Program-made: the position numbers and the translations under genes
The notes under the pieces: generated by a model
Told to the model about the DNA's origin: nothing
The model's input: the letters and a program-made list of their open reading frames with translations, nothing else
Database searches by the model: none
In this document: piece by piece, positions 1 through 64,000 of the stretch
Position numbering within the stretch: position 1 is the stretch's first letter
Layout of the letters: every line of letters starts with the position of its first letter
Virus record (IMG/VR): IMGVR_UViG_3300027687_002091
Span: 1-64,000 of that record
Length of the DNA stretch: 64,000 nt
Direction: 5' to 3' (one strand)
From: a virus

Positions 1-516
1 CGTAAGAGCATTAGAGAACACGGTCTCAGGCACAGCACTTTGTCCGCACAAATGCCTTCGGAGAGCAGTTCCGTTGTGTCGAACGCTACCAATGGAATTG
101 AACCACCTAGGGGATACTTGTCCGTTAAGAAGTCAAAGAAAGGGCCTCTTAAGCAAGTTGTTCCGCAATATGCTACCTTAAAGCAACACTATACATTACT
201 ATGGGATATGCCTAGCAACGAAGGTTATATTAATATCGTAGCAGTAATGCAAAAGTTCTTTGATCAAGCGATTAGCGGTAACTGGAGTTACAATCCTACA
301 CACTTTGAGAACAACGAAGTTCCAATGAGTGTAATGATTGGTGATTTGCTTAATACATATAAGTATGGATGGAAAACTAGTTACTATCAGAACACTTATG
401 ACTATAAGACTGATGGCGAAATAGCATTTGACGATGCAAAACAACCTCTAGCTAGAGACGAGTTTGCAGGATCAGATGACGAATATGAAGAGCATTGTGA
501 GGCATGTGCAATTTAA
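1..516 (+). CDS. nrdA: Ribonucleoside-diphosphate reductase alpha subunit, C-terminal part
   Basis: The frame is open from base 1 and ends at TAA 514-516, so only the last 171 residues of the large subunit of class Ia ribonucleotide reductase are present. The visible part contains the family motifs HSTLSAQMPSESSS, GIEPPRGYLSVKKSKKG and YKYGWKTSYYQNTYD that line the active-site barrel. It ends in HCEACAI, the mobile C-terminal cysteine pair that re-reduces the active site with help from glutaredoxin or thioredoxin. The gene is followed by a consensus promoter, nrdB and a glutaredoxin, so the deoxynucleotide synthesis set is complete. The N-terminal regulatory domain lies outside the window. 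Confidence 0.95.
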   Translation, partial: RKSIREHGLRHSTLSAQMPSESSSVVSNATNGIEPPRGYLSVKKSKKGPLKQVVPQYATLKQHYTLLWDMPSNEGYINIVAVMQKFFDQAISGNWSYNPTHFENNEVPMSVMIGDLLNTYKYGWKTSYYQNTYDYKTDGEIAFDDAKQPLARDEFAGSDDEYEEHCEACAI

Positions 517-519
517 AGG

Positions 520-548
520 TTGACATGCTGTTATAATGAAGTTATAAT
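520..548 (+). promoter_or_regulatory. Consensus sigma70-type promoter for nrdB
   Basis: TTGACA at 520-525 and TATAAT at 543-548 are separated by 17 bases, a perfect match to the sigma70 consensus. It starts just after the nrdA stop and lies 32 bases before nrdB, so nrdB-grx can be transcribed independently by unmodified host polymerase. Confidence 0.85.
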
Positions 549-580
549 AGTAGGACGTTACGAGACATAAAGGAAGAGAA

Positions 581-1684
581 ATGGCGAAAACAGTTTTTAA
601 TCAAGAGAAGGTAGACTTTACAAAGAGTACAATGTTCTTTGGACCTGATCAAAACACACAGAGATATGATGTGTTTAAATTTCCAGAGTTTGATAAACTT
701 AATCAAACTATGCTTGGGTACTTTTGGAGAGCAGAAGAAGTAAGTTTACAGAAAGATCGAGCTGACTTTGCAAACTTTCGACCAGAACAAAAACATATTT
801 TTACAAGTAACTTAAAGTATCAAACATTGTTAGATAGTGTACAAGGACGTGGACCTAGTCTAGCATTTTTACCTTATGTATCACTTCCTGAACTAGAAGG
901 ATGTATTGTTACTTGGGACTTCTTTGAAACAATTCATTCACGTAGCTATACACATATTATGAAGAACGTGTATTCTAATCCAAGTGAAGTGTTTGACACT
1001 ATCTTAGATGACAAAGAAATTCTAAAACGTGCAACAGCAGTTACTAAAAACTATGATGCATTTACAGAAGCGGCAGATGCTTGGTTCCATCGAGGCGAAG
1101 GCACTCTGCGAAATGTTAAGAAGTTAATGTTCTTAGCAATGATGAATGTAAACATTTTGGAAGGCTTGCGTTTTTACGTTAGCTTTGCATGTACGTTTGC
1201 ATTCGCTGAGTCAAAAGTAATGGAAGGGTCTGCAAAGATTATTTCGCTTATTGCTAGAGACGAAGCAACACACTTAAACCTATCTACACAAATTCTCAAG
1301 CATTGGCTTAAAGGTAACGATGATCCAGAAATGGCAAGCGTTGCTAAAGAGTGCGAAGCAGAGATTGAAGAGATGTGGCGTACATGTGTTGAAGAAGAAA
1401 AAGCATGGGCAGACTATTTGTTTAAGGACGGTGCTATTATTGGACTTAACGAAGAGTTGTTATATCATTATGTAGAATATATTGCTAACCGTAGACTTAA
1501 AGCACTTGGTTACAAACCTATATATGATCGCCCGCTTAATACTAACCCACTACCTTGGACACAACATTGGTTGAGTTCGTCAGGATTACAAGTGGCTCCA
1601 CAAGAGACTGAAGTAGAGTCATATATCATTGGCGGGATCAAACAAGACGTAGACAAGGATTCACTGAAAGGATTCAGTCTATGA
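581..1684 (+). CDS. nrdB: Ribonucleoside-diphosphate reductase beta subunit
   Basis: This 367-residue protein is the radical-generating small subunit of class Ia ribonucleotide reductase. All expected metal and radical residues are visible: D85 in TLLDSVQGR, E116 and H119 in ETIHSRSY, the radical tyrosine Y123, E194 in LEGLRFY, and E228/H231 in RDEATH. The C-terminal tail (VDKDSLKGFSL) resembles the peptide that docks on NrdA. The ATG follows a GGAAGAG ribosome site. The stop overlaps the start of the glutaredoxin gene (ATGA), implying coupled translation. Length and order of motifs are normal for the family. Confidence 0.97.
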   Translation: MAKTVFNQEKVDFTKSTMFFGPDQNTQRYDVFKFPEFDKLNQTMLGYFWRAEEVSLQKDRADFANFRPEQKHIFTSNLKYQTLLDSVQGRGPSLAFLPYVSLPELEGCIVTWDFFETIHSRSYTHIMKNVYSNPSEVFDTILDDKEILKRATAVTKNYDAFTEAADAWFHRGEGTLRNVKKLMFLAMMNVNILEGLRFYVSFACTFAFAESKVMEGSAKIISLIARDEATHLNLSTQILKHWLKGNDDPEMASVAKECEAEIEEMWRTCVEEEKAWADYLFKDGAIIGLNEELLYHYVEYIANRRLKALGYKPIYDRPLNTNPLPWTQHWLSSSGLQVAPQETEVESYIIGGIKQDVDKDSLKGFSL

Positions 1685-1962
1685 ACCAACAAGAAGTACT
1701 TGTGTACAGTAAACCTAACTGTCCTTCATGTTTAAAAGCAAAAGCCTTACTCGACAATATGCATATTACTTACAAGACATTAACACTTGGAACTGATATT
1801 CAACCAAGCGAGATGCTAGAGTCTTTTGCACAAAAAGGATTACCACAACCAAAAACTGCTCCGCAAATCTTTATAGGGGATCAACTTATTGGAGGCTATG
1901 AAGCATTAGTCAGTTATGTTGATAACACGGGATGGAACGGCACAGGATCGAGCTTAGGATAA
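1681..1962 (+). CDS. Glutaredoxin
   Basis: A 93-residue glutaredoxin with the redox motif CPSC at C14 and C17 near the end of the first strand, and the conserved TAPQIFIGDQLIGGYEAL segment containing the cis-proline and glutathione-binding GG. It starts inside the nrdB stop codon, so it is almost certainly the reductant partner of the phage ribonucleotide reductase, as T4 NrdC is for T4 NrdAB. Confidence 0.92.
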   Translation: MNQQEVLVYSKPNCPSCLKAKALLDNMHITYKTLTLGTDIQPSEMLESFAQKGLPQPKTAPQIFIGDQLIGGYEALVSYVDNTGWNGTGSSLG

Positions 1963-1965
1963 AAT

Positions 1966-2256
1966 ATGTTATTAGAAACTACATATAAAGATGGCGACAC
2001 AATCAGTTTTAAAACTGTAGCAGGAGAAGAAGTGATTGCTCGCTTAGTTAAAAAAGAAACAGATTCAATGAAGGTTAAGAAGCCTATGGCTCTTACTATG
2101 ACTAAAGACGGTATTGGCATGGTGCCATTTACTTTTACAGTGGGTCGCGATAGTGATTTAGAAATTAATCTATCAACTATTGTGTTTATTGCTAAGACCG
2201 AAAAGGGAATGGCAGACCAATACATTGAATCAACAACATCAATCAAACTAGTTTAA
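1966..2256 (+). CDS. Conserved small phage protein, possible Sm-like barrel
   Basis: A 96-residue soluble protein starting three bases after the glutaredoxin stop. The segment TVAGEEVIARLVKKETDS followed by alternating hydrophobic strands looks like a small beta-barrel of the Sm/Lsm type. I cannot name a function. Its place in the RNR operon suggests early expression; the next gene begins 14 bases downstream behind a good AAGGAG site. Confidence 0.6.
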   Translation: MLLETTYKDGDTISFKTVAGEEVIARLVKKETDSMKVKKPMALTMTKDGIGMVPFTFTVGRDSDLEINLSTIVFIAKTEKGMADQYIESTTSIKLV

Positions 2257-2270
2257 AGGAGAAACAAACT

Positions 2271-2444
2271 ATGACAATACATGAAGAAATCGTTGCACAA
2301 TTTGAAGCGTACCTAGCAGAGAATGAAAAATTTGAAGGCGGTACAAAGGCCGCGGCCGCAAGAGCTCGTAAAGCACTTGGCGATCTAGGCAAGCTAACTA
2401 AAGCAAAACGTGCTGAAATCCAAGACAAAAAGAACAATATGTAA
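2271..2444 (+). CDS. Small basic Hc1-like (histone H1-like) DNA-binding protein
   Basis: A 57-residue frame starting at ATG 2271 behind AAAGGAG. The C-terminal two thirds is rich in Lys, Arg and Ala, with a GGTKAAAARARKAL segment and KRAEIQDKKN tail that resemble the repeated unit of chlamydial Hc1-type histone-like proteins and similar small proteins of marine T4-like phages. It would be a nucleoid-type DNA-binding protein. The Ala run is written GCCGCGGCCGCA, containing a NotI site in an AT-rich genome. Confidence 0.65.
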   Translation: MTIHEEIVAQFEAYLAENEKFEGGTKAAAARARKALGDLGKLTKAKRAEIQDKKNNM

Positions 2445-2451
2445 TAAATAT

Positions 2452-2484
2452 TACAGGGCGTAGAAGTAATTTTTACGCCCTGTA
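2452..2484 (+). terminator. Intrinsic terminator after the nrdB operon
   Basis: Inverted repeat TACAGGGCGTA (2452-2462) and TACGCCCTGTA (2474-2484) form an 11-bp stem with a short AT-rich loop, followed by TTTAAT. It closes the nrdB-to-Hc1 unit before the cold-shock gene. Confidence 0.7.
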
Positions 2485-2502
2485 TTTAATGAAGGGCGAC
2501 AA

Positions 2503-2721
2503 ATGAAACAGGGCAAATTAAAATGGTACAATCATGTGAAAGGATACGGATTTATTTCACGTGAAGAAGGTCAATCAGATATATTCGTACACATTTCAGA
2601 GTTCCGTAAAGCAGGCGTAAAGAAAGTTGTTGAAGGTATGGTCATTGACTATGAACTCGACGACCATAATGGAAAGCCTGTTGCAATTGATATAGCAATC
2701 ATTCACACACCAGAGAAGTAA
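2503..2721 (+). CDS. Cold-shock domain protein (CspA family)
   Basis: A 72-residue single cold-shock domain with both RNA-binding motifs, KGYGFI (RNP1) and DIFVHIS (RNP2), covering the whole protein. Members bind single-stranded nucleic acid and keep mRNA unfolded. It sits immediately after the terminator hairpin and before a small membrane protein gene. Confidence 0.93.
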   Translation: MKQGKLKWYNHVKGYGFISREEGQSDIFVHISEFRKAGVKKVVEGMVIDYELDDHNGKPVAIDIAIIHTPEK

Positions 2722-2736
2722 AGGATAGTCCATAGT

Positions 2737-3111
2737 ATGGAAAGTTTAATAATACTATATGGACTGTTTGTAAAACATGCTATTGCCGATTTGGCAATGC
2801 AATCGTTTAGAAAAACTCCCGGAGATAAAGCTAACCTTAGAAGTCCTAAAGGTTATATCCATGCGGGCGATCATGCAGTACTTACTTTTATAGTTATAGC
2901 TCTTTTAACTAATCATGTTGTTATGTCAATCGTAATTGCATTGTTAGATTATGTACTTCATTTTATTATTGATCACTTTAAAACAAAATTAATTCAAAAG
3001 TACAAATGGACAAATACTGATAACAAATATTGGATAGCACAGACAACCGATCAAATATTACATTATACTTGTTATCTTTTTTACATTCTTCTCTTGACAT
3101 CCACACAATAA
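2737..3111 (+). CDS. DUF3307-like integral membrane protein
   Basis: A 124-residue protein with about four hydrophobic segments. The opening HAIADLAMQSFRK, the central HAGDHAVLTFIVIALL and the LDYVLHFIIDHFKTKL block, followed by WIAQTTDQILHY, match the His/Asp-rich layout of the DUF3307 membrane family. No function is established. The C-terminal codons overlap the promoter of the downstream tmRNA (TTGACA at 3094-3099). Confidence 0.7.
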   Translation: MESLIILYGLFVKHAIADLAMQSFRKTPGDKANLRSPKGYIHAGDHAVLTFIVIALLTNHVVMSIVIALLDYVLHFIIDHFKTKLIQKYKWTNTDNKYWIAQTTDQILHYTCYLFYILLLTSTQ

Positions 3112-3122
3112 GAGTGTATAAA
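3094..3122 (+). promoter_or_regulatory. Sigma70-type promoter for tmRNA
   Basis: TTGACA 3094-3099, 17-base spacer, TATAAA 3117-3122. Transcription would begin near 3129, just ahead of the tmRNA acceptor piece. The -35 box lies within the last codons of the upstream membrane-protein gene. Confidence 0.8.
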
Positions 3123-3128
3123 TATACT

Positions 3129-3465
3129 TACAATGTTGAAGCAATTCAAACACTGGACAGGACCCGGGGGCGGTACCCGGCAACTCCACCATAAACACAT
3201 TGCACAATTAGTGTGCTTATGATGGGGTTGAAATAGGATCGACTGACGGTTAATAGAATATGTGGAGTTGTCCGGATGTAAGCTCGGTTAACGCGAACGA
3301 ACTTTATAATTGCAAAAGCAACTGTAAACAATGGCGAATTTAATTTTGTGGACTTCGGTGCATTAAACAAATTTGCCGCAACTGAGGATTTTGCCCTAGC
3401 GGCATAATCGCTCGGGGTTGGCGACTTACCTAGCAACAGAAAAGTCGCACTCTTATCCCCCAAAA
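3129..3465 (+). ncRNA. ssrA: Permuted two-piece tmRNA
   Basis: The acceptor piece comes first: a T-arm with stem CCGGG (3164-3168)/CCCGG (3176-3180) followed by CAACTCC and an encoded ACCA ending at 3191. After a short spacer the coding piece starts with GGGGTTG at 3224-3230, which pairs with CAACTCC (3181-3187) over 7 bp with one G-U, rebuilding the tRNA-like end, and continues AAATAGGATCGACTGAC as in tmRNA 5' ends. A tag frame opens at GCA 3312 (AKATVNNGEF...) and ends FALAA then TAA 3405-3407. A hairpin GCGACTT/AAGTCGC follows at 3421-3447. This permuted layout is typical of alphaproteobacteria. The exact 5' and 3' ends are approximate. Confidence 0.9.
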
Positions 3466-3572
3466 CATAAATACATCGTGCCACAAAGCACACCCTCTTA
3501 ATATAGTTTACATAACTATATGTTGTAAGACAAAGGACTTGTTTTGCAAACTTTTATATAATAGGAAAAATA

Positions 3573-4160
3573 ATGAAAAAAACTTTACTAATGGTCGCTA
3601 TTGCGACTATGTTGAGTTCGACTGCTTTTGCAGAAGATTTCGACAACACTGCGATTAAGATGACCGCAGTTACTGATGACTATTCAATTAGCATCAAGTC
3701 ACCAAAAACAGGTGCAACTGAGTTTGCAGTAGCTGGCGAAGTGTCATCACTAGATGCTACAGTAAAATGGAAACGTAACGGCGCTGTAGACGACTTTGCT
3801 TTAAAACTAGGCAAAGAAATGAATGTTCCAGCAACTCCGTTATATGCAGGTGCATCAGCAGAATTTAGCTTTGGTGATAGCTTTACAGCAGACACCCGTA
3901 CAATGGATCTTTCACCGTACGTAGGTGTAACGCACACCATGGGCAAACTAACACCATTTGCAGAACTAGGTTATGCATGGCAGTCAACTCAAAATGATAT
4001 TGTAGACTTTGATCGCGACTCTTCATATGTTGAAGTAGGCGCATCGTATGCTTTATCAGAAGCAGTTAGTGCAAAATTAACTGTTACAGAAGCACGTGAC
4101 ATCAATTTTAAGAATGCAGGCGATAGAAACGCTGAAGTAGGTTTAACGTTTAAGTTCTAA
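3573..4160 (+). CDS. Secreted outer-membrane beta-barrel protein
   Basis: 195 residues with a classic signal peptide (MKKTLLMVAIATML, cleavage after SSTAFA). The mature part alternates polar and hydrophobic residues in short strands (for example LDATVKWKRNG, TPFAELGYAWQ, SYVEVGASYAL) and ends VGLTFKF, with the C-terminal aromatic residue used by the BAM machinery. It is therefore likely a small outer-membrane barrel placed in the host envelope. It may alter phage adsorption or permeability, but no specific family is recognised. A terminator follows directly. Confidence 0.75.
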   Translation: MKKTLLMVAIATMLSSTAFAEDFDNTAIKMTAVTDDYSISIKSPKTGATEFAVAGEVSSLDATVKWKRNGAVDDFALKLGKEMNVPATPLYAGASAEFSFGDSFTADTRTMDLSPYVGVTHTMGKLTPFAELGYAWQSTQNDIVDFDRDSSYVEVGASYALSEAVSAKLTVTEARDINFKNAGDRNAEVGLTFKF

Positions 4161-4183
4161 TTACTAAGTTATAAAATTAAATT

Positions 4184-4208
4184 AAGGGTCCTTAGGGGCT
4201 CTTTTTTT
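4184..4208 (+). terminator. Intrinsic terminator after the outer-membrane protein gene
   Basis: AAGGGTCC (4184-4191), loop TTAG, GGGGCTCTT form an 8-bp stem with two G-U pairs followed by a run of T at 4202-4208. Confidence 0.8.
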
Positions 4209-4221
4209 ATGGCTGAAGTTC

Positions 4222-4229
4222 AATAAATA
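4222..4229 (+). promoter_or_regulatory. T4-late-like promoter box
   Basis: AATAAATA (followed by CAC) lies 24 bases upstream of ATG 4253, close to the T4 late consensus TATAAATA. Confidence 0.5.
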
Positions 4230-4252
4230 CACATATAACAGGAGATGTGTAA

Positions 4253-4450
4253 ATGTCAAAAGAAGATAACACAGGTAAGATGGAAGTATCATTACGTGTA
4301 CTAGGCAATGAACTGGTAGGACTAAAGATGACTGTAGATGACTTTAAGATTAAATGGTTAATTTACGGAGTAATCACTTTAGTAGCACTAGGTTGGGCCG
4401 CAAGTAGTTTTGGCCCTTCATTGTTTGAAATGGTTGGATCGAGTGACTGA
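4253..4450 (+). CDS. Small single-pass membrane protein
   Basis: A 65-residue protein with a charged N-terminal half and one strong transmembrane segment (WLIYGVITLVALGWAASSF, about residues 35-53). Good AGGAG site at 4241-4245. The stop overlaps the start of the next membrane-protein gene (ATGTGG at 4450). The function is unknown. Confidence 0.65.
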   Translation: MSKEDNTGKMEVSLRVLGNELVGLKMTVDDFKIKWLIYGVITLVALGWAASSFGPSLFEMVGSSD

Positions 4451-4770
4451 TGTGGCAACGATTTCGCAAATGGTTAAACATAGACCATATTGTGGATCTA
4501 GCTGTCGATCTGTTCTTAATACTGTTTGACGTACTATCTTCGCCTATACTAATTGTAATGAGATTATTACGTTGGACTGTAGGCAAGTTTATGTTAGACG
4601 GATTAAAGGGCAAAATAAAAAGATTAATACATTGGACAACGGGTAAACATCCGTTAGTGCAAATTTGGATTTGGACCATTACAGTATGTATGGTTGGAAT
4701 GATCCTTGTATTGATGTGGGTCTTCGGACAAGCATTCGGAGAATTCGTAACAGAAACATGGGGGAAATAA
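4450..4770 (+). CDS. Membrane protein with two hydrophobic segments
   Basis: 106 residues with an amphipathic N-terminus, a hydrophobic segment around residues 16-40 (VDLAVDLFLILFDVLSSPIL) and a second around 72-95 (WIWTITVCMVGMILVLMW). Basic residues lie between them. It overlaps the upstream small membrane protein by one base and abuts the nuclease gene. No family is recognised. Confidence 0.6.
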   Translation: MWQRFRKWLNIDHIVDLAVDLFLILFDVLSSPILIVMRLLRWTVGKFMLDGLKGKIKRLIHWTTGKHPLVQIWIWTITVCMVGMILVLMWVFGQAFGEFVTETWGK

Positions 4771-5238
4771 ATGTACGAGTATAAATGTAAAATTTTAAGA
4801 GTAGTGGACGGAGATACCGTTGATGTAGATATTGATCTAGGCTTTGGAATGTGGATGCACAAAGAACGTGTTCGCATGATGGGTATAGATACACCAGAAT
4901 CAAGAACACGCGATAAAGTGGAGAAAGCCTTTGGACTTGCAAGCAAAGAAAGACTTAAAGAACTCTTACCAATTGGATCAATCCAAGTCCTTAAAACGGA
5001 AATTGACAGAAGCGGAGAAGATTCAAGAGGAAAATTCGGACGTGTACTCGGAGACTTTCTTACCGATGACGAAAGAAGATGCACTGCTATTCTTGTTGAA
5101 GAGGGACATGCTGTAGCATACTTTGGAGGTTCAAAAGACGATGTTGATGCACAACATATGGCAAATAGAACAAGATTGCTTGAAAATGGCACTATGACCC
5201 AAGCAGTTTATGACGCCGCAGTTGAAAAAATGAAATAA
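4771..5238 (+). CDS. Staphylococcal-nuclease-like (thermonuclease) protein
   Basis: 155 residues matching the SNase fold: VVDGDTVDVDIDLGFG with the metal-binding Asp residues, ERVRMMGIDTPESR with the catalytic Arg and the conserved IDTPE, and SRGKFGRVLGDF with the second Arg region. It has no signal peptide, so it probably acts in the host cytoplasm, for example on nucleic acid recycling. It is directly downstream of the two membrane protein genes without a gap. Confidence 0.88.
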   Translation: MYEYKCKILRVVDGDTVDVDIDLGFGMWMHKERVRMMGIDTPESRTRDKVEKAFGLASKERLKELLPIGSIQVLKTEIDRSGEDSRGKFGRVLGDFLTDDERRCTAILVEEGHAVAYFGGSKDDVDAQHMANRTRLLENGTMTQAVYDAAVEKMK

Positions 5239-5241
5239 TTT

Positions 5242-5280
5242 ACCAAAATAGGTTGACTTTTAGTTCTAAGAGTGTATAGT
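5242..5280 (+). promoter_or_regulatory. Early promoter with ACCAAAATAGG box
   Basis: ACCAAAATAGG (5242-5252) directly abuts TTGACT (5253-5258); TATAGT at 5275-5280 gives a 16-base spacer. The same upstream box recurs at 5632, 7494, 26266 and 33273. Confidence 0.7.
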
Positions 5281-5319
5281 GTAGCTATATGTTTAAATTA
5301 GATAAACTAGAAACAATAA

Positions 5320-5345
5320 AAAGGGCTCTTGCGAGCTCTTTTTTC
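5320..5345 (+). terminator. Hairpin with T-run between promoter and gene (attenuator-like)
   Basis: AAAGGGCTC, loop TTGC, GAGCTCTTT then more T form a 9-bp stem followed by a T-run, about 40 bases downstream of the promoter at 5253-5280 and 20 bases before the ATG at 5364. In this position it would reduce readthrough into the regulator gene unless antiterminated. Confidence 0.65.
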
Positions 5346-5363
5346 TTAACAAAGGAGACCAAT

Positions 5364-5624
5364 ATGGTAACATCAAATACAACTGGATCTAAATACTTTA
5401 AAGCTGGATCACAGAATCAACAAATCCTAGCTAACTACTGGGGAACTGGTAAAACTTTCACATTAGAAGGTTTGAAAGAAAAAATGGATATTGCTAGTCC
5501 AGGTGCTAGAATTTCTGAAATCAGAGATGCAGGTTTTAACGTAAAAACTAAAACAGCAGAAACTGGTTACCAAGGTAGACCAACTCTTGAGTACACAATC
5601 TCAAGAAGAAGAGTAACTGCCTAA
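5364..5624 (+). CDS. Small helix-turn-helix protein
   Basis: 86 residues from ATG 5364, chosen over an upstream in-frame ATG (5289) because AAAGGAG lies 5-12 bases ahead of it and the upstream part would cross the hairpin. The body (NQQILANYWGTGKTFTLEG, SPGARISEIRDAGFNVKT, GRPTLEYTISRR) matches the small winged HTH proteins common in phages, in which a helix-turn-helix precedes a short beta hairpin. It is probably a transcriptional regulator with its own promoter and attenuator-like leader. Confidence 0.65.
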   Translation: MVTSNTTGSKYFKAGSQNQQILANYWGTGKTFTLEGLKEKMDIASPGARISEIRDAGFNVKTKTAETGYQGRPTLEYTISRRRVTA

Positions 5625-5631
5625 TTAAGTT

Positions 5632-5671
5632 ACCAAAATAGGTTGACTTTTGCGCCTTGCCGTGCTATTAT
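5632..5671 (+). promoter_or_regulatory. Early promoter with ACCAAAATAGG box
   Basis: ACCAAAATAGG (5632-5642), TTGACT (5643-5648), 17-base spacer, TATTAT (5666-5671). It drives the gene at 5706. Confidence 0.75.
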
Positions 5672-5705
5672 ATATAAACAATAAGGCAACGAATAGGCGC
5701 AAAAT

Positions 5706-6149
5706 ATGACAATGAGTTTAGTACGTGGTATGACTTCGCTCAATACCAAAAAACGCAAGACTTCTAAGATGACTGCCAGTAGGTTAGATAAACTACAAAA
5801 AGATCATCGTGAACACAACAAACATATGAAACGTATTCATGCACACACTAATGTCATGACGTTTGACGAGTACGTAGAATATGTAAGTGGCAACTTCAAA
5901 CCTAAGACAACAACTAAAGCTAAAGAATGGAAGTACGAACTTCCTATACGTGAGACAAAAGAGTATCCTAGTGTAGGTAATGGAGTTGGTGTTGGCTTAG
6001 TAAAAGAAGCACTGAGGTATACAGGAGAACGTAGGCTTGTAGGTATTGCAACTATGCACAAGAGTAATATGGTTCCTGTGTTTGCTGACGATGACGATAA
6101 AGACGGTTCAAGACAAGCAACAGAGATTGCTCAAATGAGGCGGAACTAA
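5706..6149 (+). CDS. Conserved marine T4-like phage protein of unknown function
   Basis: 147 residues with a Lys/Arg/His-rich N-terminus (about residues 1-45), a MTFDEYVEYVSG helix, and a C-terminal half that includes YPSVGNGVGVG, YTGERRLVGIATMHKSN and MVPVFADDDD. I recall similar proteins in marine T4-like phages but know of no function. It has its own early promoter. Cytoplasmic, no membrane segment. Confidence 0.6.
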   Translation: MTMSLVRGMTSLNTKKRKTSKMTASRLDKLQKDHREHNKHMKRIHAHTNVMTFDEYVEYVSGNFKPKTTTKAKEWKYELPIRETKEYPSVGNGVGVGLVKEALRYTGERRLVGIATMHKSNMVPVFADDDDKDGSRQATEIAQMRRN

Positions 6150-6205
6150 AGTGCATACTAAAGTATATGCAAATTAACTTTAAATATTAGATGAGGCAAA
6201 ATATT

Positions 6206-6778
6206 ATGAAATCAACTATTATATGGACATTAGCTGTTATGAGCATTTCGACCGCTTTCGCCCAAACACAAGCAAGTACTTTTATAAAGCCAGTTCAAGG
6301 CGAACTGTTTACAGAAGAAAGACAACCAGAATTATACTGTTTAGCACAAAACATTTACTTTGAAGCTAAGTCGGAACCACTAGCAGGGCAGTATGCAGTG
6401 GCTGATGTAGTTCTTAATAGAGTAAATGACATTCGTTATCCTAATACAATATGTGAAGTTGTTCAAGAAGGACCAATTAAAGAAAGTTGGAAAACAAAAC
6501 AAGATACTACTCTATCTGACGATGAACGCATTTATTATCCAAGAAAGAATAGGTGTCAATTCAGCTGGTACTGTGATGGAAAAGCTGACAACGTTAGAGA
6601 TAGTGATGCTTGGAGAATTGCACAAGAGGTTGCATTTAGAATTGTAGAAGAAAACCGTATGCGAGGTATCACTGAAGGTGCCACACATTATCATGCAGAC
6701 TATGTTAGTCCTAAGTGGGCAAGTAAGATTCAACTAGTCGGTAGCATATCAACACACATTTTTTATCGCTGGCAATAA
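6206..6778 (+). CDS. Secreted cell-wall hydrolase, SleB/CwlJ-like
   Basis: 190 residues from ATG 6206, preferred over ATG 6191 because GAGG at 6193-6196 then serves as its ribosome site. An N-terminal signal peptide (STIIWTLAVMSISTAFA) is followed by the SleB/hydrolase-2 core: LAQNIYFEAKSEP with the catalytic Glu, AVADVVLNRV, and NRCQFSWYCDGK. This family cleaves peptidoglycan as a lytic transglycosylase or amidase. In a phage it is a candidate endolysin exported by the host Sec system, although it lies apart from any clear holin. Confidence 0.82.
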   Translation: MKSTIIWTLAVMSISTAFAQTQASTFIKPVQGELFTEERQPELYCLAQNIYFEAKSEPLAGQYAVADVVLNRVNDIRYPNTICEVVQEGPIKESWKTKQDTTLSDDERIYYPRKNRCQFSWYCDGKADNVRDSDAWRIAQEVAFRIVEENRMRGITEGATHYHADYVSPKWASKIQLVGSISTHIFYRWQ

Positions 6779-6792
6779 AAGGAGTACACCCA

Positions 6793-7494
6793 ATGTATGC
6801 ATTGGTTCCAATGACTCGGGAAGAGATCATTTCAAATCTACTTCCCCAAACTATCACTAACTTAAAACAAGAACTACATAGTAGAATCTATCCTTGCAAA
6901 CGAGACTTAGACAAAGGAAGACCTTTCCAAATTGCAAAAGAAGCATGGGAGTATGCATTAGCAGATGCTACAGAATGGAACGGTGGCCAGTGGGTAGGAC
7001 ACGGAAACAATCCTGAAGATGTAAGAGTTGGGGACAAGAAGTACGATGTAAAAGGACTAGGTGGCAAGTGGACTACTACTAGCGGAGAAGCTAGTGTAAA
7101 GCAAACTCTAAGTGCCTCAGCACGTATTGACGAGAGCTTCTTAGAAGAAAATAGTAGTATGTTATGGGACGGTGTTGTTAGTCCTTGGATGCAAAAAGTT
7201 AATAACGGTGGCGAATACTTTGTAACAATCTTTTGGCGTAACAAAGAAACACTGTCTATTCGACTAGTAATGTTTCGACTTGAAAAGAACAACTTTCCTG
7301 TGTATAATGCAGAAGGTTGTGAATTTAATAAGAGTAAAACACAAATGCTTATCAACAACATTGTTGATCCTGAGCAAGCTAAATTATACATACTCCGTAG
7401 CAAGCACCGTATGGAGATGCGAATAAAAGGCAAGTACTTTAATGAACATCCTGATAGGTATTTGGATGTCTACGATTTTGGACAAACTGGTTAA
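6793..7494 (+). CDS. Possible PD-(D/E)XK nuclease-like protein
   Basis: 233 residues without a membrane segment. The stretch EDVRVGDKKYDVKGLGG has the spacing of a restriction-like D...DxK active site, preceded by GGQWVGHGNN. I do not recognise a specific family, so this is a weak fold-level suggestion. Ribosome site AAAGGAG lies ahead of ATG 6793. It is followed directly by an early promoter for the lipoprotein genes. Confidence 0.4.
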   Translation: MYALVPMTREEIISNLLPQTITNLKQELHSRIYPCKRDLDKGRPFQIAKEAWEYALADATEWNGGQWVGHGNNPEDVRVGDKKYDVKGLGGKWTTTSGEASVKQTLSASARIDESFLEENSSMLWDGVVSPWMQKVNNGGEYFVTIFWRNKETLSIRLVMFRLEKNNFPVYNAEGCEFNKSKTQMLINNIVDPEQAKLYILRSKHRMEMRIKGKYFNEHPDRYLDVYDFGQTG

Positions 7495-7533
7495 CCAAAA
7501 CAGGTTGACCTTTTGTTTAATTGGTGCTATTAT
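7494..7533 (+). promoter_or_regulatory. Early promoter with ACCAAAACAGG box
   Basis: ACCAAAACAGG (7494-7504), TTGACC (7505-7510), 17-base spacer, TATTAT (7528-7533), upstream of the three lipoprotein genes. Confidence 0.72.
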
Positions 7534-7578
7534 ATAAAGACAATGCAAAATAAACTAACTGCACAGAAAGAGGCGAAA

Positions 7579-8097
7579 ATGAAAGGCATTTTAAAAATAG
7601 GCGTAACACTCGGACTTATCGGTATGCTTGGAGCATGTTCCGGTAGGTATGTAGAAATCGCAGAACGTGATACATATGCACAACCTAAATGGTATGCTAA
7701 CTGTGTCGAATCAGGTTATGAAGGCTGGTTTTGGTGGAAAGAAGAATATGCATATGCATGTGGAGCAGGCGAAAGTATTTTCCAACAAGCGGCTGAAGAG
7801 CAGATGTATGCGATCGCAATGAATAACTTTGCGAAACGTATTAACAGTGAAGTGAATTCAGAAACTAAGTTAGAGTTCAATGACAACAATGGTTCAGAGT
7901 CTAGAAAGACTAAAACTGTAATCAGTTATGTTGTTAAGAACACAACTATCCGCGAACATATTGCAAAAGAAACTGGAACATTTAAGTATCAGAACAAGCA
8001 ATTTACGTTTGTTAAACTTAGAATGAACAAGCAAATCTTTGATGCACTTGTAGCGGAGGCGAAAAATGCAAAAGTTATCGCACAAAACAACAATTAG
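7579..8097 (+). CDS. Lipoprotein 1 of a three-gene lipoprotein operon
   Basis: 172 residues from ATG 7579, chosen because AGAGGCG precedes it and the product then begins with a proper lipoprotein signal, MKGILKIGVTLGLIGMLGAC, with lipobox LGAC. The mature part has a Trp/Tyr/Cys-rich segment (YAQPKWYANCVESGYEGW, then YAYACGAGE) and a C-terminal alpha/beta part. It resembles LPP20-type surface lipoproteins only loosely. It overlaps the second lipoprotein gene by 32 bases. Confidence 0.72.
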   Translation: MKGILKIGVTLGLIGMLGACSGRYVEIAERDTYAQPKWYANCVESGYEGWFWWKEEYAYACGAGESIFQQAAEEQMYAIAMNNFAKRINSEVNSETKLEFNDNNGSESRKTKTVISYVVKNTTIREHIAKETGTFKYQNKQFTFVKLRMNKQIFDALVAEAKNAKVIAQNNN

Positions 8098-8422
8098 ATC
8101 TATTGTGATAGTTGGAGCAGTGCTGGCGTTGTCGGCTTGCTCTACTAAACCTATGCCAACTATGGCACAGTTTGAACCACAGTATTGCCATACTAAAAGT
8201 AAGCATACTTTACAAAATGGTGACACAGCAAGTAGCAGGGTCGATGTAAATTGTACAGATGATCCTAAAGATAAACATTTTCTAGCATACAGTGGTATGG
8301 CTAAAGATTGTAGAGAGCATTATTATGAAATTAATCTTAATGGAAAACGTATTAGGCAACGTGGCTTCGTTTGTCAAAAACTTAATGGTGCATGGGAAAT
8401 CGTTAATCATCCTTACAACTAG
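8066..8422 (+). CDS. Lipoprotein 2, similar to the C-terminus of 17-kDa surface antigens
   Basis: 118 residues with signal MQKLSHKTTIRSIVIVGAVL and lipobox LSAC. The C-terminal KDCREHYYEINLNGKR followed by GFVCQKLNGAWEIV has the Cys-Arg-Glu, beta-hairpin, Cys, Asn-Gly-x-Trp pattern at the end of rickettsial-type 17-kDa surface antigen proteins. Likely anchored in the host outer membrane and surface- or periplasm-facing. Its start overlaps lipoprotein 1 and its end overlaps lipoprotein 3. Confidence 0.68.
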   Translation: MQKLSHKTTIRSIVIVGAVLALSACSTKPMPTMAQFEPQYCHTKSKHTLQNGDTASSRVDVNCTDDPKDKHFLAYSGMAKDCREHYYEINLNGKRIRQRGFVCQKLNGAWEIVNHPYN

Positions 8423-8825
8423 TATTGGATTGTTATCGGCTTGTTCAGCACAAAACACATTAACACATACGAGTGAAAGCTCGTATGCAAGTACTCAATC
8501 TAATTACAGACCAGTAGATACTAGTGTAGGTGCTCTAATTAATTATATGTCTTGGAACATAAATCGAATGGAGACATACGATCAACAACAGCAAGAACAG
8601 GCGGTGTTCTTTGCATTAAACAACTTACAAAACGGAGAAGTTACTCGTTGGTACAACGGTAACACAGGAGCCAAAGGTGCTGTCAAAGTGTCTATGACTT
8701 ATCCACAAGGTAGTGGATACTGTCGAGTAATCATGAGCCAGATCTTTTATAACAGTAAAGAAAGAAACTTTAAAGAAATCGCTTGTATTAATGCAGTAGA
8801 TAATTCCTGGCGTTTTATCCGATAA
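8385..8825 (+). CDS. Lipoprotein 3, surface-antigen-like
   Basis: 146 residues from ATG 8385 (GTG 8388 is also possible). This start gives a clean lipoprotein signal, MVHGKSLIILTTSIGLLSAC; longer upstream frames run through lipoprotein 2 in another frame. The mature region ends GYCRVIMSQIFYNSKERN and ACINAVDNSWRFI, the same Cys-Arg, Cys, x-Trp-Arg pattern as lipoprotein 2. It is probably a paralogous or co-functional surface lipoprotein. Ends 28 bases before the next gene. Confidence 0.65.
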   Translation: MVHGKSLIILTTSIGLLSACSAQNTLTHTSESSYASTQSNYRPVDTSVGALINYMSWNINRMETYDQQQQEQAVFFALNNLQNGEVTRWYNGNTGAKGAVKVSMTYPQGSGYCRVIMSQIFYNSKERNFKEIACINAVDNSWRFIR

Positions 8826-8828
8826 ATA
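8821..8828 (+). promoter_or_regulatory. T4-late-like promoter box
   Basis: GATAAATA overlaps the stop of lipoprotein 3 and precedes the ATG at 8854 by 25 bases, with AGGAA as ribosome site. Confidence 0.5.
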
Positions 8829-8853
8829 TTATATTGAACAACAGGAATAGTAT

Positions 8854-10800
8854 ATGGCATTAGGAATATTAGTTTTAATTACGGCTTTGAGTATCTCGGC
8901 CGTAGCGATCTATTATAGTATCGCAGGTTTAGTCGCAATTTTTGCGGCCGCGGCATTACCAATTATGATTATGGGTGGTGTCTTAGAAGTAGGCAAATTA
9001 GTTACAGCAGTTTGGCTTCACAAATATTGGAAACAAGCAACTTGGTGGTTAAAGTATTATCTAGCAACAGCCGTAGTTGTTCTTATGTTTATTACAAGCA
9101 TGGGCATCTTTGGCTTCCTTAGTAAAGCACACATCGAACAAACAAGTGCAGGCGAAGAAAGTGTAGCACAAGTACAACAGATTGAAAATGAAGTTACTAG
9201 ACTTAATGCTATTATAAAACGTGCTGACGATAAAGTAAAAGCATTAGAAACTAGCGGCACAGGCTCAGATGCTAATATACAATCACAAATAGATAAAGAA
9301 CAAATTCGTATTGACGATGCATACACACGTATTCAACCTGCTATTGATGAGCAGAATGCAATCATTGCTAACGTAACATCACTATTCCAAACAGAGCTAG
9401 ACAAGATTGACAAGGAATTACAAATCCTGCAAGGCTATGTAGACAACAACGAAATTAAAAAAGCACAACAAATGATTGGTGCAAGTGCCGATGGCGTGTT
9501 TGGTAAAAAAACTGCTGAGAAGATTGGTGATTGGAAAAGTGCAAAGCAAGCAGAACGTGCCGAATGGTTAAACAAGATACAACAGTCTGCTAACTCGCCT
9601 ACAGTAAAAGCCGCACGTACAGAGATACAACGATTACGTAGCAATGCTGACAAACAAATTGCAGAGTCTAATAAGTTAATTGATAGATTACGTTTACAAC
9701 TTGGCAACACTGATCAAGCAGATGAAATAGATGCGGCAGTTGACGTACAACTTGCTAAGATTAAAACTGCTGAAACAGAACTAGATACACTTGTAGAAGA
9801 AAAGTATAAACTAGAAGGCCAGTATCGTATGCTTGAGGCCGAAGTAGGTCCTATCAAGTATATTGCTGAATTTGTTTACGGCGAGACAGCAGACAACACA
9901 ATGCTTGAAGAAGCAGTACGTTGGGTAATACTAATTATTATATTTGTGTTTGATCCATTAGCAGTACTACTTCTTATTGCATCACAATATACATTTCAGT
10001 TTGCAAGAAAGAATAAAAAAGATAAAGAATGGAAAGACTACGAAAATACACGTGGTAATATGATTGCGAGGAATGAAGAGCCAAAAAAGTCTGATGCTCC
10101 TGAAGAGGAGCCTAAATATGAGGACGTTGATCAAGCAACATTAGACAAAGAGTTTGATGACGAGTTTGTTGGACTAGAAGATGACGAGCCTAAAGATGAA
10201 GAATATGAAAAACGCAAGGAACGATATGAACGAGTAATGGCTCCGCATCGTTCAAAAGATAAAGTTGATCAAACTAAAGAATGGCAAGAGCTATACAAAG
10301 AAGATGACAAACTTAAACAAGAGTTTAATGACGAGTTTGGCGACATGGAAGAACTTACTAAGGAAGTCGATAAAGACGGTGATGGTATAGATGATAACAC
10401 TGGACAACCTATAACAGGTATTGGTGCAGTTAAAGGAACGTTTGCCGGCGCAGGTAAAAAAAAAGATACAGAATCACCGGAAGAATCAAAAGACCTAGAG
10501 AGTTGGAATAAATGGGTTGCGGCCGCTGAAGAAGAAGTAACAAAAGAAACAATAGATAAAAGAGTCCAAGAAGTAGCAAGTCAAGAAAACGATAAAGTAT
10601 GGAACGATGCAAAGCGTAAATGGAAAGAAGAAAATCCAAACCAAAATGCTAAAGATTGGAAACATGCTTACATCTCAGGACGTATACACGAACTACCCTG
10701 GGCAACACTAGTTAATAATGAACAAGAAGGTTATGTACAAAATGCAGAACAAAGTGAAAGTTCAGTTTGGAACAAATTACAAGACTCCGACAATAAGTAA
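8854..10800 (+). CDS. Large membrane-anchored coiled-coil protein
   Basis: 648 residues. The N-terminus has two or three hydrophobic segments (about residues 1-50 and 66-92), followed by a long coiled coil (roughly 100-330), another membrane segment near 365-390 (WVILIIIFVFDPLAVLLLIAS) and a highly charged Glu/Lys/Asp-rich C-terminal half. Around residues 205-225 ADGVFGKKTAEKIG resembles the end of a peptidoglycan-binding-1 motif. Marine T4-like phages carry similar genes of unknown role. The late-type box ahead suggests expression with virion genes. Confidence 0.6.
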   Translation: MALGILVLITALSISAVAIYYSIAGLVAIFAAAALPIMIMGGVLEVGKLVTAVWLHKYWKQATWWLKYYLATAVVVLMFITSMGIFGFLSKAHIEQTSAGEESVAQVQQIENEVTRLNAIIKRADDKVKALETSGTGSDANIQSQIDKEQIRIDDAYTRIQPAIDEQNAIIANVTSLFQTELDKIDKELQILQGYVDNNEIKKAQQMIGASADGVFGKKTAEKIGDWKSAKQAERAEWLNKIQQSANSPTVKAARTEIQRLRSNADKQIAESNKLIDRLRLQLGNTDQADEIDAAVDVQLAKIKTAETELDTLVEEKYKLEGQYRMLEAEVGPIKYIAEFVYGETADNTMLEEAVRWVILIIIFVFDPLAVLLLIASQYTFQFARKNKKDKEWKDYENTRGNMIARNEEPKKSDAPEEEPKYEDVDQATLDKEFDDEFVGLEDDEPKDEEYEKRKERYERVMAPHRSKDKVDQTKEWQELYKEDDKLKQEFNDEFGDMEELTKEVDKDGDGIDDNTGQPITGIGAVKGTFAGAGKKKDTESPEESKDLESWNKWVAAAEEEVTKETIDKRVQEVASQENDKVWNDAKRKWKEENPNQNAKDWKHAYISGRIHELPWATLVNNEQEGYVQNAEQSESSVWNKLQDSDNK

Positions 10801-10805
10801 TATTA

Positions 10806-11201
10806 ATGTCTAAGCCTGTATTAAATTTAATCACTTCACCTGATAAACTATTCAACGACAATCCTAGCTTGTTGTTAGTAAACCCTAGTGATTCAGTTAA
10901 AGAAAATTTTAATCATTTTGCTCAGAGATTTGAGAATAATGTAAACTTATACTTGCATGAAAATACTGAAGATGACCTAGGTTGGTTATTAGAAGTATCT
11001 CAAGCAGTAGACTATATTGTTTTGGATATAGATAATACTAAGGTTACACCTTGGATTATTGGATATTTGTTAGGTTTTGGTAAAACTTTTTACTTGACAA
11101 GCACCCCCGAAACAGTGTATAATGTAATTAACAATAATAGAATATATGAACTACAACAATTTATGGAAGGAGTAAACTATTTTGGCGTACAACAACAGTA
11201 A
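10806..11201 (+). CDS. Conserved phage protein of unknown function
   Basis: 131 residues, cytoplasmic, with alternating beta-alpha pattern (SLLLVNPSDS, NVNLYLHENT, DYIVLDIDN, TFYLTSTPETVYNVI), suggesting a small Rossmann-like or receiver-like fold. No catalytic motif is obvious. Its 3' end contains a consensus promoter for the bS21 gene and overlaps that gene by 20 bases. Confidence 0.55.
   Translation: MSKPVLNLITSPDKLFNDNPSLLLVNPSDSVKENFNHFAQRFENNVNLYLHENTEDDLGWLLEVSQAVDYIVLDIDNTKVTPWIIGYLLGFGKTFYLTSTPETVYNVINNNRIYELQQFMEGVNYFGVQQQ
11094..11123 (+). promoter_or_regulatory. Internal promoter for ribosomal protein bS21 gene
   Basis: TTGACA (11094-11099), 18-base spacer, TATAAT (11118-11123), lying inside the upstream coding region about 60 bases before the bS21 start. 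Confidence 0.7.
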
Positions 11202-11487
11202 TAACAATTATAAAAGAGGTTCGAATAACTTTAAACCAAAACGTAACTTTGACAACAAAGAGCCTATGTCAGCTAAAAGGGGTCTTTATGTAGAAGTACG
11301 TGGGGGCGATGTTATGAAAGCTCTTAGAATTTTTAAGAAAAAAGTTCAAGAAGAAGGTATTCTACAAGAATACAAAGAAAGACAACATTACGAAAAGCCT
11401 AGTGCTAAACGTAAAAAAGCAAAAGCGGCCGGACGTAAGCGTTGGTTAAAAACTCAAGAAAAGTTAATAACAGAGCGACTATATTAA
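11182..11487 (+). CDS. rpsU: Ribosomal protein bS21 homologue
   Basis: 101 residues. After a 32-residue Asn/Lys-rich N-terminal extension comes the bS21 core: YVEVRGGDVMKALRIFKKKV, EGILQEYKER, HYEKPSAKRKKAKAAGRKR. bS21 sits on the 30S platform next to the anti-Shine-Dalgarno end of 16S rRNA and affects initiation. The start is a TTG at 11182 placed 9 bases after AAGGAG. The protein is longer than host bS21 (about 65-75 residues) because of the N-terminal extension. Phage bS21 genes have been described in marine phages, including pelagiphages. Confidence 0.92.
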   Translation: MAYNNSNNNYKRGSNNFKPKRNFDNKEPMSAKRGLYVEVRGGDVMKALRIFKKKVQEEGILQEYKERQHYEKPSAKRKKAKAAGRKRWLKTQEKLITERLY

Positions 11488-11489
11488 AA

Positions 11490-12077
11490 ATGGCACTTAC
11501 AGCTGAACAATGGTTCCCTTCGGTTATTTGGTCAGGTATGATGGACGGCGCAGACAATGCCGCCATAGAAACATTTGCACAAGACCGTAAACAAATAGAC
11601 GAAGGTGTACAAGTATCAAACTACCTTGGGTGGCAAAGTGGACCTATTAGGCAAGGTGATAACGAAGAGTTTGATAAGCTAGTTGGCACAATTACAGAAC
11701 AAGTTAATGGTTGTGCGGCTCAAGCAGATATACCTGAACTCCAAATTCAAAACATTTGGCTTAATGTAAATGTACCAGGATCATATAATCATTTACACAA
11801 TCATGCAGGTAGTATACTAAGTGGAGTATATTATGTAAAGGCAACTCCAGAACAAGGCAACATCTTTTTTGAAAGAGGTGACAATGCTGAGTACTTCCTT
11901 CCACCTATGGAGAAGCCTAACTATTTTACAAGTACTGCAACAACGTACAAGTCTATGACAAATGCACTTTATATTTTTCCAGGATGGTTAAAACATAGTG
12001 TACAACCTAATTTAACTAAAGAAGATAGAATTAGTATTTCGTTTAATTATGGTATTAAAACACAAGAGGTAAAGTAA
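11490..12077 (+). CDS. 2-oxoglutarate/Fe(II)-dependent oxygenase-like protein
   Basis: 195 residues from ATG 11490, three bases after the bS21 stop. The double-stranded beta-helix signature is visible: HLHNHAGSILSGVYYV with metal-binding His residues, then ALYIFPGWLKHSVQPN with the distal His, and RISISFNYG with the 2OG-binding Arg/Ser. This matches the putative 2OG-Fe(II) oxygenase family common in marine T4-like phages; the substrate is unknown. A longer frame from ATG 11442 would overlap bS21 and is less likely. Confidence 0.8.
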   Translation: MALTAEQWFPSVIWSGMMDGADNAAIETFAQDRKQIDEGVQVSNYLGWQSGPIRQGDNEEFDKLVGTITEQVNGCAAQADIPELQIQNIWLNVNVPGSYNHLHNHAGSILSGVYYVKATPEQGNIFFERGDNAEYFLPPMEKPNYFTSTATTYKSMTNALYIFPGWLKHSVQPNLTKEDRISISFNYGIKTQEVK

Positions 12078-13226
12078 ATGCGTATTGAAGAAGATATGAA
12101 ATTAGATTACAAAGATGTTCTTATTCGTCCTAAACGTAGTACGCTAGGTTCACGTAAGGATGTAGATCTAGAACGTGGATTTACCTTCCGTAACTACAAA
12201 GGACCACGTCCAATGCATAGACACTATCGTGGCACGCCTATTATGGCAAGTAACATGGATGGTGTTGGTACATTTGAAATGGCAGATACACTTGCTACAG
12301 GAGGTATCTTTACCTGTTTGGTTAAGACTTATAGTATTAAGGAACTTGTAGATTACTTTGACCAAGATGACAGATCACATGATCCTGCAAGAACAGAATA
12401 TGTTGCTATGAGCATTGGTATTACAGATGCCGATCATGAAAAATTCAGAATTGTATATGAACAAGTTAACGATCGATTAAAATACGTTTGTATTGATGTA
12501 GCAAACGGCTACAGTAGTCGCTTTAGAGATACAGTGGCAGAGTTTAGAAAACTTTATCCAAATATTGTAATCATTGCTGGTAACGTAGTTACTGGTGAAA
12601 TGACAGAGGAATTAATACTTGCAGGAGCAGACATTGTTAAAGTTGGGATTGGTCCAGGTAGTGTTTGTACTACTCGTATACAGACTGGCGTTGGTTATCC
12701 TCAACTTAGTGCAGTTATTGAGTGTGCGGATGCGGCACATGGACTTGGTGGACATATTATCGCTGATGGCGGCTGTACTTGTCCTGGTGATGTCGCTAAG
12801 GCTTTCGCTGGTGGAGCCGACTTTGTAATGCTTGGAGGTATGCTTGCAGGACACGATGAAGGCGGTGGTGATGTTATTACAAAGTATTACGAAACAACCG
12901 AACTTGTATACGAAATAGGTAATCACTTAGATAAGCATACAAAGAAAGTTGAAACAAAACAGTTTGTACAGTTCTACGGCATGAGTAGTGATGCCGCTAA
13001 CACAAAGCATTTTGGTGGACTTAAAGACTATCGTTCATCAGAAGGTCGTGAAGTACTTGTTCCTTACAGAGGAGAAGTAGCGGCCACAGTGCAGGATTTA
13101 CTAGGCGGATTGCGTAGTACTTGCACTTATGCAGGCGCATTAAGATTAAAGCATCTTATGCGATGCACAACGTTTGTACGCTGTAGCCAGCAATTTAACG
13201 GTGTTTATGCGTCAAATGATAAATAA
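12078..13226 (+). CDS. guaC: GMP reductase
   Basis: 382 residues of the IMPDH/GMPR barrel family. The N-terminus [20 protein letters not shown], with no CBS domains, is typical of GMP reductase rather than IMP dehydrogenase. The catalytic loop [20 protein letters not shown] has the nucleophilic Cys, and [20 protein letters not shown] the phosphate-binding region. GMP reductase deaminates GMP to IMP using NADPH, rebalancing purine pools. The start abuts the stop of the oxygenase gene. Together with the RNR it suggests remodelling of nucleotide supply. Confidence 0.92.
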
Positions 13227-13315
13227 ATGTGTACAAAGAGAAGAGCTCAATGTACATGCAGTGCCCATTAGGGACTGTAAAATATATAAATCTTGCTTAT
13301 CATAAGGAGAAAACA

Positions 13316-13774
13316 ATGACAAGACTAACAACTCTAGACCTACCACACTTCCACAGAGCTACTATTGGCTTTGATAGACTATTTAATGAACTCGAAAGAG
13401 GATTTGCAAATAGCCCAAATGGAAATGGTTATCCCCCATACAATATCGCACAAGTCAACGAAGACGAGTATATGATCTCAGTCGCAGTGGCTGGCTTTAG
13501 TATGCACAATCTTGATGTTACCAAAGATGGTGATCAATTACAGATTGTAGGGACAGCCCCTAAAGGAGATGAAGATGTCAACTACCTACACAAAGGTATT
13601 GGTGGACGCAACTTCCGCAGGGAGTTTACACTTGCTGACCATGTTAATGTTGCAGGCGCAACACTAGAACTAGGTATGCTAAATGTTCATCTAGTACGTG
13701 AAGTACCGGATGCATTAAAACCTAAGACAATTAAGATCAATGATGGTCTTACAATTGACGGCAAAAAAAAGTAA
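13316..13774 (+). CDS. Small heat-shock protein, Hsp20/IbpA family
   Basis: 152 residues from ATG 13316 with AAGGAG ahead; the frame is open further upstream (13229) without a ribosome site. The alpha-crystallin domain spans about residues 38-135, with PPYNIAQVNEDEYMISVAVAGF, the RNFRREFTLADHVNV strand and the GMLNVHLVREVP end. It holds unfolding proteins for refolding. Hsp20 genes are common in T4-like marine phages. Confidence 0.93.
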   Translation: MTRLTTLDLPHFHRATIGFDRLFNELERGFANSPNGNGYPPYNIAQVNEDEYMISVAVAGFSMHNLDVTKDGDQLQIVGTAPKGDEDVNYLHKGIGGRNFRREFTLADHVNVAGATLELGMLNVHLVREVPDALKPKTIKINDGLTIDGKKK

Positions 13775-13786
13775 GTAAACAGTCTA

Positions 13787-13808
13787 GGGGGAGTGAAATA
13801 CCTCCCCC
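13787..13808. other. Strong GC hairpin between hsp20 and clpS
   Basis: GGGGGAG (13787-13793) and CTCCCCC (13802-13808) form a 7-bp stem with an 8-base loop and no T-run, so it is more likely an RNA-stabilising or processing hairpin than a terminator. Confidence 0.5.
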
Positions 13809-13826
13809 GAATTAAGGAAAGATGAT

Positions 13827-14138
13827 ATGAGCGTAGAACTAGAAACAGAAATTAATGTAAAAGAAAAGATCAAGGAAGTGGTCCAAGATCCAGGCAAGTA
13901 TAAGGTAATATTTGCCAATGACAACGAAACTCCAATGGATTTTGTTGTAAGTTTACTAGTAGATATCTTTAGACATTCTGCACAAACTGCACAAGAACTA
14001 ACTATGGCAATACATGATAAAGGCTCAGCAGTTGTTGGACTGTACACATTTGAAATTGCCGAGCAAAAAGCAGTAGAATGTACTAAGATTTCAAGGGAAC
14101 GTGGCTATCCGTTACAGGTAGCAATTGAAAAAGAATAG
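13827..14138 (+). CDS. clpS: ClpS-like adaptor protein
   Basis: 103 residues. The core YKVIFANDNETPMDFVVSLL, HSAQTAQELTMAIHDKGSAV and LYTFEIAEQKAVECT matches ClpS, which binds N-degron substrates and delivers them to ClpA/ClpC. The Asp/Asn residues of the N-end-rule pocket (NDNETPM) and the MAIHDKG helix are present. No Clp ATPase is seen in the window, so it would need the host ATPase, while two ClpP-type genes are encoded at 26785 and 28561. Confidence 0.9.
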   Translation: MSVELETEINVKEKIKEVVQDPGKYKVIFANDNETPMDFVVSLLVDIFRHSAQTAQELTMAIHDKGSAVVGLYTFEIAEQKAVECTKISRERGYPLQVAIEKE

Positions 14139-14146
14139 TATAAATA
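14139..14146 (+). promoter_or_regulatory. T4-late-like promoter box ahead of heme oxygenase
   Basis: TATAAATA followed by CAC begins at the clpS stop and lies 43 bases upstream of ATG 14190. Confidence 0.5.
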
Positions 14147-14189
14147 CACTAGTAAATTGAATGATAACTATTACACAAGGAGTAATTAA

Positions 14190-14777
14190 ATGAGTTTAGC
14201 ATCACTAACAAAAGTCGCTCATCAGAACGCAGAACGTCAAGAATTCGCAAGAGAAATGATGTCAGGTAATATGAGCAACGAAAAATATAAAACGTACCTA
14301 TACAACATGTGGCTAGTATACGACCTCTTAGAAGATGTTGCACTAAGCATGGGTTGTTTTGGTCCAGAAGACTTATCAATGCCAGAAGACGACCTACCAT
14401 TAGATGGGTTAACACAAGCAGATGATATTTGGGCAGACTATACAGAATTAGGTGGAACAGAAGAAAATCCACCACAAGTTGTACCTTCAGCAGAAGCATA
14501 CAGAAGTCACATTGTAACAAACTGTCAACATGATAAAGACAAGTTGTTTGCACACGTTTATGTAAGGCACATGGGCGATTTAAGTGGCGGACAAATGATT
14601 AAGAACAAAGTTCCAGGATCAGGAAAAATGTATACATTCGAAGCAATGACACACTCTGTAGATGAAATGAAAACATTAATTCGCAAGCGTACTAAAGATA
14701 GTATGTCTGATGAAGCAAACATTGCTTTTGATTTCTCAACTAAGATTTTTGAAGAACTAAACAATTTAACTTACTAA
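14190..14777 (+). CDS. hemO: Heme oxygenase (biliverdin-producing)
   Basis: 195 residues. Proximal heme ligand candidate H11 sits in TKVAHQNAERQEFAREM, and the distal helix has the diagnostic HVYVRHMGDLSGGQMI. The enzyme opens heme to biliverdin, CO and Fe(II) using reduced ferredoxin. It is followed 21 bases later by a bilin reductase, the same order as the phage hemO-pcyX cassettes known from marine viral metagenomes. AAGGAG precedes the ATG. Confidence 0.93.
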   Translation: MSLASLTKVAHQNAERQEFAREMMSGNMSNEKYKTYLYNMWLVYDLLEDVALSMGCFGPEDLSMPEDDLPLDGLTQADDIWADYTELGGTEENPPQVVPSAEAYRSHIVTNCQHDKDKLFAHVYVRHMGDLSGGQMIKNKVPGSGKMYTFEAMTHSVDEMKTLIRKRTKDSMSDEANIAFDFSTKIFEELNNLTY

Positions 14778-14798
14778 AGTAAAGTAAGGGAGAGTAAA

Positions 14799-15485
14799 GT
14801 GATCTGGGATCAACTCGTCGACTGTCAAGAAGATATCATTCAAATGTTCAATGCCCGCGGCACTGAAATAAATGAACCAGGAATGGAACATTTTAATCAG
14901 TCCGACGGAAGTTGGATTAACAGAGTATGGGAAAACGAACATGTTCGCAGAGCTCATATTGATGTAGTCGACGCAAGAGATACTAAAGGTTTGTGGATGA
15001 TGCATGTTTGCGTATTTCCACAACTTAACAATAACGCTCCAATTTACGGATTTGACGTTATTGCAGGAAAGACTAAGATGACTGGTGCTTTCCATGATTT
15101 TTCTGCTAGTTCAGGCGGAGAAGATCACCCTATGGTTGAGTGGTATCAAAGTGCAGTACAAGACTTTGTGCCAGAAAAGAAGCGTGAGTTACCTGAGTGG
15201 GCAACAAACATCTTTACTCCGAGTATGATTGCGGCAAGCAATGTAAGAGAAGAAGAGGCAGGTGTTATTATTCAACTGGCTTTAGACAACCTTGAAACGT
15301 ACTTTGATTCTGTTGGTCAGTACACTGGTGAAGGCGATAGAGATTTAACTATTGCAAGCCAAAACTATTACTGCCATAACCAACAACAAAATCCACACAC
15401 TCCAAGAGTAATGAAAAGTCTAGGACTTAACGAAGATGACGTTGATAAGTTCTGTACAGATATGCTCTTTCCAAAAATTAACTAG
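14799..15485 (+). CDS. pcyX: Ferredoxin-dependent bilin reductase, PcyX-like
   Basis: 228 residues from GTG 14799 behind AAGGGAGAG. The family signature HIDVVDARDT...LWMMHVCVFPQLNNNAPIYG and FDVIAGKTKMTGAFHDFSA is clear. H69 and D86 are 17 residues apart, matching His88 and Asp105 of cyanobacterial PcyA. The C-terminal TPRVMKSLGLNEDDV then FCTDMLFP also fits. It would reduce biliverdin made by the upstream HemO. PcyX (biliverdin to phycoerythrobilin) is my best subfamily guess; PcyA or PebS are alternatives that need an alignment. Confidence 0.82.
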   Translation: MIWDQLVDCQEDIIQMFNARGTEINEPGMEHFNQSDGSWINRVWENEHVRRAHIDVVDARDTKGLWMMHVCVFPQLNNNAPIYGFDVIAGKTKMTGAFHDFSASSGGEDHPMVEWYQSAVQDFVPEKKRELPEWATNIFTPSMIAASNVREEEAGVIIQLALDNLETYFDSVGQYTGEGDRDLTIASQNYYCHNQQQNPHTPRVMKSLGLNEDDVDKFCTDMLFPKIN

Positions 15486-15572
15486 TCGGTTTATATCACA
15501 CCATAAAATTGTAAATACTTGTAGTAGAGCGTGAGGGCGCCTTACTCCAAAGTATAAGGAGTTTTATGTATA

Positions 15573-16055
15573 ATGATCGATCCGTTCACCGCGATCGCGG
15601 CGGCTACTACAGCATTCAATACAGTTAAAAAATTTGTACACGCAGGACAAGAATTCGAAAACTGTATGGGCCAAATGGGAAAGTGGTACACTAGTGTATC
15701 TGACTTCCGTAAAGGCCAAGCGATGCAGAAGAATCCCCCAATATTTAAAAAACTATTAGCCGCAGGCTCTATTGAAGAAGAAGCTCTTAATCTATTAATA
15801 CATGAAAAGAAGATCATGGAGATGGAGTTAGAACTTCAACAAATGTTGAACATGCGTTTTGGCTTTGGCACCTGGGACGAACTAAAAGAAATGCAACGTA
15901 AGATACGTGCTGACCGACAGAAACAAGTATATGCGGCCGCTGAGGCCCAACAAGCAGTAATTAACGGAGTAGCAATTATTGCACTATTGTTTGCAGGTTG
16001 TGCAATGCTGTTTGGTATTGTGTATTTTATAGCAAAGGCAAAAGGAATGATCTAG
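15573..16055 (+). CDS. Conserved phage protein with C-terminal membrane anchor
   Basis: 160 residues. The opening MIDPFTAIAAATTAFNTVKK recurs in marine T4-like phages. A charged helical middle (about residues 60-120) is followed by a transmembrane segment GVAIIALLFAGCAMLFGIVYF near the C-terminus. The start at ATG 15573 is 11 bases after AAGGAG. The function is unknown. Confidence 0.6.
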   Translation: MIDPFTAIAAATTAFNTVKKFVHAGQEFENCMGQMGKWYTSVSDFRKGQAMQKNPPIFKKLLAAGSIEEEALNLLIHEKKIMEMELELQQMLNMRFGFGTWDELKEMQRKIRADRQKQVYAAAEAQQAVINGVAIIALLFAGCAMLFGIVYFIAKAKGMI

Positions 16056-16274
16056 TTGGTTTATGTATATGAAAACTTTAAGTATGTAAATCAAGACAAC
16101 AAAGGCATACTTTACAAAGATGAACGTATACTGTTTATAGGCAACAGCTGGAGTGGTATACTACAATTTTTAGCATTAAGCGGAAACGCACCTGAGGTAA
16201 GAGAAATGTTTAAATCACAGTTAGAACAAAGAGAAAAGCCTAAGTTCCAGTCAAATTTAGAGAACGAAAAATGA
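16056..16274 (+). CDS. Small hypothetical protein
   Basis: 72 residues from TTG 16056, placed immediately after the upstream stop. The sequence (VYVYENFKYVNQDNKG, ILFIGNSWSGILQFLALSG) is soluble-looking with a Lys/Glu-rich tail. It overlaps the next gene by four bases. No family is recognised. Confidence 0.5.
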   Translation: MVYVYENFKYVNQDNKGILYKDERILFIGNSWSGILQFLALSGNAPEVREMFKSQLEQREKPKFQSNLENEK

Positions 16275-16489
16275 TACATGCATTTATGTTGATGGTGCTT
16301 ATAGCAGACAAGCAACAACCTAATCCTATGTACTTTAGAAGCATTGATGTTTGTCAATACTATGCTGTACGTGTAGTTAGACAATACGGCAACTATGACC
16401 ACAGTTATCTAGTACCTAAAGAACATAGACTTACAGCGTATTGTAAGCCTGTAAAAGTACAAGACGGACCAAATATATATGATCATTAA
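16271..16489 (+). CDS. Small hypothetical protein with hydrophobic N-terminus
   Basis: 72 residues starting MIHAFMLMVLIADKQQ, possibly a short signal or anchor, then a Tyr/Cys-containing segment (DVCQYYAVRVVRQYG, LTAYCKPVKV). It overlaps the end of the convergent Fis-like gene by four bases. The function is unknown. Confidence 0.5.
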   Translation: MIHAFMLMVLIADKQQPNPMYFRSIDVCQYYAVRVVRQYGNYDHSYLVPKEHRLTAYCKPVKVQDGPNIYDH

Positions 16490-16713
16490 ACTAGTTCGTA
16501 TTTTTTTGCTTTAGCAATAAATGTAACTCTACCTAAGTCTAATGCTTTAGCGGCTTTAGTTTGGTTTCCATCGTGTTCTCTTAGAGCTTCACTTATACGT
16601 TCAATCTCTAGTTGAGCAACTTCATTATTTAGATTTGTTTGTAAATTAGTCTCAGGAAACGCTTCACCTAGTGCTTCCCATAGTCCATCTTGTTCATTTT
16701 TATATGTTGTCAT
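16486..16713 (-). CDS. Fis-like helix-turn-helix regulator
   Basis: 75 residues on the minus strand. The C-terminal half, IERISEALREHDGNQTKAAK and ALDLGRVTFIAKAKKYEL, is a Fis/NtrC-type HTH_8 domain; the N-terminal part is acidic and short. Such proteins bend and bind AT-rich DNA. The gene is transcribed away from the curli operon, with a 24-bp perfect palindrome in the shared intergenic region, so it is the obvious candidate regulator of that operon. It is much smaller than NtrC activators and lacks an ATPase domain. Confidence 0.75.
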   Translation of the reverse strand: MTTYKNEQDGLWEALGEAFPETNLQTNLNNEVAQLEIERISEALREHDGNQTKAAKALDLGRVTFIAKAKKYELV

Positions 16714-16761
16714 ACATATATTTATACTCCTATACTTTTGTGTTATAAACCTATTATTAAG

Positions 16762-16785
16762 TTGGTGTAAAATATTTTACACCAA
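16762..16785. promoter_or_regulatory. 24-bp perfect palindrome (candidate operator)
   Basis: TTGGTGTAAAAT (16762-16773) is followed immediately by its reverse complement ATTTTACACCAA (16774-16785). It lies between the divergent Fis-like gene and the curli operon, two bases before a TATAAATA box. A weaker relative (GTGTAA...TTACAC, 38291-38308) precedes the gene at 38338. Confidence 0.6.
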
Positions 16786-16787
16786 AC

Positions 16788-16795
16788 TATAAATA
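16788..16795 (+). promoter_or_regulatory. T4-late promoter box TATAAATA for the curli operon
   Basis: Exact TATAAATA 67 bases upstream of csgF. A second box, GATAAATA at 16834-16841, is 21 bases before the csgF ATG and followed by AGGAG. The operon is probably transcribed late in infection. Confidence 0.6.
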
Positions 16796-16861
16796 GTAGT
16801 ACTAAGTTCGAGGGGGGCAGTTTCTAAAAACAAGATAAATATTGATGTAGGAGTCTGACAA

Positions 16862-17332
16862 ATGTACAAAAAGTTTTTATATATAACCAGTGTAGTATTA
16901 GTAGTTTTTAGTAACGCGGCGTCCGCCGAAATGATATGGAGTTTTAAATCTCCAGCCTTCCATTATGGAAATGGTTATTCTTCACACGTTTTAAGTGTTG
17001 AACAGCTACAACATAATAGAAAGCAAGATCTTAAAGACAAGGCAGAAGCAGAGGCAAAGCGACTAGAAAGAGAATTAGAAAATACTACCCTAAACAAATT
17101 TGTTAAGAACGTTGAGTCGAGAATATACGCAACGTTAAGTAAACAGATGGTAGATAGTATGTTTGCTGATTGTGGCGCAAGTTGTGCTACCAGTGGAACA
17201 GCAGAAATCGAAGGCTCAAGCATTAGCTGGGTTAAAGACACAACAACAGGAGCGATTACGCTAACTGTTATTGAAGCCGATGGAAGCACAACTACTATTG
17301 AAATACCAGGAACAGGGAATTTTAACTTTTGA
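16862..17332 (+). CDS. csgF: CsgF-like curli assembly factor
   Basis: 156 residues with a signal peptide (cleavage after NAASA). The mature N-terminus MIWSFKSPAFHYGNGYSSHV matches the CsgF segment that inserts into the CsgG pore (aromatic-x-F-x-x-P-x-F-G-G/N). A charged helix around residues 55-80 replaces part of the usual linker, and the protein ends with the conserved pattern GSTTTIEIPG. CsgF narrows the CsgG channel and couples secretion to nucleation. An AGGAG site precedes the ATG. The last bases overlap the csgG start. Confidence 0.88.
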   Translation: MYKKFLYITSVVLVVFSNAASAEMIWSFKSPAFHYGNGYSSHVLSVEQLQHNRKQDLKDKAEAEAKRLERELENTTLNKFVKNVESRIYATLSKQMVDSMFADCGASCATSGTAEIEGSSISWVKDTTTGAITLTVIEADGSTTTIEIPGTGNFNF

Positions 17333-18264
17333 ATCGCATAATATTTTTGATAGGCATATTGTTACTTACTGGGTGCAGTAATACCATGCAACAGTCGCTG
17401 ACTATAAAGGAAAATGCTGGACCACCACGTGTACAGCCGGCTCCGTTAGCTGACAGAATGGTTTCAGTACCTGAGCTAGATGGCAAGAGAATAACTATAG
17501 CAGTTTACAGTTTTTTAGACAAAACAGGGCAACGTAAACCAGCAGATAGTATTGCTAATCTATCGAGTGCAGTAACACAAGGATCAGAAGTGTGGGTTAT
17601 AAAAGCACTAGCTGAAGTAGGCAACGAAACATGGTTCGAAGTTGTAGAACGTATAGGGATGGATAACTTGATTAAAGAAAGACAGTTGATCCGTAACACT
17701 AGAGAAGTATACGAGAAAAACTTACCGAACGGTCCAAGAGCATTGAAACCAATGGTGTTCGCAGGATTAATACTAGAAGGCGGCATAATTGGTTACGATA
17801 GCAACGTTGCTGTTGGTGGAGTAGGAGGCAGATATTTAGGCGTGGGTGCTCAAACAGAGTACAGGGTTGATACAGTCACAATAGTGATGAGAGTGGTGTC
17901 AGTCAGCACTGGTAAAGTGTTGTTAAGTATTGCAACAGAAAAGACTATTGCAAGTTCAAGGTCCGGAGCGGACGTTTTTAAGTTTTTAGACTTAGGAACT
18001 AAATTAATAGAATCGGAAACAGGTTACTCTGTTAACGAGCCAGTAAATTATGCTGTAAGGGCGGCTATTGAAGCAGGTGTAGTTCAACTGGTATACGAAG
18101 GTGAAAAGAAAGGACTTTGGAAGTTTAAAGATACAACATATAAGGGCAAGACACCAAGGCCAAGACCTCTACCATTTAACGATGCTTTAGAGAAATGGCC
18201 GGAAAGTAGACTATACTGCAACAATCAAGACTTATGTTGGCCTATAAATGACACCAAAGAATAA
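17329..18264 (+). CDS. csgG: CsgG-like curli secretion channel lipoprotein
   Basis: 311 residues from TTG 17329, which overlaps the csgF stop (TTGA). The lipoprotein signal MNRIIFLIGILLLTGC has its acylated Cys at residue 16. Family hallmarks follow: ITIAVYSFLDKTGQRKPADS, WFEVVERIGMDNLIKERQLI, GLILEGGIIGYDSNVAVGGV, GGRYLGVGAQTEYRVDTV for the barrel hairpins, RVVSVSTGKVL and NEPVNYAVRAAIEAGV. It should form the nonameric outer-membrane channel that exports curlin subunits. Length is close to bacterial CsgG (277) plus a C-terminal tail. Confidence 0.95.
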   Translation: MNRIIFLIGILLLTGCSNTMQQSLTIKENAGPPRVQPAPLADRMVSVPELDGKRITIAVYSFLDKTGQRKPADSIANLSSAVTQGSEVWVIKALAEVGNETWFEVVERIGMDNLIKERQLIRNTREVYEKNLPNGPRALKPMVFAGLILEGGIIGYDSNVAVGGVGGRYLGVGAQTEYRVDTVTIVMRVVSVSTGKVLLSIATEKTIASSRSGADVFKFLDLGTKLIESETGYSVNEPVNYAVRAAIEAGVVQLVYEGEKKGLWKFKDTTYKGKTPRPRPLPFNDALEKWPESRLYCNNQDLCWPINDTKE

Positions 18265-18272
18265 GGAGAGCA

Positions 18273-19010
18273 ATGAAAACAATAATAAGAGGGCTTTTAT
18301 TTTTAATTTTATTAGCGTCACCAACTTGGGCAAATGATATCTACATTGAGCAAGTAGGAGACACTTTAGATTTAGATATAACACAAGACGGCCAAGACAA
18401 CGTAATTGGTACTAGCAGTACCGACGTTAATTTAGCAGGAGCGAATATGACTTTTGCAATAACACAAACAGGTAGTTTTAACCAAATTATCGCAAACATA
18501 AGAGGTGCCAGTTATACAGGCGCTTGGACATTTACAGGCGATAGTAACACAGTGGATCTAAGTTGTGATAGCACATCAGGAACTAATTGTGAAAACATTA
18601 CCATGAACATAACCGCATCAGGTAGCTCAAATGCATTTACATTTGATATAGGTGATACAGCAGATGCTGATGGATCAACCATTGGATTTACAGTTACGGG
18701 ATCAAACAACGTAATTAATTCAAACGTTGACGGCAAGAGTGCTGTAATAGCAGTTACAGTTAACAACAGTTCAAGTTTAGCAAGTGGAGGTGCATCTAAT
18801 ACAGCAAGCACACTTTCATCAACTGGATCAGGTAACGTAATTGACTTTGACATTGACGGAGACGGCGATAGTTCAGGACACTCAGTAACACTAAATGTTA
18901 CAGGTGGCGGAAGTAGTTACGATGTTACACAAAGTGGAATATATGATAATACGATAGACGCTGACTTCTCTGGGGACGGTCAAGACGTTGACATTATACA
19001 AAGGGACTAA
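18273..19010 (+). CDS. Curlin-like amyloid subunit 1
   Basis: 245 residues with a signal peptide (cleavage after SPTWA). The mature protein starts NDIYIEQVGDTLDLDITQDG and carries curlin-type repeats such as ITQDGQDNVI, ITQTGSFNQI and DVTQSGIYDNTI; the central repeats are more degenerate and Asp/Ser/Asn-rich. It resembles CsgA/CsgB-family subunits exported through CsgG. A Cys pair (about 11 residues apart, CDSTSGTNC) is unusual for curlins. The weaker repeats may suit a nucleator role, but I cannot decide this from sequence. Confidence 0.8.
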   Translation: MKTIIRGLLFLILLASPTWANDIYIEQVGDTLDLDITQDGQDNVIGTSSTDVNLAGANMTFAITQTGSFNQIIANIRGASYTGAWTFTGDSNTVDLSCDSTSGTNCENITMNITASGSSNAFTFDIGDTADADGSTIGFTVTGSNNVINSNVDGKSAVIAVTVNNSSSLASGGASNTASTLSSTGSGNVIDFDIDGDGDSSGHSVTLNVTGGGSSYDVTQSGIYDNTIDADFSGDGQDVDIIQRD

Positions 19011-19011
19011 C

Positions 19012-20169
19012 ATGGCTCCAAACAGGCTAACATTTATATTGTTAGCAATGTTATTTTTACTCGCTACGCTGATAGAACCAGCCTATGGTAAAAATGCGGG
19101 ATCAATTAGTCAAGTAAAAGGAAGTGGTGTGTTAGAGCGTGGCGCCGATGTCGTTATAGACGGCAAAGTAGGTGCCGGCGTTCAAAGTATGGACACAGCC
19201 GTAACAGCAAACGGTACCATGCGTATTGACTTTATAGACGAAACTCGAGTTGAGCTTACTGAACAATCAAGATTAGTTATTGACGAATTTGTATACGATC
19301 CTGCTAACGATATAGGATCGTTGTCAATGAAAGCGTCATTAGGAACAGTAAGGTACGCAAGCGGACAAATTGCTAAAAAATATAAACAAAATGTAAAGAT
19401 AAGCACTCCGAGTGCTACTATTGGTGTACGTGGTACAGATTTCATAATGGTTGTTGATGAAGTTGGAGGAAGTATGATTACACTACTTCCAAGTTGTGAT
19501 ACAGCAGGTATGTGTTATGTGGGTGAAATAAAAGTAGAAACTGATGCTGGATTTGTTATTATGAATAAAGCATTTCAAGCAACAGCAACAACACATGGTA
19601 TGCGTAAACCAACTCCTCCAGTAATACTAGATCTAAACGAAGATCAAATTAACAACTTATTACTATTGCGTAAACGAAGTCCAATTGATGAATACGCAGA
19701 AGAAGAAATACAAAGACGTAGAAAACTAGCAGATTTTTTAGGTGTAGACTTTTTAGAGTTTGATGGGCTAGACGGAGACGCTCTCAAAGACAGTATTGAA
19801 GGCATTTGGGCAACAGCACTAGACGAAACAGACTTTATGTTAGCAGATATGCTACATGATATGTTAGACAAACTTAACGAAGCACTGGCGGCATTATTTA
19901 GAGATGAACTAGCAAGACAAAATGCTAGACTATTAACAAACGTACCAACAGTAGGATTTGATCCTAAAACACAAATTAGATTAGATATTGAAGAGCCGTT
20001 TTATGTTTGGCAACGTGAAGACTTTGGCCAAGGCGGATTTATTAGGTTAAGATTAAATAACATGCACGATTATACACTAGACGTACAACAAGGGGAGTTC
20101 TTTCTATATGACTATAGATTGGGTAGCGAAGGCACTAATAGTATTACTATTATTCAAACCAACAACTAG
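19012..20169 (+). CDS. FecR-domain secreted protein
   Basis: 385 residues from ATG 19012; an upstream in-frame ATG at 18988 would overlap the curlin gene. A signal peptide (FILLAMLFLLATLIEPAYG) is followed by a FecR domain over about residues 30-170: GSGVLERGADVVIDGKVG, TRVELTEQSRLVIDEF, GSLSMKASLGTVRYASGQ and the hallmark ISTPSATIGVRGTDFIM. A long charged helical region (about 215-310) and a C-terminal beta part follow. FecR domains sense periplasmic signals and are common partners of CHASE2 cyclases. The 3' end overlaps the next curlin gene by 62 bases. Confidence 0.88.
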   Translation: MAPNRLTFILLAMLFLLATLIEPAYGKNAGSISQVKGSGVLERGADVVIDGKVGAGVQSMDTAVTANGTMRIDFIDETRVELTEQSRLVIDEFVYDPANDIGSLSMKASLGTVRYASGQIAKKYKQNVKISTPSATIGVRGTDFIMVVDEVGGSMITLLPSCDTAGMCYVGEIKVETDAGFVIMNKAFQATATTHGMRKPTPPVILDLNEDQINNLLLLRKRSPIDEYAEEEIQRRRKLADFLGVDFLEFDGLDGDALKDSIEGIWATALDETDFMLADMLHDMLDKLNEALAALFRDELARQNARLLTNVPTVGFDPKTQIRLDIEEPFYVWQREDFGQGGFIRLRLNNMHDYTLDVQQGEFFLYDYRLGSEGTNSITIIQTNN

Positions 20170-21289
20170 TTGGGCTAATGATATTTACATCTACCAGGCT
20201 GGTGATAACATTGACTTGACTATAGTTCAAGACGGTGAAAATAATGTTATCAGTTCGGTTGCTGGTAACACTAGGAAAGCCCCTATTAGCGGTAATAACA
20301 CAAGCACAACATTTACACAAACAGGCGACAACAATGATATAGGAGTGTATATGAGTGCTGGCAATGGACAGCAGACAATTACACAAACAGGTAATACTAA
20401 CTATGCTACGTCAGACTGTCACGGCAACAACTGTTCAACAACCATTACGCAAAATGGTAACAACAACTTAGCAAATTTAGAGTTTGGTAACGGCGGCGAT
20501 AGCGACCAAACTGGTACAATTACACAAGACGGCAACTACAATGCGGCTGGTATAGAAGCAAATGGTGATGACAATACTTTTGTTGTAGATCAAGACGGAG
20601 ACAACAATGCTGTTGGAGGGATTACCGGTGCACCGATTACTGGTGATAATAATATACTATCAATAACACAAGATGGCGACTACATGACTTTTGAAGGAAA
20701 TCTTACAGGTAGTAATAATAGTTTAACATCATTTCAAGGCGGAAGCGCCGACAGTAGTTTTATACGTGCTAGTACAGTTGGCAGTAACAACACAGGCAAC
20801 CTACGCCAAGGTAAGAAGATGGACGGAACAGTTGACAACAACGACAGTGGTAACTTTGAACAGTACGTAACCGTCAACGGCGATAGCAATACTATTAATA
20901 CTTCACAAGTAAACAGTGGTGGAACAAGTTCAGATCATCACATGGCACATATCATAACAGGTGACGGCAACACACTAAGCCACTTGCAATATGCAGATAA
21001 GAAAAAACAAGGCTTCATTGAAATAACAGGCGATGACAATACAGTTACACTTGAACAAAGAAATAGTTCAAATCACTTTGCAGACATTAATGTAACAGGA
21101 GATGATCATACAGTAACTGGTGTACAACGTGGCGGCGCCTATGCACATAACTTCTCTGTTGATCTAACTAACTCTGGTGGTGCATACAATTTGTCAACTA
21201 CACAAAACTCAAACACAGCACAAACTTATAGTCTAACTGGCAGTTGTGTCACAGTAGGCGGATGTGCAGTTAGTGTTGTTCAATACTAA
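20108..21289 (+). CDS. Curlin-like amyloid subunit 2 (major, repeat-rich)
   Basis: 393 residues with a signal peptide (cleavage after TTSWA) and the same mature start as subunit 1 (NDIYIYQAGDNIDLTIVQDG). Canonical curlin repeats with Gln-x-Gly-x-x-Asn are frequent: FTQTGDNNDI, ITQTGNTNYA, ITQNGNNNLA, ITQDGNYNAA, VDQDGDNNAV, ITQDGDYM. It ends in AVSVVQY. Two Cys pairs (DCHGNNC and SCVTVGGC) are notable. A GGGGAG ribosome site precedes ATG 20108 inside the FecR gene, implying coupled expression. It should form the bulk of a fibre exported by CsgG. Confidence 0.88.
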   Translation: MTIDWVAKALIVLLLFKPTTSWANDIYIYQAGDNIDLTIVQDGENNVISSVAGNTRKAPISGNNTSTTFTQTGDNNDIGVYMSAGNGQQTITQTGNTNYATSDCHGNNCSTTITQNGNNNLANLEFGNGGDSDQTGTITQDGNYNAAGIEANGDDNTFVVDQDGDNNAVGGITGAPITGDNNILSITQDGDYMTFEGNLTGSNNSLTSFQGGSADSSFIRASTVGSNNTGNLRQGKKMDGTVDNNDSGNFEQYVTVNGDSNTINTSQVNSGGTSSDHHMAHIITGDGNTLSHLQYADKKKQGFIEITGDDNTVTLEQRNSSNHFADINVTGDDHTVTGVQRGGAYAHNFSVDLTNSGGAYNLSTTQNSNTAQTYSLTGSCVTVGGCAVSVVQY

Positions 21290-21297
21290 CATAAATA
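21290..21297 (+). promoter_or_regulatory. T4-late-like box directly before the cyclase ATG
   Basis: CATAAATA ends five bases before ATG 21302. No Shine-Dalgarno sequence is seen, so transcription from this box would give an almost leaderless mRNA. Confidence 0.45.
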
Positions 21298-21301
21298 CAG
21301 T

Positions 21302-23353
21302 ATGACGAAGTATATCACACATTGGGCCGTGGTTTTTATTACGGCTTTTATCATGATAGGTTTACACTACGGTGATGGTTCCCTGGTGCAAACAGCTCGC
21401 CTTAAGCAATTCGACTTACTTCAGCAAACTGATAAGGCAACATTATCCCAAGATGTTGGCATCGTAACCATTGACGAAGCCGCCATTGAAAAGTACGGTC
21501 AGTGGCCTTGGAAGCGTGATATAATTGCAGATATAATCTGGAAACTTCGCGAAGCAGGTGCTGGTATCATCGTAATCCCTGTTATCATGTCAGAAACAGA
21601 TAGATTAGGTGGTGATATTGAATTAGCCAAAGCACTTGCGGGTAACGGTGTTGTAATAGCACAAGTAGGAAGTACCCAAGCCAATCGTAATGCGGTCCCA
21701 AGAGGCATTGCGAAAATTGGCGAGCCTGTGCCATATATGTTTGAATGGCCAGGTATGTTAGGACCAATCCAATTGCTAGGAGATAATGCCGACGGTGTGG
21801 GCGTGTTGAACACGAATCCAGAAATCGACGGTGTAGTAAGACGAGTACCTCTCCTGATGCGTGTCGGCGAAGATACGTATCCCGCTTTAGCAATTGAAGT
21901 TATTCGTGTTGCAACAGGAAACCCTAGTTACCAAGTTAAGGAAGCTGGCGGTGGAATTGAAGCAGTACGAGTTCCTGGTTACCCAATTATAAAAACAGAT
22001 CCTAATGCACAGATATGGTTACGTTGGAATAAAGAATTCGAAACTATTAGTGCGGCTTCAGATGATTATAGATTATTTGAAGGTAAGACTGTTATTATAG
22101 GAGTAACCGCAGAAGGCATAGGTGGTTTAATCGCTAGTCCGACTGGACCACAACACAACTATATACCAGCCGCAGTAACACTTCAAACTGTGATAGATGG
22201 CGATCAAATCGAGCGTCCCTATTGGGCATTCTTAGCAGAGCTTATCACAACCGGACTACTAGGCATAGCTTTAGTGTGCGTTGGAAGGTTTGCCCCTTAC
22301 TGGTTAGCTGGAGGATTATTAGTTGTGTTTGTGGGAGGACTCACTTATGGCGTACACTATGCATGGGTAAACTATTTGTACTTGTTAGATGGTACAATGC
22401 CTATGGTAACAATATTTGTAGTAGGCTTACATGCAATTTTTAATAGATTTGTAAGTGAGTATACACAGAAACAAGCAATTAAGAAACAGTTTGGGGGCTA
22501 TGCTAGTCCTACTGTAGTTAAACTGTTACAAGAGAATCCAGCACTTATCAAAGACGGTCAGAAGAAAGAAGTCTCAATTGTATTCTCAGACTTGCGTGGC
22601 TTTACTCCTTTGGGCGAAAGCTTCGGTGATGACGTTAAAGGATTGACTAAGATTATGAATGGGTATATGGACAGCATTACGCAACCTGTACTCGACAGTG
22701 ACGGAATGATTATTAAATACATTGGGGACGCAAGTATGCACATACACAATGCACCCATAGACGATGTAAATCACGCTAAGACAGCAGTACAGTGCGGCTT
22801 AGACATGCTTAAAGCAGTGGAGAAGTTCAATGACGAAGTTATTAAACCAGAAGGAAGACCACCAGTTGGAATGGGGGCAGGAATCAATACCGGCCTTGGC
22901 TATATTGGAGAAATGGGTAGCACCGCAAGACATTCGTACGATGTACTCGGGGACGCCGTTAGTACAGCCGCAAGAATTGAAAGCAAGTGTAAAGAATACG
23001 GTTGCGTCCTCTTAGTAGGAGGAGCTACAGTTGAACAATGTAAAGATGACTTTATGTTCCTTAAAGTAGACGACTTAGCTGTTAAAGGTAAAACAGTTGG
23101 TGTTGCTATATACACAGTATTAGATGATGTTAAGAAGCATTACGAAGCAAGCAAACGCAGACACGATGGAATGCATACACTATATCAGCAACAGAAGTTT
23201 AGTGAAGCAATTAAAGAGTGCGATAAGTTAAAGCCGCAGTTTGAAGGCAAACTAGAAGGCTATTACGACATGTGGATTGAACGCTGTGAGTATATGCTAA
23301 CACAAGACTTGCCTAAGGATTGGAATGGCGTGTTTATTGCGACTTCGAAGTAG
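21302..23353 (+). CDS. CHASE2-domain adenylate/guanylate cyclase
   Basis: 683 residues. An N-terminal membrane segment (ITHWAVVFITAFIMIGLHY) is followed by an extracytoplasmic CHASE2 domain (about 35-300, with VGIVTIDEAAIEKYGQWPW, a family hallmark), three membrane helices (about 305-385) and a class III cyclase domain (about 415-610). Catalytic features: metal Asp in VSIVFSDLRGFTPLG, KYIGDASMHIHNAP with the second metal Asp, GINTGLGYIGEMGS, and DVLGDAVSTAARIESKC. It should turn a periplasmic signal, perhaps via the FecR protein, into cAMP or cGMP. Substrate specificity is not assigned. Confidence 0.93.
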   Translation: MTKYITHWAVVFITAFIMIGLHYGDGSLVQTARLKQFDLLQQTDKATLSQDVGIVTIDEAAIEKYGQWPWKRDIIADIIWKLREAGAGIIVIPVIMSETDRLGGDIELAKALAGNGVVIAQVGSTQANRNAVPRGIAKIGEPVPYMFEWPGMLGPIQLLGDNADGVGVLNTNPEIDGVVRRVPLLMRVGEDTYPALAIEVIRVATGNPSYQVKEAGGGIEAVRVPGYPIIKTDPNAQIWLRWNKEFETISAASDDYRLFEGKTVIIGVTAEGIGGLIASPTGPQHNYIPAAVTLQTVIDGDQIERPYWAFLAELITTGLLGIALVCVGRFAPYWLAGGLLVVFVGGLTYGVHYAWVNYLYLLDGTMPMVTIFVVGLHAIFNRFVSEYTQKQAIKKQFGGYASPTVVKLLQENPALIKDGQKKEVSIVFSDLRGFTPLGESFGDDVKGLTKIMNGYMDSITQPVLDSDGMIIKYIGDASMHIHNAPIDDVNHAKTAVQCGLDMLKAVEKFNDEVIKPEGRPPVGMGAGINTGLGYIGEMGSTARHSYDVLGDAVSTAARIESKCKEYGCVLLVGGATVEQCKDDFMFLKVDDLAVKGKTVGVAIYTVLDDVKKHYEASKRRHDGMHTLYQQQKFSEAIKECDKLKPQFEGKLEGYYDMWIERCEYMLTQDLPKDWNGVFIATSK

Positions 23354-23510
23354 CTTTAGCTTTTAGGTATTCTTCAATCTTATCACACACATTTTCATGA
23401 TCATACATAGCTTCAGCGGTATACTGTTTACCGCAAGCTAGACATTCGTATATATCATCTGCTTTGATTATACGTGCTTCGCCAGCAGGCTGAAAACTAT
23501 CCGTGTTCAT
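23334..23510 (-). CDS. Small zinc-finger-like protein
   Basis: 58 residues on the minus strand from ATG 23510, which follows CAAGGT. The motif ECLACGKQYTAEAMYDHENVC is a C-x2-C...H-x3-C finger over about residues 22-42, then a Lys/Glu-rich tail. The same frame is open upstream to 23618, but that extension overlaps a better Cys-rich gene, so I use the internal start. Its end overlaps the cyclase gene on the other strand by 20 bases. Confidence 0.55.
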   Translation of the reverse strand: MNTDSFQPAGEARIIKADDIYECLACGKQYTAEAMYDHENVCDKIEEYLKAKATSKSQ

Positions 23511-23646
23511 ACCTTGAAGCTGACTTTGGAACATCTCTACAGTCTTTGCAGTTGCATTTAAAACAGACGTCATTTGCACACTCTTCGCAGTCTTCGTCTC
23601 TATGGCACTTATGTCCACATGTACTACATTGGCTGTCGTCGATCAA
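23497..23646 (-). CDS. Cysteine-rich 49-residue protein
   Basis: A short minus-strand frame from TTG 23646, overlapping the stop of the upstream membrane-protein gene (ATTGATC). The product has nine Cys in 30 residues: CSTCGHKCHRDEDC then EECANDVCFKCNCKDC, suggesting metal binding. It ends in TAG at 23497-23499 and overlaps the start of the following zinc-finger gene (TATGAACACGGATAG). The dense Cys spacing is unlikely by chance, but the gene is not supported by any homologue I can name. Confidence 0.55.
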   Translation of the reverse strand: MIDDSQCSTCGHKCHRDEDCEECANDVCFKCNCKDCRDVPKSASRYEHG

Positions 23647-23972
23647 TCTTTTTTACCCGTACTATTAAAAGGGTTGTTAGTTGTGTCTGAATACTTTGCA
23701 ACTATATCTTCTAGTTCAGCTCTACGTGCTTTATCTAATTTAGCTTCGTTTTCTAATACCATGCTTAACTTTGTGTTTAAGCGAATGATATCATTGTCTA
23801 ACATGCGTACACGATCAACTAGTTTAATTAGTGTACCCATAGTAGCACCTATAACAGGATCAATAGTTTCAGTTACCCACTTCCATATAAAGTATATAAA
23901 ATACCCCATACCTAATGCGGCAACTACTGGAAATCCTAGGTCTTTAATTGTGTTAGTTAAGTCTGCTTCCAT
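23643..23972 (-). CDS. Membrane protein with coiled-coil tail (paralogue A)
   Basis: 109 residues. The N-terminal LTNTIKDLGFPVVAALGMGY starts a membrane segment, followed by a coiled coil (about residues 45-95) and a polar C-terminus. It is similar in layout and opening sequence to the protein at 24193-24471 (KDLGFPIAGALGAGAFVF). Small proteins with one membrane helix and a coiled tail can be holins or spanin-like, but that is only a possibility here. Confidence 0.6.
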   Translation of the reverse strand: MEADLTNTIKDLGFPVVAALGMGYFIYFIWKWVTETIDPVIGATMGTLIKLVDRVRMLDNDIIRLNTKLSMVLENEAKLDKARRAELEDIVAKYSDTTNNPFNSTGKKD

Positions 23973-23975
23973 ATA

Positions 23976-24179
23976 CTAAGCTAGTTCCTCTTTCTTTGAT
24001 CCGTGTTTAATTACCATTTCTGATAGTTCATCTGACTTAACTAGCCAACCATCTTCATTAACAATAAACACATCGCCGGGCTTATATAATCCTGCGTCCA
24101 TTACTTCAGTTGGAGTGTCACCTTCGACTTTAAAGCCTTTACCTGGTAAGCTATTAATTGTATAATCTACCCACATCAT
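23976..24179 (-). CDS. Small hypothetical protein
   Basis: 67 residues from ATG 24179 (tandem ATG ATG), chosen because AAAGGAG lies just upstream. MMWVDYTINSLPGKGFKVEG and KPGDVFIVNEDGWLVKSDEL suggest a small beta-rich soluble protein. It sits between the two paralogous membrane-protein genes. No family is recognised. Confidence 0.55.
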   Translation of the reverse strand: MMWVDYTINSLPGKGFKVEGDTPTEVMDAGLYKPGDVFIVNEDGWLVKSDELSEMVIKHGSKKEELA

Positions 24180-24192
24180 TTTAGTCTCTCCT

Positions 24193-24471
24193 TTAATCGC
24201 GTCTTGCATCGTCCTTGCCTTCGTTAGCGGCAATTCTGTCTACGTTTGGTTTAATATGTAGTGCGTGGCTCATTAATGCATCAATCTTAACTAAGTCGTT
24301 GTTCATAGTTTGAACACGATTGTCAAGAGATCCAATAATATTTTTGAGTGTAGTTACTGAATCAGTAACTCCAGCTAGTATAAATTTTAGTGTTAGGAAA
24401 ACAAAGGCCCCTGCACCCAGTGCTCCGGCTATTGGAAACCCCAAATCTTTTGCTAATGTTAAAAAATCCAT
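24193..24471 (-). CDS. Membrane protein with coiled-coil tail (paralogue B)
   Basis: 92 residues; LAKDLGFPIAGALGAGAFVF and the following hydrophobic residues make one membrane helix, then a heptad-like region (TLKNIIGSLDNRVQTMNNDL) and a charged tail. Shared KDLGFP opening with paralogue A shows a duplication. Late lysis or envelope function is possible but unproven. Confidence 0.6.
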   Translation of the reverse strand: MDFLTLAKDLGFPIAGALGAGAFVFLTLKFILAGVTDSVTTLKNIIGSLDNRVQTMNNDLVKIDALMSHALHIKPNVDRIAANEGKDDARRD

Positions 24472-24544
24472 ATTTACTTTGCCCTCTATACTTCGTTGAC
24501 CCTACTATTATTTAGCCGGTTTAGTAGTGCAACAAACACACATT

Positions 24545-24552
24545 TTATAAAT
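24545..24552 (+). promoter_or_regulatory. T4-late-like box before the peroxiredoxin gene
   Basis: TATAAATA exactly matches the T4 late consensus, 44 bases upstream of ATG 24596, in the 124-base divergent region. Confidence 0.5.
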
Positions 24553-24595
24553 ATTTGTATAGTATATCATACTATTAACTCAGGAGATAATTAAT

Positions 24596-25135
24596 ATGAT
24601 TGAAGGTTTTAGATTACCTAAAGTGACATTTAAAACAAGAATCCGTGACGAAGAAGAAGTCAACGGTGACAATCCATATCGTTGGCAGGACACTACTACC
24701 GACGATTACTTTAAAGGTAAACGTGTAGTATTGTTTAGCTTGCCAGGTGCGTTTACGCCTACTTGCAGTGAATATCAGCTACCGGGCTTTGAAGAAAACT
24801 ACGATAAAATTCGTAATTTTGATATTGACGAAGTATACTGTATGAGCGTTAATGATGCATTTGTAATGAATGCCTGGTCAAAGTCTATGGATATTCAAAA
24901 CGTAAAATGCATTCCAGATGGAAGCGGTAACATGACCCGTTTCTTAGGCATGCTTATTGGTAAGAACCATTTAGGATTTGGTCTACGTAGCTGGCGCTTT
25001 ATGTGTGTTATTAATGACGGCGTAGTAGAGCAGTGGTGGCAAGAGCCAGGTATTAACAATGACGGGTTAGATGAAGATCCGTATGAGCAGTCAACACCGT
25101 TGAATTGTATCGAGTACCTAAAAGGCAATATATAA
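24596..25135 (+). CDS. Peroxiredoxin, Prx5-like
   Basis: 179 residues of the AhpC/Prx5 redoxin family. RVVLFSLPGAFTPTCSEYQL contains the peroxidatic Cys and the conserved Pro/Thr; VYCMSVNDAFVMNAWSKSM and GNMTRFLGMLIGK are typical of Prx5. It would remove peroxides during infection, using glutaredoxin or thioredoxin as reductant. A CAGGAG site precedes the ATG. Confidence 0.88.
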   Translation: MIEGFRLPKVTFKTRIRDEEEVNGDNPYRWQDTTTDDYFKGKRVVLFSLPGAFTPTCSEYQLPGFEENYDKIRNFDIDEVYCMSVNDAFVMNAWSKSMDIQNVKCIPDGSGNMTRFLGMLIGKNHLGFGLRSWRFMCVINDGVVEQWWQEPGINNDGLDEDPYEQSTPLNCIEYLKGNI

Positions 25136-25156
25136 TGAGCAGACAACGGTGTGACG

Positions 25157-25330
25157 ATGATTAAAAGTATATGGAAATATTGGTGCAAGGCTATGGGTAG
25201 TAGTGCATACAATGACAATAAGAAAGATGACCATATACATTTGATTATTAGAACGCCGTGGTTTGTATTACATATAGTGACTTGTCTAATGATAATCGCA
25301 GGTAATGGCAGAGTGCTAGGATGGTGGTAA
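25157..25330 (+). CDS. Small membrane protein
   Basis: 57 residues from ATG 25157. A basic, aromatic N-terminus (MIKSIWKYWCKAMGSSAYND) is followed by a single hydrophobic helix (TPWFVLHIVTCLMIIAG) and GRVLGWW. Similar short proteins seem to occur in other marine T4-like phages; the role is unknown. Confidence 0.5.
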   Translation: MIKSIWKYWCKAMGSSAYNDNKKDDHIHLIIRTPWFVLHIVTCLMIIAGNGRVLGWW

Positions 25331-25336
25331 AAACTT

Positions 25337-25522
25337 ATGACTGACGAACAACACAAACAAGCATACCGATTGTTTTGGTTAACAAAAGGACACTTTAACA
25401 CAACTGAAGAAACTATTCTTGCATCAGCAAAAGGATACTTTAATAGACTTTGGACTAATAATGAAAGAGCTGTTTATGCCGAAGAAGGCTTTGAAGAAGC
25501 ATACGAGAATCGACATAATTGA
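25337..25522 (+). CDS. Small hypothetical protein
   Basis: 61 residues, predicted helical and acidic (LFWLTKGHFNTTEETILASA, NERAVYAEEGFEEAYEN). Starts six bases after the upstream stop and its TGA overlaps the next ATG. Confidence 0.45.
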   Translation: MTDEQHKQAYRLFWLTKGHFNTTEETILASAKGYFNRLWTNNERAVYAEEGFEEAYENRHN

Positions 25523-25812
25523 TGAGATTTTTTCTAACTCAATGTGAATACAAATGGTCACATGCACACAAGAGAATGGAAACCTTATGGGTGCGTCGAG
25601 AGTTAGGAGATGAACTTTCAAAGTACATTGTAAAACAAGGCTATAAGTTAGTATTAATAAGATCAAAATCACAATCGTTACCTGAGGATTTATATTGTAG
25701 ATGTGACATCTATGTTGATATTCCAAATAACAAAGAATCAACATTGTTTGCACTTAAATATAGTAAAGCACTACCATTAAAAAGAGGAAAGTATGATAAC
25801 GAATATTGGTAA
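25522..25812 (+). CDS. Small hypothetical protein
   Basis: 96 residues beginning at ATG 25522, overlapping the preceding stop by one base. Beta-rich appearance (KLVLIRSKSQS, YCRCDIYVDI). It overlaps the GNAT gene by 20 bases; GAGGAAAG within its 3' end is that gene's ribosome site. No family is recognised. Confidence 0.45.
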   Translation: MRFFLTQCEYKWSHAHKRMETLWVRRELGDELSKYIVKQGYKLVLIRSKSQSLPEDLYCRCDIYVDIPNNKESTLFALKYSKALPLKRGKYDNEYW

Positions 25813-26266
25813 AGAAGTAGTAGAAAGTATTATAAAGGACGATCCTGTTAGACCGCATTTGACAACCGATTTTAGAACTAGTTCTAATAGAGAAGTCTAT
25901 GCACTATACGAAGACAAGTATGCAGAACAGCATTTTCCCTCTGATGATATCAAAGCAATTATATGTGTAGCATACACAAATGAAGTTCCTAAAAATGAAT
26001 ACGAACTTGAGCTGTTTAGTCAGGCCGCATGCCAAGACGGTCAACAAGGACATATTGCAGTATTTTATACCGTTTGGAGCTACGCAAAGGGAGCAGGCCG
26101 ACAAGTAGTATTTGATGTTGCAAAACACCTTGTTGAAAGTGAAAGAGCTAAAAAATTCGTAACTTTAAGCCCATTAACTACAATGGCAGAACGTTTTCAC
26201 TTACGAAACGGCGCCGAACTAATTTCAAAACACGATTCTTGTCAGAATTTTGAGTATACTTTATAA
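25793..26266 (+). CDS. GNAT-like acetyltransferase
   Basis: 157 residues. IKAIICVAYTNEVP, HIAVFYTVWSYAKGAGRQVV (acetyl-CoA-loop-like Gly pattern) and ERAKKFVTLSPLTTMAERFH with RNGAEL fit the GNAT fold; similar proteins occur in marine T4-like phages. The substrate is unknown. The stop lies within the next promoter's upstream box. Confidence 0.6.
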   Translation: MITNIGKEVVESIIKDDPVRPHLTTDFRTSSNREVYALYEDKYAEQHFPSDDIKAIICVAYTNEVPKNEYELELFSQAACQDGQQGHIAVFYTVWSYAKGAGRQVVFDVAKHLVESERAKKFVTLSPLTTMAERFHLRNGAELISKHDSCQNFEYTL

Positions 26267-26304
26267 CCAAAACACTTGACTAATCGTACAAAATTGTGTA
26301 TAAT
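26266..26304 (+). promoter_or_regulatory. Early promoter with ACCAAAACAC box
   Basis: ACCAAAACAC (26266-26275), TTGACT (26276-26281), 17-base spacer, TATAAT (26299-26304), driving the SprT-like gene at 26329. Confidence 0.75.
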
Positions 26305-26328
26305 TGTATGTATTAGTTAGGAGTGATT

Positions 26329-26763
26329 ATGTTTTTAGAAGTTATCGGCGGTTCAAAATCTCAAAAGAAACATACCCAAGGCATGGTTGAATTCTGTGCT
26401 AATAAACTAATGCCACGTTTATATAATTTGGATATTACTGTCCGTTTGTGTAAGCCTAAAGGTGCATTAGGTTATTGTTTAGAATTAGAAGATAAAAGAA
26501 CCTTTGAATTAGAAATTGATCAAACACAACCGTTACGTCAGTTACTTGAAACTGTAGCACACGAAATGGTACATGTTAAACAATATGCAAGACGTGAGTT
26601 GCACCCAAGCAAAGAGGCTTGGTTAGGCAAAACTGTTAATCCTAAAAAAGTAAGTTATTGGGATTTGCCCTGGGAAATTGAAGCACATGGGCGAGAAGTA
26701 GGGTTATTTGTAAGGTATTGTGAGGAAAATAAGTTAGGAAAGTATAAATGGACAAATCTGTAA
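26329..26763 (+). CDS. SprT-like zinc metalloprotease
   Basis: 144 residues from ATG 26329 behind TAGGAG. LLETVAHEMVHVKQYARREL contains the HExxH zinc motif, and the WEIEAHGREVG segment supplies the third ligand region. SprT-domain proteins act on protein-DNA adducts (as Spartan does) or other targets; here it could serve phage protein turnover. It follows a consensus early promoter. Confidence 0.8.
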   Translation: MFLEVIGGSKSQKKHTQGMVEFCANKLMPRLYNLDITVRLCKPKGALGYCLELEDKRTFELEIDQTQPLRQLLETVAHEMVHVKQYARRELHPSKEAWLGKTVNPKKVSYWDLPWEIEAHGREVGLFVRYCEENKLGKYKWTNL

Positions 26764-26784
26764 TAAATAGGTATATAATAAATT

Positions 26785-27348
26785 ATGCCTAAATACGATA
26801 GTTGGAACAGCTCAGATGCAGTAGATAGATCGTTACTTGATAACGACATACACTATCTAAGCGGAGAGATTACTAACGAAAATATAGGTGAAGCCATTAA
26901 ATGGATTATTAGTGCTAACCTAATAAAAAAACCTAAACGAACACTTGAACTTTATGTTAATACTACAGGCGGGGATCTATACGAGATGTTTGCCCTTATT
27001 GATGTTATGAAGAATAGTTACCACAACATAAGCACAGTAGGTATTGGTGCTGTTATGAGTGCAGGGTTTATGATCTTTGCAAGTGGCACAAAAGGATATC
27101 GTTGGATTGGTAAGAACGCCGGCATCATGAATCATCAACACAGTGATAACATGGACGCTAAGATGCATGATATGAAAGCACAGATGAAAGAAAACAAAAA
27201 CTGTGAAATGAGATGTATGCAAATACTACGTGAAGCAACAGGTATGACTGTACCAGAAGTTAATACTAAATTTATTAAGAACCCTTCCGATCAATACTAC
27301 ACAGCCAAACAATTGGTTGATTTAGGTATAGCAGACGACATTTTATAG
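26785..27348 (+). CDS. ClpP-like serine protease 1
   Basis: 187 residues of the ClpP/crotonase fold, divergent. Catalytic candidates are S92 in VGIGAVMSAGFMIFASG, H117 in IMNHQHSD and D169 in NPSDQYYTAKQLVDLG. ELYVNTTGGDLYEMF is the conserved substrate-binding strand. The N-terminal part differs from true ClpP, like other phage ClpP-like proteins. It lacks a clear Shine-Dalgarno; a late-like box (26762-26769) lies ten bases before the likely mRNA start. Confidence 0.85.
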   Translation: MPKYDSWNSSDAVDRSLLDNDIHYLSGEITNENIGEAIKWIISANLIKKPKRTLELYVNTTGGDLYEMFALIDVMKNSYHNISTVGIGAVMSAGFMIFASGTKGYRWIGKNAGIMNHQHSDNMDAKMHDMKAQMKENKNCEMRCMQILREATGMTVPEVNTKFIKNPSDQYYTAKQLVDLGIADDIL

Positions 27349-27349
27349 G

Positions 27350-27378
27350 TTGACAACTCAAACTTAAGGTGCTATAAT
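27350..27378 (+). promoter_or_regulatory. Consensus sigma70-type promoter
   Basis: TTGACA (27350-27355), 17-base spacer, TATAAT (27373-27378), beginning right after the ClpP-like 1 stop; drives the genes from 27410 to clpP. Confidence 0.82.
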
Positions 27379-27409
27379 ACTTGTAACAATTAAATAATAG
27401 GCACACACA

Positions 27410-28141
27410 ATGATTAGCGATGTTAAAATTAAAAACGGATATCTAAGTAAGGATTCACTTGCATTGAAAACAGTTCCTACACAAGAAGCACTTGCTATGG
27501 CCGTTGCGGCACAACGTATTAACGGTGCTTATATAAAAGACACTAGACGCTTTTCGGAACCTGATAACAAAACACAGTTTAGCAACAAAGAAATTGTAAA
27601 GTTTGCTTTTGAACAACGTCCAGGTATGCTACCTATGGACTTTATACGCCCTACTCCAACAGCAGACGACTATGCTGAAGTAGCAGAAATACATAAGTGG
27701 ATGAAGCGTTACGTATTACTTGGACTAGGTGAACTTGATGATTTTAAAAAAGACATGATCCAATCTGTATCACAAGACACTGTGATAAAAAACAACTTAG
27801 GTCGTGTCGCTTTTATTCCAGAATTTGTAAAACGTGATCAACATGAGAGCGGACTTAAAAAAGAAATTCGTATAGAGTATAGAAACTCACAATACTTAGG
27901 TAAAGAAAAAGATGTAGTTGAAGGTGTTGTTAAGATCCTTGACAAGCGTTTCAGTACACAATGGGATAGCTATAACTACACAGCAGTTATGGACGGTGAC
28001 TTAGTAAGTTTTATGAACAAGTTTGAATACAACGTAGGCGACATGAAACGTATTAAAGCAAAGGTAAAGATACAAACACAAAATAAATTGTTTAGTGCAA
28101 ACGAAACTAGACTTAACTACGTTAAACTTTATAAGGTATAA
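27410..28141 (+). CDS. Conserved phage protein of unknown function
   Basis: 243 residues, soluble. Features include QEALAMAVAAQRINGAYIKD, FAFEQRPGMLPMDFIRPTP and a Lys/Tyr-rich C-terminal part with beta strands (FEYNVGDMKRIKAKVKIQTQ). No motif reveals a function; the early promoter suggests a role in takeover or replication. The next gene starts two bases later. Confidence 0.6.
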   Translation: MISDVKIKNGYLSKDSLALKTVPTQEALAMAVAAQRINGAYIKDTRRFSEPDNKTQFSNKEIVKFAFEQRPGMLPMDFIRPTPTADDYAEVAEIHKWMKRYVLLGLGELDDFKKDMIQSVSQDTVIKNNLGRVAFIPEFVKRDQHESGLKKEIRIEYRNSQYLGKEKDVVEGVVKILDKRFSTQWDSYNYTAVMDGDLVSFMNKFEYNVGDMKRIKAKVKIQTQNKLFSANETRLNYVKLYKV

Positions 28142-28143
28142 AC

Positions 28144-28365
28144 ATGGAAGTATTTGACGACAAGTGTACAATAACATGTACAAACAATGATAAAGTTGCA
28201 GAAGCAGAAATTGATAACTTTAGAGAAAAAGAGTCAATGAATGTGTTTATGGCAACTAACAAAATACATATGAAATATAATGGAAGGGTCTACGTAGGTA
28301 ATGCATTTGGTTTTGAATTTACTACGCCAGGACCTAGATCATATAAAGTAAAGGAAGGAAGATAA
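28144..28365 (+). CDS. Small hypothetical protein
   Basis: 73 residues, beta-rich: NVFMATNKIHMKYNGRVYVG, NAFGFEFTTPGPRSYKVK. It overlaps the next start by one base (TAATGAG). Probably co-translated in the clpP operon. Confidence 0.5.
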   Translation: MEVFDDKCTITCTNNDKVAEAEIDNFREKESMNVFMATNKIHMKYNGRVYVGNAFGFEFTTPGPRSYKVKEGR

Positions 28366-28568
28366 TGAGCAAGCAACCAGATGGACCATTTGTAAGTGCG
28401 TTTGAAAACGATACCACAGGTGTAGTGAAACAAGAACTTATTACATATCGTGTTAAAGATGGTATGTTACGTAAGGAAGTAACAACAAGACAATTTTCAT
28501 CAGGCGGTGACTACCATGATAGTCAAAGTATTTCTCCGCTAGTAAGACAGGAGAAAATGGATGCCTAA
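28365..28568 (+). CDS. Small hypothetical protein
   Basis: 67 residues with [20 protein letters not shown] and [21 protein letters not shown] precedes ATG 28365. Its last bases overlap the clpP start by eight bases, indicating coupling to clpP. Confidence 0.5.
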
Positions 28569-29151
28569 TCTAGTACCAGTAGTTATTGAAAAGGAATCAA
28601 GAGGCGAACGTAGTTACGACATTTATAGTAGACTACTAAAGGATAGAATTATTATGCTTGATACTGATGTTAATTCAGTTTCATGTAGTTTAGTTGTATC
28701 ACAGTTATTATTCTTAGAATCACAATCACCAGGTAAGCCTATTAGTTTTTATATTAATAGCCCGGGTGGTGTTATTAGTGACGGACTAAGTGTTTATGAT
28801 ACAATGCAATTTATTAAGTCACCTGTACATACTATTGTAATGGGACAAGCATGTTCAATGGGTTCGTTCTTAGCACAAGCAGGCGAAGCAGGACATCGAA
28901 TGATGTTGCCACATGCAAGACACATGATACATCAGCCAAGTGGCGGTGCTCGTGGTATGGCAAGTGATATTGAAATTTCGTACAACGAAATTATGCATTA
29001 TAAAAAAATGTTAACTGAACTTTATGTTAAGCATAACAGTAAAGGTAAAACGTTTGATGACTTTACTAAAGACATGGATAGAGATACTTTTATGTCTGCA
29101 CAAGAAGCTCTTGATTATGGGCTAATTGATAAAATTGTAGAAAAAGTATAA
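28561..29151 (+). CDS. clpP: ATP-dependent Clp protease proteolytic subunit
   Basis: 196 residues, close to canonical ClpP. N-terminal [20 protein letters not shown], substrate strand [20 protein letters not shown], catalytic S99 in [12 protein letters not shown]124 in MIHQPSGG and D175 in DMDRDTFMS. The axial-loop start (LVPVVIEKE) and handle region are present, so it could assemble with a host Clp ATPase. The window also has a divergent ClpP-like gene and ClpS, but no ATPase. Confidence 0.96.
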
Positions 29152-29237
29152 TGTTAGGACTATTTTTTATAGGTATTCCATTTACTATTTTAGTAATGTA
29201 TATTTTAATTAAAGTTAGGGAGCATGATAATGGCTGA
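29151..29237 (+). CDS. Tiny membrane peptide
   Basis: 28 residues from ATG 29151, overlapping the clpP stop: a single hydrophobic helix (LGLFFIGIPFTILVMYILI) then KVREHDNG. Overlaps the next gene by eight bases. It may be a real leader-type or lysis-type peptide, but evidence is only the tight packing and hydrophobicity. Confidence 0.4.
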   Translation: MLGLFFIGIPFTILVMYILIKVREHDNG

Positions 29238-29394
29238 ACCATTAGACGTTTCAAAGAAACATTTTTATATTAGTCTTGTTAAAAGTGCAACACGTATTGC
29301 AGGATGTATAGTTGCTCTAGCTACAGGTAGTTGGGAGTGGTTAGCCGTAGGCTTACTTGTTGCTGAAATATTAGGTATAGCAGAGGAGTTGTAA
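29230..29394 (+). CDS. Small membrane protein
   Basis: 54 residues from ATG 29230. A short polar N-terminus (MAEPLDVSKKHFYISLVKSA) followed by one membrane region (ATRIAGCIVALATGSWEWLA, AVGLLVAEILG). GGGAG precedes the start. Similar small inner-membrane proteins are common in T4-like phages. Confidence 0.5.
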   Translation: MAEPLDVSKKHFYISLVKSATRIAGCIVALATGSWEWLAVGLLVAEILGIAEEL

Positions 29395-29508
29395 ATGAAA
29401 CTAAGTGAATTTAGAAAAAGGTTTGGCGAAGGAACCGATTTTGATTTAGACTATGGTAAATTAGTTATCATAGCATTATGTCTTTATATTGCGGTGCAAG
29501 TATCATGA
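29395..29508 (+). CDS. Tiny membrane protein
   Basis: 37 residues starting directly after the previous stop: charged N-terminus MKLSEFRKRFGEGTDFDLDY, then GKLVIIALCLYIAVQV. GAGGAG precedes it. The stop overlaps the next ATG (ATGA). Confidence 0.45.
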   Translation: MKLSEFRKRFGEGTDFDLDYGKLVIIALCLYIAVQVS

Positions 29509-30041
29509 AAAATGGACTACCCAAAGAACAGTGGTTGGTCAATTTTTTAAATAAACACGATCTTACACGTGGAGCCGAACTAGGTGTACAAAAAGGTTAT
29601 AACTTTAAGTATCTAGTTGAGAACAAACCTAACCTTGTATTACATGGTGTAGATATTTGGTCTGAAAAACATGTAAGATGGGATGAAACACCAAGTGAAG
29701 ACCTACAGTTTCAACCTGACAGTGTAAACAGTGAGTTTTTAAATGACTTGCAAGAGTGGGCTAAAGACTACAAAGGTCGAGCGTTCTTTCATAGACACTT
29801 TACAACGTATGCACACAGATTTTTTAATGAAGGCGAACTTGATTTTATTTTTATTGATGCCGGACACGAATACCAAGATGTAAAAGCAGACATTCAATGT
29901 TGGTATCCTAAAATTAAAAAAGGCGGATATATGCTTGGGCATGATATTAATCAAGTACAAGTACGTAAAGCTGTTAGAGAACAATTTGCCGACACATGGA
30001 AACAAGCAAAGGAGCAGAAGATATGGTGGAAACAACTGTAA
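29505..30041 (+). CDS. SAM-dependent methyltransferase-like protein
   Basis: 178 residues from ATG 29505 (ATGA overlap with the upstream stop). GAELGVQKGYNFKYL is the SAM-binding Gly motif, LHGVDIWSEK the acidic motif after beta2, and LDFIFIDAGHEYQDVKADI the methyltransferase-24-type motif with Asp. A C-terminal WWKQL follows. Substrate unknown; similar genes in marine phages may modify small molecules or surface sugars. Confidence 0.75.
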   Translation: MKNGLPKEQWLVNFLNKHDLTRGAELGVQKGYNFKYLVENKPNLVLHGVDIWSEKHVRWDETPSEDLQFQPDSVNSEFLNDLQEWAKDYKGRAFFHRHFTTYAHRFFNEGELDFIFIDAGHEYQDVKADIQCWYPKIKKGGYMLGHDINQVQVRKAVREQFADTWKQAKEQKIWWKQL

Positions 30042-30316
30042 CAAAAACAGTAGCAGAATTAAAAGGTATTCCTACTCAAGAAATATTATTAGAGCAACTT
30101 CGAAAAGAAACATTAGTAGTTACTTTTAATAAACTTGATGGTGACGAACGTATTATGACTTGTACAAAGTCGTTTGATGTAATACCAGAAGAACATAAAC
30201 CTAAAACAGATAAAGCACCTAAAGAAGGTAATGTAACTGTTTGGGATATAAATGCAAAAGGTTGGAGAAGTTTTAAATATGACAGAATTACTAAAGTCGA
30301 AGACGTTCAAGTATGA
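30023..30316 (+). CDS. SH3-like barrel protein (DUF2693 type)
   Basis: 97 residues from ATG 30023, which follows AAAGGAG; earlier in-frame starts fall inside the methyltransferase gene without a ribosome site. LVVTFNKLDGDERIMTCTKS and NVTVWDINAKGWRSFKYDRI match the small SH3-like-barrel phage proteins. Possibly nucleic-acid or protein binding. It overlaps its neighbours on both sides. Confidence 0.55.
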   Translation: MVETTVTKTVAELKGIPTQEILLEQLRKETLVVTFNKLDGDERIMTCTKSFDVIPEEHKPKTDKAPKEGNVTVWDINAKGWRSFKYDRITKVEDVQV

Positions 30317-30614
30317 AGACGTATTTGAAGACATTCCAGGTGACCCTGATAACGTTAATGTAAACTTTCCTCCTGATGTATTAGAACAAGCAGGATGGAG
30401 TGTTGGTGACACTATTGAAGTTACAGCAAGTAATGGCATTCTTAACTTTAAGAAATCAGGAACTCAAAAAGATTTCTCAGGAAATCTTGTTCGAATAAAT
30501 ATCTTGCAATCGGAAATTGAATATGCAAAGAGTCAACTGCAAGAACATGACACTGGACATATTCATACTGCAATTAGTTGGTTAGAACACAGAATAGAAG
30601 AGTTAAACAAATAG
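30279..30614 (+). CDS. AbrB/MazE-like small protein
   Basis: 111 residues from ATG 30279. NVNFPPDVLEQAGWSVGDTI and EVTASNGILNFKKSG form an AbrB/SpoVT-type swapped-hairpin motif, usually DNA-binding or antitoxin; the rest is a helical C-terminal region with EYAKSQLQEHDTGHIHTAIS. The TAG stop shares its last base with the tRNA-Ser 5' end. Function in this phage is unknown. Confidence 0.55.
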   Translation: MTELLKSKTFKYEDVFEDIPGDPDNVNVNFPPDVLEQAGWSVGDTIEVTASNGILNFKKSGTQKDFSGNLVRINILQSEIEYAKSQLQEHDTGHIHTAISWLEHRIEELNK

Positions 30615-30703
30615 GAAGATTGCCTGAGTGGTTTAAAGGAGCGGTTTACTAAACCGTCGTAGGGGTAACTCTACCGTGGGTTCGAATCCTACATCTTCCG
30701 CCA
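30614..30703 (+). tRNA. tRNA-Ser with anticodon ACT
   Basis: A 90-base class II tRNA with acceptor GGAAGAT/ATCTTCC, discriminator G and an encoded CCA. The anticodon arm is GCGGT-TTACTAA-ACCGT, giving anticodon ACT (reads AGT). A long variable arm (TAGGGG...CTCTACC) supports serine. Bacterial tRNA-Ser for AGY normally has GCT; A34 here is unusual. Confidence 0.9.
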
Positions 30704-30706
30704 TAC

Positions 30707-30782
30707 GCCGGCATAGCTCAGTTGGTAGAGCAATGGTTTTGTAAACCATAGGTCCCGAGTTCGAATCTTGGTGCCGGCACCA
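30707..30782 (+). tRNA. tRNA-Thr with anticodon TGT
   Basis: A 76-base tRNA with acceptor GCCGGCA/TGCCGGC and encoded CCA (30780-30782). The anticodon loop TTTGTAA gives TGT, reading ACA, a frequent codon in this AT-rich genome. Confidence 0.92.
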
Positions 30783-30785
30783 ATT

Positions 30786-30793
30786 AATAAATA
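30786..30793 (+). promoter_or_regulatory. T4-late-like box directly before the NifU-type gene
   Basis: AATAAATA ends five bases before ATG 30798; no Shine-Dalgarno is seen, so a leaderless late transcript is possible. Confidence 0.45.
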
Positions 30794-30797
30794 CAGT

Positions 30798-31079
30798 ATG
30801 GAAGATCGTACAAAAGAAGAAATAGTAAAAAACATAGATCATGTTATAAATCAATATGTACAGCCAGCAGTTGAACAACACGGTGGCTATATCAAACTAG
30901 AAGATTTTGACATGGAGTCAGGTAGAGTTTCAGTTTTACTCCAAGGTAGTTGTAGTGGTTGTGCTAGTAGTAGTATAACACTAAAACTAGGTGTAGAAAA
31001 TATGCTTAAACACTATGTACCCGAAGTAAATTCCGTTGAAGGTATGGATGATCCAAATTTTAATAATCCCTACTACTAA
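30798..31079 (+). CDS. NifU C-terminal-domain (Nfu-type) Fe-S scaffold
   Basis: 93 residues from ATG 30798. VQPAVEQHGGYIKLEDFDME and VSVLLQGSCSGCASSSITLK are diagnostic of the NifU C-terminal domain, with Fe-S-binding C52 and C55. Such proteins carry 4Fe-4S clusters to target apoproteins. It is one of four Fe-S assembly genes in the window (with iscU, iscA and the gene at 43634). Confidence 0.9.
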   Translation: MEDRTKEEIVKNIDHVINQYVQPAVEQHGGYIKLEDFDMESGRVSVLLQGSCSGCASSSITLKLGVENMLKHYVPEVNSVEGMDDPNFNNPYY

Positions 31080-31104
31080 CTAATATCTTAGAAAGGTAAT
31101 ATAA

Positions 31105-31344
31105 ATGGGAAGAATCTTCATTGAAGAAGCAATGGATGCTACTGGCATCAATAGAACTAACTTAGTTGGAGTATGTACTCATCTAATTAGATCAAAGCAA
31201 GCAAGCAGTCAAGCAGATGCATTAAGAAGGCTCGAAGCAGGCGAGTTTAATAAAGAAGATTTAGAAGAAGAGATGATTACTTATTATCAAGTTGAGAAAC
31301 CTAAGTCAGTTATCGTTGAAGAAGATGACGGGTATCACGACTAA
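31105..31344 (+). CDS. Small hypothetical protein
   Basis: 79 residues, mainly helical (FIEEAMDATGINRTNLVGVC, SQADALRRLEAGEFNKEDLE) with an acidic tail. AAAGGTAA lies ahead of the ATG. No family is recognised. Confidence 0.5.
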   Translation: MGRIFIEEAMDATGINRTNLVGVCTHLIRSKQASSQADALRRLEAGEFNKEDLEEEMITYYQVEKPKSVIVEEDDGYHD

Positions 31345-31359
31345 TACCTAACAATATGG

Positions 31360-31388
31360 TTGACAAGTGAGAAGTTTTGTAGTATAAT
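31360..31388 (+). promoter_or_regulatory. Consensus sigma70-type promoter
   Basis: TTGACA (31360-31365), 17-base spacer, TATAAT (31383-31388), upstream of the gene at 31420. Confidence 0.82.
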
Positions 31389-31419
31389 AGTTACTCACTA
31401 CATAACTAAGGCACATACT

Positions 31420-31773
31420 ATGAATATTTTACATAACTTTTTAATTCCAGAAGCAGAGCATCGTAATAAGTTTTGGGCAAAGCAACCTATAGACGATCCG
31501 CAAACTATAAACGGATTTAATGGTACATTTGCATTTAGCGAACACAGTCGAATTCCACAAGGGATTGTAGAGTTCTTGTTAGAACACTTTCATAAGAAAT
31601 GTTTTAAGACTGCAAACAGTTGGAAGAAAGATCATATCGAAGCAGTCGAACTAGATGAAATAAACGAACTGATGAACGAGATATGGGACGGACCAGGTAG
31701 CATGACTAAACTAGCACACCTAACAAACGAGATGCGTATCGCACGTTTATGGGACAATGATGACGAAGAATAA
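31420..31773 (+). CDS. Hypothetical protein
   Basis: 117 residues from ATG 31420; an upstream in-frame start at 31360 is in the promoter. FWAKQPIDDPQTINGFNGTF and a helical C-terminus with an acidic end (ARLWDNDDEE) are visible. Soluble; no motif suggests a function. Confidence 0.5.
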   Translation: MNILHNFLIPEAEHRNKFWAKQPIDDPQTINGFNGTFAFSEHSRIPQGIVEFLLEHFHKKCFKTANSWKKDHIEAVELDEINELMNEIWDGPGSMTKLAHLTNEMRIARLWDNDDEE

Positions 31774-31798
31774 TCCAAAAACTATTTTAGGAGTTATT

Positions 31799-31999
31799 AT
31801 GCAATACCTTAAAGAAGTAACATCTTGGGACACTCCTGTTCAAAATCATACATATATTGTTGACGATAACAACTGGTGTGTAGGTTATATTAAGAACGGT
31901 ACTACTGAAGAAATAATCTTTTCAAGGCCTATGAAGCAATGGTCTAAAAGCTATCGCAAGTTTGAAAAGGTGGTCATACATGATGACCAGAGAAGTTAG
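31799..31999 (+). CDS. Small hypothetical protein
   Basis: 66 residues from ATG 31799 behind AGGAG; earlier in-frame ATGs overlap the upstream gene. LKEVTSWDTPVQNHTYIVDD and WCVGYIKNGTTEEIIFSRPM suggest a small beta-sheet protein. Function unknown. Confidence 0.5.
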   Translation: MQYLKEVTSWDTPVQNHTYIVDDNNWCVGYIKNGTTEEIIFSRPMKQWSKSYRKFEKVVIHDDQRS

Positions 32000-32038
32000 T
32001 ACGAATAAATAAGTGTAATATAACTCGAGACTACAATC

Positions 32039-32410
32039 ATGGCATATTCAGATAAGGTGATGGACCATTACGAAAATCCTCGTAATGTTGGCAAGTGGGA
32101 TTCTGGTGAAGAAGGCATTGGAACAGGGATGGTAGGAGCACCAGCATGTGGCGATGTTATGCGATTACAAATTAAAGTAAAAGATAACATAATTACTGAT
32201 GCTAAGTTTAAAACATACGGATGTGGTAGTGCTATTGCAAGCAGTAGCCTACTTACTGAATGGGTTAAAGGAATGACATTAGAAGGCGCAGGCGAAATAA
32301 AGAACACAGACCTTGCAACCGAACTTGCTCTACCTCCTGTGAAGATACACTGTTCAGTACTAGCAGAAGATGCTATCAAAGCCGCTATTGCAGATTATAA
32401 ATCTAGGTGA
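32039..32410 (+). CDS. iscU: Iron-sulfur cluster scaffold IscU
   Basis: 123 residues, nearly the length of bacterial Isc[59 protein letters not shown] and [20 protein letters not shown] keep all three ligand Cys (C37, C62, C105) and the LPPVK chaperone-binding motif. It would accept sulfur from a host IscS and pass 2Fe-2S clusters on. The stop overlaps the GTG start of iscA. Confidence 0.96.
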
Positions 32411-32733
32411 TAACAATTACTGAGGTTGGTGCAAAACGTGTAACTGGCTTTTTAGAAAATCGAGGTAAAGGTCTAGGACTTAGAGTTAAGATAAGAACTA
32501 CTGGGTGCTCGGGATATGCGTATGTGTTAGAGTTTGTTGACGATGTTAATGACGATGACACTGTGTTTAATTCTAATGGTATAAAGATTATCGTTGATAA
32601 CAAGTCGCTAGTAATGATAGATGGGACTCATCTAGATTATGTCAAAGAAGGACTTAACGAAGGGTTTCAGTTTAAAAATCCTTGGGAAGACGCAACTTGC
32701 GGCTGTGGCGAATCTTTTACTCTTAAGAAGTAA
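32407..32733 (+). CDS. iscA: Iron-sulfur cluster carrier IscA
   Basis: 108 residues from GTG 32407 overlapping the iscU stop. [20 protein letters not shown] carries the first Cys (C34), and [14 protein letters not shown] the C98-x-C100 pair, all three cluster ligands of A-type carriers. [13 protein letters not shown] and [16 protein letters not shown] are family-typical. Operonic with iscU. Confidence 0.95.
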
Positions 32734-32823
32734 ATATTGACTAAATATTATTACGTTCAGGCAACAAGCCCGGGAGTAGCATAAGCGAAGGAACGCCCTT
32801 AACCCTTTAACGAGGAGAGTGTA

Positions 32824-32940
32824 ATGGATAATTATACGCTTTGGTGCTTTCTACGAATCATTAAACAGCGCCACATAAAAAAGATTAACTTTTTATTAAA
32901 TAAAAGGTTGACATCGATAAATAAATGTAGTATAGTATAA
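32824..32940 (+). CDS. Small ORF (38 residues) with a strong ribosome site
   Basis: ATG 32824 follows GAGGAGAG; the product MDNYTLWCFLRIIKQRHIKK and the rest is basic. Its 3' third overlaps the promoter at 32908-32936. Supported mainly by the ribosome site, so uncertain. Confidence 0.35.
   Translation: MDNYTLWCFLRIIKQRHIKKINFLLNKRLTSINKCSIV
32908..32936 (+). promoter_or_regulatory. Sigma70-type promoter before the leader peptide and tRNAs
   Basis: TTGACA (32908-32913), 17-base spacer, TATAGT (32931-32936). Confidence 0.7.
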
Positions 32941-32973
32941 ACATACTAAAAAGTAATACAAGGAATTTAAAAC

Positions 32974-33033
32974 ATGTTCAAGTCTAACACAACAAATATT
33001 AATCGTTGGCCACCAACTGGGGGTATGTCTTGA
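32974..33033 (+). CDS. Possible 19-residue leader peptide
   Basis: ATG 32974 behind AAGGAA encodes MFKSNTTNINRWPPTGGMS, ending at TGA 33031-33033. It is followed 29 bases later by an intrinsic terminator. The arrangement promoter, short peptide with a Pro-Pro, terminator resembles an attenuation leader, though no downstream biosynthetic gene follows directly. Confidence 0.4.
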   Translation: MFKSNTTNINRWPPTGGMS

Positions 33034-33061
33034 CGTGACTTTTTAAAAAGTTATTTTAGAT

Positions 33062-33100
33062 AAGCCCCTAGCAGTTAATTCAGTTAGGGGCTTTTTTTTT
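33062..33100 (+). terminator. Intrinsic terminator
   Basis: AAGCCCCTA (33062-33070) pairs with TAGGGGCTT (33085-33093) over 9 bp, followed by T to 33100. It ends ten bases before tRNA-Trp. Confidence 0.88.
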
Positions 33101-33109
33101 GAAGTTTAT

Positions 33110-33184
33110 AGGGGTGTAGTGTTAATGGTAGCACGTGGGATTCCAAATCCTAAAGTTGCGGTTCGAATCCGTACACCCTTGCCA
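33110..33184 (+). tRNA. tRNA-Trp with anticodon CCA
   Basis: A 75-base tRNA with acceptor AGGGGTG/CACCCTT and encoded CCA. The anticodon arm TGGGA-TTCCAAA-TCCTA gives CCA. T-arm GCGGTTCGAATCCGT is normal. Confidence 0.9.
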
Positions 33185-33188
33185 ATTA

Positions 33189-33265
33189 CGGAGTATAGGC
33201 TAGTCTGGTAAGTCGCTTGCTTTGGGAGCAAGAAATCCGAGGTTCAAATCCTCGTACTCCGACCA
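33189..33265 (+). tRNA. tRNA-Pro with anticodon TGG
   Basis: A 77-base tRNA with acceptor CGGAGTA/TACTCCG and encoded CCA at 33263-33265. Anticodon arm CTTGC-TTTGGGA-GCAAG gives TGG, reading CCA codons. Confidence 0.92.
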
Positions 33266-33272
33266 ATTTTTT

Positions 33273-33312
33273 ACCAAAAGTGGTTGACATTTGTATATAC
33301 TGATGCTATTAT
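33273..33312 (+). promoter_or_regulatory. Early promoter with ACCAAAAGTGG box for DNA ligase
   Basis: ACCAAAAGTGG (33273-33283), TTGACA (33284-33289), 17-base spacer, TATTAT (33307-33312). Confidence 0.75.
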
Positions 33313-33342
33313 AGTAACATAATTAAATATTGAGAGGCACAC

Positions 33343-34671
33343 ATGCGTACACAACCACAGGCAATTATCGAACGTTTAGAAGCAGACAACAGTCGTCTTG
33401 CTAAAGAAGCAATAATACTAGAAGCAATGGAAGAAGGACTAGACGAGTTCTTTGAAGGTGTTAAGATGGCACTTGATCCATTAGTTACATTTGGTGTTAA
33501 ACAAGTTCCTGAGAAAGCAGAAAACGAAGTATTGTCAGCACAAGGTTTAAGTTGGGAAAACTTTAAAGAGCTTGCAGACAAACTAATTGCAAGAGAGCTA
33601 ACAGGACATGCGGCACGTGATGCAATTATCCTACAAATGAATATAGCAACAGCAGAACAATGGAATGGGTTTTACAGACGTATTTTAATTAAAGACCTAC
33701 GTTGTGGTTGTAGTGAAAAGACTGTAAACAAAATTGCTAAGAAATTTCCACAGTATACGATTCCAACATTTACTTGTGCATTAGCACATGACTCAGCTAA
33801 CCATGAAAAGAAAATGGTAGGTGTAAAGCAAATTGAAGTTAAACTAGATGGTGTACGTGTACTAGCAATATGCCGTTCAGGCAAAGTAGAATTGTTTAGT
33901 CGTAACGGAAAACAGTTTCATAACTTTCCACACATTATTGCAGAGATTGAATCAGTACTTGCAGTAAAGCCTGCACCATATGATTGTGTACTAGACGGCG
34001 AAGTAATGAGCAAAGACTTTCAAGACCTTATGAAGCAAGTACATCGTAAAGATGGTAAAGCCGCAACTGATAGTGTGCTACACTTGTTTGACTTTATTCC
34101 ATTAGAAGACTTCCTTAAAGGTAGTTGGGATAAAAAGCAAACAGACCGTAGTAACTACGTTAAGTATTGGGTACTAGAGAACGAAGACCTCTTAAAGCAC
34201 GTACAAGCGTGTGAATGGGAAGATGTTGACCTTAGTACTACAGAAGGTAACAAACGCTTTGTAGAGCTTAATAAGACGGCTGTAGACGGTGGCTACGAAG
34301 GCGTAATGATTAAAGACGTTGATGCACCCTACGAATGCAAACGTACACATGCTTGGTTAAAGGCAAAACCGTTTATCGAAATTACATTAACCGTCGTTGA
34401 CGTTGAAGAAGGCACAGGACGTAACGAAGGAAGACTAGGTGCTGTAATAGTAGAAGGAGAAGACGATGGATACAATTATCGCCTTAACTGTGGGAGTGGT
34501 TTCACTGACGCTCAACGTGATGAGTACTGGACTGAACGTGCTAGTCTCATTGGTCAGCTAATTGAAATAAGAGCAGATGCTCGAACACAATCACAAGACA
34601 GTGAAACATACAGTTTACGCTTTCCACGATTCAAAACATTCCGTGGATTTCAAGCTGGTGAGAAGATATAA
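33343..34671 (+). CDS. ATP-dependent DNA ligase (T4 gp30 type)
   Basis: 442 residues. The adenylation motif KLDGVR (with nucleotidyl Lys) is in KQIEVKLDGVRVLAICRSGK; LFSRNGK, VLDGEVM, DGGYEGVMIKD and HAWLKAKPF are motifs III to V. An N-terminal helical domain (about 1-150) and a C-terminal OB-fold complete the gp30 layout. It seals nicks during replication and repair. GAGAGG precedes the ATG. Confidence 0.94.
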   Translation: MRTQPQAIIERLEADNSRLAKEAIILEAMEEGLDEFFEGVKMALDPLVTFGVKQVPEKAENEVLSAQGLSWENFKELADKLIARELTGHAARDAIILQMNIATAEQWNGFYRRILIKDLRCGCSEKTVNKIAKKFPQYTIPTFTCALAHDSANHEKKMVGVKQIEVKLDGVRVLAICRSGKVELFSRNGKQFHNFPHIIAEIESVLAVKPAPYDCVLDGEVMSKDFQDLMKQVHRKDGKAATDSVLHLFDFIPLEDFLKGSWDKKQTDRSNYVKYWVLENEDLLKHVQACEWEDVDLSTTEGNKRFVELNKTAVDGGYEGVMIKDVDAPYECKRTHAWLKAKPFIEITLTVVDVEEGTGRNEGRLGAVIVEGEDDGYNYRLNCGSGFTDAQRDEYWTERASLIGQLIEIRADARTQSQDSETYSLRFPRFKTFRGFQAGEKI

Positions 34672-34681
34672 AGAGGAGAGC

Positions 34682-35386
34682 ATGAATAATATTGAATTTA
34701 TTTGTGGGGACAAAAGTGTCTTAACAAATTTTCCTATTGTACCAGCTAAGGACTGTTTACCTGATTGGTACAGTGGACTTAAAGCAAATAACAATAACGG
34801 TGTTCCGACTATTGCAGGCTGTTGGCCTGTGAGAGATATGGTCACTGCAGGTTATATTATACCAAATGTATTTGAGCAAGAGATTATTGCACAAACCAAT
34901 CAGTCAACAGGAGAAGAAGAACTTGAAAGAGTGTTTCCGGTTGAACGTATTGGAGAATTTATGGAATTGCAAAACAAGTTTACTTCTCCATCAGCATTTC
35001 ATCAACATCAACAATGTCCTGTACACATACAAGGCAAAAAGAAATCTTATATTAAAGTATCTGTACCTTGGACGATTAGAACTCCTCCGGGTTATAGTTG
35101 TTTGTTTGTACAACCGTTTTGGCACTTTGACCAAGAGTTTGTAATAATGCCTGCAATTATTGATACTGATGAATTTGATTTAAACAACCTTAACTTTCCT
35201 TGTTACCTAACTGATCCTGTAAAATTATTAAAGCCAGGCGAACCGTTGGTGCAAGTAATACCTTTTAAAAGAGAAAGTTGGAAGCATACACTTAGCTATG
35301 AGGCTCCGACAACGAGAAGTAAAATGAATTTATTTCTACACAATATGTACAAAAGAGCATTTCATCAAAAGAAAAATTTCCAATAA
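34682..35386 (+). CDS. Conserved phage protein of unknown function
   Basis: 234 residues from ATG 34682 behind AAGAGGAGAG; a longer upstream frame overlaps the ligase. Features: FPIVPAKDCLPDWYSGLKAN, TIAGCWPVRDMVTAGYIIPN, TIRTPPGYSCLFVQPFWHFD and VQVIPFKRESWKH. The Pro/Trp-rich double-sheet look recalls cupin-like DUF6065 phage proteins. No catalytic claim is made. Confidence 0.6.
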   Translation: MNNIEFICGDKSVLTNFPIVPAKDCLPDWYSGLKANNNNGVPTIAGCWPVRDMVTAGYIIPNVFEQEIIAQTNQSTGEEELERVFPVERIGEFMELQNKFTSPSAFHQHQQCPVHIQGKKKSYIKVSVPWTIRTPPGYSCLFVQPFWHFDQEFVIMPAIIDTDEFDLNNLNFPCYLTDPVKLLKPGEPLVQVIPFKRESWKHTLSYEAPTTRSKMNLFLHNMYKRAFHQKKNFQ

Positions 35387-35389
35387 TGC

Positions 35390-35418
35390 TTGACTTTATT
35401 ACAAGTTGGCTATATACT
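35390..35418 (+). promoter_or_regulatory. Sigma70-type promoter
   Basis: TTGACT (35390-35395), 17-base spacer, TATACT (35413-35418), upstream of the gene at 35445. Confidence 0.65.
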
Positions 35419-35444
35419 GTTTATACACATTAGAGGAGTGACAC

Positions 35445-36752
35445 ATGGCTAGAGTAAATAAAATCACAGGTAGAGCAACAAAAAAGAAGGCTCCTCGTGG
35501 TGCACCACGTTTAAAACGTGGTAATAAACTTACTGAACCTAGTTGGGAAGGTTGGGAAGAATGGACTGGTGAACAATACCATAGAGCTAACCAACATGCC
35601 CGTGCATGGTATTATGAAAATTATAAACCAGTAGATTTATATCCAGCTGTAGAGGCTTGGATGACACAGAATGGTTATACTAAAGAACAAGTACAGCAAG
35701 TAAAAGCCGCACCAACACATGCACTAAGCATCACTGGTGGAATTACTGCTAAACTACTAATGAACGGCATGCCTGATTATAATAAAAAGCATGACGAGTT
35801 TTGGCAGAGCCTAGCAGGCACAATGGGTACAATGGCTCCTGCAACAGATTTTCTTAAAAAACGTGTTAATGAAGCAATAGATCAAGGTGCTTATATAGTT
35901 ACGCAGAAGAAACAAGATGAAGCAGAAAAAGCAAAAGTACATCAACCTACAATACAAGAACGTATTCGTGAACAAGTTAACTTACAATCAGAAGCAATAG
36001 AAGAATGGCTAGATGGGTGGATAACAGACCCAAAGTCATTTGACCCTAAAGGGTTTAACTTTAGCCAGCACTTCCAAAATCATAGTGTGACACAAGCTCA
36101 TGCACGTAAGATTGCTAGTTACTACGACGGTGAAATAAAAGAGTATACAGAACTGTTAAATTTGCCTAGTAAAGCAAAGATTGCTAAGATGGACGAACAT
36201 GCACAAGACATGTTAGAACAACTTAAAGAAGCATATGCACATCTTAGTAAAGATGATGTAAAGAAAATACTCGAAGCACTAAACAATATACAAATGTCTT
36301 GCCAACTAGTAGTTGATACAAGTAAAGCAACACGTAAGACTAGAAAACGTAAGCCTAAGAGTGCTGACAAGCTAGTTGAAAAGCTAAAGTTTTTGAAAGT
36401 AGATAATAAGAATAGTCTTGCAAGTATTAATCCTATAGATATCATATATGCTAACGAACTTTGGGTGTTTAATATTAAGACACGGAAGATTGGTAAGTAT
36501 GTTGCTAAGAACATAGATCCACAAGGTATGCAACGTGAAGGTAGTGGACTTAGTGTCAAAGGTACAACTATTATAGGATTTAACGAAGTAGAAAGTGTAC
36601 AAAAGACACTACGTAAGCCTGATGAAAAACTTAAAGAGTTTAAAGATGCAGGCAAAGTTAAATTACGTACATTTATAGAAGACATCAATGCTGTAGACAT
36701 TAAACTTAATGGTAGGATTAATACGGATACTATACTTCTCAAGGTAAGTTGA
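35445..36752 (+). CDS. Conserved phage protein of unknown function
   Basis: 435 residues, soluble and largely helical up to about residue 300, with a basic N-terminus (GRATKKKAPRGAPRLKRG) and a beta-rich C-terminal part (NPIDIIYANELWVFNIKTRK, GTTIIGFNEVESVQKTLRK). AGAGGAG precedes the ATG. The size and basic region suit a DNA-associated protein, but I recognise no family. The stop overlaps the late-type box of the next gene. Confidence 0.6.
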   Translation: MARVNKITGRATKKKAPRGAPRLKRGNKLTEPSWEGWEEWTGEQYHRANQHARAWYYENYKPVDLYPAVEAWMTQNGYTKEQVQQVKAAPTHALSITGGITAKLLMNGMPDYNKKHDEFWQSLAGTMGTMAPATDFLKKRVNEAIDQGAYIVTQKKQDEAEKAKVHQPTIQERIREQVNLQSEAIEEWLDGWITDPKSFDPKGFNFSQHFQNHSVTQAHARKIASYYDGEIKEYTELLNLPSKAKIAKMDEHAQDMLEQLKEAYAHLSKDDVKKILEALNNIQMSCQLVVDTSKATRKTRKRKPKSADKLVEKLKFLKVDNKNSLASINPIDIIYANELWVFNIKTRKIGKYVAKNIDPQGMQREGSGLSVKGTTIIGFNEVESVQKTLRKPDEKLKEFKDAGKVKLRTFIEDINAVDIKLNGRINTDTILLKVS

Positions 36753-36758
36753 TAAATA
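36751..36758 (+). promoter_or_regulatory. T4-late-like box directly before a fibre gene
   Basis: GATAAATA ends exactly six bases before the A of ATG 36764, consistent with transcription starting at the start codon; no Shine-Dalgarno sequence is present. Confidence 0.5.
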
Positions 36759-36763
36759 CTTGT

Positions 36764-37831
36764 ATGAGCCAGATAGATAATATAAGACAAGGTCTCGCAC
36801 GTCTAGCAACGACTGTAGAGACTATAGCAAACACACAAGCCGCAGAAATGCCAGCCGCAACTGTAAACAGTATTAGCGGAAACGCAATTCATGGAGGCAA
36901 AATCACATTACTTAAAAGTACAGGAATCAACGACAAAGCAACTAGAACTAGTTTGCTTGTAGAAGATGATATGATTACTGTAGGTAATATGGATGTAGAT
37001 AACCTAATTGGTGATATTGATGTAAGTGGTGCATTAACTGTACATGGTACTCTTACTGCTGGTAAATTACATGTTGAAGAAATGAGTTCAACACAAAAGG
37101 TTACACAAAATATCGACTTTACTGCTCAAGGCGGAACCATTGACATGATGGGTATGCAATGGAGACAAGAAGGCGAAGCAACTAAGCAAATCGTATGGCG
37201 TGGAGATAGGTTCTACATCAGTAATACAATTGATTTGCATAGAAATGCTGTAATTGAAATAGATAACATTCCTGTACTAAGTGCAGATAAACTAGGTGTT
37301 ACTGTAAAGCACAGTGAACTAGAACATGTAGGTACACTAAACAATTTACGTGTATCAGGCAACATAAACATTGATGACTTTGTTACATACGATGGTGGAA
37401 CAATGCGTTTTGCTATTGGTGCTGAAGCACCTAATGCACAGTTTAGTGTAGCAAGTAACGAAGCAGAGTTTGTAGTTGATCCTGAGTTTGATCACGTTAG
37501 AGTAGGTGCATATACTACAAGTAAAATGAGTTTGATTACTGACAACAAAGAACGTATTGTTATTAAAGAACAAGGCGGAGTTGAAGTCAAAGGCACGTTA
37601 GGTATTAAGGTACAATACCCAGGTGATGATGTAGATCTACAAGTAGCAGGTGCTATTAGGTTTGCAGATAAACGACTAGCAGTAGGCAACGAAATGCCTA
37701 TTACAGGAAACAATAACCAAGGTGATATTGTATACGATACTAAACCAGTAGCAGGTGGTTACATGGGTTGGGTATGTATAGAAGGCGGTGCACCTGGTAT
37801 ATGGAAACAATTCGGGAAGATAGAAGCATGA
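36764..37831 (+). CDS. Tail-fibre-like virion protein
   Basis: 355 residues from ATG 36764. A helical start (DNIRQGLARLATTVETIAN) is followed by Gly/Ser/Asn-rich beta repeats (GNAIHGGKITLLKS, DIDVSGALTVHGTLTAGKL, LNNLRVSGNINIDDFVTYDG) and a C-terminal receptor-like end GDIVYDTKPVAGGYMGWVCI. The next gene has a similar C-terminus. Late-type promoter. Confidence 0.72.
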   Translation: MSQIDNIRQGLARLATTVETIANTQAAEMPAATVNSISGNAIHGGKITLLKSTGINDKATRTSLLVEDDMITVGNMDVDNLIGDIDVSGALTVHGTLTAGKLHVEEMSSTQKVTQNIDFTAQGGTIDMMGMQWRQEGEATKQIVWRGDRFYISNTIDLHRNAVIEIDNIPVLSADKLGVTVKHSELEHVGTLNNLRVSGNINIDDFVTYDGGTMRFAIGAEAPNAQFSVASNEAEFVVDPEFDHVRVGAYTTSKMSLITDNKERIVIKEQGGVEVKGTLGIKVQYPGDDVDLQVAGAIRFADKRLAVGNEMPITGNNNQGDIVYDTKPVAGGYMGWVCIEGGAPGIWKQFGKIEA

Positions 37832-38247
37832 CAGCATTAGTAAACATAAGTGCAGATAACGTTCTTGCAATTAGAGAAGGACTTAACGGTCTAGGTAATG
37901 CACTTCTATCAATCAATGCCATAGCAGGAGATGATACGTCATCTAGACTTATTATCGATGGCGGCGGCACACTTAAAGTACAAGGCACTTCGAACACAGT
38001 GTTTGAAGGTAATGTAGGTATTGGTGTTTCATCAGTAACAATTGGCGTATCTCTAGAAACTAGCGGACCCGTTAAGTTTCAAAGTAAGAAGATGGAAGTT
38101 GGTAACGGTATTCCAACTATTGGTCTTTATAATCAAGGTGACATTGTATGGCATGATGCACCTAGTCCAGGCGGCAATTTAGGTTGGATTTGTGTTAGAA
38201 CTGGCACTCCAGGTGAGTGGCGTTCGTTTGGTGCAATTTCAGGTTAA
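37828..38247 (+). CDS. Short tail-fibre-like protein, paralogue of the previous
   Basis: 139 residues from ATG 37828, overlapping the upstream stop (ATGA). DNVLAIREGLNGLGNALLSI then beta repeats and the C-terminus GDIVWHDAPSPGGNLGWICV, TPGEWRSFGAI, clearly related to the end of the upstream protein. It lacks most of the repeat shaft, suggesting a shortened duplicate or alternative tip. Confidence 0.7.
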   Translation: MTALVNISADNVLAIREGLNGLGNALLSINAIAGDDTSSRLIIDGGGTLKVQGTSNTVFEGNVGIGVSSVTIGVSLETSGPVKFQSKKMEVGNGIPTIGLYNQGDIVWHDAPSPGGNLGWICVRTGTPGEWRSFGAISG

Positions 38248-38337
38248 GTAACGATTTAATCTCTAACAATAAGATAGTAAATACTTTGTGGTGTAACTTG
38301 TTTTACACTTCGAATAGCAACGATAGAGGCAAAATAA

Positions 38338-38667
38338 ATGGACAACAAAAAACAAAAAATAGAAGACAAAATAGAACAACAAGTTGAGCGTTGGGATCTC
38401 TTTGCGAGAATTATCCCTACAGTATTCTTAGTGGTATGCTCAATATTAATCTTTACAGGCATAGTAGACTTTCAACAGGCATTTTGGGCGGGTCTTGGAC
38501 TGTTTGCTGTAACAGCAGTAACGTGGTGGTTCTGGACTATATACACTATAAAACACTTAGTTAGAACACTTCATAGGGCATCCAAAAACTTAGCCGAGGT
38601 CCGTCGAGAGTTTAGAGACGTATCAAAGGATCTAGAGGATCTAAGGAACAATAATGATGAAGCATAA
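38338..38667 (+). CDS. Membrane protein with coiled-coil flanks
   Basis: 109 residues. N-terminal charged helix, two hydrophobic segments (IIPTVFLVVCSILIFTGIVD and GLGLFAVTAVTWWFWTIYTI, about residues 25-70) and a charged coiled tail. Two adjacent membrane helices plus a coiled coil could fit a holin or envelope protein. The ATG has only weak GAGGC upstream. Confidence 0.5.
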   Translation: MDNKKQKIEDKIEQQVERWDLFARIIPTVFLVVCSILIFTGIVDFQQAFWAGLGLFAVTAVTWWFWTIYTIKHLVRTLHRASKNLAEVRREFRDVSKDLEDLRNNNDEA

Positions 38668-39133
38668 AAAATTTATAATAATAAAAGCGGCCACTAGTAT
38701 AATCAGTGGAATAAGTATGGTTACACTTATTGTACTAGGTATAACATATTTAGGATTTACTAATGCATTTGTATTTAATAATGCAGGCATTGCAGTAACA
38801 AACAATCCAGTAAACGGTGGGCAGATTGACTTTATTCTAGAGGGCAGTCGAAAACATGAATGTACACTAACAGGAGTATACTCAGATGCATATGATAACG
38901 CTACTGGTGAAAAATTTGAATTAGACTTTGCTAGAAAAATATACATAAGATCAAATGATTATCTTGGCTCAGACACAGGCATAGTAGATCATCAATGGGC
39001 AATGCCTGTACCAGATGACATGCCACCGGGTGTATATGAAGTAAAGCTATACAGTGAGTTTGATTGCGTATACTTACTTTTCAAACAACACAAAAGCCAA
39101 ATGTTTGATAACATCTCACTCATCATAGAGTAA
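38654..39133 (+). CDS. Membrane-anchored hypothetical protein
   Basis: 159 residues (ATG 38654 or 38657). After a basic start comes one anchor helix (ISMVTLIVLGITYLGFTNAF), then a beta-rich, probably periplasmic domain with a C-terminal LYSEFDCVYLLF. It overlaps the previous gene by 14 bases. The function is unknown. Confidence 0.55.
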   Translation: MMKHKKFIIIKAATSIISGISMVTLIVLGITYLGFTNAFVFNNAGIAVTNNPVNGGQIDFILEGSRKHECTLTGVYSDAYDNATGEKFELDFARKIYIRSNDYLGSDTGIVDHQWAMPVPDDMPPGVYEVKLYSEFDCVYLLFKQHKSQMFDNISLIIE

Positions 39134-39136
39134 ATA
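39129..39136 (+). promoter_or_regulatory. T4-late-like box directly before the gene at 39142
   Basis: AGTAAATA ends six bases before the A of ATG 39142. No Shine-Dalgarno sequence; leaderless transcription is plausible. Confidence 0.45.
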
Positions 39137-39141
39137 CTTAC

Positions 39142-39696
39142 ATGCTAGTAATTGGAAACGGCTCTAGCCGTAAAGACATTCCTATTGATAAGATATATCA
39201 AGAGAAGATAGGCTGTAATGCTATCTTTAGAGATCACTACGTACAGCGTTTAGTATGCTGTGATAAGCGTATGGTTAAACAAGCAATCCCGCATCACAAA
39301 AGTATATACACTAGACAGCGTTGGAATAAAGAACTAGGTGTACTAGCATTGCCCGATCTAATCGAAGAAGGTACGCAAAGAATAGACGAACCTTTTCATT
39401 GGGGTAGTGGCCCGTATGCAGTATTACTGGGTGCAACACTAGACAATAAAGTAAACCTAATAGGATTTGACTTATATAGTACAAATAACAAAGTCAATAA
39501 TATATACAAAGGCACAGAAGGCTATAGTAGTGTTGACTCACATGCAGTTGATCACAGTTATTGGGTACATCAAATAGCTAAAGTATTTGAATGGTTTCCA
39601 AAAACATCATTTAGAATATATAATACTCCCGATTGGCAACTACCAAAAGAGTGGAAATTGGCTAATATTTCACTTGACATCCAGACAAACTTATAG
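39142..39696 (+). CDS. Conserved phage protein, possible DUF115/glycosyl-transfer-related
   Basis: 184 residues. MLVIGNGSSRKDIPIDKIYQ and GCNAIFRDHYVQRLVCCDKR, then EPFHWGSGPYAVLLGATLDN and VNLIGFDLYSTNN resemble the Rossmann-like DUF115 fold seen with sugar-biosynthesis genes. It is followed by a QueD-like gene and glycosyltransferase-like genes. Function not determined. Confidence 0.5.
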   Translation: MLVIGNGSSRKDIPIDKIYQEKIGCNAIFRDHYVQRLVCCDKRMVKQAIPHHKSIYTRQRWNKELGVLALPDLIEEGTQRIDEPFHWGSGPYAVLLGATLDNKVNLIGFDLYSTNNKVNNIYKGTEGYSSVDSHAVDHSYWVHQIAKVFEWFPKTSFRIYNTPDWQLPKEWKLANISLDIQTNL

Positions 39697-39702
39697 TATA
39701 AT
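39674..39702 (+). promoter_or_regulatory. Consensus sigma70-type promoter
   Basis: TTGACA (39674-39679), 17-base spacer, TATAAT (39697-39702), starting inside the end of the previous gene and driving the QueD-like gene. Confidence 0.8.
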
Positions 39703-39778
39703 AAGTACATAACACAACAGAGGACTTACTACGTCGACCCTCTTTAAATACTCCGCCGTTTAATATAGGAGAATACAT

Positions 39779-40228
39779 ATGAGTAATTATTATAGTACAA
39801 AAACATACGGACACAACATCGGACTATCAGCGGTGTTCCGTCAACCTAACGCAGAGCATTCACACTGTCATCTATTACACGGATACAGTTTACAATTTAA
39901 ATTTACATTTGGTTGCAAAGAACTAGATGAAAAGAACTGGGCAGTTGACTTTGGTAACTTAAAACAACTAAAAGCCTGGTTGGAAGATAGCTTTGATCAT
40001 AAGACATGTGTAGACTTTAACGATCCACACAAGCAAGACTTCTATGATCTACAAGACAAAGGATTATGTGAGGTAAGAGAGTTTGACGGTGTAGGCGCAG
40101 AGAAGTTTGCAGAACATGCTTGGAACTTCGCAGATATGCTTGTACGTGGAATAACAGACAACCGTTGTTATTGTGTACGTGCAGAGTGTGCAGAACACGG
40201 TGCTAACTCGGCAATATACGAGGCCTAA
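39779..40228 (+). CDS. QueD-like (6-pyruvoyl-tetrahydropterin synthase family) protein
   Basis: 149 residues. EHSHCHLLHGYSLQFKFTFG with the catalytic Cys and VDFGNLKQLKAWLEDSFDHK, VRAECAEHG fit the PTPS/QueD fold. However, the zinc triad is broken: the first ligand His (normally in AAHRL) is Phe here (SAVFRQP) and the second half of HGH is Tyr (HGY). It may be a divergent pterin enzyme or a non-catalytic version. Queuosine/7-deazaguanine genes are otherwise absent from the window. Confidence 0.68.
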   Translation: MSNYYSTKTYGHNIGLSAVFRQPNAEHSHCHLLHGYSLQFKFTFGCKELDEKNWAVDFGNLKQLKAWLEDSFDHKTCVDFNDPHKQDFYDLQDKGLCEVREFDGVGAEKFAEHAWNFADMLVRGITDNRCYCVRAECAEHGANSAIYEA

Positions 40229-40231
40229 CAA

Positions 40232-41131
40232 TTGGCTAAGATTGATAAAAGTCAATATACTAAAGCACAATGGAATATTGTTCGTGCGGCAAGGCGTAAA
40301 GAAAAAGATGAACGCAGAGCTGAAAAAGCACGATCTAAGAATCCCTCGGTTGAGGCCGTAATACCTCCGCAAGAGCCAACGGTTAGCTCTTCCATCGAAG
40401 TACATAATCAAAATCAAGATATTAAAAATTATGTAGTTTGTTTGAAACATGGCAGTAAGTACTCATCAGAGTATGTCAATAAACTTCATAACATGTGCAA
40501 AAGGCATCTAACAGTGCCCTTTGAATTTGTTTGCTTTACAGACGACTTGCGTGGAATTGATGCTAACATCAAGACCATAACACTAAAGGAGATTGGTGTG
40601 TCTGGTTGGTGGTATAAGCCTATGTTCTTTGACAAGAATTTTCCTCTTGATGGTACTTTACTGTACATGGATCTAGACATTGTTATTAATGCAAACATTG
40701 ATAACTTGTTTACATATCAACCTGATAAATTTTGTATCATTCGTGACTTTAATCGTTCACTACGTCATGATTGGAACAGAATGAATAGTAGTATTTTTAG
40801 ATTAAAATCAAGCTCAATGGGTTATGTGTTTGACAACTTTATGGAAAGTCATGAAATGAACATACGTAGATTCCATGGAGACCAAGATTGGATTTATGAC
40901 CAAGTAGGTCCTAACAGACAAGAATGGGTGTTTTGGCCAGACGAATGGATTTTAAGTTACAAGTGGGAGATGAGAGATAGAAACGACTTAGTTAAACTAC
41001 ATAATCAACCACGCAACTTTAAAGAAAAGAAAGTACCCAAAGTATTACCAAAGACATGTGTAGCAGTATTTCACGGTGAACCTCATCCACACCAGTGCGA
41101 AGATGACTGGGTTAAGGAGAATTGGAAATGA
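40232..41131 (+). CDS. Glycosyltransferase-like protein (GT8-like)
   Basis: 299 residues from TTG 40232. After a basic N-terminal tail (about 1-60) come NYVVCLKHGSKYSSEYVNKL, a GWWYKPMFFDK segment and LLYMDLDIVINANIDNL with a DxD metal motif, later HGDQDWIYDQVG and AVFHGEPHPHQC. This suits a nucleotide-sugar transferase, perhaps modifying phage DNA or the host surface. The start lacks a strong ribosome site; GAGG lies nine bases upstream. Confidence 0.7.
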   Translation: MAKIDKSQYTKAQWNIVRAARRKEKDERRAEKARSKNPSVEAVIPPQEPTVSSSIEVHNQNQDIKNYVVCLKHGSKYSSEYVNKLHNMCKRHLTVPFEFVCFTDDLRGIDANIKTITLKEIGVSGWWYKPMFFDKNFPLDGTLLYMDLDIVINANIDNLFTYQPDKFCIIRDFNRSLRHDWNRMNSSIFRLKSSSMGYVFDNFMESHEMNIRRFHGDQDWIYDQVGPNRQEWVFWPDEWILSYKWEMRDRNDLVKLHNQPRNFKEKKVPKVLPKTCVAVFHGEPHPHQCEDDWVKENWK

Positions 41132-41820
41132 TGTTTGTATTTGACGTAGACGGAACACTTACACCAAGTCGTAAAGAAATGAACAATGTCTTTAAATGGT
41201 GGTTTCAAGAAAATATTCAGAACTACTGTTTTGTAACAGGTAGTGATAGAGATAAAACAATTGAGCAAGTTGGCCTAGATATGTTTGTTGGTGCAAAATA
41301 TAGTTTTAACTGTAACGGCAACGATGTAAATTTTTACGGAGCACAAATACATACTAATGATTGGACATTGCCTGTAACAGCAAGAAACTGGTTAGATGAA
41401 AAACTAGAACAAAGCGAATTTGTTTTACGTACAGGTAATCATATTGAAGAACGGCCTGGTATGGTTAACTTTAGTATTGTAGGACGTAACGCTACAATGG
41501 GTGAACGCAAACTATATGTTGAATATGATACAAAACTTAATGAGCGTAATACTATAACAGAAATGTTTAATGAAGCTTTTCCAGAACTAGATGCAAAAGC
41601 AGGAGGAGAAACTGGTATTGATATTGGTCCTAAAGGATCAGACAAAAGCCAAGTAATTAAATTTATTGATGATGAAGAACTTGTGTTCTTTGGAGATCGT
41701 ATGGATCCTTTAGGCAATGATTATCCGTTATCCAAAATAATACTTGACAACAGCTTAGGAAAGTGTTATAATGTAAAGGACTACAACGAAACTTGGGAAT
41801 TATTAAAACAATATGTATAA
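41128..41820 (+). CDS. HAD-superfamily phosphatase/phosphomannomutase-like protein
   Basis: 231 residues from ATG 41128 (ATGATG; AAGGAGA lies seven bases ahead), overlapping the upstream stop. FVFDVDGTLTPSRKE is HAD motif I, FVTGSDRDKT motif II and DEELVFFGDRMDPLGNDYP motif III-IV, arranged as in phosphomannomutase-type HAD-IIB enzymes. Probably a sugar-phosphate enzyme linked to the preceding transferase. It contains an internal promoter for uvsE. Confidence 0.75.
   Translation: MMFVFDVDGTLTPSRKEMNNVFKWWFQENIQNYCFVTGSDRDKTIEQVGLDMFVGAKYSFNCNGNDVNFYGAQIHTNDWTLPVTARNWLDEKLEQSEFVLRTGNHIEERPGMVNFSIVGRNATMGERKLYVEYDTKLNERNTITEMFNEAFPELDAKAGGETGIDIGPKGSDKSQVIKFIDDEELVFFGDRMDPLGNDYPLSKIILDNSLGKCYNVKDYNETWELLKQYV
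41744..41772 (+). promoter_or_regulatory. Consensus sigma70-type promoter inside the HAD gene
   Basis: TTGACA (41744-41749), 17-base spacer, TATAAT (41767-41772), 40 bases ahead of the uvsE start. Confidence 0.78.
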
Positions 41821-42886
41821 ACGTATAGGCTTTGCATGTAAATACATGCACCCAGATCAGACACAGAAAAAGAAACTACTTGAAGAAATTCAACGACCGC
41901 TAAATACTCGTAGCACAACAGTACAGTGGCTCAATAGGCAGACACGTGAAGTTGCTGAAGAACGGTTGTGGGATATTATGGTTCACAATATACAATCGTA
42001 TATGAACCTTATTACCTATGTAGGAGGATTGCCAAATGATCTTCGTATGGTTAGATTGGGTAGCGATTGTCTTCCTGTTTATACCCAGCATGAGTGGAGT
42101 TATTATTGGCGTAAGCCTGATGTGGTTGCGTACTGCGAGAAAAACTTTGCCAACGTCGGCAAACAAGCAAGGGCCCTCGATGTCCGACTATCGATGCACC
42201 CAGGCCAATTTACTGTACTTGCGAGCGACAACCCCGAAATTGTAGAGAGGAGCATAGAAGAATTTGAATATCACACCGATGTCATCCGCTGGATGGGCTA
42301 TGGCCGCACATTCCAAGACTTCAAGTGCAACGTCCATATATCAGGCAGGCAAGGTCCAGCCGGTATTAAACATGCCGTCAACAACAGACTTTCTCCGGAG
42401 GCGAGAAATTGCATTACGATCGAAAACGACGAAAACAAGTGGGGCATCGAACACAGTCTCGAGCTTGTCGACACATGTGCATTGGTGCTCGACATACACC
42501 ATCACTGGTGCCGCGAAGGTGAGTATATACTGCCCACCGACGATAGATTTGCTCGCGTAATAGATTCGTGGCGTGGTGTGCGTCCTGCAATACATTATTC
42601 ATACAGTCGCACAGAACACTTACCTGCAGAGTTTGCACACAATACAATGCCAGATATGCCTGCACTATTAGAAGCAGGATACAAGAAAGCAAAATTACGA
42701 GCCCATAGTGATTACTATCCTAATAACACAGTTAACGATTGGGCGTTACAGTTTTTAGACTACGCAGATATTATGTGTGAGAGCAAGATGAAAAATTTAG
42801 CAAGCATTAAATTGCTAGGTCAATACAATAAATATGTAACAACGGAGGCTTATGCCGAAAATGAGAAAGTTCCTTTTTTGGAATGA
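41813..42886 (+). CDS. uvsE: UV-damage endonuclease (UVDE/UvsE)
   Basis: 357 residues, a TIM-barrel UV endonuclease. RIGFACKYMHPD, MVRLGSDCLPV, DVRLSMHPGQFTVLASDNPE, CNVHISGRQGPAGIKHAVNN, CITIENDENKWG and VLDIHHHWC carry the metal-binding residues. It nicks DNA 5' to UV lesions. Oddly, the middle of the gene (about 42121-42580) is near 50% G+C with GCC/CTC/CGC codons while both flanks are AT-rich, which suggests a recombined internal segment. It overlaps the next gene by 35 bases. Confidence 0.92.
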   Translation: MYKRIGFACKYMHPDQTQKKKLLEEIQRPLNTRSTTVQWLNRQTREVAEERLWDIMVHNIQSYMNLITYVGGLPNDLRMVRLGSDCLPVYTQHEWSYYWRKPDVVAYCEKNFANVGKQARALDVRLSMHPGQFTVLASDNPEIVERSIEEFEYHTDVIRWMGYGRTFQDFKCNVHISGRQGPAGIKHAVNNRLSPEARNCITIENDENKWGIEHSLELVDTCALVLDIHHHWCREGEYILPTDDRFARVIDSWRGVRPAIHYSYSRTEHLPAEFAHNTMPDMPALLEAGYKKAKLRAHSDYYPNNTVNDWALQFLDYADIMCESKMKNLASIKLLGQYNKYVTTEAYAENEKVPFLE

Positions 42887-43106
42887 AAAAGGTGATGAAA
42901 AAGAAACAGAACAATTGAGTCTAACAAGAGCAGTAAAATCTGTACAGGGCGATTTTAAAGACCAGTTTATTGGTGTTGAATACATTAGTAAAAAAGGTAA
43001 AGAAATGATAGACACAGTAAAGCTACCATGGGGTAGAAAAATAAGACAAGCGATTCAAACTGAACAAAAAAGAGCCGCTTTAAAGGCTAAACAGGCCTTA
43101 CGTTAA
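42852..43106 (+). CDS. Small basic hypothetical protein
   Basis: 84 residues from ATG 42852 behind CGGAGG, overlapping the uvsE end. Lys/Arg-rich: KFLFWNEKGDEKETEQLSLT, GRKIRQAIQTEQKRAALKAK. Could bind nucleic acid, but no family is recognised. Confidence 0.5.
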   Translation: MPKMRKFLFWNEKGDEKETEQLSLTRAVKSVQGDFKDQFIGVEYISKKGKEMIDTVKLPWGRKIRQAIQTEQKRAALKAKQALR

Positions 43107-43120
43107 TAAAGGAAAATAAA

Positions 43121-43288
43121 ATGATTAAATTATGGATTAAACAAAGACTTGAGGAGCGTACATCAATAGATGGTGCGGCTCTTATTGCATTAGGACTAGT
43201 AGTTCTTATTGCAGGACCATTTGCAAAACTAGCGGCATATGCGGCTATTGCATACGGTGCATGGACGATTTGGAAAAAAGAAGACTAA
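43121..43288 (+). CDS. Small membrane protein
   Basis: 55 residues from ATG 43121 with AAAGGAA ahead. A polar start (MIKLWIKQRLEERTSIDG) then a long Ala/Leu/Ile helix (AALIALGLVVLIAGPFAKLA), ending KKED. It overlaps the convergent minus-strand gene by four bases. Confidence 0.5.
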   Translation: MIKLWIKQRLEERTSIDGAALIALGLVVLIAGPFAKLAAYAAIAYGAWTIWKKED

Positions 43289-43572
43289 ATCTCGTCAATC
43301 CTTATATTAGATCCTGCAGGTAAGTTTAATATCTTACGCTGTTCAACACCTTTACGTTGAGCAAAACGCTTAGGATCGCAGTTAGGGCAAACGTGGACAT
43401 AGAAGTTATCTAAACGCTTCGGGTCTACTTTGCCCTTTTCTCTCTTAAAGTCTTCTTTGCATTCGTCACATTGAAATATTGCATAACTACATGTACGTTT
43501 GTATGTGTGAGATTTTCCTGTTTTACTCTTACGAACATAAAAACGTATTTCTTTTTCAATTCTTTTGAACAT
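43285..43572 (-). CDS. Four-cysteine zinc-ribbon protein
   Basis: 95 residues on the minus strand: basic N-terminus (KEIRFYVRKSKTGKSHTYKR), then FQCDECKEDFKREKGK and HVCPNCDPKRFAQRKG, two CxxC pairs forming a zinc ribbon. Possibly nucleic-acid binding; the layout is not specific enough to claim an HNH nuclease. It is one of only seven minus-strand genes in the window. Confidence 0.6.
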   Translation of the reverse strand: MFKRIEKEIRFYVRKSKTGKSHTYKRTCSYAIFQCDECKEDFKREKGKVDPKRLDNFYVHVCPNCDPKRFAQRKGVEQRKILNLPAGSNIRIDEI

Positions 43573-43633
43573 ATATGTATTTATTTACATTCGGATTATA
43601 AAGCATTGTATAAATACAATAGGAGAAGGTAAC

Positions 43634-43957
43634 ATGGACGCAGTATTTTTAACAGATTCAGCCAAAGAAAAGATGACAAGATTACTTAAAGAAAATGACA
43701 AACCAGCAATTAAGCTACAAATACAAGGTGGTGGATGTGCAGGATTTAAGTATGATTGGATAATGGCAGACGGCTTAGAAGATGGCGATGAAGTTATCGA
43801 CTTACCAAACGGCAAGTTTATTATAGACCGTACTAGCATTATGTACTTACTAGGATCTACTATAGACTACAAAAAAGAACTATTCGGTTCATACTTTGAT
43901 ATTAGAAACCCTGCAAGCACAAGTAGCTGTGGTTGCGGTGAAAGCGTAGGATTTTAA
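43634..43957 (+). CDS. A-type Fe-S carrier, IscA/ErpA-like (second copy)
   Basis: 107 residues from ATG 43634 behind AGGAGAAGG; an upstream in-frame start has no ribosome site. Ligand Cys are C35 in QIQGGGCAGFKY and C99/C101 in STSSCGCGES. It differs from iscA at 32407 and resembles ErpA-type carriers with a longer loop. A TATAAATA box (43609-43616) lies 18 bases before the ATG, so it is probably late, just ahead of the giant fibre gene. Confidence 0.88.
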   Translation: MDAVFLTDSAKEKMTRLLKENDKPAIKLQIQGGGCAGFKYDWIMADGLEDGDEVIDLPNGKFIIDRTSIMYLLGSTIDYKKELFGSYFDIRNPASTSSCGCGESVGF

Positions 43958-43960
43958 AAG

Positions 43961-46900
43961 ATGGCAAAAAATGATATTTATTTAGGTGTAGAAGGTAACG
44001 ACGGTACAGGTGATAGTATACGTGAAGCGTTCCGTAAAGCAAACGAGAACTTCACAGAACTATACGCTGTATTTGGACAAGGTGGAACAATTAGTTTTAC
44101 CGCACTTAACGATACACCAACAGGAATTACACCCGGTGGCGTATTAATTGGTAATACAACAGGTACTGAACTCCTTGCAAAAACGCTTTCAGCAGGAACA
44201 GGTATTAGTATTGATAATACAAGTACAAGTAATATTACTATTACAAACACAGGTGCTAATATTAACGCTGATACAAGTCCAATATTTGGTGGACCTGTAA
44301 GTGGTAACGAAGTTTATGCTATTGGTAAAATTGCTACATCACCACAAGCTATAGCTGAATTTAACACTACACATGGTAGTGCGATTACAGTTAACGACAT
44401 TGTAACAGATAAAAAGTTTCAAGATCAATACTATGCGCCAAACACAACGTTTGAACCAACAAAGCCTGTATATGCTAGAACAGAGCCTGCTAACGCAAGC
44501 GAATATACAAAAACTATTGCAGAATACAGAGCTGGTAATGTTGTAATTAGTAATCATGGGTTTGACTGGAGTATTAACGGAACTAAATGGCAGTACTCAA
44601 CAACAGGTTCCGCACCAAACGGATTAACAACCAGTACAGATTATTTTGTAAGATGGGTTAACGAAGATCAATTAAGTTTACATGCTACTAAAGCTGAAGC
44701 ACAAAACAATAACGATACTACCCGTGTTAAAATTAATATTGCACTTGGCACACAAACATCAGTTTCAGGTACAGACATTGTTAAAGATACAGCATATGAT
44801 GATGCCTACTATGGTTTCTACAAAACAGATGAAGCACTTCCAAGAAGTGCGGCAGTAAGACGCCAAGGCGATGACATGACAGGTGCTTTATACTTGCATG
44901 ATCATCCAGGTGACTTATCAGGTATTGACACAGGCGATATAAAAGATAAACAAGCCGCAACAAAATTATATGTGGACAACAATAGTTACAGTTCAACAGA
45001 AGATATCTTTGTAACTAAACAAGGTGACGACACACAAGCACGTACTCCTGTAGGACTTGAAGGACGCGGATTAGGTTATGCATACGGAAGTCTAAAAGCG
45101 GCTTTGCAAAAAGCTGAAGAAGTTATTGAAAGTGCTCCGATTGAGCCAGGTGCTTATAGACAAACTATCACATACGATAACGGTAAGGGTATTGCTCTTG
45201 TAACAGGAGTAGGACCAACAACACAAAATACTGCGGCATATCATGCACAAACTTACCTAAGAGAAAACAAAAGATTTATTCAAAAAGCAGTTGTTGATTA
45301 TGTAAATGATACATTTCCAACTCTTGCATATACTCCAACAAGTGTACAGAATCCAAATGCTGAAGCAATTCTAGTACAAAATAAAAAGTTTATTCAAGAA
45401 GAAGTTACATACTGGATTAACCATAATGTAGGAACAGCTGGCGGTTCAGGTATATGGAACAACTTTGATTACAGCAGTGCAAAATGTAAACGTGATGTAG
45501 GGTACATTGTTGATGCATGGATTAACGACTTGTCAAGAGGCGGCAACATTGAAACACGTAGAATGGCTTCAAGTTATCTTGCTGGTCAGCAAAATGCTGT
45601 TGGACCTTCTGGTACAGGATTAGGTACTGCGGATCAAATAGCACAAACAAATTTGGCAATTGAATTTGCAAGAGACCTTGTTGTAAACAATGTATTATCT
45701 AACTCAGCATATACATCAAAGCAAGGAACATTTGTTGTTGATGATCAAAACTTAACAGCAAACGCTTTCCAATTTTATATTGGACGTAGCAGTTATGCAC
45801 AGTCATATGTTAACGGTGGTACAGTTACTAAATCAGACAATACAGTATTAGCAGTAAGCACATTTGCTTATAGCGAATCTACAGGTATTGCAACTCTTAC
45901 AACTACAACAAACCACGGACTATCAGCAACTAACGTTGTTACAATAGCAGGTATTAATGTTACTTGTACATTTGAAGGATCTACAGTAGCAAAAGTTTAT
46001 CCAGAAAGTTTACCTCAGGTTATTACAACACTTGCAGTTGAAACAGGTACAGGTGTTAACGATGTTGCAAATAGAGCAAGCACATTAACAAGTGTAATTA
46101 CAAATGTTATAACTAACGGACTTAATTCATTAGTGGCACCAGAGAAACCTGCTATAGTTGACAACACATGCGAAAGAGATGTTGGACTTATTATTGATGG
46201 AATGCTTATAGACATTGGTAATGGTACAAACAGCAACTACAACGCTATACAAGCGGCTACACGCTATTTTAGTACAAGTTCAGGCGCTAGAGCACGTATT
46301 AGTCAAGGACAAGAAACTAGAGCGGCTATGACAAAAGCAAAAGCTATTGTTAATAGTGTTGTACAAAATGTTGACTTATTAACCCAAAGTAAAAGATTTG
46401 CTGTTGAATCAGATAACTTAACAACAAATACATTCCAAGTAGCAGTGGGAACAAATCCATATGCTCACACATATATAAGTGGCGGTACTGTTGCATTTGG
46501 TGGTGTTACATATAATATTAACGGATTCAACTATAATCATACAACAGGTAAAGGTATCATTACAACTACTACTGCACACGGATTAGGTGCAGGTGATGTT
46601 GTTGTACTTGATGCTATTACGTTTGAATGTACATTTGGCATGAAAGTTTATCCATCAGATTACACAACTTTAATTCCACAATGGTTTAATGCAAATATTA
46701 ACGATGTTAGTACACAAATTAAAGATGCGTTAAATGCCAAGTTTGATATTATACTTGATATATTAGAAAACGGCTTTAGTGCTAGAAACAACTACACACT
46801 AGTTGAAGGTAGTACATTCTCAATTGAATTTGGTAACGGAACAGGCAACGATAGTACTGACCAAGGTATTAACACTAACGTTGATATTCTTCCAGGTAAG

Positions 46901-49900
46901 ATTATTGTTGGTAAGACATCAGGTGCAAGAGGACGTATTGTAAAATACACAAGTGGCGTAGACTTAGGTGGTGTAGCATACGATAAAGCAGAAGTTGTAT
47001 TAGTTGAGCCAAGAGATTTTAGAATTGGTGAAGAATTAGAATACGGTAACGGAACTAAAGAAAAACAAATTACAGTACATGTTGAAACAGGCATTTACTA
47101 CGAAGACTATCCGTTAAAAGTTCCTGCTAACGTTTCAGTTAAAGGTTCAGACTTTAGACGTTGTCAAATTAGACCAGCTCCAAGAATATCACAATCACCT
47201 TGGGCTAACACTTATTTCTACAGAGACAAGTTACTAGATAATCTAAAAATTACAGACGTAACAGGTGCAGACTTAGCAACTGCACAAGCTATTACAATTA
47301 CAGGTTCTAACCAAACAGGCGGTATAATTACAGTAACACCTGCAAACAACATTGCTCCAATTGCATGGGACGGTGCTTGGTTCTATACAGACAATGGCGC
47401 AGTAGGCTTAATTAGTAATGCTGATGGTGGAAGTGACTTTGACGTTACACTTACTACAGATATACTACCAAACTTATCCGGAATTGCAAGCGGTGCATGG
47501 CATGTTAAACAAACTGTAAATTATGGTTATCATTATCTAACAGATCCAAGTAACGCGACAAGTACACCTAAAACAAACGATCAAATGGATGTATTCTTAA
47601 TGAATGATGCAACTAGACTTGCAAACATGTCATTCCAAGGACACGGCGGATTTGCTCAAGTACTTGACCCAGCAGGACAAGTTCTAGTCAAATCACCATA
47701 CACCCAAGTTTGTGGATCGTTCTCAAGAAGTACAAACAAGCAAGGCTTTAAAGGTGGTATGTACATTGATGGATTTGCTGGTAACTTAGAAACTAAGATT
47801 ACAAGTAAAGACGACAACTATACACTTAATGTACAATCAGACGCAGGAACAGGTTTACGAATTAGAAAACCACAAACACCTGCTCCGTTCTTTATTAACG
47901 GTGTACGTTACCAAGTTGATGCTGTTTCAGAATACGATGGCGGAACAGGTACAGCAAAACTATTAATTAATAAACTTTCAAATGAAGGTAACGGCTATAC
48001 TGATACTACGTTCCCACAACAAATTTATGTTCAAACTGCTGGTAACAGAAGTATGTTGGCAAACGACTATACTCAAGTTAACGACTTAGGTTATGGATTA
48101 TTTTGTAACAACGCGGCACTATCAGAGCAAGTATCGACATTTACTTATTACAACCATACAGCGTTCTTTAGTAACAACGGTTCAGAGATTAGAGCACTTA
48201 ACTGTTCTAACGCAAACGGTAACTTTGGTTTAGTTGCGGCAGGATCAGATCCAAACGAAACTGTTGATGATATTACAACACTAAGAAATATGCAACAACC
48301 TGCCAAAGTATTTAACGATGGTAGTAACACATATGGCTTTGGTACATTTGCAAACGCGGCAGGTTCATTTAGTATATTTGTATACGACTGTGATTACATG
48401 CCATATCCAAACAGTTTAATTGACATATACACAGCAACAGGTGTAACTACATACGAAGTCACAGCAACAAGTGTTGTTGCAGTACCAGTAAGTAACATTG
48501 GTGGGTATACTGGTGCTACAGGTCCAACTGGACGTAAAGGTGCTAATTTACCTATTTACAGATTAAGTGTATCAGGTGCTACTGGATTAGAAAATGCTAT
48601 TACAGGCGCACATAATCCTACACCAAACAGTGATGCATCAGCTGTCGCAGTAGTTAGAATGAACAAGAACCACTTGTTAGATGACTTAAATGGTGTTACA
48701 GCAACAAGACCGTCAACAGCGATTGTGTTTGCTGAAAATCCAAATCAAGTTTACAGAAGTATTAGTTTTAACAACCAAGATGCAGACGGAACAGCATTAG
48801 CGGCAGATAGATTCCAAGTTGTTATGGACTCAGCGTTTAGTCACTTAAACTTAACACTTAGAAATACAGAAGCGGCATTGACTACATATGCTGGTACAGG
48901 TACTACAATGGGTGCGACAGCAGGTGACGTTGTACTTGCTATTGATACATTAACATCAACACAACAAGCTCGTATTAATAATAACGATATGCTCTTTACA
49001 CATGCTGGTAAATCACATGTTGTTGCAAACTATACAGAAAGAACAGGATACGCTACTGTCGAACTTAATGAACTAGCGGCTTCAAACATTAACAGTAGTA
49101 ATGCGTTATACACTGGTTCAGGTATTGCGGCAGACATGAGATTTAGTCCTGCGGCGACAAGAACAATTCCATTATCATTACAAGATAACGAAGCTGGTAC
49201 TGTTACAGTTGGTATTTCAACTCTAAGAGCTAACGGACACGACTTTGATAAAATTGGTACAGGTGGATTTAACACTACTAACTATCCAAGTATTATCTAC
49301 GGTAATCCAACTATTAGTGCTAACCAAGATGCAGAAGTTAGCGAACGTGGTAAAGGTAGAGTGTTCTTTGCAAGTACAGACCAAGATGGATTCTTTAGAG
49401 TTGGTAAATTCTTTAGTGTAGACCAAGGAACAGGTACAGTTACATTTAGTGCAAGTATTGCTATTAGTAACTTAGACGGATTAGGATTTAGACAAGGTGT
49501 TAGAATTACAGAATTTAGTAATGATGATACAATGGCTGACGGTGATCCGGCGGCAGTTCCAACAGAATTTGCAACTGAGAAGTTTATTGAGAAACGACTA
49601 CACTTTGATAGAGATGGCGTCATACTTAGTACAGGTACTATTGGTCCAGGAGCTATTGCTAGAGATGGTACTACACCATTAACAGGAAACATTAATGCTG
49701 GTAGTAACAAGATTTATAACCACAGTGATCCAACTCAACCACAAGACGTAACTACAAAGTCTTATGTAGATGCCAGAACACCATTTGATACAGAAGCAAT
49801 TGGTACTGATATTGGTAACAGAGTAAACAATGATATCTTAATGTTCCACGGAGGACTTTACGATAATCATACTGTTACAGGTGATGTTGTGTTTACAAGT

Positions 49901-51163
49901 AATGGAAGTAATGTTGCAACAACAGCAATTAGTTCCGAAGTAATTGTAAATGGTGATATAAGTCCTACAGCAGGAATTATACAAAGCAAACTTGCAATGA
50001 CTGCGGCAACTACAAGAGTTAACGCAACAGGCATAGCACAAGTAGACTTAGGACTGTCAGCATTTGATGCTGATGACTTTACAGTAACAGATGGCTGGGT
50101 AACACTAAAAGCAAGTAGTGTTGACTTTGCTGACTTGCCAGACATTGCACAAAATACAATCTTTGGTAGAACAGCAACAGGTAGTGGTGATGCAAGTGCA
50201 GTAACTTTTGCAGATATTGTTAGCACTGGTGGATCATTTACTACAACAGGTGTTGCTGATAGAATTATTAAAACAGGCGCAGATGGAAGTGTTGATGCAC
50301 AGAAATTTAAACTTGATAACTACGATGTTTTAGATCAAACTAACTTAACAATGACAATGAAGACACCAGGCGGTGCTACAGTGTTCAATACAGTTGGTAC
50401 AATTCCAAGTAACACAACTACTACGTTGCCAGGTACATTGCAAATAGGTACTACAAGTGCTACAGCATCGTTCTTCCAACAGAACAGTAGTTATGGTGAT
50501 CCAGATGATGCTACACTAAACAAACCAAGAGTAGCAAGTGACTGGATGTACACTTCATTTATTGAAGCACCAGGTGAAAAGAGTACTTCAAGTACAGGTA
50601 TTGGTATTGGTGCAGGTACAGGATTTAGTAGTGCAGGTGAAGTTGCAATCGTAGCAAATAACAACGTTGCGGCAGTAGTGTTTAAGCAAGCGGCTATGAC
50701 ACCATCAAGTAACGCTGGATACGACATTGGTACAAGTGCATTAAAGTTTGGAACATTCCACGGAACTGCAACAGCGGCACAATATGCTGACTTGGCAGAG
50801 AACTACTTAGCTGATGCTATGTACGAGCCAGGCACTGTATTAGTATTTGGTGGTGAACAAGAATTAACAACTACAATGTCCAAAGGCGATAGAAAGATTG
50901 CTGGTGTTGTTTCAGAGAATCCAGCACACTTAATGAATAGCGAATTAGTAGGTGACTACGTTACAGCATTAGCATTACAAGGTAGAACAACTTGTAAAGT
51001 AATTGGCGCTGTTGGCAAAGGTGACATGATTGTATCAAGTGCAATTTCAGGATACGGTATGGTACAGGACGATCCACTAGTAGGAACTGTTATTGGTAAA
51101 GCAGTTGGAACTAAAGACGGAGATGAACCAGGGTTCGTTGAAGTTGTGGTAGGGAGAGTATAA
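43961..51163 (+). CDS. Giant 2400-residue tail-fibre/virion structural protein
   Basis: The largest gene in the window. The N-terminal module (NDGTGDSIREAFRKANENFT) recurs in the proteins at 51163 and 55912. Beta-helix-like regions with TTTTNHGL-type repeats follow. Two similar blocks (about residues 508-690 and 736-910, each with RDVG-I-D and NLT-N-FQ segments) show an internal duplication. Around residues 1040-1350, YEDYPLKVPANVSVKGSDFR and LANMSFQGHGGFAQVLDPAG resemble pectate-lyase-like fibre domains of marine T4-like phages. The C-terminus (YADLAENYLADAMYEPGTVL) is a common fibre end domain. Confidence 0.82.
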   Translation: MAKNDIYLGVEGNDGTGDSIREAFRKANENFTELYAVFGQGGTISFTALNDTPTGITPGGVLIGNTTGTELLAKTLSAGTGISIDNTSTSNITITNTGANINADTSPIFGGPVSGNEVYAIGKIATSPQAIAEFNTTHGSAITVNDIVTDKKFQDQYYAPNTTFEPTKPVYARTEPANASEYTKTIAEYRAGNVVISNHGFDWSINGTKWQYSTTGSAPNGLTTSTDYFVRWVNEDQLSLHATKAEAQNNNDTTRVKINIALGTQTSVSGTDIVKDTAYDDAYYGFYKTDEALPRSAAVRRQGDDMTGALYLHDHPGDLSGIDTGDIKDKQAATKLYVDNNSYSSTEDIFVTKQGDDTQARTPVGLEGRGLGYAYGSLKAALQKAEEVIESAPIEPGAYRQTITYDNGKGIALVTGVGPTTQNTAAYHAQTYLRENKRFIQKAVVDYVNDTFPTLAYTPTSVQNPNAEAILVQNKKFIQEEVTYWINHNVGTAGGSGIWNNFDYSSAKCKRDVGYIVDAWINDLSRGGNIETRRMASSYLAGQQNAVGPSGTGLGTADQIAQTNLAIEFARDLVVNNVLSNSAYTSKQGTFVVDDQNLTANAFQFYIGRSSYAQSYVNGGTVTKSDNTVLAVSTFAYSESTGIATLTTTTNHGLSATNVVTIAGINVTCTFEGSTVAKVYPESLPQVITTLAVETGTGVNDVANRASTLTSVITNVITNGLNSLVAPEKPAIVDNTCERDVGLIIDGMLIDIGNGTNSNYNAIQAATRYFSTSSGARARISQGQETRAAMTKAKAIVNSVVQNVDLLTQSKRFAVESDNLTTNTFQVAVGTNPYAHTYISGGTVAFGGVTYNINGFNYNHTTGKGIITTTTAHGLGAGDVVVLDAITFECTFGMKVYPSDYTTLIPQWFNANINDVSTQIKDALNAKFDIILDILENGFSARNNYTLVEGSTFSIEFGNGTGNDSTDQGINTNVDILPGKIIVGKTSGARGRIVKYTSGVDLGGVAYDKAEVVLVEPRDFRIGEELEYGNGTKEKQITVHVETGIYYEDYPLKVPANVSVKGSDFRRCQIRPAPRISQSPWANTYFYRDKLLDNLKITDVTGADLATAQAITITGSNQTGGIITVTPANNIAPIAWDGAWFYTDNGAVGLISNADGGSDFDVTLTTDILPNLSGIASGAWHVKQTVNYGYHYLTDPSNATSTPKTNDQMDVFLMNDATRLANMSFQGHGGFAQVLDPAGQVLVKSPYTQVCGSFSRSTNKQGFKGGMYIDGFAGNLETKITSKDDNYTLNVQSDAGTGLRIRKPQTPAPFFINGVRYQVDAVSEYDGGTGTAKLLINKLSNEGNGYTDTTFPQQIYVQTAGNRSMLANDYTQVNDLGYGLFCNNAALSEQVSTFTYYNHTAFFSNNGSEIRALNCSNANGNFGLVAAGSDPNETVDDITTLRNMQQPAKVFNDGSNTYGFGTFANAAGSFSIFVYDCDYMPYPNSLIDIYTATGVTTYEVTATSVVAVPVSNIGGYTGATGPTGRKGANLPIYRLSVSGATGLENAITGAHNPTPNSDASAVAVVRMNKNHLLDDLNGVTATRPSTAIVFAENPNQVYRSISFNNQDADGTALAADRFQVVMDSAFSHLNLTLRNTEAALTTYAGTGTTMGATAGDVVLAIDTLTSTQQARINNNDMLFTHAGKSHVVANYTERTGYATVELNELAASNINSSNALYTGSGIAADMRFSPAATRTIPLSLQDNEAGTVTVGISTLRANGHDFDKIGTGGFNTTNYPSIIYGNPTISANQDAEVSERGKGRVFFASTDQDGFFRVGKFFSVDQGTGTVTFSASIAISNLDGLGFRQGVRITEFSNDDTMADGDPAAVPTEFATEKFIEKRLHFDRDGVILSTGTIGPGAIARDGTTPLTGNINAGSNKIYNHSDPTQPQDVTTKSYVDARTPFDTEAIGTDIGNRVNNDILMFHGGLYDNHTVTGDVVFTSNGSNVATTAISSEVIVNGDISPTAGIIQSKLAMTAATTRVNATGIAQVDLGLSAFDADDFTVTDGWVTLKASSVDFADLPDIAQNTIFGRTATGSGDASAVTFADIVSTGGSFTTTGVADRIIKTGADGSVDAQKFKLDNYDVLDQTNLTMTMKTPGGATVFNTVGTIPSNTTTTLPGTLQIGTTSATASFFQQNSSYGDPDDATLNKPRVASDWMYTSFIEAPGEKSTSSTGIGIGAGTGFSSAGEVAIVANNNVAAVVFKQAAMTPSSNAGYDIGTSALKFGTFHGTATAAQYADLAENYLADAMYEPGTVLVFGGEQELTTTMSKGDRKIAGVVSENPAHLMNSELVGDYVTALALQGRTTCKVIGAVGKGDMIVSSAISGYGMVQDDPLVGTVIGKAVGTKDGDEPGFVEVVVGRV

Positions 51164-51441
51164 TGGCTATTCAAACAATTAACATTGGAACTAGTGCAAA
51201 CAAAGGAGATGGTGATCCTTTAAGAACAGCATTTACAAAAATTAATGCAAACTTTGCAGAACTAGCTGAAACAAACAGTACAAGAGATATTCAAGGATCG
51301 GTGTTTGGTGATGATAGTACTTTACTAGTTGATGGAGTAAACAGTACAATACCTGGGTATGTAAGTTTAGTAACACTAAAACAAACAGTAGCGGCAAGTA
51401 CTGACTTTGCTGACTTCAAAACTAGAATAGCGGCATTATAA
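51163..51441 (+). CDS. Short fibre-associated protein with the shared N-terminal module
   Basis: 92 residues: MAIQTINIGTSANKGDGDPL and RTAFTKINANFAELAETNST match the N-terminal module of the neighbours, then a short tail. The ATG overlaps the upstream stop. Perhaps an adaptor that shares the virion-binding module without a fibre. Confidence 0.65.
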   Translation: MAIQTINIGTSANKGDGDPLRTAFTKINANFAELAETNSTRDIQGSVFGDDSTLLVDGVNSTIPGYVSLVTLKQTVAASTDFADFKTRIAAL

Positions 51442-51451
51442 GGAAAAGAAT

Positions 51452-53371
51452 ATGGCAAATAGAATACCACTCATAGTTGATAGAGATGATAGCAACAAAC
51501 TAAAAGAATTACCAATAGGTGATAATTTAGATTTAACAGGTTCGGGTATTACTGGAGCAGGAACTATTTCTGCAACAGGACTTACACTTGCAGGTGTTAA
51601 CTATAATCCTTTTAGTGGAAGTTGGAATGACTTAGCAGACAAACCAACAGTAGCCGCAACAACAACAGACTTACCAGAAGGTACTAATCAATATTTTACA
51701 AACGAAAGAGTTGATGACAGAGTAAATGCTATCCTTAGAGAAGGTAGCGGAGTTGATATCACATACGATGACTTAAACGGAACTATTACTATTGCCGCAA
51801 CAGGTGGCGGTGGTGGTGCAGGAGGCAGTGGCATTGTTACTGACTTAACCGGACTAGCATCAAGTAACGTACTTAAATGGAATACCACAGCAGGACAAGA
51901 TAATAACGGAGCATGGGTTAACAGTTTTATTAATTACAGCGAAATTGTTGGCACTCCAAGTTTATCCGCAGTAGCAATAAGTGGAAGTTATAATAATTTA
52001 TCTAATAAGCCAGACTTAGTAAACGACATTAGTGATTTATCAGATGTAGATACGCAAGGTACACCCCCTACACCGGGACAGGTATTAAAATGGGACGGAC
52101 TTAGATGGGCACCAGCTAATGATGCTACATCAGGTGGCGGAGGACTAAATGCTGACACACTTGATGGCTTTGATAGTCCTTACTTCTTAGACTATGCAAA
52201 CTTGACAAACAAACCTAGTTTGTTTGATGGTAACTTTAGTTCTTTAGTAGGCAATCCGACTACACTTGCAGGATATGGCATTACTGATTCTATTAGTGCA
52301 AACCAAAGTTATACACAAAACGGCAGTGTAACATTTAACAGTGATACAGGAATCGTAGTTGGTACAAACAATAATCTTAAAATACGTGTAGATAGTGCTG
52401 TAATTATTGAAAGTACAGTAGACGCACAAGATTTAGATATTAAAGTAAAACCAATTACTGGTGTTGAAACAGCAATTAAAATTGATACTGGAACAAAACG
52501 TGTTGGTATCTTTACTGGCACACCAACACATAAACTTACAGTAGCAGGTGATGTTAGTGCTACTTCGTTTATTGGTAGTGGTACAAGTTTAACAGGCATT
52601 ACATTAAGCCAAATATTAGCAGGCGGATCAGAAGTAAGTGATAGTGTAAGTTTTGGAAATGTAACACCTTACGCTACTGCAACATATAACTTAGGTGCAA
52701 GTAATAATGTTTATTCTAATGCATATGCAACTAACTACCATGGAGGTGGTGCAAATATTACAGGAGTACAATACTCAAATGTTACAGGCACACCTACACT
52801 AGCAACAGTAGCAACTACAGGTGCATACGGTGACTTAACAGGAGCACCAACAACAGTAAGTTCATTTACAAATGACTCAGGCTACTTGGCAAACTTGTCA
52901 ACAACTAGTATTACTACATTATCAGATGTAAGTATTAACAGTCCGCAAGCAAACCAAATTATAAAATACGTTGGCGGCATTTGGACAAATGCAACAGGCG
53001 GCGAATCAGTTGGTAACTTTACATTTAGTACAAGTGTAATTGACACAGACGATTCAAGTAGTATTACAATTACTCCAGCAGTAACAATAAGCAGTGACCT
53101 TACAGTACAAAACGACATGACTGTAGCAGGTTCATTACAAGCAGAAACATTTGAAGGTACAGGTACAGGTACTCCGCAGATTACTAGTGCAGGCTCAATT
53201 GAGCTTGTTGCTGAAGATGCTGTTAAGGTAACACAGAGTCCATTTAGATTAGCATCGTTTACAACTACTGAGCGTAACGCTCTTACAGCAGTAAACGGGG
53301 ATACCATATATAACACAACTACAAACAAGTTCCAAGGTTATGCGAACGGTGGTTGGGTTGACTTACATTAA
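51452..53371 (+). CDS. Tail-fibre-like protein
   Basis: 639 residues, Gly/Ser/Thr/Asn-rich. Typical fibre motifs: GGLNADTLDGFDSPYFLDYA, LTNKPSLFDGN, PGQVLKWDGLRWAPAND, and a C-terminal ERNALTAVNGDTIYNTTTNK often found at fibre or baseplate-protein ends. AAGGAAAAG precedes the ATG. Host recognition is the likely role. Confidence 0.78.
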   Translation: MANRIPLIVDRDDSNKLKELPIGDNLDLTGSGITGAGTISATGLTLAGVNYNPFSGSWNDLADKPTVAATTTDLPEGTNQYFTNERVDDRVNAILREGSGVDITYDDLNGTITIAATGGGGGAGGSGIVTDLTGLASSNVLKWNTTAGQDNNGAWVNSFINYSEIVGTPSLSAVAISGSYNNLSNKPDLVNDISDLSDVDTQGTPPTPGQVLKWDGLRWAPANDATSGGGGLNADTLDGFDSPYFLDYANLTNKPSLFDGNFSSLVGNPTTLAGYGITDSISANQSYTQNGSVTFNSDTGIVVGTNNNLKIRVDSAVIIESTVDAQDLDIKVKPITGVETAIKIDTGTKRVGIFTGTPTHKLTVAGDVSATSFIGSGTSLTGITLSQILAGGSEVSDSVSFGNVTPYATATYNLGASNNVYSNAYATNYHGGGANITGVQYSNVTGTPTLATVATTGAYGDLTGAPTTVSSFTNDSGYLANLSTTSITTLSDVSINSPQANQIIKYVGGIWTNATGGESVGNFTFSTSVIDTDDSSSITITPAVTISSDLTVQNDMTVAGSLQAETFEGTGTGTPQITSAGSIELVAEDAVKVTQSPFRLASFTTTERNALTAVNGDTIYNTTTNKFQGYANGGWVDLH

Positions 53372-53383
53372 AGGATTTAACTG

Positions 53384-55891
53384 ATGAGTGAAAAAGAGTA
53401 TATCGTAACTCTTAAAGAAGGTGTCGACTATGATGCATTTAATCGAGAGATGATTGCAGAAACAGGCGCCGGAGATATTCCAGGACGTACTGTTACTATA
53501 GCAGACGCAAGACTAGGTTCACAAAGAAATACACATTATATGTTGACTACTGACGAAGTAGATACTCTTAAAAACGACAGTAGAGTTTTAGATGTAGATC
53601 TTCCACCTGATCAAAATCCAAATATTGAAATTGGTATTCAATCAGTACAGACAGCAAATTTTAATAAGTCAAGTGCCGATAGCGGAGATTATCGAGACTG
53701 GGGTAAAATTAGACACAGTTTCTTTGAACAACAATATGCAAGTAACTCAACAAACACTAACCGTACGTTTGCAATGGACGGACAAGGTGTTGATGTTGTT
53801 ATACAAGATAGTGGGCTAGAATGTGGTCACCCTGAATTTTACATGGACGATACAGCAGAGTATGTTAGTACAACACTCGATGCTAACAGCACAAATGGTG
53901 CAGTGTTTGATAGAGAAGTCACAGTTCACGGATTAAAACTTGTTCCGGCAGGTGCAGTAGGCGGACAGTCAGCAGTGCCAGATGACTTTAGTAAAAAAGT
54001 TGCACAAGTTGTAAAACTATTAATTGATCCTACAGGCACACATATTAATCTTACACAACAAAAAAATCTAATAGCAACACTAAAAGGTGATGCTGGTACA
54101 TTCCATGCAGGTATGCCAACTGCACAAAGAATTGGTAACAGTGCAGGTTCAAGTTATTCACCTAACTGGCTAACTGATGCGGGCATTCCAAGTTATGCAG
54201 GATACCAAACATTTTTAGACTCACATGTGGCTAACGATATGGTATGGTATAATAATGCAAGCGGGCCTTCACCAACTACACAAGATAGTGAAATTGAAGA
54301 AGTTATGGAACACTTGTTTCATACAATACATTTATTTGGATTGCCAGGCGCAACTCCAGGTAGTGCAACAGGATTAAATTGGCTTGCTACAAATGCTGTT
54401 GGAGATAGTTGGAAAACAACTGAACTACATCTTGCAATGAAAGAAGCAATTGATGCAGGTAAGTTTGATCCAACCGACTATGCATCTAGCTGGGACACAA
54501 ATGCTGATTATGCAGAACTTGCATACAAAGAATATATGTACTTGCTTAACTGGGGCATGTGGGACATGAGTGAATTTTGGGATGGTGAAACTTTATCTCC
54601 TGAATGGACAGACGACATGCGTACACCGGCTGGTATTAGAACAAATAATCCACAAGGTTATCAACTTTTCAAAAAATACTTTATGCCTGTATTAAGCAAG
54701 CCAAGTTTTACAACATTGAAAAGTATCTTCAAAGGAAACGATCAAGGTAACGAAAACTATCTAGCATGGTCCGGTGCAAATAGAGTACATGAAATTAATT
54801 GGGCAGACGAAAGCGGAATAAGTTTTACACAGAGTGCAAATCATTATAGAGACTGGGACGGACACGGAACACATTGTGGTGGAACAGCAGTAGGTAAGAA
54901 CTTTGGTTGGGCTACAAAAGCAAGAATATTTAGTGTTAAAGTAAGTGGACTAGAAGGCACAGGTGATGCTGGTACTGGTATTAGTATTTCAAACGTGTAT
55001 GATTGTATTAAACAATGGCACATCAACAAAGAAGCAGATCCAATTACAGGAGTAAAACGTCCTACTATTGTAAACGCAAGTTGGGGATATAGCAGTAGCA
55101 TTGGTAATAGCTTTAATAACATTACAACTATTGTGTACAGAGGTACAACTTATAATAGCGGTAATGATGGTAGCTTTGGTGGAACAACTCATATGAGAGA
55201 TACCTATGGTTTTTATCCATACTATGCAAGTGGCTATTATAGATTTCCTGTAAGAGTATCTAGTGTAGATACAGACGTAAACGAATGTATTGCGGCAGGT
55301 GTACACATTTGCATTGCGGCAGGTAACAACAGTTTTAAAGCAGATCTAAGCACTGGCTTAGATTATAATAATATAGTATTTTCAAGTGGTGGAGCAAATG
55401 GAAACTACCATAGAGGTAGTTCACCTTTTAGTGATAATGCATTTATGGTAGGGTGTATGGACAGCACACCAGAAGATGAATCAGGTAATGTAGAAAAGAA
55501 AACAGGGTTTAGTACAACAGGTCCAGCAGTAAATATATTTGCGGCTGGTGAGAATATTGTTAGTGCAACTAGTACAACAAACAAATTTGGAGCGCCAAGT
55601 TATTTTGATAATGCTAACTTTAGGCAAACTAATATTAGCGGAACAAGTATGGCAAGTCCACAAGTATGCGGAGTAGGAGCATTGTACTTACAAGCAAGTC
55701 CAGAACTTACACCTGCACAACTACAAAATAAAATGAACAATGCTTCAAAAGCAATTTTGAAAGACGAAAATAATCTTACTAACTACGGTGATACTACAGA
55801 TATATGTGGTGCTGAAAATAGAATGTTGTTTAACAAATATAATCAACAAAAGCCATTTACCAGTAACATTGTAGCAATGAAGAAGCGATAA
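53384..55891 (+). CDS. Subtilisin-like (S8) serine protease in the fibre cluster
   Basis: 835 residues. The triad is visible: D142 in VDVVIQDSGLECGHPEF, H494 in WDGHGTHCGGTAVG, and S755 in ISGTSMASPQVCGVGALYLQ. The Asp-to-His distance of about 350 residues is far above the usual few dozen, showing a large insertion (about 150-485). N-terminal residues 1-90 look like an inhibitor-type propeptide (KEYIVTLKEGVDYDAFNREM). No signal peptide is seen. It may mature or shed fibre proteins, or act on host surface protein. Confidence 0.85.
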   Translation: MSEKEYIVTLKEGVDYDAFNREMIAETGAGDIPGRTVTIADARLGSQRNTHYMLTTDEVDTLKNDSRVLDVDLPPDQNPNIEIGIQSVQTANFNKSSADSGDYRDWGKIRHSFFEQQYASNSTNTNRTFAMDGQGVDVVIQDSGLECGHPEFYMDDTAEYVSTTLDANSTNGAVFDREVTVHGLKLVPAGAVGGQSAVPDDFSKKVAQVVKLLIDPTGTHINLTQQKNLIATLKGDAGTFHAGMPTAQRIGNSAGSSYSPNWLTDAGIPSYAGYQTFLDSHVANDMVWYNNASGPSPTTQDSEIEEVMEHLFHTIHLFGLPGATPGSATGLNWLATNAVGDSWKTTELHLAMKEAIDAGKFDPTDYASSWDTNADYAELAYKEYMYLLNWGMWDMSEFWDGETLSPEWTDDMRTPAGIRTNNPQGYQLFKKYFMPVLSKPSFTTLKSIFKGNDQGNENYLAWSGANRVHEINWADESGISFTQSANHYRDWDGHGTHCGGTAVGKNFGWATKARIFSVKVSGLEGTGDAGTGISISNVYDCIKQWHINKEADPITGVKRPTIVNASWGYSSSIGNSFNNITTIVYRGTTYNSGNDGSFGGTTHMRDTYGFYPYYASGYYRFPVRVSSVDTDVNECIAAGVHICIAAGNNSFKADLSTGLDYNNIVFSSGGANGNYHRGSSPFSDNAFMVGCMDSTPEDESGNVEKKTGFSTTGPAVNIFAAGENIVSATSTTNKFGAPSYFDNANFRQTNISGTSMASPQVCGVGALYLQASPELTPAQLQNKMNNASKAILKDENNLTNYGDTTDICGAENRMLFNKYNQQKPFTSNIVAMKKR

Positions 55892-55894
55892 ATA
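55887..55894 (+). promoter_or_regulatory. T4-late-like promoter box
   Basis: GATAAATA overlaps the protease stop, with AGGAG and ATG 55912 following. Confidence 0.5.
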
Positions 55895-55911
55895 TAGTAT
55901 AGGAGACTTAC

Positions 55912-56601
55912 ATGGCAATACAAACTATCAACATCGGAACTATTGCAAACGACGGTACAGGTGATGATCTACGTGAAGCGTTTGTAAAAGTAAATAGTAA
56001 CTTTACAGAACTTAACGCTAGAAGTACAGAATCAACAACTGTTGCTAACTTAGGCAGTGCTGGTGAAGGAGTGTTTGGACAAATAAGTGGTACCGAACTA
56101 CAATTTAAAAAGATTGTAGCTGGAACAGCAATTTCACTTGCCGCTGATGCTAACGCTATTACAATTAATAGTACATCAACAGGTCTTCCTAGCGTACAAA
56201 TTTTTGCAGACAACAACAATATTACACTAGATTCTAACGGTAATGCACTAACACTTGCAGGTGGTGGAACTACTACAACAAATTTAAGCGGAACTACACT
56301 TACTATTTCAAGTGTGACTTCTGTACAAACTGATACAGATCCTAAACTTACAGCAACGCTAAACGCACAAACAAACAATATTACTAATGTTGGTAATATG
56401 ACTGGTAACGTACATGGTCTTGATATAAGAACATTTGATGGAGTACAGCAATATCTAACATTAGACATGGGCGAAGCTGTTCCTACATTATTCACTAGCA
56501 CATTAGAATATCTAGCACACAACTTAGTTGTTGACTTTGACGATGGTAATGCAACGTTTACAGCATCAACAGCAGTTCTCGCAGATATGGGAACGCTATA
56601 G
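55912..56601 (+). CDS. Fibre protein with the shared N-terminal module
   Basis: 229 residues: MAIQTINIGTIANDGTGDDL, REAFVKVNSNFTELNA, then beta repeats (GTELQFKKIVAGTAISLAAD, LTLAGGGTTTTNLSGTTLTI) and a C-terminal part with YLTLDMGEAVPTLFTS. Good AGGAG site. A short fibre or collar component. Confidence 0.7.
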   Translation: MAIQTINIGTIANDGTGDDLREAFVKVNSNFTELNARSTESTTVANLGSAGEGVFGQISGTELQFKKIVAGTAISLAADANAITINSTSTGLPSVQIFADNNNITLDSNGNALTLAGGGTTTTNLSGTTLTISSVTSVQTDTDPKLTATLNAQTNNITNVGNMTGNVHGLDIRTFDGVQQYLTLDMGEAVPTLFTSTLEYLAHNLVVDFDDGNATFTASTAVLADMGTL

Positions 56602-56610
56602 GAGTTTTAA

Positions 56611-59568
56611 ATGGCGCAATTATGGACTGTTACCCCTGGGTACAACTTAGGTACATACCAAGAAAGTATTACACAAACTATTGCTTTACCAGTCGTAACT
56701 GGTTGTACACTTTCTCTTATTAGCGGAAAGTTACCTGGTGGATTACGGATTAGTGGTAATAGTTTATTAGGAACTCCGTTTGAAGTTAACAGATTAAAAA
56801 CATTTAAATTTGTTATACGTGCTGTTAAAAATAATCTTAAAGAAGATATAACATTACAATTAAAAATTAACGGTGCTGATGCACCAACCTGGATAACTTC
56901 AGAAGGACCGTTACCTGTTGGTCCTAACAATAGATTTTATATTTTAGATAGTAGTCCAGTAGATTTTCAACTACAAGTTATCGACCCTGACTTACCAGCA
57001 GGCGATACTATTGAATATTTCATTGGAGACAATGATGGAGAATTACCTCCAGGTATCGAACTAGGAAGAACAACTGGTAAACTCACTGGTGTTGTCGAAC
57101 CAATACTTGCATTAGAAAAAAGAGCTAGTGCTGGTTTCTTTGATAGTAATGTGTATGGTACATTTCCTTTTGATTTTGGTGTTAAGAGTGCTAACGGTTT
57201 TGAAAGTTATTATTATGATACAACATTTTATGATTATGCAGTTCCAACACAAAGTCCTAAAAAATTAAACAGGTATTATGAATTTGAAGTAAGTGCTAGT
57301 GATGGGGTTGTAATTGCAAAACGTAAGTTCCAAATATATCTTGTAGGAGATGATTTCTTAAGAACAGACAATACAATCATGCAACTTGCTACTGGTTTGT
57401 TTACAGTAGACAACACATATCTAAGAGCACCTGTTTGGTTAACACCAAGTGACTTAGGTTATCGTCGTGCTAATAATTATGTAACATTATTCCTTGATGT
57501 ATATGATCCTACAAGTAATCAAGGTATAATTAGTTTTACAGTTAAAAGCTCAAACGCAGACGGATCTACAAGTGCATTACCTCCAGGAATGACGATTGAT
57601 AGTACAACCGGAGAAATTGCAGGACGTATTCCTTATCAGCCAGCAGTTACTACAGAATATAAGTTTACAGTAGAAGCACTAAGACAAATTGGGTCTACAA
57701 CAAATACAACTACACAATCATTTGCAAACAACATAGGTGTTGGGCAAACTTGGAGTGGTGATGATAATGTAGCATTTACAGACCTTGCTGATAGTTTGTT
57801 TAACGGATTAGGAGCAACAGGTTGGATTGTATTTAATGATGTTCCTGTAACTGAAGCTGACGCAGGTGATAACAAAAGTTATAAAGCTATTGATATTATA
57901 GATAAATCTGTTTGGACTATAGAGAACGGAAGAGTAACATCTACATCAACAGACAAGTCTATAACTAAAATTGAAGTAGGTAGTGTAGACTTACTAAGAG
58001 GAAAATTTTTAGGAACTATTGCAAACATAGGTTATAAAACATATGACGCATTTGGAGCAACTGTTGCAAATAAAGTTGTTACAATGTCGTTTTATAGTTT
58101 TGACAAAAGAACATCATCACTAATAAATCCAACAGTAGCAAAAGACAAAGAGTTTACAGTTAAACTATTAGGCGAAGTTGAAAGTGCTATTACATGGAAT
58201 ACTGTTGCCGCACTAGGAAATCTTAGAGCTAACTTTGTTAGCACATTAACTGTTAGTGCTACAAGTAGTGTTCCTAATGCTGTTGTACTTTACACATTAG
58301 ATTCAGGTAGACTTCCGCCAGGACTTTCTCTTGCTATTGACGGACAGTTACAAGGAAAAATTAAACAGTTTGGTGAGCCTAGTAAGCCTGGACTTACTAC
58401 TATAGATAAAGCTACAACAACAACAACATTTGATGGTGCAACAACAACTATTGATAGAAAATATGTATTCACTGTAAAAGCACAAGACCAGTTCCAGTTT
58501 AGTGCAACAACAAGACAGTTTACTATTACAACAACTGATCCAGATGATACTCTTTATAGTAGTGTGTCAATGGTGCCTTTACTAAAGCAGACACAAAGAA
58601 ATATATTTAGAAACTTTATATCTGATCCTACTGTCTTTACCCCAGGAAGCATTTATAGACCAAACGACGAAACATTTGGATTGCAACCACAAATTAAAAT
58701 GTTAGCATATGCTGGTATTGAAACTAAAGCTATAGCAGAATTTGTTGCGGCAGTATCAAAGAATCATAAAAGAAAACAATATAAACTAGGAAGTGTTAAG
58801 AAAGCAATAGCAAAAACTCCTGGCAGTAACAGTACAGTTTATGAAGTAATTTATTTAGATGTTATTGATCCTGCAGAGCCTGATGTTGGTAAAGGTAAAA
58901 CAAATACTAGTTTTAATATTCAAACAAAAAACGAAGTTACAGTAGATAGTATACAATATTCTGTAACAGATGATAATACTGGCGTAGGCACAGGTGAAGG
59001 ATTTTTTGACTTAGGACTACGTGGCGGAGAAGGACTTAGTCCAGCTTCAACAGGAACACTATCTATTTTTACTAGACTAGGACCTGTGTCATTTGCTTCA
59101 GGTGGTAGTATTACAGTTGAGCTCCAAGATGGTAGTGTTATTAGTAGTCAAAGTATTGACGATAGTATTAGTTCAGATTCATTAAGATTACGTCCTTTAA
59201 CAAATACAATTAAAATTGATAGTGATGCTATAAAGATTAGTGATAGTAACGATCAAAGAAAGTATATTAGTAACATCACTAATATGAGAGACAGAATTAG
59301 AGCAGTAGGAAGTAACCTTAGAGAGTTTTATCCGTTGTGGATGCGTACTGCACAAACAGCAGGACAAGCAGAATTAGGCTTTAAACTAGCAATACCACTA
59401 TGTTACTGTAAACCAGGTGAAGCAGATAGTGTAATACTTAACATTAATAATAGTAATTTTAACTTTAAACAACTAGATATTGAAATTGAAAGATACAACA
59501 TCGACAGTACAGACGGTAATAGTAACGAGCAATATGTTCCGTTCGCAAACTACCAGTTCAATGTATAA
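56611..59568 (+). CDS. Virion structural protein with Ig-like (He_PIG) repeats
   Basis: 985 residues. Repeats with the pattern LPPGIELGRTTGKLTGVV, LPPGMTIDSTTGEIAGRIPY and LPPGLSLAIDGQLQGKI are typical of putative Ig (He_PIG) domains in extracellular and phage tail proteins. It starts AQLWTVTPGYNLGTYQESIT. The C-terminal 250 residues are less repetitive. Likely baseplate or fibre in the virion. The ATG follows AGGAG. Confidence 0.75.
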   Translation: MAQLWTVTPGYNLGTYQESITQTIALPVVTGCTLSLISGKLPGGLRISGNSLLGTPFEVNRLKTFKFVIRAVKNNLKEDITLQLKINGADAPTWITSEGPLPVGPNNRFYILDSSPVDFQLQVIDPDLPAGDTIEYFIGDNDGELPPGIELGRTTGKLTGVVEPILALEKRASAGFFDSNVYGTFPFDFGVKSANGFESYYYDTTFYDYAVPTQSPKKLNRYYEFEVSASDGVVIAKRKFQIYLVGDDFLRTDNTIMQLATGLFTVDNTYLRAPVWLTPSDLGYRRANNYVTLFLDVYDPTSNQGIISFTVKSSNADGSTSALPPGMTIDSTTGEIAGRIPYQPAVTTEYKFTVEALRQIGSTTNTTTQSFANNIGVGQTWSGDDNVAFTDLADSLFNGLGATGWIVFNDVPVTEADAGDNKSYKAIDIIDKSVWTIENGRVTSTSTDKSITKIEVGSVDLLRGKFLGTIANIGYKTYDAFGATVANKVVTMSFYSFDKRTSSLINPTVAKDKEFTVKLLGEVESAITWNTVAALGNLRANFVSTLTVSATSSVPNAVVLYTLDSGRLPPGLSLAIDGQLQGKIKQFGEPSKPGLTTIDKATTTTTFDGATTTIDRKYVFTVKAQDQFQFSATTRQFTITTTDPDDTLYSSVSMVPLLKQTQRNIFRNFISDPTVFTPGSIYRPNDETFGLQPQIKMLAYAGIETKAIAEFVAAVSKNHKRKQYKLGSVKKAIAKTPGSNSTVYEVIYLDVIDPAEPDVGKGKTNTSFNIQTKNEVTVDSIQYSVTDDNTGVGTGEGFFDLGLRGGEGLSPASTGTLSIFTRLGPVSFASGGSITVELQDGSVISSQSIDDSISSDSLRLRPLTNTIKIDSDAIKISDSNDQRKYISNITNMRDRIRAVGSNLREFYPLWMRTAQTAGQAELGFKLAIPLCYCKPGEADSVILNINNSNFNFKQLDIEIERYNIDSTDGNSNEQYVPFANYQFNV

Positions 59569-59572
59569 TGCT

Positions 59573-59580
59573 GATAAATA
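59573..59580 (+). promoter_or_regulatory. T4-late-like promoter box
   Basis: GATAAATA, 21 bases before ATG 59602, with GAGAGG as ribosome site. Confidence 0.5.
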
Positions 59581-59601
59581 ATAGCAACGAGAGGATAAAC
59601 T

Positions 59602-60207
59602 ATGGCAAGTAATATTAGTAACACAGGAATTAACAGTGATTTTCCTATAGCGGGACAAGATAATGACTCGCAAGGATTTCGTGATAATTTCACAACAATT
59701 AAGGCAAACTTTGTAGCGGCGAAAGCAGAGATTGAAGCAATACAAACTAACGGTGCAGTAAAGAATGCAGATAACAATTTCTTAGGAAACAGTATTATTA
59801 ATGCTGATTTAAAGAATACAACAGAAACTGCATATGTTGCTGGAGCAACTATTAATACTAGTCAAAATATTAACCTTGACAACGGTGCTTATCAAGAGTT
59901 TACAGTTGGTGCAGATATTACACTTACATTTGCTAACTGGTCAAGTACACTAGCAAGAACAGGTAGAATCCGTTTACATATTAAAAGTGATCAAGCGGCA
60001 GGTAGTGCTACTAATAGAACTATTACATTTGCAAGTAATGCAGGTGGTGGAACTGTTAAAACAAATACTAACTGGCCAACAGGTGATCTTACAGCAGTAA
60101 TTGGCGCTCCAGGTGCCGCTGAATCATCTAAGTACTATGCATTTGAATTTACTAGTTATGATAGTGGTGCAACTGTATGGGCAGAATACTTAGGAATTTA
60201 TCAGTAA
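59602..60207 (+). CDS. Virion structural protein with a module-like N-terminus
   Basis: 201 residues. NDSQGFRDNFTTIKANFVAA is a divergent version of the N-terminal module of neighbouring fibre genes. The rest is beta-rich (QEFTVGADITLTFANWSS, GRIRLHIKSDQ). The stop is directly followed by the next gene's ATG. Confidence 0.68.
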   Translation: MASNISNTGINSDFPIAGQDNDSQGFRDNFTTIKANFVAAKAEIEAIQTNGAVKNADNNFLGNSIINADLKNTTETAYVAGATINTSQNINLDNGAYQEFTVGADITLTFANWSSTLARTGRIRLHIKSDQAAGSATNRTITFASNAGGGTVKTNTNWPTGDLTAVIGAPGAAESSKYYAFEFTSYDSGATVWAEYLGIYQ

Positions 60208-60447
60208 ATGCATCCTTTTGCCGAAGATACTAAAGATATGACAGTATCTCAACTATATGATAAAGTTGCAGAATTAACTGGAAAGTATTTTGCAACTCAA
60301 AATCCTCAACTTCAAGAACAAATATCAACGTTTATTGAATACTATAAGCAAGAAGCTACCGTAAAAGAAGCCAAAAACCGACTTCAAGACAAAGAAAACC
60401 AACAAAATGGCAATTTAGATCTTGACAAACTGATTAATATCAGTTAA
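60208..60447 (+). CDS. Small helical phage protein
   Basis: 79 residues: FAEDTKDMTVSQLYDKVAEL and a charged helix (QEATVKEAKNRLQDKENQQN). Starts one base after the upstream stop without a clear ribosome site. Small helical proteins like this occur near structural genes in marine T4-like phages. Role unknown. Confidence 0.5.
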   Translation: MHPFAEDTKDMTVSQLYDKVAELTGKYFATQNPQLQEQISTFIEYYKQEATVKEAKNRLQDKENQQNGNLDLDKLINIS

Positions 60448-60450
60448 AAT
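60422..60450 (+). promoter_or_regulatory. Promoter with a hairpin in the spacer
   Basis: TTGACA (60422-60427), 17-base spacer, TAAAAT (60445-60450). The spacer holds the inverted repeat AACTGAT (60428-60434)/ATCAGTT (60439-60445). Confidence 0.6.
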
Positions 60451-60456
60451 ACATAT

Positions 60457-60987
60457 ATGCTAATGAAAACAGACACTCTAGGAATACCACGATTTACGAA
60501 TAAGGATCTAGTCGATATGATCTATACTGGTCATGCGGATAAAGTTCATGTGGTATTATGCGATACTTCAGACGATGTAGACAAGTTTAATACAGCAATG
60601 GAAGAACAAGGTATGAATCCATTGCAAAAATATATTCCACTAGATGTAGACGAAAAGACTTTTGACGGTGCGTTACAGTCAGAATGGTTTATGCCTGATG
60701 AATATAAAGAACTTAATGTATACAAGTATGTATTAGGTAAAGCACATACACCTTGTCCAGAAGACGTACAAAAGCGTATATGGGACGAAATGGAAGCATT
60801 TAAACAGCGTGACTTACATAACCTACTACGCTACATGATCTACTTAGTAGACTTTATGCGTGAGAATAATATTGTATGGGGTGTTGGTAGAGGTAGTTCA
60901 GTAGCAAGTTATGTTCTATATTTAATCGGTGTACATAAGATAGATTCAATCCAGTTTGACCTGGATTGGAGAGAGTTCTTGAGATAA
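60457..60987 (+). CDS. DNA polymerase III alpha-like fragment protein
   Basis: 176 residues (ATG 60457 or 60463). The C-terminal VWGVGRGSSVASYVLYLIGV and KIDSIQFDLDWREFLR match the DnaE palm segment (VGPGRGSGAGSLVAY... FDLLFERFLN) but stop just before the catalytic PDxD aspartates. The N-terminal part is not DnaE-like in an obvious way. It is a free-standing fragment, probably not a polymerase; a clamp-binding or regulatory role is possible. Confidence 0.62.
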   Translation: MLMKTDTLGIPRFTNKDLVDMIYTGHADKVHVVLCDTSDDVDKFNTAMEEQGMNPLQKYIPLDVDEKTFDGALQSEWFMPDEYKELNVYKYVLGKAHTPCPEDVQKRIWDEMEAFKQRDLHNLLRYMIYLVDFMRENNIVWGVGRGSSVASYVLYLIGVHKIDSIQFDLDWREFLR

Positions 60988-61012
60988 GTACATATATAAC
61001 CAGGAGACTAAA

Positions 61013-61405
61013 ATGGCAGTAAAACAAACAGGTCGAAAACAATACAAATCAATGCAGGGTAAACCTGTTGATATGGATTTGCTTAGACAAAGAAACGAAC
61101 TAACACCAGCAGTTGGTAATGCTCGTGTTAATGCAAGAGGCGATGAACTAGGTGCCGGCGGAAAGATTATTAAGAAGCGTGAAGACGTCTTACGTGACTT
61201 CTACGAAGATAATGTTGCTCCTACACAGTTTGAAGCATCAGAAAAAGCACCAGTAGTAGAGCCAACAGTTGAAGCAACAGAAGTTGAAACACCTAAGGCA
61301 CGATCTACTAAAGCAAAAACAGGCCAAACAAAAGCAGAAGCAAAAGAAGAAGCTGATGATTGGGTTGAAGATGCTGACGGTAACTTTGTACAAAGAGGTG
61401 ATTAA
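61013..61405 (+). CDS. Conserved phage protein with Lys/Glu/Ala-rich tail
   Basis: 130 residues. ARVNARGDELGAGGKIIKKR, EDVLRDFYEDN, then a low-complexity tail (TEVETPKARSTKAKTGQTKA) and WVEDADGNFVQRGD. CAGGAG precedes the ATG. The stop overlaps the next start. Function unknown; co-expressed with the co-chaperonin. Confidence 0.55.
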   Translation: MAVKQTGRKQYKSMQGKPVDMDLLRQRNELTPAVGNARVNARGDELGAGGKIIKKREDVLRDFYEDNVAPTQFEASEKAPVVEPTVEATEVETPKARSTKAKTGQTKAEAKEEADDWVEDADGNFVQRGD

Positions 61406-61869
61406 TGTCACTTGATATGAAAGCAATGGCGCAAGGTAAAAGAGGCGTTCAAGGAAAGATTGAGGCAGAAAGTATTCGCCCAATCCGGAACAGAGTATTA
61501 GTTCACAACATGTACTTCGGCGAACAAAAAACTGCAAGCGGTTTAATTCTTCGAAGTGACGATGGTGAGACTAGAGGCATTTATCCTCGTTGGGGACAAG
61601 TATATGCTAAAGGACCAGAAAACAAAGATCCTTACGAAATAGGTCATTGGATTTTAGTTGAGCACGGACGTTGGACTAGAGGACTTAATATCCATATTAA
61701 TGGTGACGAAGAACCAACTACTATTAGAATGGTCGAAGCCGAAAGTATCATGGGGTGGAATGAAGTAAAGCCGCAAGATAGTATTAGCATTGGTGAAGAA
61801 TATAGTTTAACTGGTGACACTGCTAAACCTGAAGACTTTGCAAACGCCCACGGGCAAATGAATCAATAG
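61405..61869 (+). CDS. GroES-like co-chaperonin (T4 gp31 type)
   Basis: 154 residues. ESIRPIRNRVLVHNMYFGEQ, a mobile-loop-like TASGLILRSDDGETRGIYPR and WGQVYAKGPENKDPYEIGHW match GroES/gp31. The rest is a C-terminal extension. It would cap host GroEL for folding of the phage capsid protein, as T4 gp31 does. Confidence 0.85.
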   Translation: MSLDMKAMAQGKRGVQGKIEAESIRPIRNRVLVHNMYFGEQKTASGLILRSDDGETRGIYPRWGQVYAKGPENKDPYEIGHWILVEHGRWTRGLNIHINGDEEPTTIRMVEAESIMGWNEVKPQDSISIGEEYSLTGDTAKPEDFANAHGQMNQ

Positions 61870-61883
61870 AGAAAGTAAATAAA

Positions 61884-62294
61884 TTGAAGAACGTAGACTT
61901 AAACAAGTATAAAGATTTCGTACGGGAAGTAACTAGTGAGCAATCTAACAACACAGATGCTCTTACTACAACTTTAAAAGAATTAGAAACTAACAGTGGT
62001 GTTAACATGGCACTACTACTAACAGGCTCGATTGGAATGGCGAGTGAAGGAGGCGAATTTGCTGAAATTGTTAAAAAATGTATTTTCCAAGGTAAACCTT
62101 TGGATGCAGACACAATCTTTCATGCTAAACGAGAACTTGGCGATATTGCTTGGTATTGGGTCAATAGTTGTCGGGCATTGGGTCTCGACCCTAATGACGT
62201 ACTAGAAGAAAACGTAAACAAACTAAAGTCACGATATCCAGGTGGCGAGTTTGATGTACACTACTCAGAGAATAGAAAAGAAGGCGACCTATAA
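61884..62294 (+). CDS. mazG: MazG-like nucleotide pyrophosphohydrolase
   Basis: 136 residues from TTG 61884. IGMASEGGEFAEIVKKCIFQ and HAKRELGDIAWYWVNSCRAL hold the ExxE...ExxD metal motif of all-alpha NTP pyrophosphatases. C-terminal VNKLKSRYPGGEFDVHYSEN is common in phage MazG-like proteins, which may adjust nucleotide pools or (p)ppGpp. Confidence 0.88.
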   Translation: MKNVDLNKYKDFVREVTSEQSNNTDALTTTLKELETNSGVNMALLLTGSIGMASEGGEFAEIVKKCIFQGKPLDADTIFHAKRELGDIAWYWVNSCRALGLDPNDVLEENVNKLKSRYPGGEFDVHYSENRKEGDL

Positions 62295-62295
62295 C

Positions 62296-62871
62296 TTGTT
62301 ACCAATATTAACTGACGTAGACGGTGTTCTCCTTAAATGGGAACCTGCATTTAGTAGCTGGATGGCTTCTAAAGGCTATACTGTAAAAACTCCTAACGTG
62401 TATAAGCAATCAACAAGATACGGTTTAGAACAAGATCTAGCAGATGACCTTGTAGAAAGATTTAACGAAAGTGCTTGGATGGGTTATCTTAAACCTATGG
62501 ACGGTTCAGTTGAATATGTTGATCGTTTAGGCAGACGAGGTTTTACGTTTGAATGCCTTACTAGTCAAAGCGAAGATAAGTGTGCAGGTGATATTCGCAG
62601 ATACAATCTAGAACAAGTGTTTGGCGATGAAGTAATTACAGACTGTACTTGTATTGCTACAGGTGCTGACAAAGATGAACACTTAAAGAAATGGGAACCT
62701 GGTCATTGGTGGATTGAAGATAAGCCTGCTAACTGTATTGCAGGACTCAAAGCAGGACACAAACCAATTCTAATTACACATCATTATAATAAAGATTTTG
62801 AGCATGAAGGTGTGCATAGAGCCAATACATGGGAAGATATATATAATATCATTATTAAGGTTGACAATTAA
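62296..62871 (+). CDS. HAD-like nucleotidase/phosphatase
   Basis: 191 residues from TTG 62296, one base after the upstream stop; longer upstream starts overlap mazG. ILTDVDGVLLKWEPAFSSWM is HAD motif I, FECLTSQSEDKCAGDI motif II, and WWIEDKPANCIAGLKAGHKP motif IV. Possibly a 5'-nucleotidase acting on deoxynucleotides beside MazG. The start codon is weak but in frame. Confidence 0.68.
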   Translation: MLPILTDVDGVLLKWEPAFSSWMASKGYTVKTPNVYKQSTRYGLEQDLADDLVERFNESAWMGYLKPMDGSVEYVDRLGRRGFTFECLTSQSEDKCAGDIRRYNLEQVFGDEVITDCTCIATGADKDEHLKKWEPGHWWIEDKPANCIAGLKAGHKPILITHHYNKDFEHEGVHRANTWEDIYNIIIKVDN

Positions 62872-62888
62872 ATAAAAGAATATATACT
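62861..62888 (+). promoter_or_regulatory. Sigma70-type promoter before the FkbM methyltransferase
   Basis: TTGACA (62861-62866), 16-base spacer, TATACT (62883-62888), with AGGAGG and ATG 62932 following. Confidence 0.68.
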
Positions 62889-62931
62889 ATTACAAAACAA
62901 GTCATATAGATGTAACATATAGGAGGACACG

Positions 62932-63990
62932 ATGACAATTAAAATAACAGCTGAAATCTCAGCAGAACAATTTCAAGACAGTTTTAATTTTACAGAAGCA
63001 AGTGGATTATATAACAATCCTAAGTTTAGACTTGTAGTAAATAAGTTTGGCAGATGCTATTGGCTACTTGCACACGATAACCTACAAGGGCCTCGATTCA
63101 GCGGAAACAATGTATATTATCAAGGCAACAACTCAAGACTAATCCGTACAATATATCCTAATGCAAAACGTATAATAGATGTTGGTGCTAACGTAGGCAA
63201 CAATACTATTGCGTATGGCGAGTGGGCTGAAGTAGTAGAAAGTTTTGAACCTACTCCAACTACTCTTAAAATGCTACGTGCAAATATTGCTATTGCACAA
63301 CAACAAAAACTAAAAGGTGTGTATTGGAAAGGTACAGATCAAGAAGGCGATATGTATCGAGATGAAGATGCAAAATCAGGTTGGTATATATACAAAGGTA
63401 TACATCAAAGCATGGATGTTACTGCACAAATAAACATACATGAAGTTGCGGCAACTAATCGTAACGAAGGTACTATTGATATTTTAGATCACACAGATCA
63501 CGGTGGACATAATCATGTTGTATTAGACAGTGACAATATTAAACTACGTGATAGTCAAAATCTAGTACCTGTACCTGCACGTACAATAGATAGTTACAAT
63601 TTTGAAGACGTTGATTGTATCAAGATTGATGTTGAAGGCAGTGAACTATTAGTTATGCAAGGCGCAAAAGATACAATCGAACGTTGCCGTCCTAGTGTAC
63701 AAGTTGAAATAGTTCCTAAGCAGTGTAAAATGTTTGGTTATGAACCACAGGATTTATACGACTTCTTTGCAGAACTTGATTATGTATGTGTAAGTGCAGT
63801 TCGTAGACCTATGAACAAAGAACAAAGAGATTTGCATTGGGGTATGAACATTGGCATGAAACATCGTCAAATTAAGAAGTATATGGATAGACTGTTTGTA
63901 CCACGTGAGGTACATGACGCAACCGATTATAAAGCAATGGCACAAGCAAACATAGATTCAAATGCGGCCAACTTGTTTGATTTTGGTTAA
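62932..63990 (+). CDS. FkbM-family methyltransferase
   Basis: 352 residues. KRIIDVGANVGNNTIAYGEW is the SAM-binding motif, VESFEPTPTTLKMLRANIAI the motif II region, and DCIKIDVEGSELLVMQGAKD the FkbM hallmark, followed by VQVEIVPKQC. FkbM enzymes O-methylate sugars or small molecules. An AGGAGG site gives strong initiation. No further gene starts in the last ten bases. Confidence 0.85.
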   Translation: MTIKITAEISAEQFQDSFNFTEASGLYNNPKFRLVVNKFGRCYWLLAHDNLQGPRFSGNNVYYQGNNSRLIRTIYPNAKRIIDVGANVGNNTIAYGEWAEVVESFEPTPTTLKMLRANIAIAQQQKLKGVYWKGTDQEGDMYRDEDAKSGWYIYKGIHQSMDVTAQINIHEVAATNRNEGTIDILDHTDHGGHNHVVLDSDNIKLRDSQNLVPVPARTIDSYNFEDVDCIKIDVEGSELLVMQGAKDTIERCRPSVQVEIVPKQCKMFGYEPQDLYDFFAELDYVCVSAVRRPMNKEQRDLHWGMNIGMKHRQIKKYMDRLFVPREVHDATDYKAMAQANIDSNAANLFDFG

Positions 63991-64000
63991 ATTACTACTT

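Follow-up and report, generated by a model that had tools for sequence, protein, structure and literature searches.

A curli-type (type VIII) secretion module, in which CsgF, CsgG, CsgA/B, FecR, CsgA/B and a cyclase are encoded in succession, has been described in pelagiphages (PMC9599517; mSystems 2022) and is carried by HTVC008M and Melnitz (EXVC044M). Two bacterial systems resemble this module in part. Alphaproteobacterial curli operons of the csgF-csgG-curlin type likewise encode CsgF, CsgG and curlins, in many cases arranged as csgF-csgG-curlins, but FecR and the CHASE2 cyclase are absent from the 26 bacterial csgG neighbourhoods compared here. The adjacency of a FecR-domain protein and a CHASE2 cyclase, on the other hand, has been reported independently as a gene cluster in Campylobacterota (PMC9239204), and among 76 bacterial FecR loci there are 25 in which FecR adjoins a CHASE2-cyclase gene, with csg genes in none of them. 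These bacterial pairs differ from the phage pair in having no csg linkage, in the rarity of a curlin-type FecR end and in their nearest catalytic domains, which keep a transition-state Asn. In the sampled bacteria, FecR-CHASE2 pairs and curli operons are thus separate, and no locus joins both; inheritance of the whole cassette from bacteria as a single block was considered and rejected, no such block being found in the 76 FecR loci or the 26 csgG loci. (The four best 'bacterial' FecR matches are phage contigs binned in MAGs.)

Layout and authenticity of the cassette

The window analysed here is 64,000 nucleotides long and comes from a marine bacteriophage, whose IMG/VR virus record comprises 69,067 bases. 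Within positions 16862-23353 its plus strand carries six ORFs, all without internal stops (Table 1), which show no difference in gene content, order or strand from the pelagiphage module. csgF and csgG overlap by 4 bases, and 8 bases separate csgG from curlin 1; FecR overlaps curlin 2 by 62 bases, and curlin 2 is followed after 12 bases by the cyclase. If FecR starts at the ATG at 19012, then one base lies between it and the end of curlin 1. An earlier note, made from the sequence alone, had described this co-directional six-gene cassette with its overlaps and gaps, and the ORFs and Pfam searches bear it out; the family identities that it gave were recovered for CsgF, CsgG, FecR, CHASE2, the cyclase and curlin 2, with curlin 1 falling under the Pfam cut-off. 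The joint FecR-cyclase-curli arrangement, which that note singled out as worth separate attention, had already been published (PMC9599517). What is new here is not the cassette but the reinterpreted FecR architecture, the divergence of the catalytic site and two features that the earlier note overlooked, namely a late promoter and a pair of small membrane proteins flanking the cassette.

Table 1. Features of the cassette and its flanks (window positions; E-values follow Pfam family names).
Feature	Positions	Strand	Length	Remarks
Fis-type helix-turn-helix protein	16486-16713	-		HTH_8 5e-11; divergent from csgF
T4-type late promoter motif TATAAATA	16788-16795	+		74 bases upstream of csgF
csgF	16862-17332	+	156 aa	CsgF 3.1e-13, above cut-off; phage family conserved across loci
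csgG	17329-18264	+	311 aa	TTG start; outer-membrane export channel lipoprotein; CsgG 3.9e-47
curlin 1	18273-19010	+	245 aa	conserved curlin-like protein; Curlin_rpt 0.05, sub-threshold
FecR-domain protein	18988-20169 (TTG) or 19012-20169 (ATG)	+	393 aa (TTG)	FecR 1.3e-8
curlin-like C-terminal strands of FecR	20056-20157	+	~residues 357-390	end in N-x-I-x-I-x-Q
curlin 2	20108-21289	+	393 aa	fast-diverging; Curlin_rpt 8.6e-15, five repeats
CHASE2 class III cyclase	21302-23353	+	683 aa	CHASE2 2.7e-38; Guanylate_cyc 9.6e-18
S545 and S554 of cyclase (non-canonical)	22934-22963	+		replace adenine-site Asp (or Thr) and transition-state Asn
small single-TM protein, first of paralogous pair	23643-23972	-		PHROG 18771
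small single-TM protein, second of paralogous pair	24193-24471	-		PHROG 18771

That the cassette might be misassembled or chimeric bacterial DNA, or consist of decayed genes (e.g., a csgG disabled by frameshifts), was allowed for in the earlier note. Nothing favours this apart from the bacterial look of the genes. The gene order F-G-c-R-c-Y is seen again in nearly all of 164 loci and in the two cultured phages HTVC008M and Melnitz; csgG is intact; and the cassette genes are under purifying selection, with dN/dS of ~0.07-0.36. Because the order is shared, the genes are under selection and the source is a virus record, this explanation is refuted, with a negligible residual probability.

The promoter motif TATAAATA occurs in 45 of 111 distinct csgF upstream regions, as against 2.7% of random 180-base stretches, and is found upstream of csgG in 0 of 113 cases and upstream of fecR in 0 of 100. 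Its count across the whole window is not enriched, and the promoter claim therefore rests on the position of the motif across many phages. At the level of sequence comparison, gene content, gene order and late-promoter placement can be regarded as established. The helix-turn-helix protein, which lies divergently upstream of csgF in ~28 loci, is a possible regulator; no riboswitch or other RNA family was found upstream of csgF, nor a glutamine riboswitch at the tmRNA. The pair of small membrane proteins adjoins the cassette in 44 of 45 loci. Neither Pfam nor PHROGs gives a holin call for these proteins, which could not be classed as holins; we infer that they are possibly what PMC9599517 terms 'HK, sometimes two'.

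Export genes, curlins and the FecR-domain protein

Of the components of curli (type VIII) secretion, a CsgG channel, CsgF and curlin-repeat subunits are present. CsgG matches solved E. coli CsgG structures (1.8e-51, residues 1-268). In agreement with the absence of CsgE noted earlier, a search of two complete genomes of related phages and of five further virus records gave no CsgE profile match above the cut-off; CsgE is missing from many bacterial lineages outside Gammaproteobacteria (PMC9599517). Curlin 1 scores below the Pfam cut-off (14.0 bits versus 20.7), and a Foldseek search with its AlphaFold2 model gave zero PDB matches below E 0.001. It is accepted as a curlin because of a shared phage profile, an invariant N-terminal motif (N-x-I-Y-x-x-Q-x-G), a conserved C-terminal repeat and the all-beta fold of the model (pLDDT 87.6). 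Curlin 2 is 40-49% identical to its relatives, the remaining cassette genes mostly 70-88%; it is predicted to be, probably, the exposed fibre.

The AlphaFold2 model of the FecR-domain protein (pLDDT 84) consists of a signal helix (residues 13-27), a folded beta domain (~38-201), a helical linker and a beta tail (323-390). The signal or membrane helix has only ~12 residues ahead of it, and therefore the protein, though it has the FecR domain of FecR-type anti-sigma factors, has no N-terminal cytoplasmic anti-sigma domain. In a Pfam scan covering the six genes of the cassette and the ORFs that flank it, neither a FecI sigma factor nor a FecA (TonB) receptor was found. All this tells against the published reading (PMC9599517) in which the curli module is under iron-dependent control by FecR and cAMP is produced by the cyclase, a reading opposed also by the lack of the canonical Asp and Asn in the cyclase; the Pfam FecR domain, and Foldseek matches that link the beta domain with periplasmic domains of anti-sigma proteins, PupR among them, speak for a regulator, which is nevertheless very improbable. 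The term 'FecR sensor' in the earlier note is imprecise: without anti-sigma architecture, the phage protein is more suggestive of an adaptor or an anchor. A Foldseek match to an RTX adhesin cell surface anchoring domain (5ix9; 63 columns, rmsd 1.4, target TM 0.74, 25% identity) coincides with a second, weak profile match to the same region, and with E-values as weak as 0.031 and 0.55 it denotes a fold resemblance and not membership.

The curlin-type end motif of the FecR tail is present in 99 of 103 phage FecR proteins, as compared with 1 of 80 bacterial FecR proteins and 4 of 1005 other ORFs, and the curlin 1 terminal profile scores a median of 4.0 bits on FecR tails and -0.9 on shuffles. The match of the tail to the curlin profile is weak (best 10.8 bits; hhalign P 0.0019 yet probability 14%); Pfam detects no curlin repeats in the tail, for which there is an alternative weak match to an extracellular adherence protein domain (E 0.02).

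The CHASE2 cyclase and its co-variation with FecR

The cyclase has four hydrophobic segments, its CHASE2 domain being accompanied by membrane segments as expected, and retains the two metal-binding Asp residues (D430 and D476), the substrate Lys (K472) and the transition-state Arg (R558). The Ser/Ser active site occurs in 62 of 94 phage cyclases, including those of the window and Melnitz, whereas the HTVC008M cyclase is of the Asp/Asn type; the transition-state Asn is kept in 30 of the 30 nearest bacterial homologues of the catalytic domain, and within this sample the Ser/Ser site is restricted to phages. Given this non-canonical active site, cyclic-nucleotide output is not assured; the coupling of export to cyclase signalling that the earlier note proposed otherwise fits the evidence. 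A phage-encoded cyclic-nucleotide receptor was looked for and none was found, so that the target of any output must lie in the host, or the output must work via another partner.

Co-variation within the module was assessed with csgF-csgG as a known-interactor control, and a second run used a shorter FecR tail, ranked distances, curlin 2 and subsampling. Among phages, the top co-varying partner of CHASE2 is the FecR beta domain in 99.6% of subsamples, and the observed partial correlation between the two was reached by 0 of 500 permutations. A FecR-CHASE2 partnership is supported by this co-variation and by bacterial adjacency. Hardly any co-variation links CHASE2 to the catalytic domain of the same protein, which has been swapped between sensors. 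The first run suggested that the FecR tail tracks curlin 1; this was not robust in the second run (0.6% of subsamples) and, lacking support there, was dropped.

A periplasmic adaptor model and its rivals

The model proposed here is that a late-expressed phage operon would supply the infected cell with a curli-type channel (CsgG and CsgF) and two secreted curlin-like proteins, the conserved curlin 1 and the fast-diverging curlin 2. FecR would be an exported adaptor rather than an iron-responsive anti-sigma factor: its beta domain would stay folded in the periplasm, in contact with the CHASE2 sensor, and the tail that resembles a curlin would associate with the fibre or the export channel. Since FecR would bridge the fibre or channel and CHASE2, the CHASE2 protein would monitor export or fibre assembly and, via its catalytic domain, translate their state into an intracellular output. 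Contact between tail and fibre, fibre formation and catalytic output are steps that we infer, and for the model as a whole, from late curli-like export to a periplasmic FecR adaptor between fibre and CHASE2, the odds are about even (roughly 0.5). More tentatively, and with the odds against it, the phages may have created a fibre-sensing device by fusing two bacterial modules that are unrelated. In such a device the CHASE2 receptor would be tied to exported fibres by the curlin-type tail that FecR gained, and the phage-specific Ser/Ser catalytic domain, shuffled between sensors, would yield a product of another kind or bind nucleotide only.

Alternatively, the CsgG/CsgF pore might serve lysis timing, as a gated secretin or in a pinholin-like manner, with fibres secondary or absent. 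Late-promoter placement is consistent with this, as are the size and topology of the adjoining single-TM pair, which are holin-like. Holins act at the inner membrane, however, whereas CsgG is an outer-membrane lipoprotein; the pair is not classed as holins; and two curlins, FecR and CHASE2, all under purifying selection, would be left unexplained. Moreover, the proposal as made for Melnitz (PMC9004378) reasoned from missing csgA/B, yet curlin genes are annotated in the deposited Melnitz record. A lysis function is accordingly unlikely. Distinctly unlikely, too, is that fibres or a modified surface act outside the cell, either in the capture of new hosts for sibling phages or as a block to superinfection, and that FecR-CHASE2 is mere export housekeeping. 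Such a role was put forward in PMC7029224 and PMC9599517, and the fast divergence of curlin 2 suits an exposed protein; late expression, however, would give little time for aggregation before lysis, and clumping was not seen in Melnitz cultures (PMC9004378), which counts against fibre formation generally. An action outside the cell is nonetheless compatible with the adaptor model, within which it could be what the fibre is for.

The cassette occurs widely among viruses that infect very abundant ocean bacteria, and earlier papers disagree as to whether its role is that of a fibre system, a lysis pore or iron regulation. The present comparisons suggest weak grounds for the reading of FecR as an iron regulator, and perhaps also for that of the small membrane proteins as histidine kinases. 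They also yield specific questions: does FecR bind to CHASE2, is its tail incorporated into the curlin fibre, and which product does the Ser/Ser cyclase make?

Gene content and conservation of the cassette

The six genes of the cassette are intact ORFs lying where the earlier note had placed them, on a single strand and with the overlaps that it had read. Pfam profiles likewise recover CsgF, CsgG, FecR, the curlin 2 repeats, CHASE2 and the cyclase domain, but curlin 1 falls under the Pfam cut-off; its phage family is marked by a terminal repeat and by the N-terminal motif N-x-I-Y-x-x-Q-x-G, which is invariant, and the AlphaFold2 model of curlin 1 is chiefly beta (pLDDT 87.6). Solved E. coli CsgG aligns with most of the window CsgG (E 1.8e-51). 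The source virus record has 69,067 bases in all.

The novelty that the earlier note saw in the joint FecR-cyclase-curli arrangement is not upheld, because the full module, including FecR, a second curlin and an adenylate cyclase, was described in podo- and myophages by PMC9599517, which reports its expression in metatranscriptomes and gives its origin as alphaproteobacterial. Only csgF and csgG were identified in PMC7029224 and PMC9004378, where csgA/B are stated to be missing. The cultured phages HTVC008M and Melnitz carry the identical six genes in identical order, and the Melnitz annotation already names FecR and both curlins.

Viral scans yielded at least 528 FecR and at least 390 CsgG relatives. 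The gene order csgF-csgG-curlin-FecR-curlin-cyclase recurs in nearly all sufficiently long loci of the 164 collected, which, having been retrieved via FecR or CsgG, describe the composition of loci bearing these genes rather than frequency among phages; some have extra genes ahead of the cyclase. Three contigs have large ORFs (612-664 aa) there, with secretion-like N-termini, possibly encoding extra cargo; the L117 ORF is without a Pfam match. Contig L139, with the order csgF-csgG-curlin-FecR-cyclase, has 62% GC, and therefore AT-rich phages are not the sole carriers. An unverified 1.5 kb wastewater record labelled 'Salmonella phage' (OR851715.1), of doubtful origin, has a csgG 40% identical to that of the window.

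Features around the cassette and in related contigs
Feature	Position	Strand	Remark
Phage tmRNA	window 3077-3498	+	matches alpha_tmRNA and tmRNA_permuted alike
160-aa protein	window 15573-16055	+	C-terminal hydrophobic stretch
Fis-type HTH protein	window 16486-16713	-	divergent from csgF; same position in ~28 loci
Six-gene cassette	window 16862-23353	+	
PHROG 18771, single-TM	window 23643-23972	-	small; paralogous pair
PHROG 18771, single-TM	window 24193-24471	-	small; paralogous pair
Inserted ORF	L117:12544-14382		between curlin 2 and cyclase
Inserted ORF	L034:10349-12247		between curlin 2 and cyclase
Inserted ORF	L045:10375-12369		between curlin 2 and cyclase

Promoter and flanking genes

The T4-type late promoter motif TATAAATA lies 74 bases upstream of csgF and about 6 bases before the start codon of the divergent HTH gene. 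Across phages it occurs in 45 of 111 csgF upstream regions (expected, 2.7%) and in none upstream of csgG or fecR. The PHROG 18771 pair flanks the cassette in 44 of the 45 loci having both flanks, either immediately upstream of csgF or, as in the window, downstream on the opposite strand. These proteins (median, 93 residues) may be the 'histidine kinases' placed before csgF by PMC9599517; a kinase would have to be longer, and lysis is one possible role. Relatives of the 160-aa protein shift in position relative to the cassette (13 ORF matches upstream of csgF, 16 downstream). No glutamine riboswitch was found at the window tmRNA; Melnitz was reported with one.

FecR, CHASE2 and the cyclase

In the AlphaFold2 model of FecR (pLDDT 84) a signal helix (13-27) is followed by a beta domain (~38-201), which a helical linker connects to further beta structure at the C-terminus (323-390); this leaves no space in which a cytoplasmic anti-sigma domain could lie. 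For the beta domain, matches were obtained to periplasmic domains of anti-sigma proteins and, along 63 columns, to the cell surface anchoring domain 5ix9. Motif counts make the tail pattern firm: C-terminal N-x-I-x-I-x-Q ends 99 of 103 phage FecR proteins, versus 1 of 80 bacterial FecR proteins and 4 of 1005 other ORFs. Profile scores are suggestive of homology to curlin repeats: the curlin 1 terminus profile gives FecR tails a median of 4.0 bits (shuffles, -0.9), and profile-profile comparison gives P 0.0019 at a probability of just 14%.

In a bacterial FecR scan (one genome per species) the best four matches (L165-L168) are phage contigs binned in MAGs assigned to Pirellulales, Rhodobacteraceae and Flavobacteriaceae; all carry the cassette, the L168 cyclase being broken into two ORFs. 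With these left out, none of 76 bacterial FecR loci has csg genes and 25 have a CHASE2 cyclase, mostly as the adjoining gene; in Campylobacterota, clustering of FecR with a CHASE2 cyclase was independently noted by PMC9239204. Of 26 bacterial csgG neighbourhoods, sampled from alphaproteobacteria and more widely among proteobacteria, most have curlins and none has FecR or a CHASE2 cyclase. A CsgG match was absent from 15 of 17 FecR-locus genomes searched, and marginal in one more. Within the sample searched, the cassette thus appears to unite two bacterial modules that occur apart from each other.

Across 62 modules, with all remaining parts controlled for, CHASE2 and FecR beta domain distances show a partial rank correlation of 0.31 (0 of 500 permutations) which, because label permutation leaves shared ancestry in, supports rather than proves their contact. 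The beta domain is the top CHASE2 partner in 99.6% of subsamples; CHASE2 does not track csgG, csgF or the curlins and scarcely co-varies with its own catalytic domain. As expected for a known complex, csgF and csgG co-vary too, with a correlation of 0.40 and the top-partner rank in 84%. Co-variation between FecR tail and curlin 1, hinted at in a first run, was lost in a second and dropped.

The window cyclase retains D430, K472, D476 and R558, with Ser545 at the adenine-site Asp and Ser554 at the transition-state Asn position. This serine pair occurs in 62 of 94 phage cyclases, the canonical Asp/Asn in 30 (including HTVC008M); every one of the 30 closest bacterial catalytic domains found keeps the Asn. 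Serine-type catalytic domains form a single clade (100/98) and their CHASE2 halves fall into several distinct clades that also include canonical types; catalytic domains have therefore been swapped from one sensor to another. Class III cyclases may remain active after Asn replacement. Purifying selection argues for a functional phage cyclase. Against near relatives, five of the genes have dN/dS values of about 0.07-0.25; those of curlin 2 are higher (about 0.19-0.36), and its identity is just 40-49% where that of FecR is mostly 82-86%. No cyclic-nucleotide-binding protein was found in the window's record, two complete phages or five other virus records.

A model of the module

Sequence analysis thus establishes gene content and order, late-promoter placement, FecR architecture (as modelled), active-site substitution, domain exchange and co-variation. 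In the model proposed here, curlins would exit via CsgG/CsgF, FecR would connect the fibre or channel to CHASE2, and CHASE2 would signal, at a late stage of infection, the state of the fibre or of export; as a whole, we give it roughly even odds (about 0.5). The cassette itself is known, and what is contributed is its reinterpretation and the tests this makes possible.
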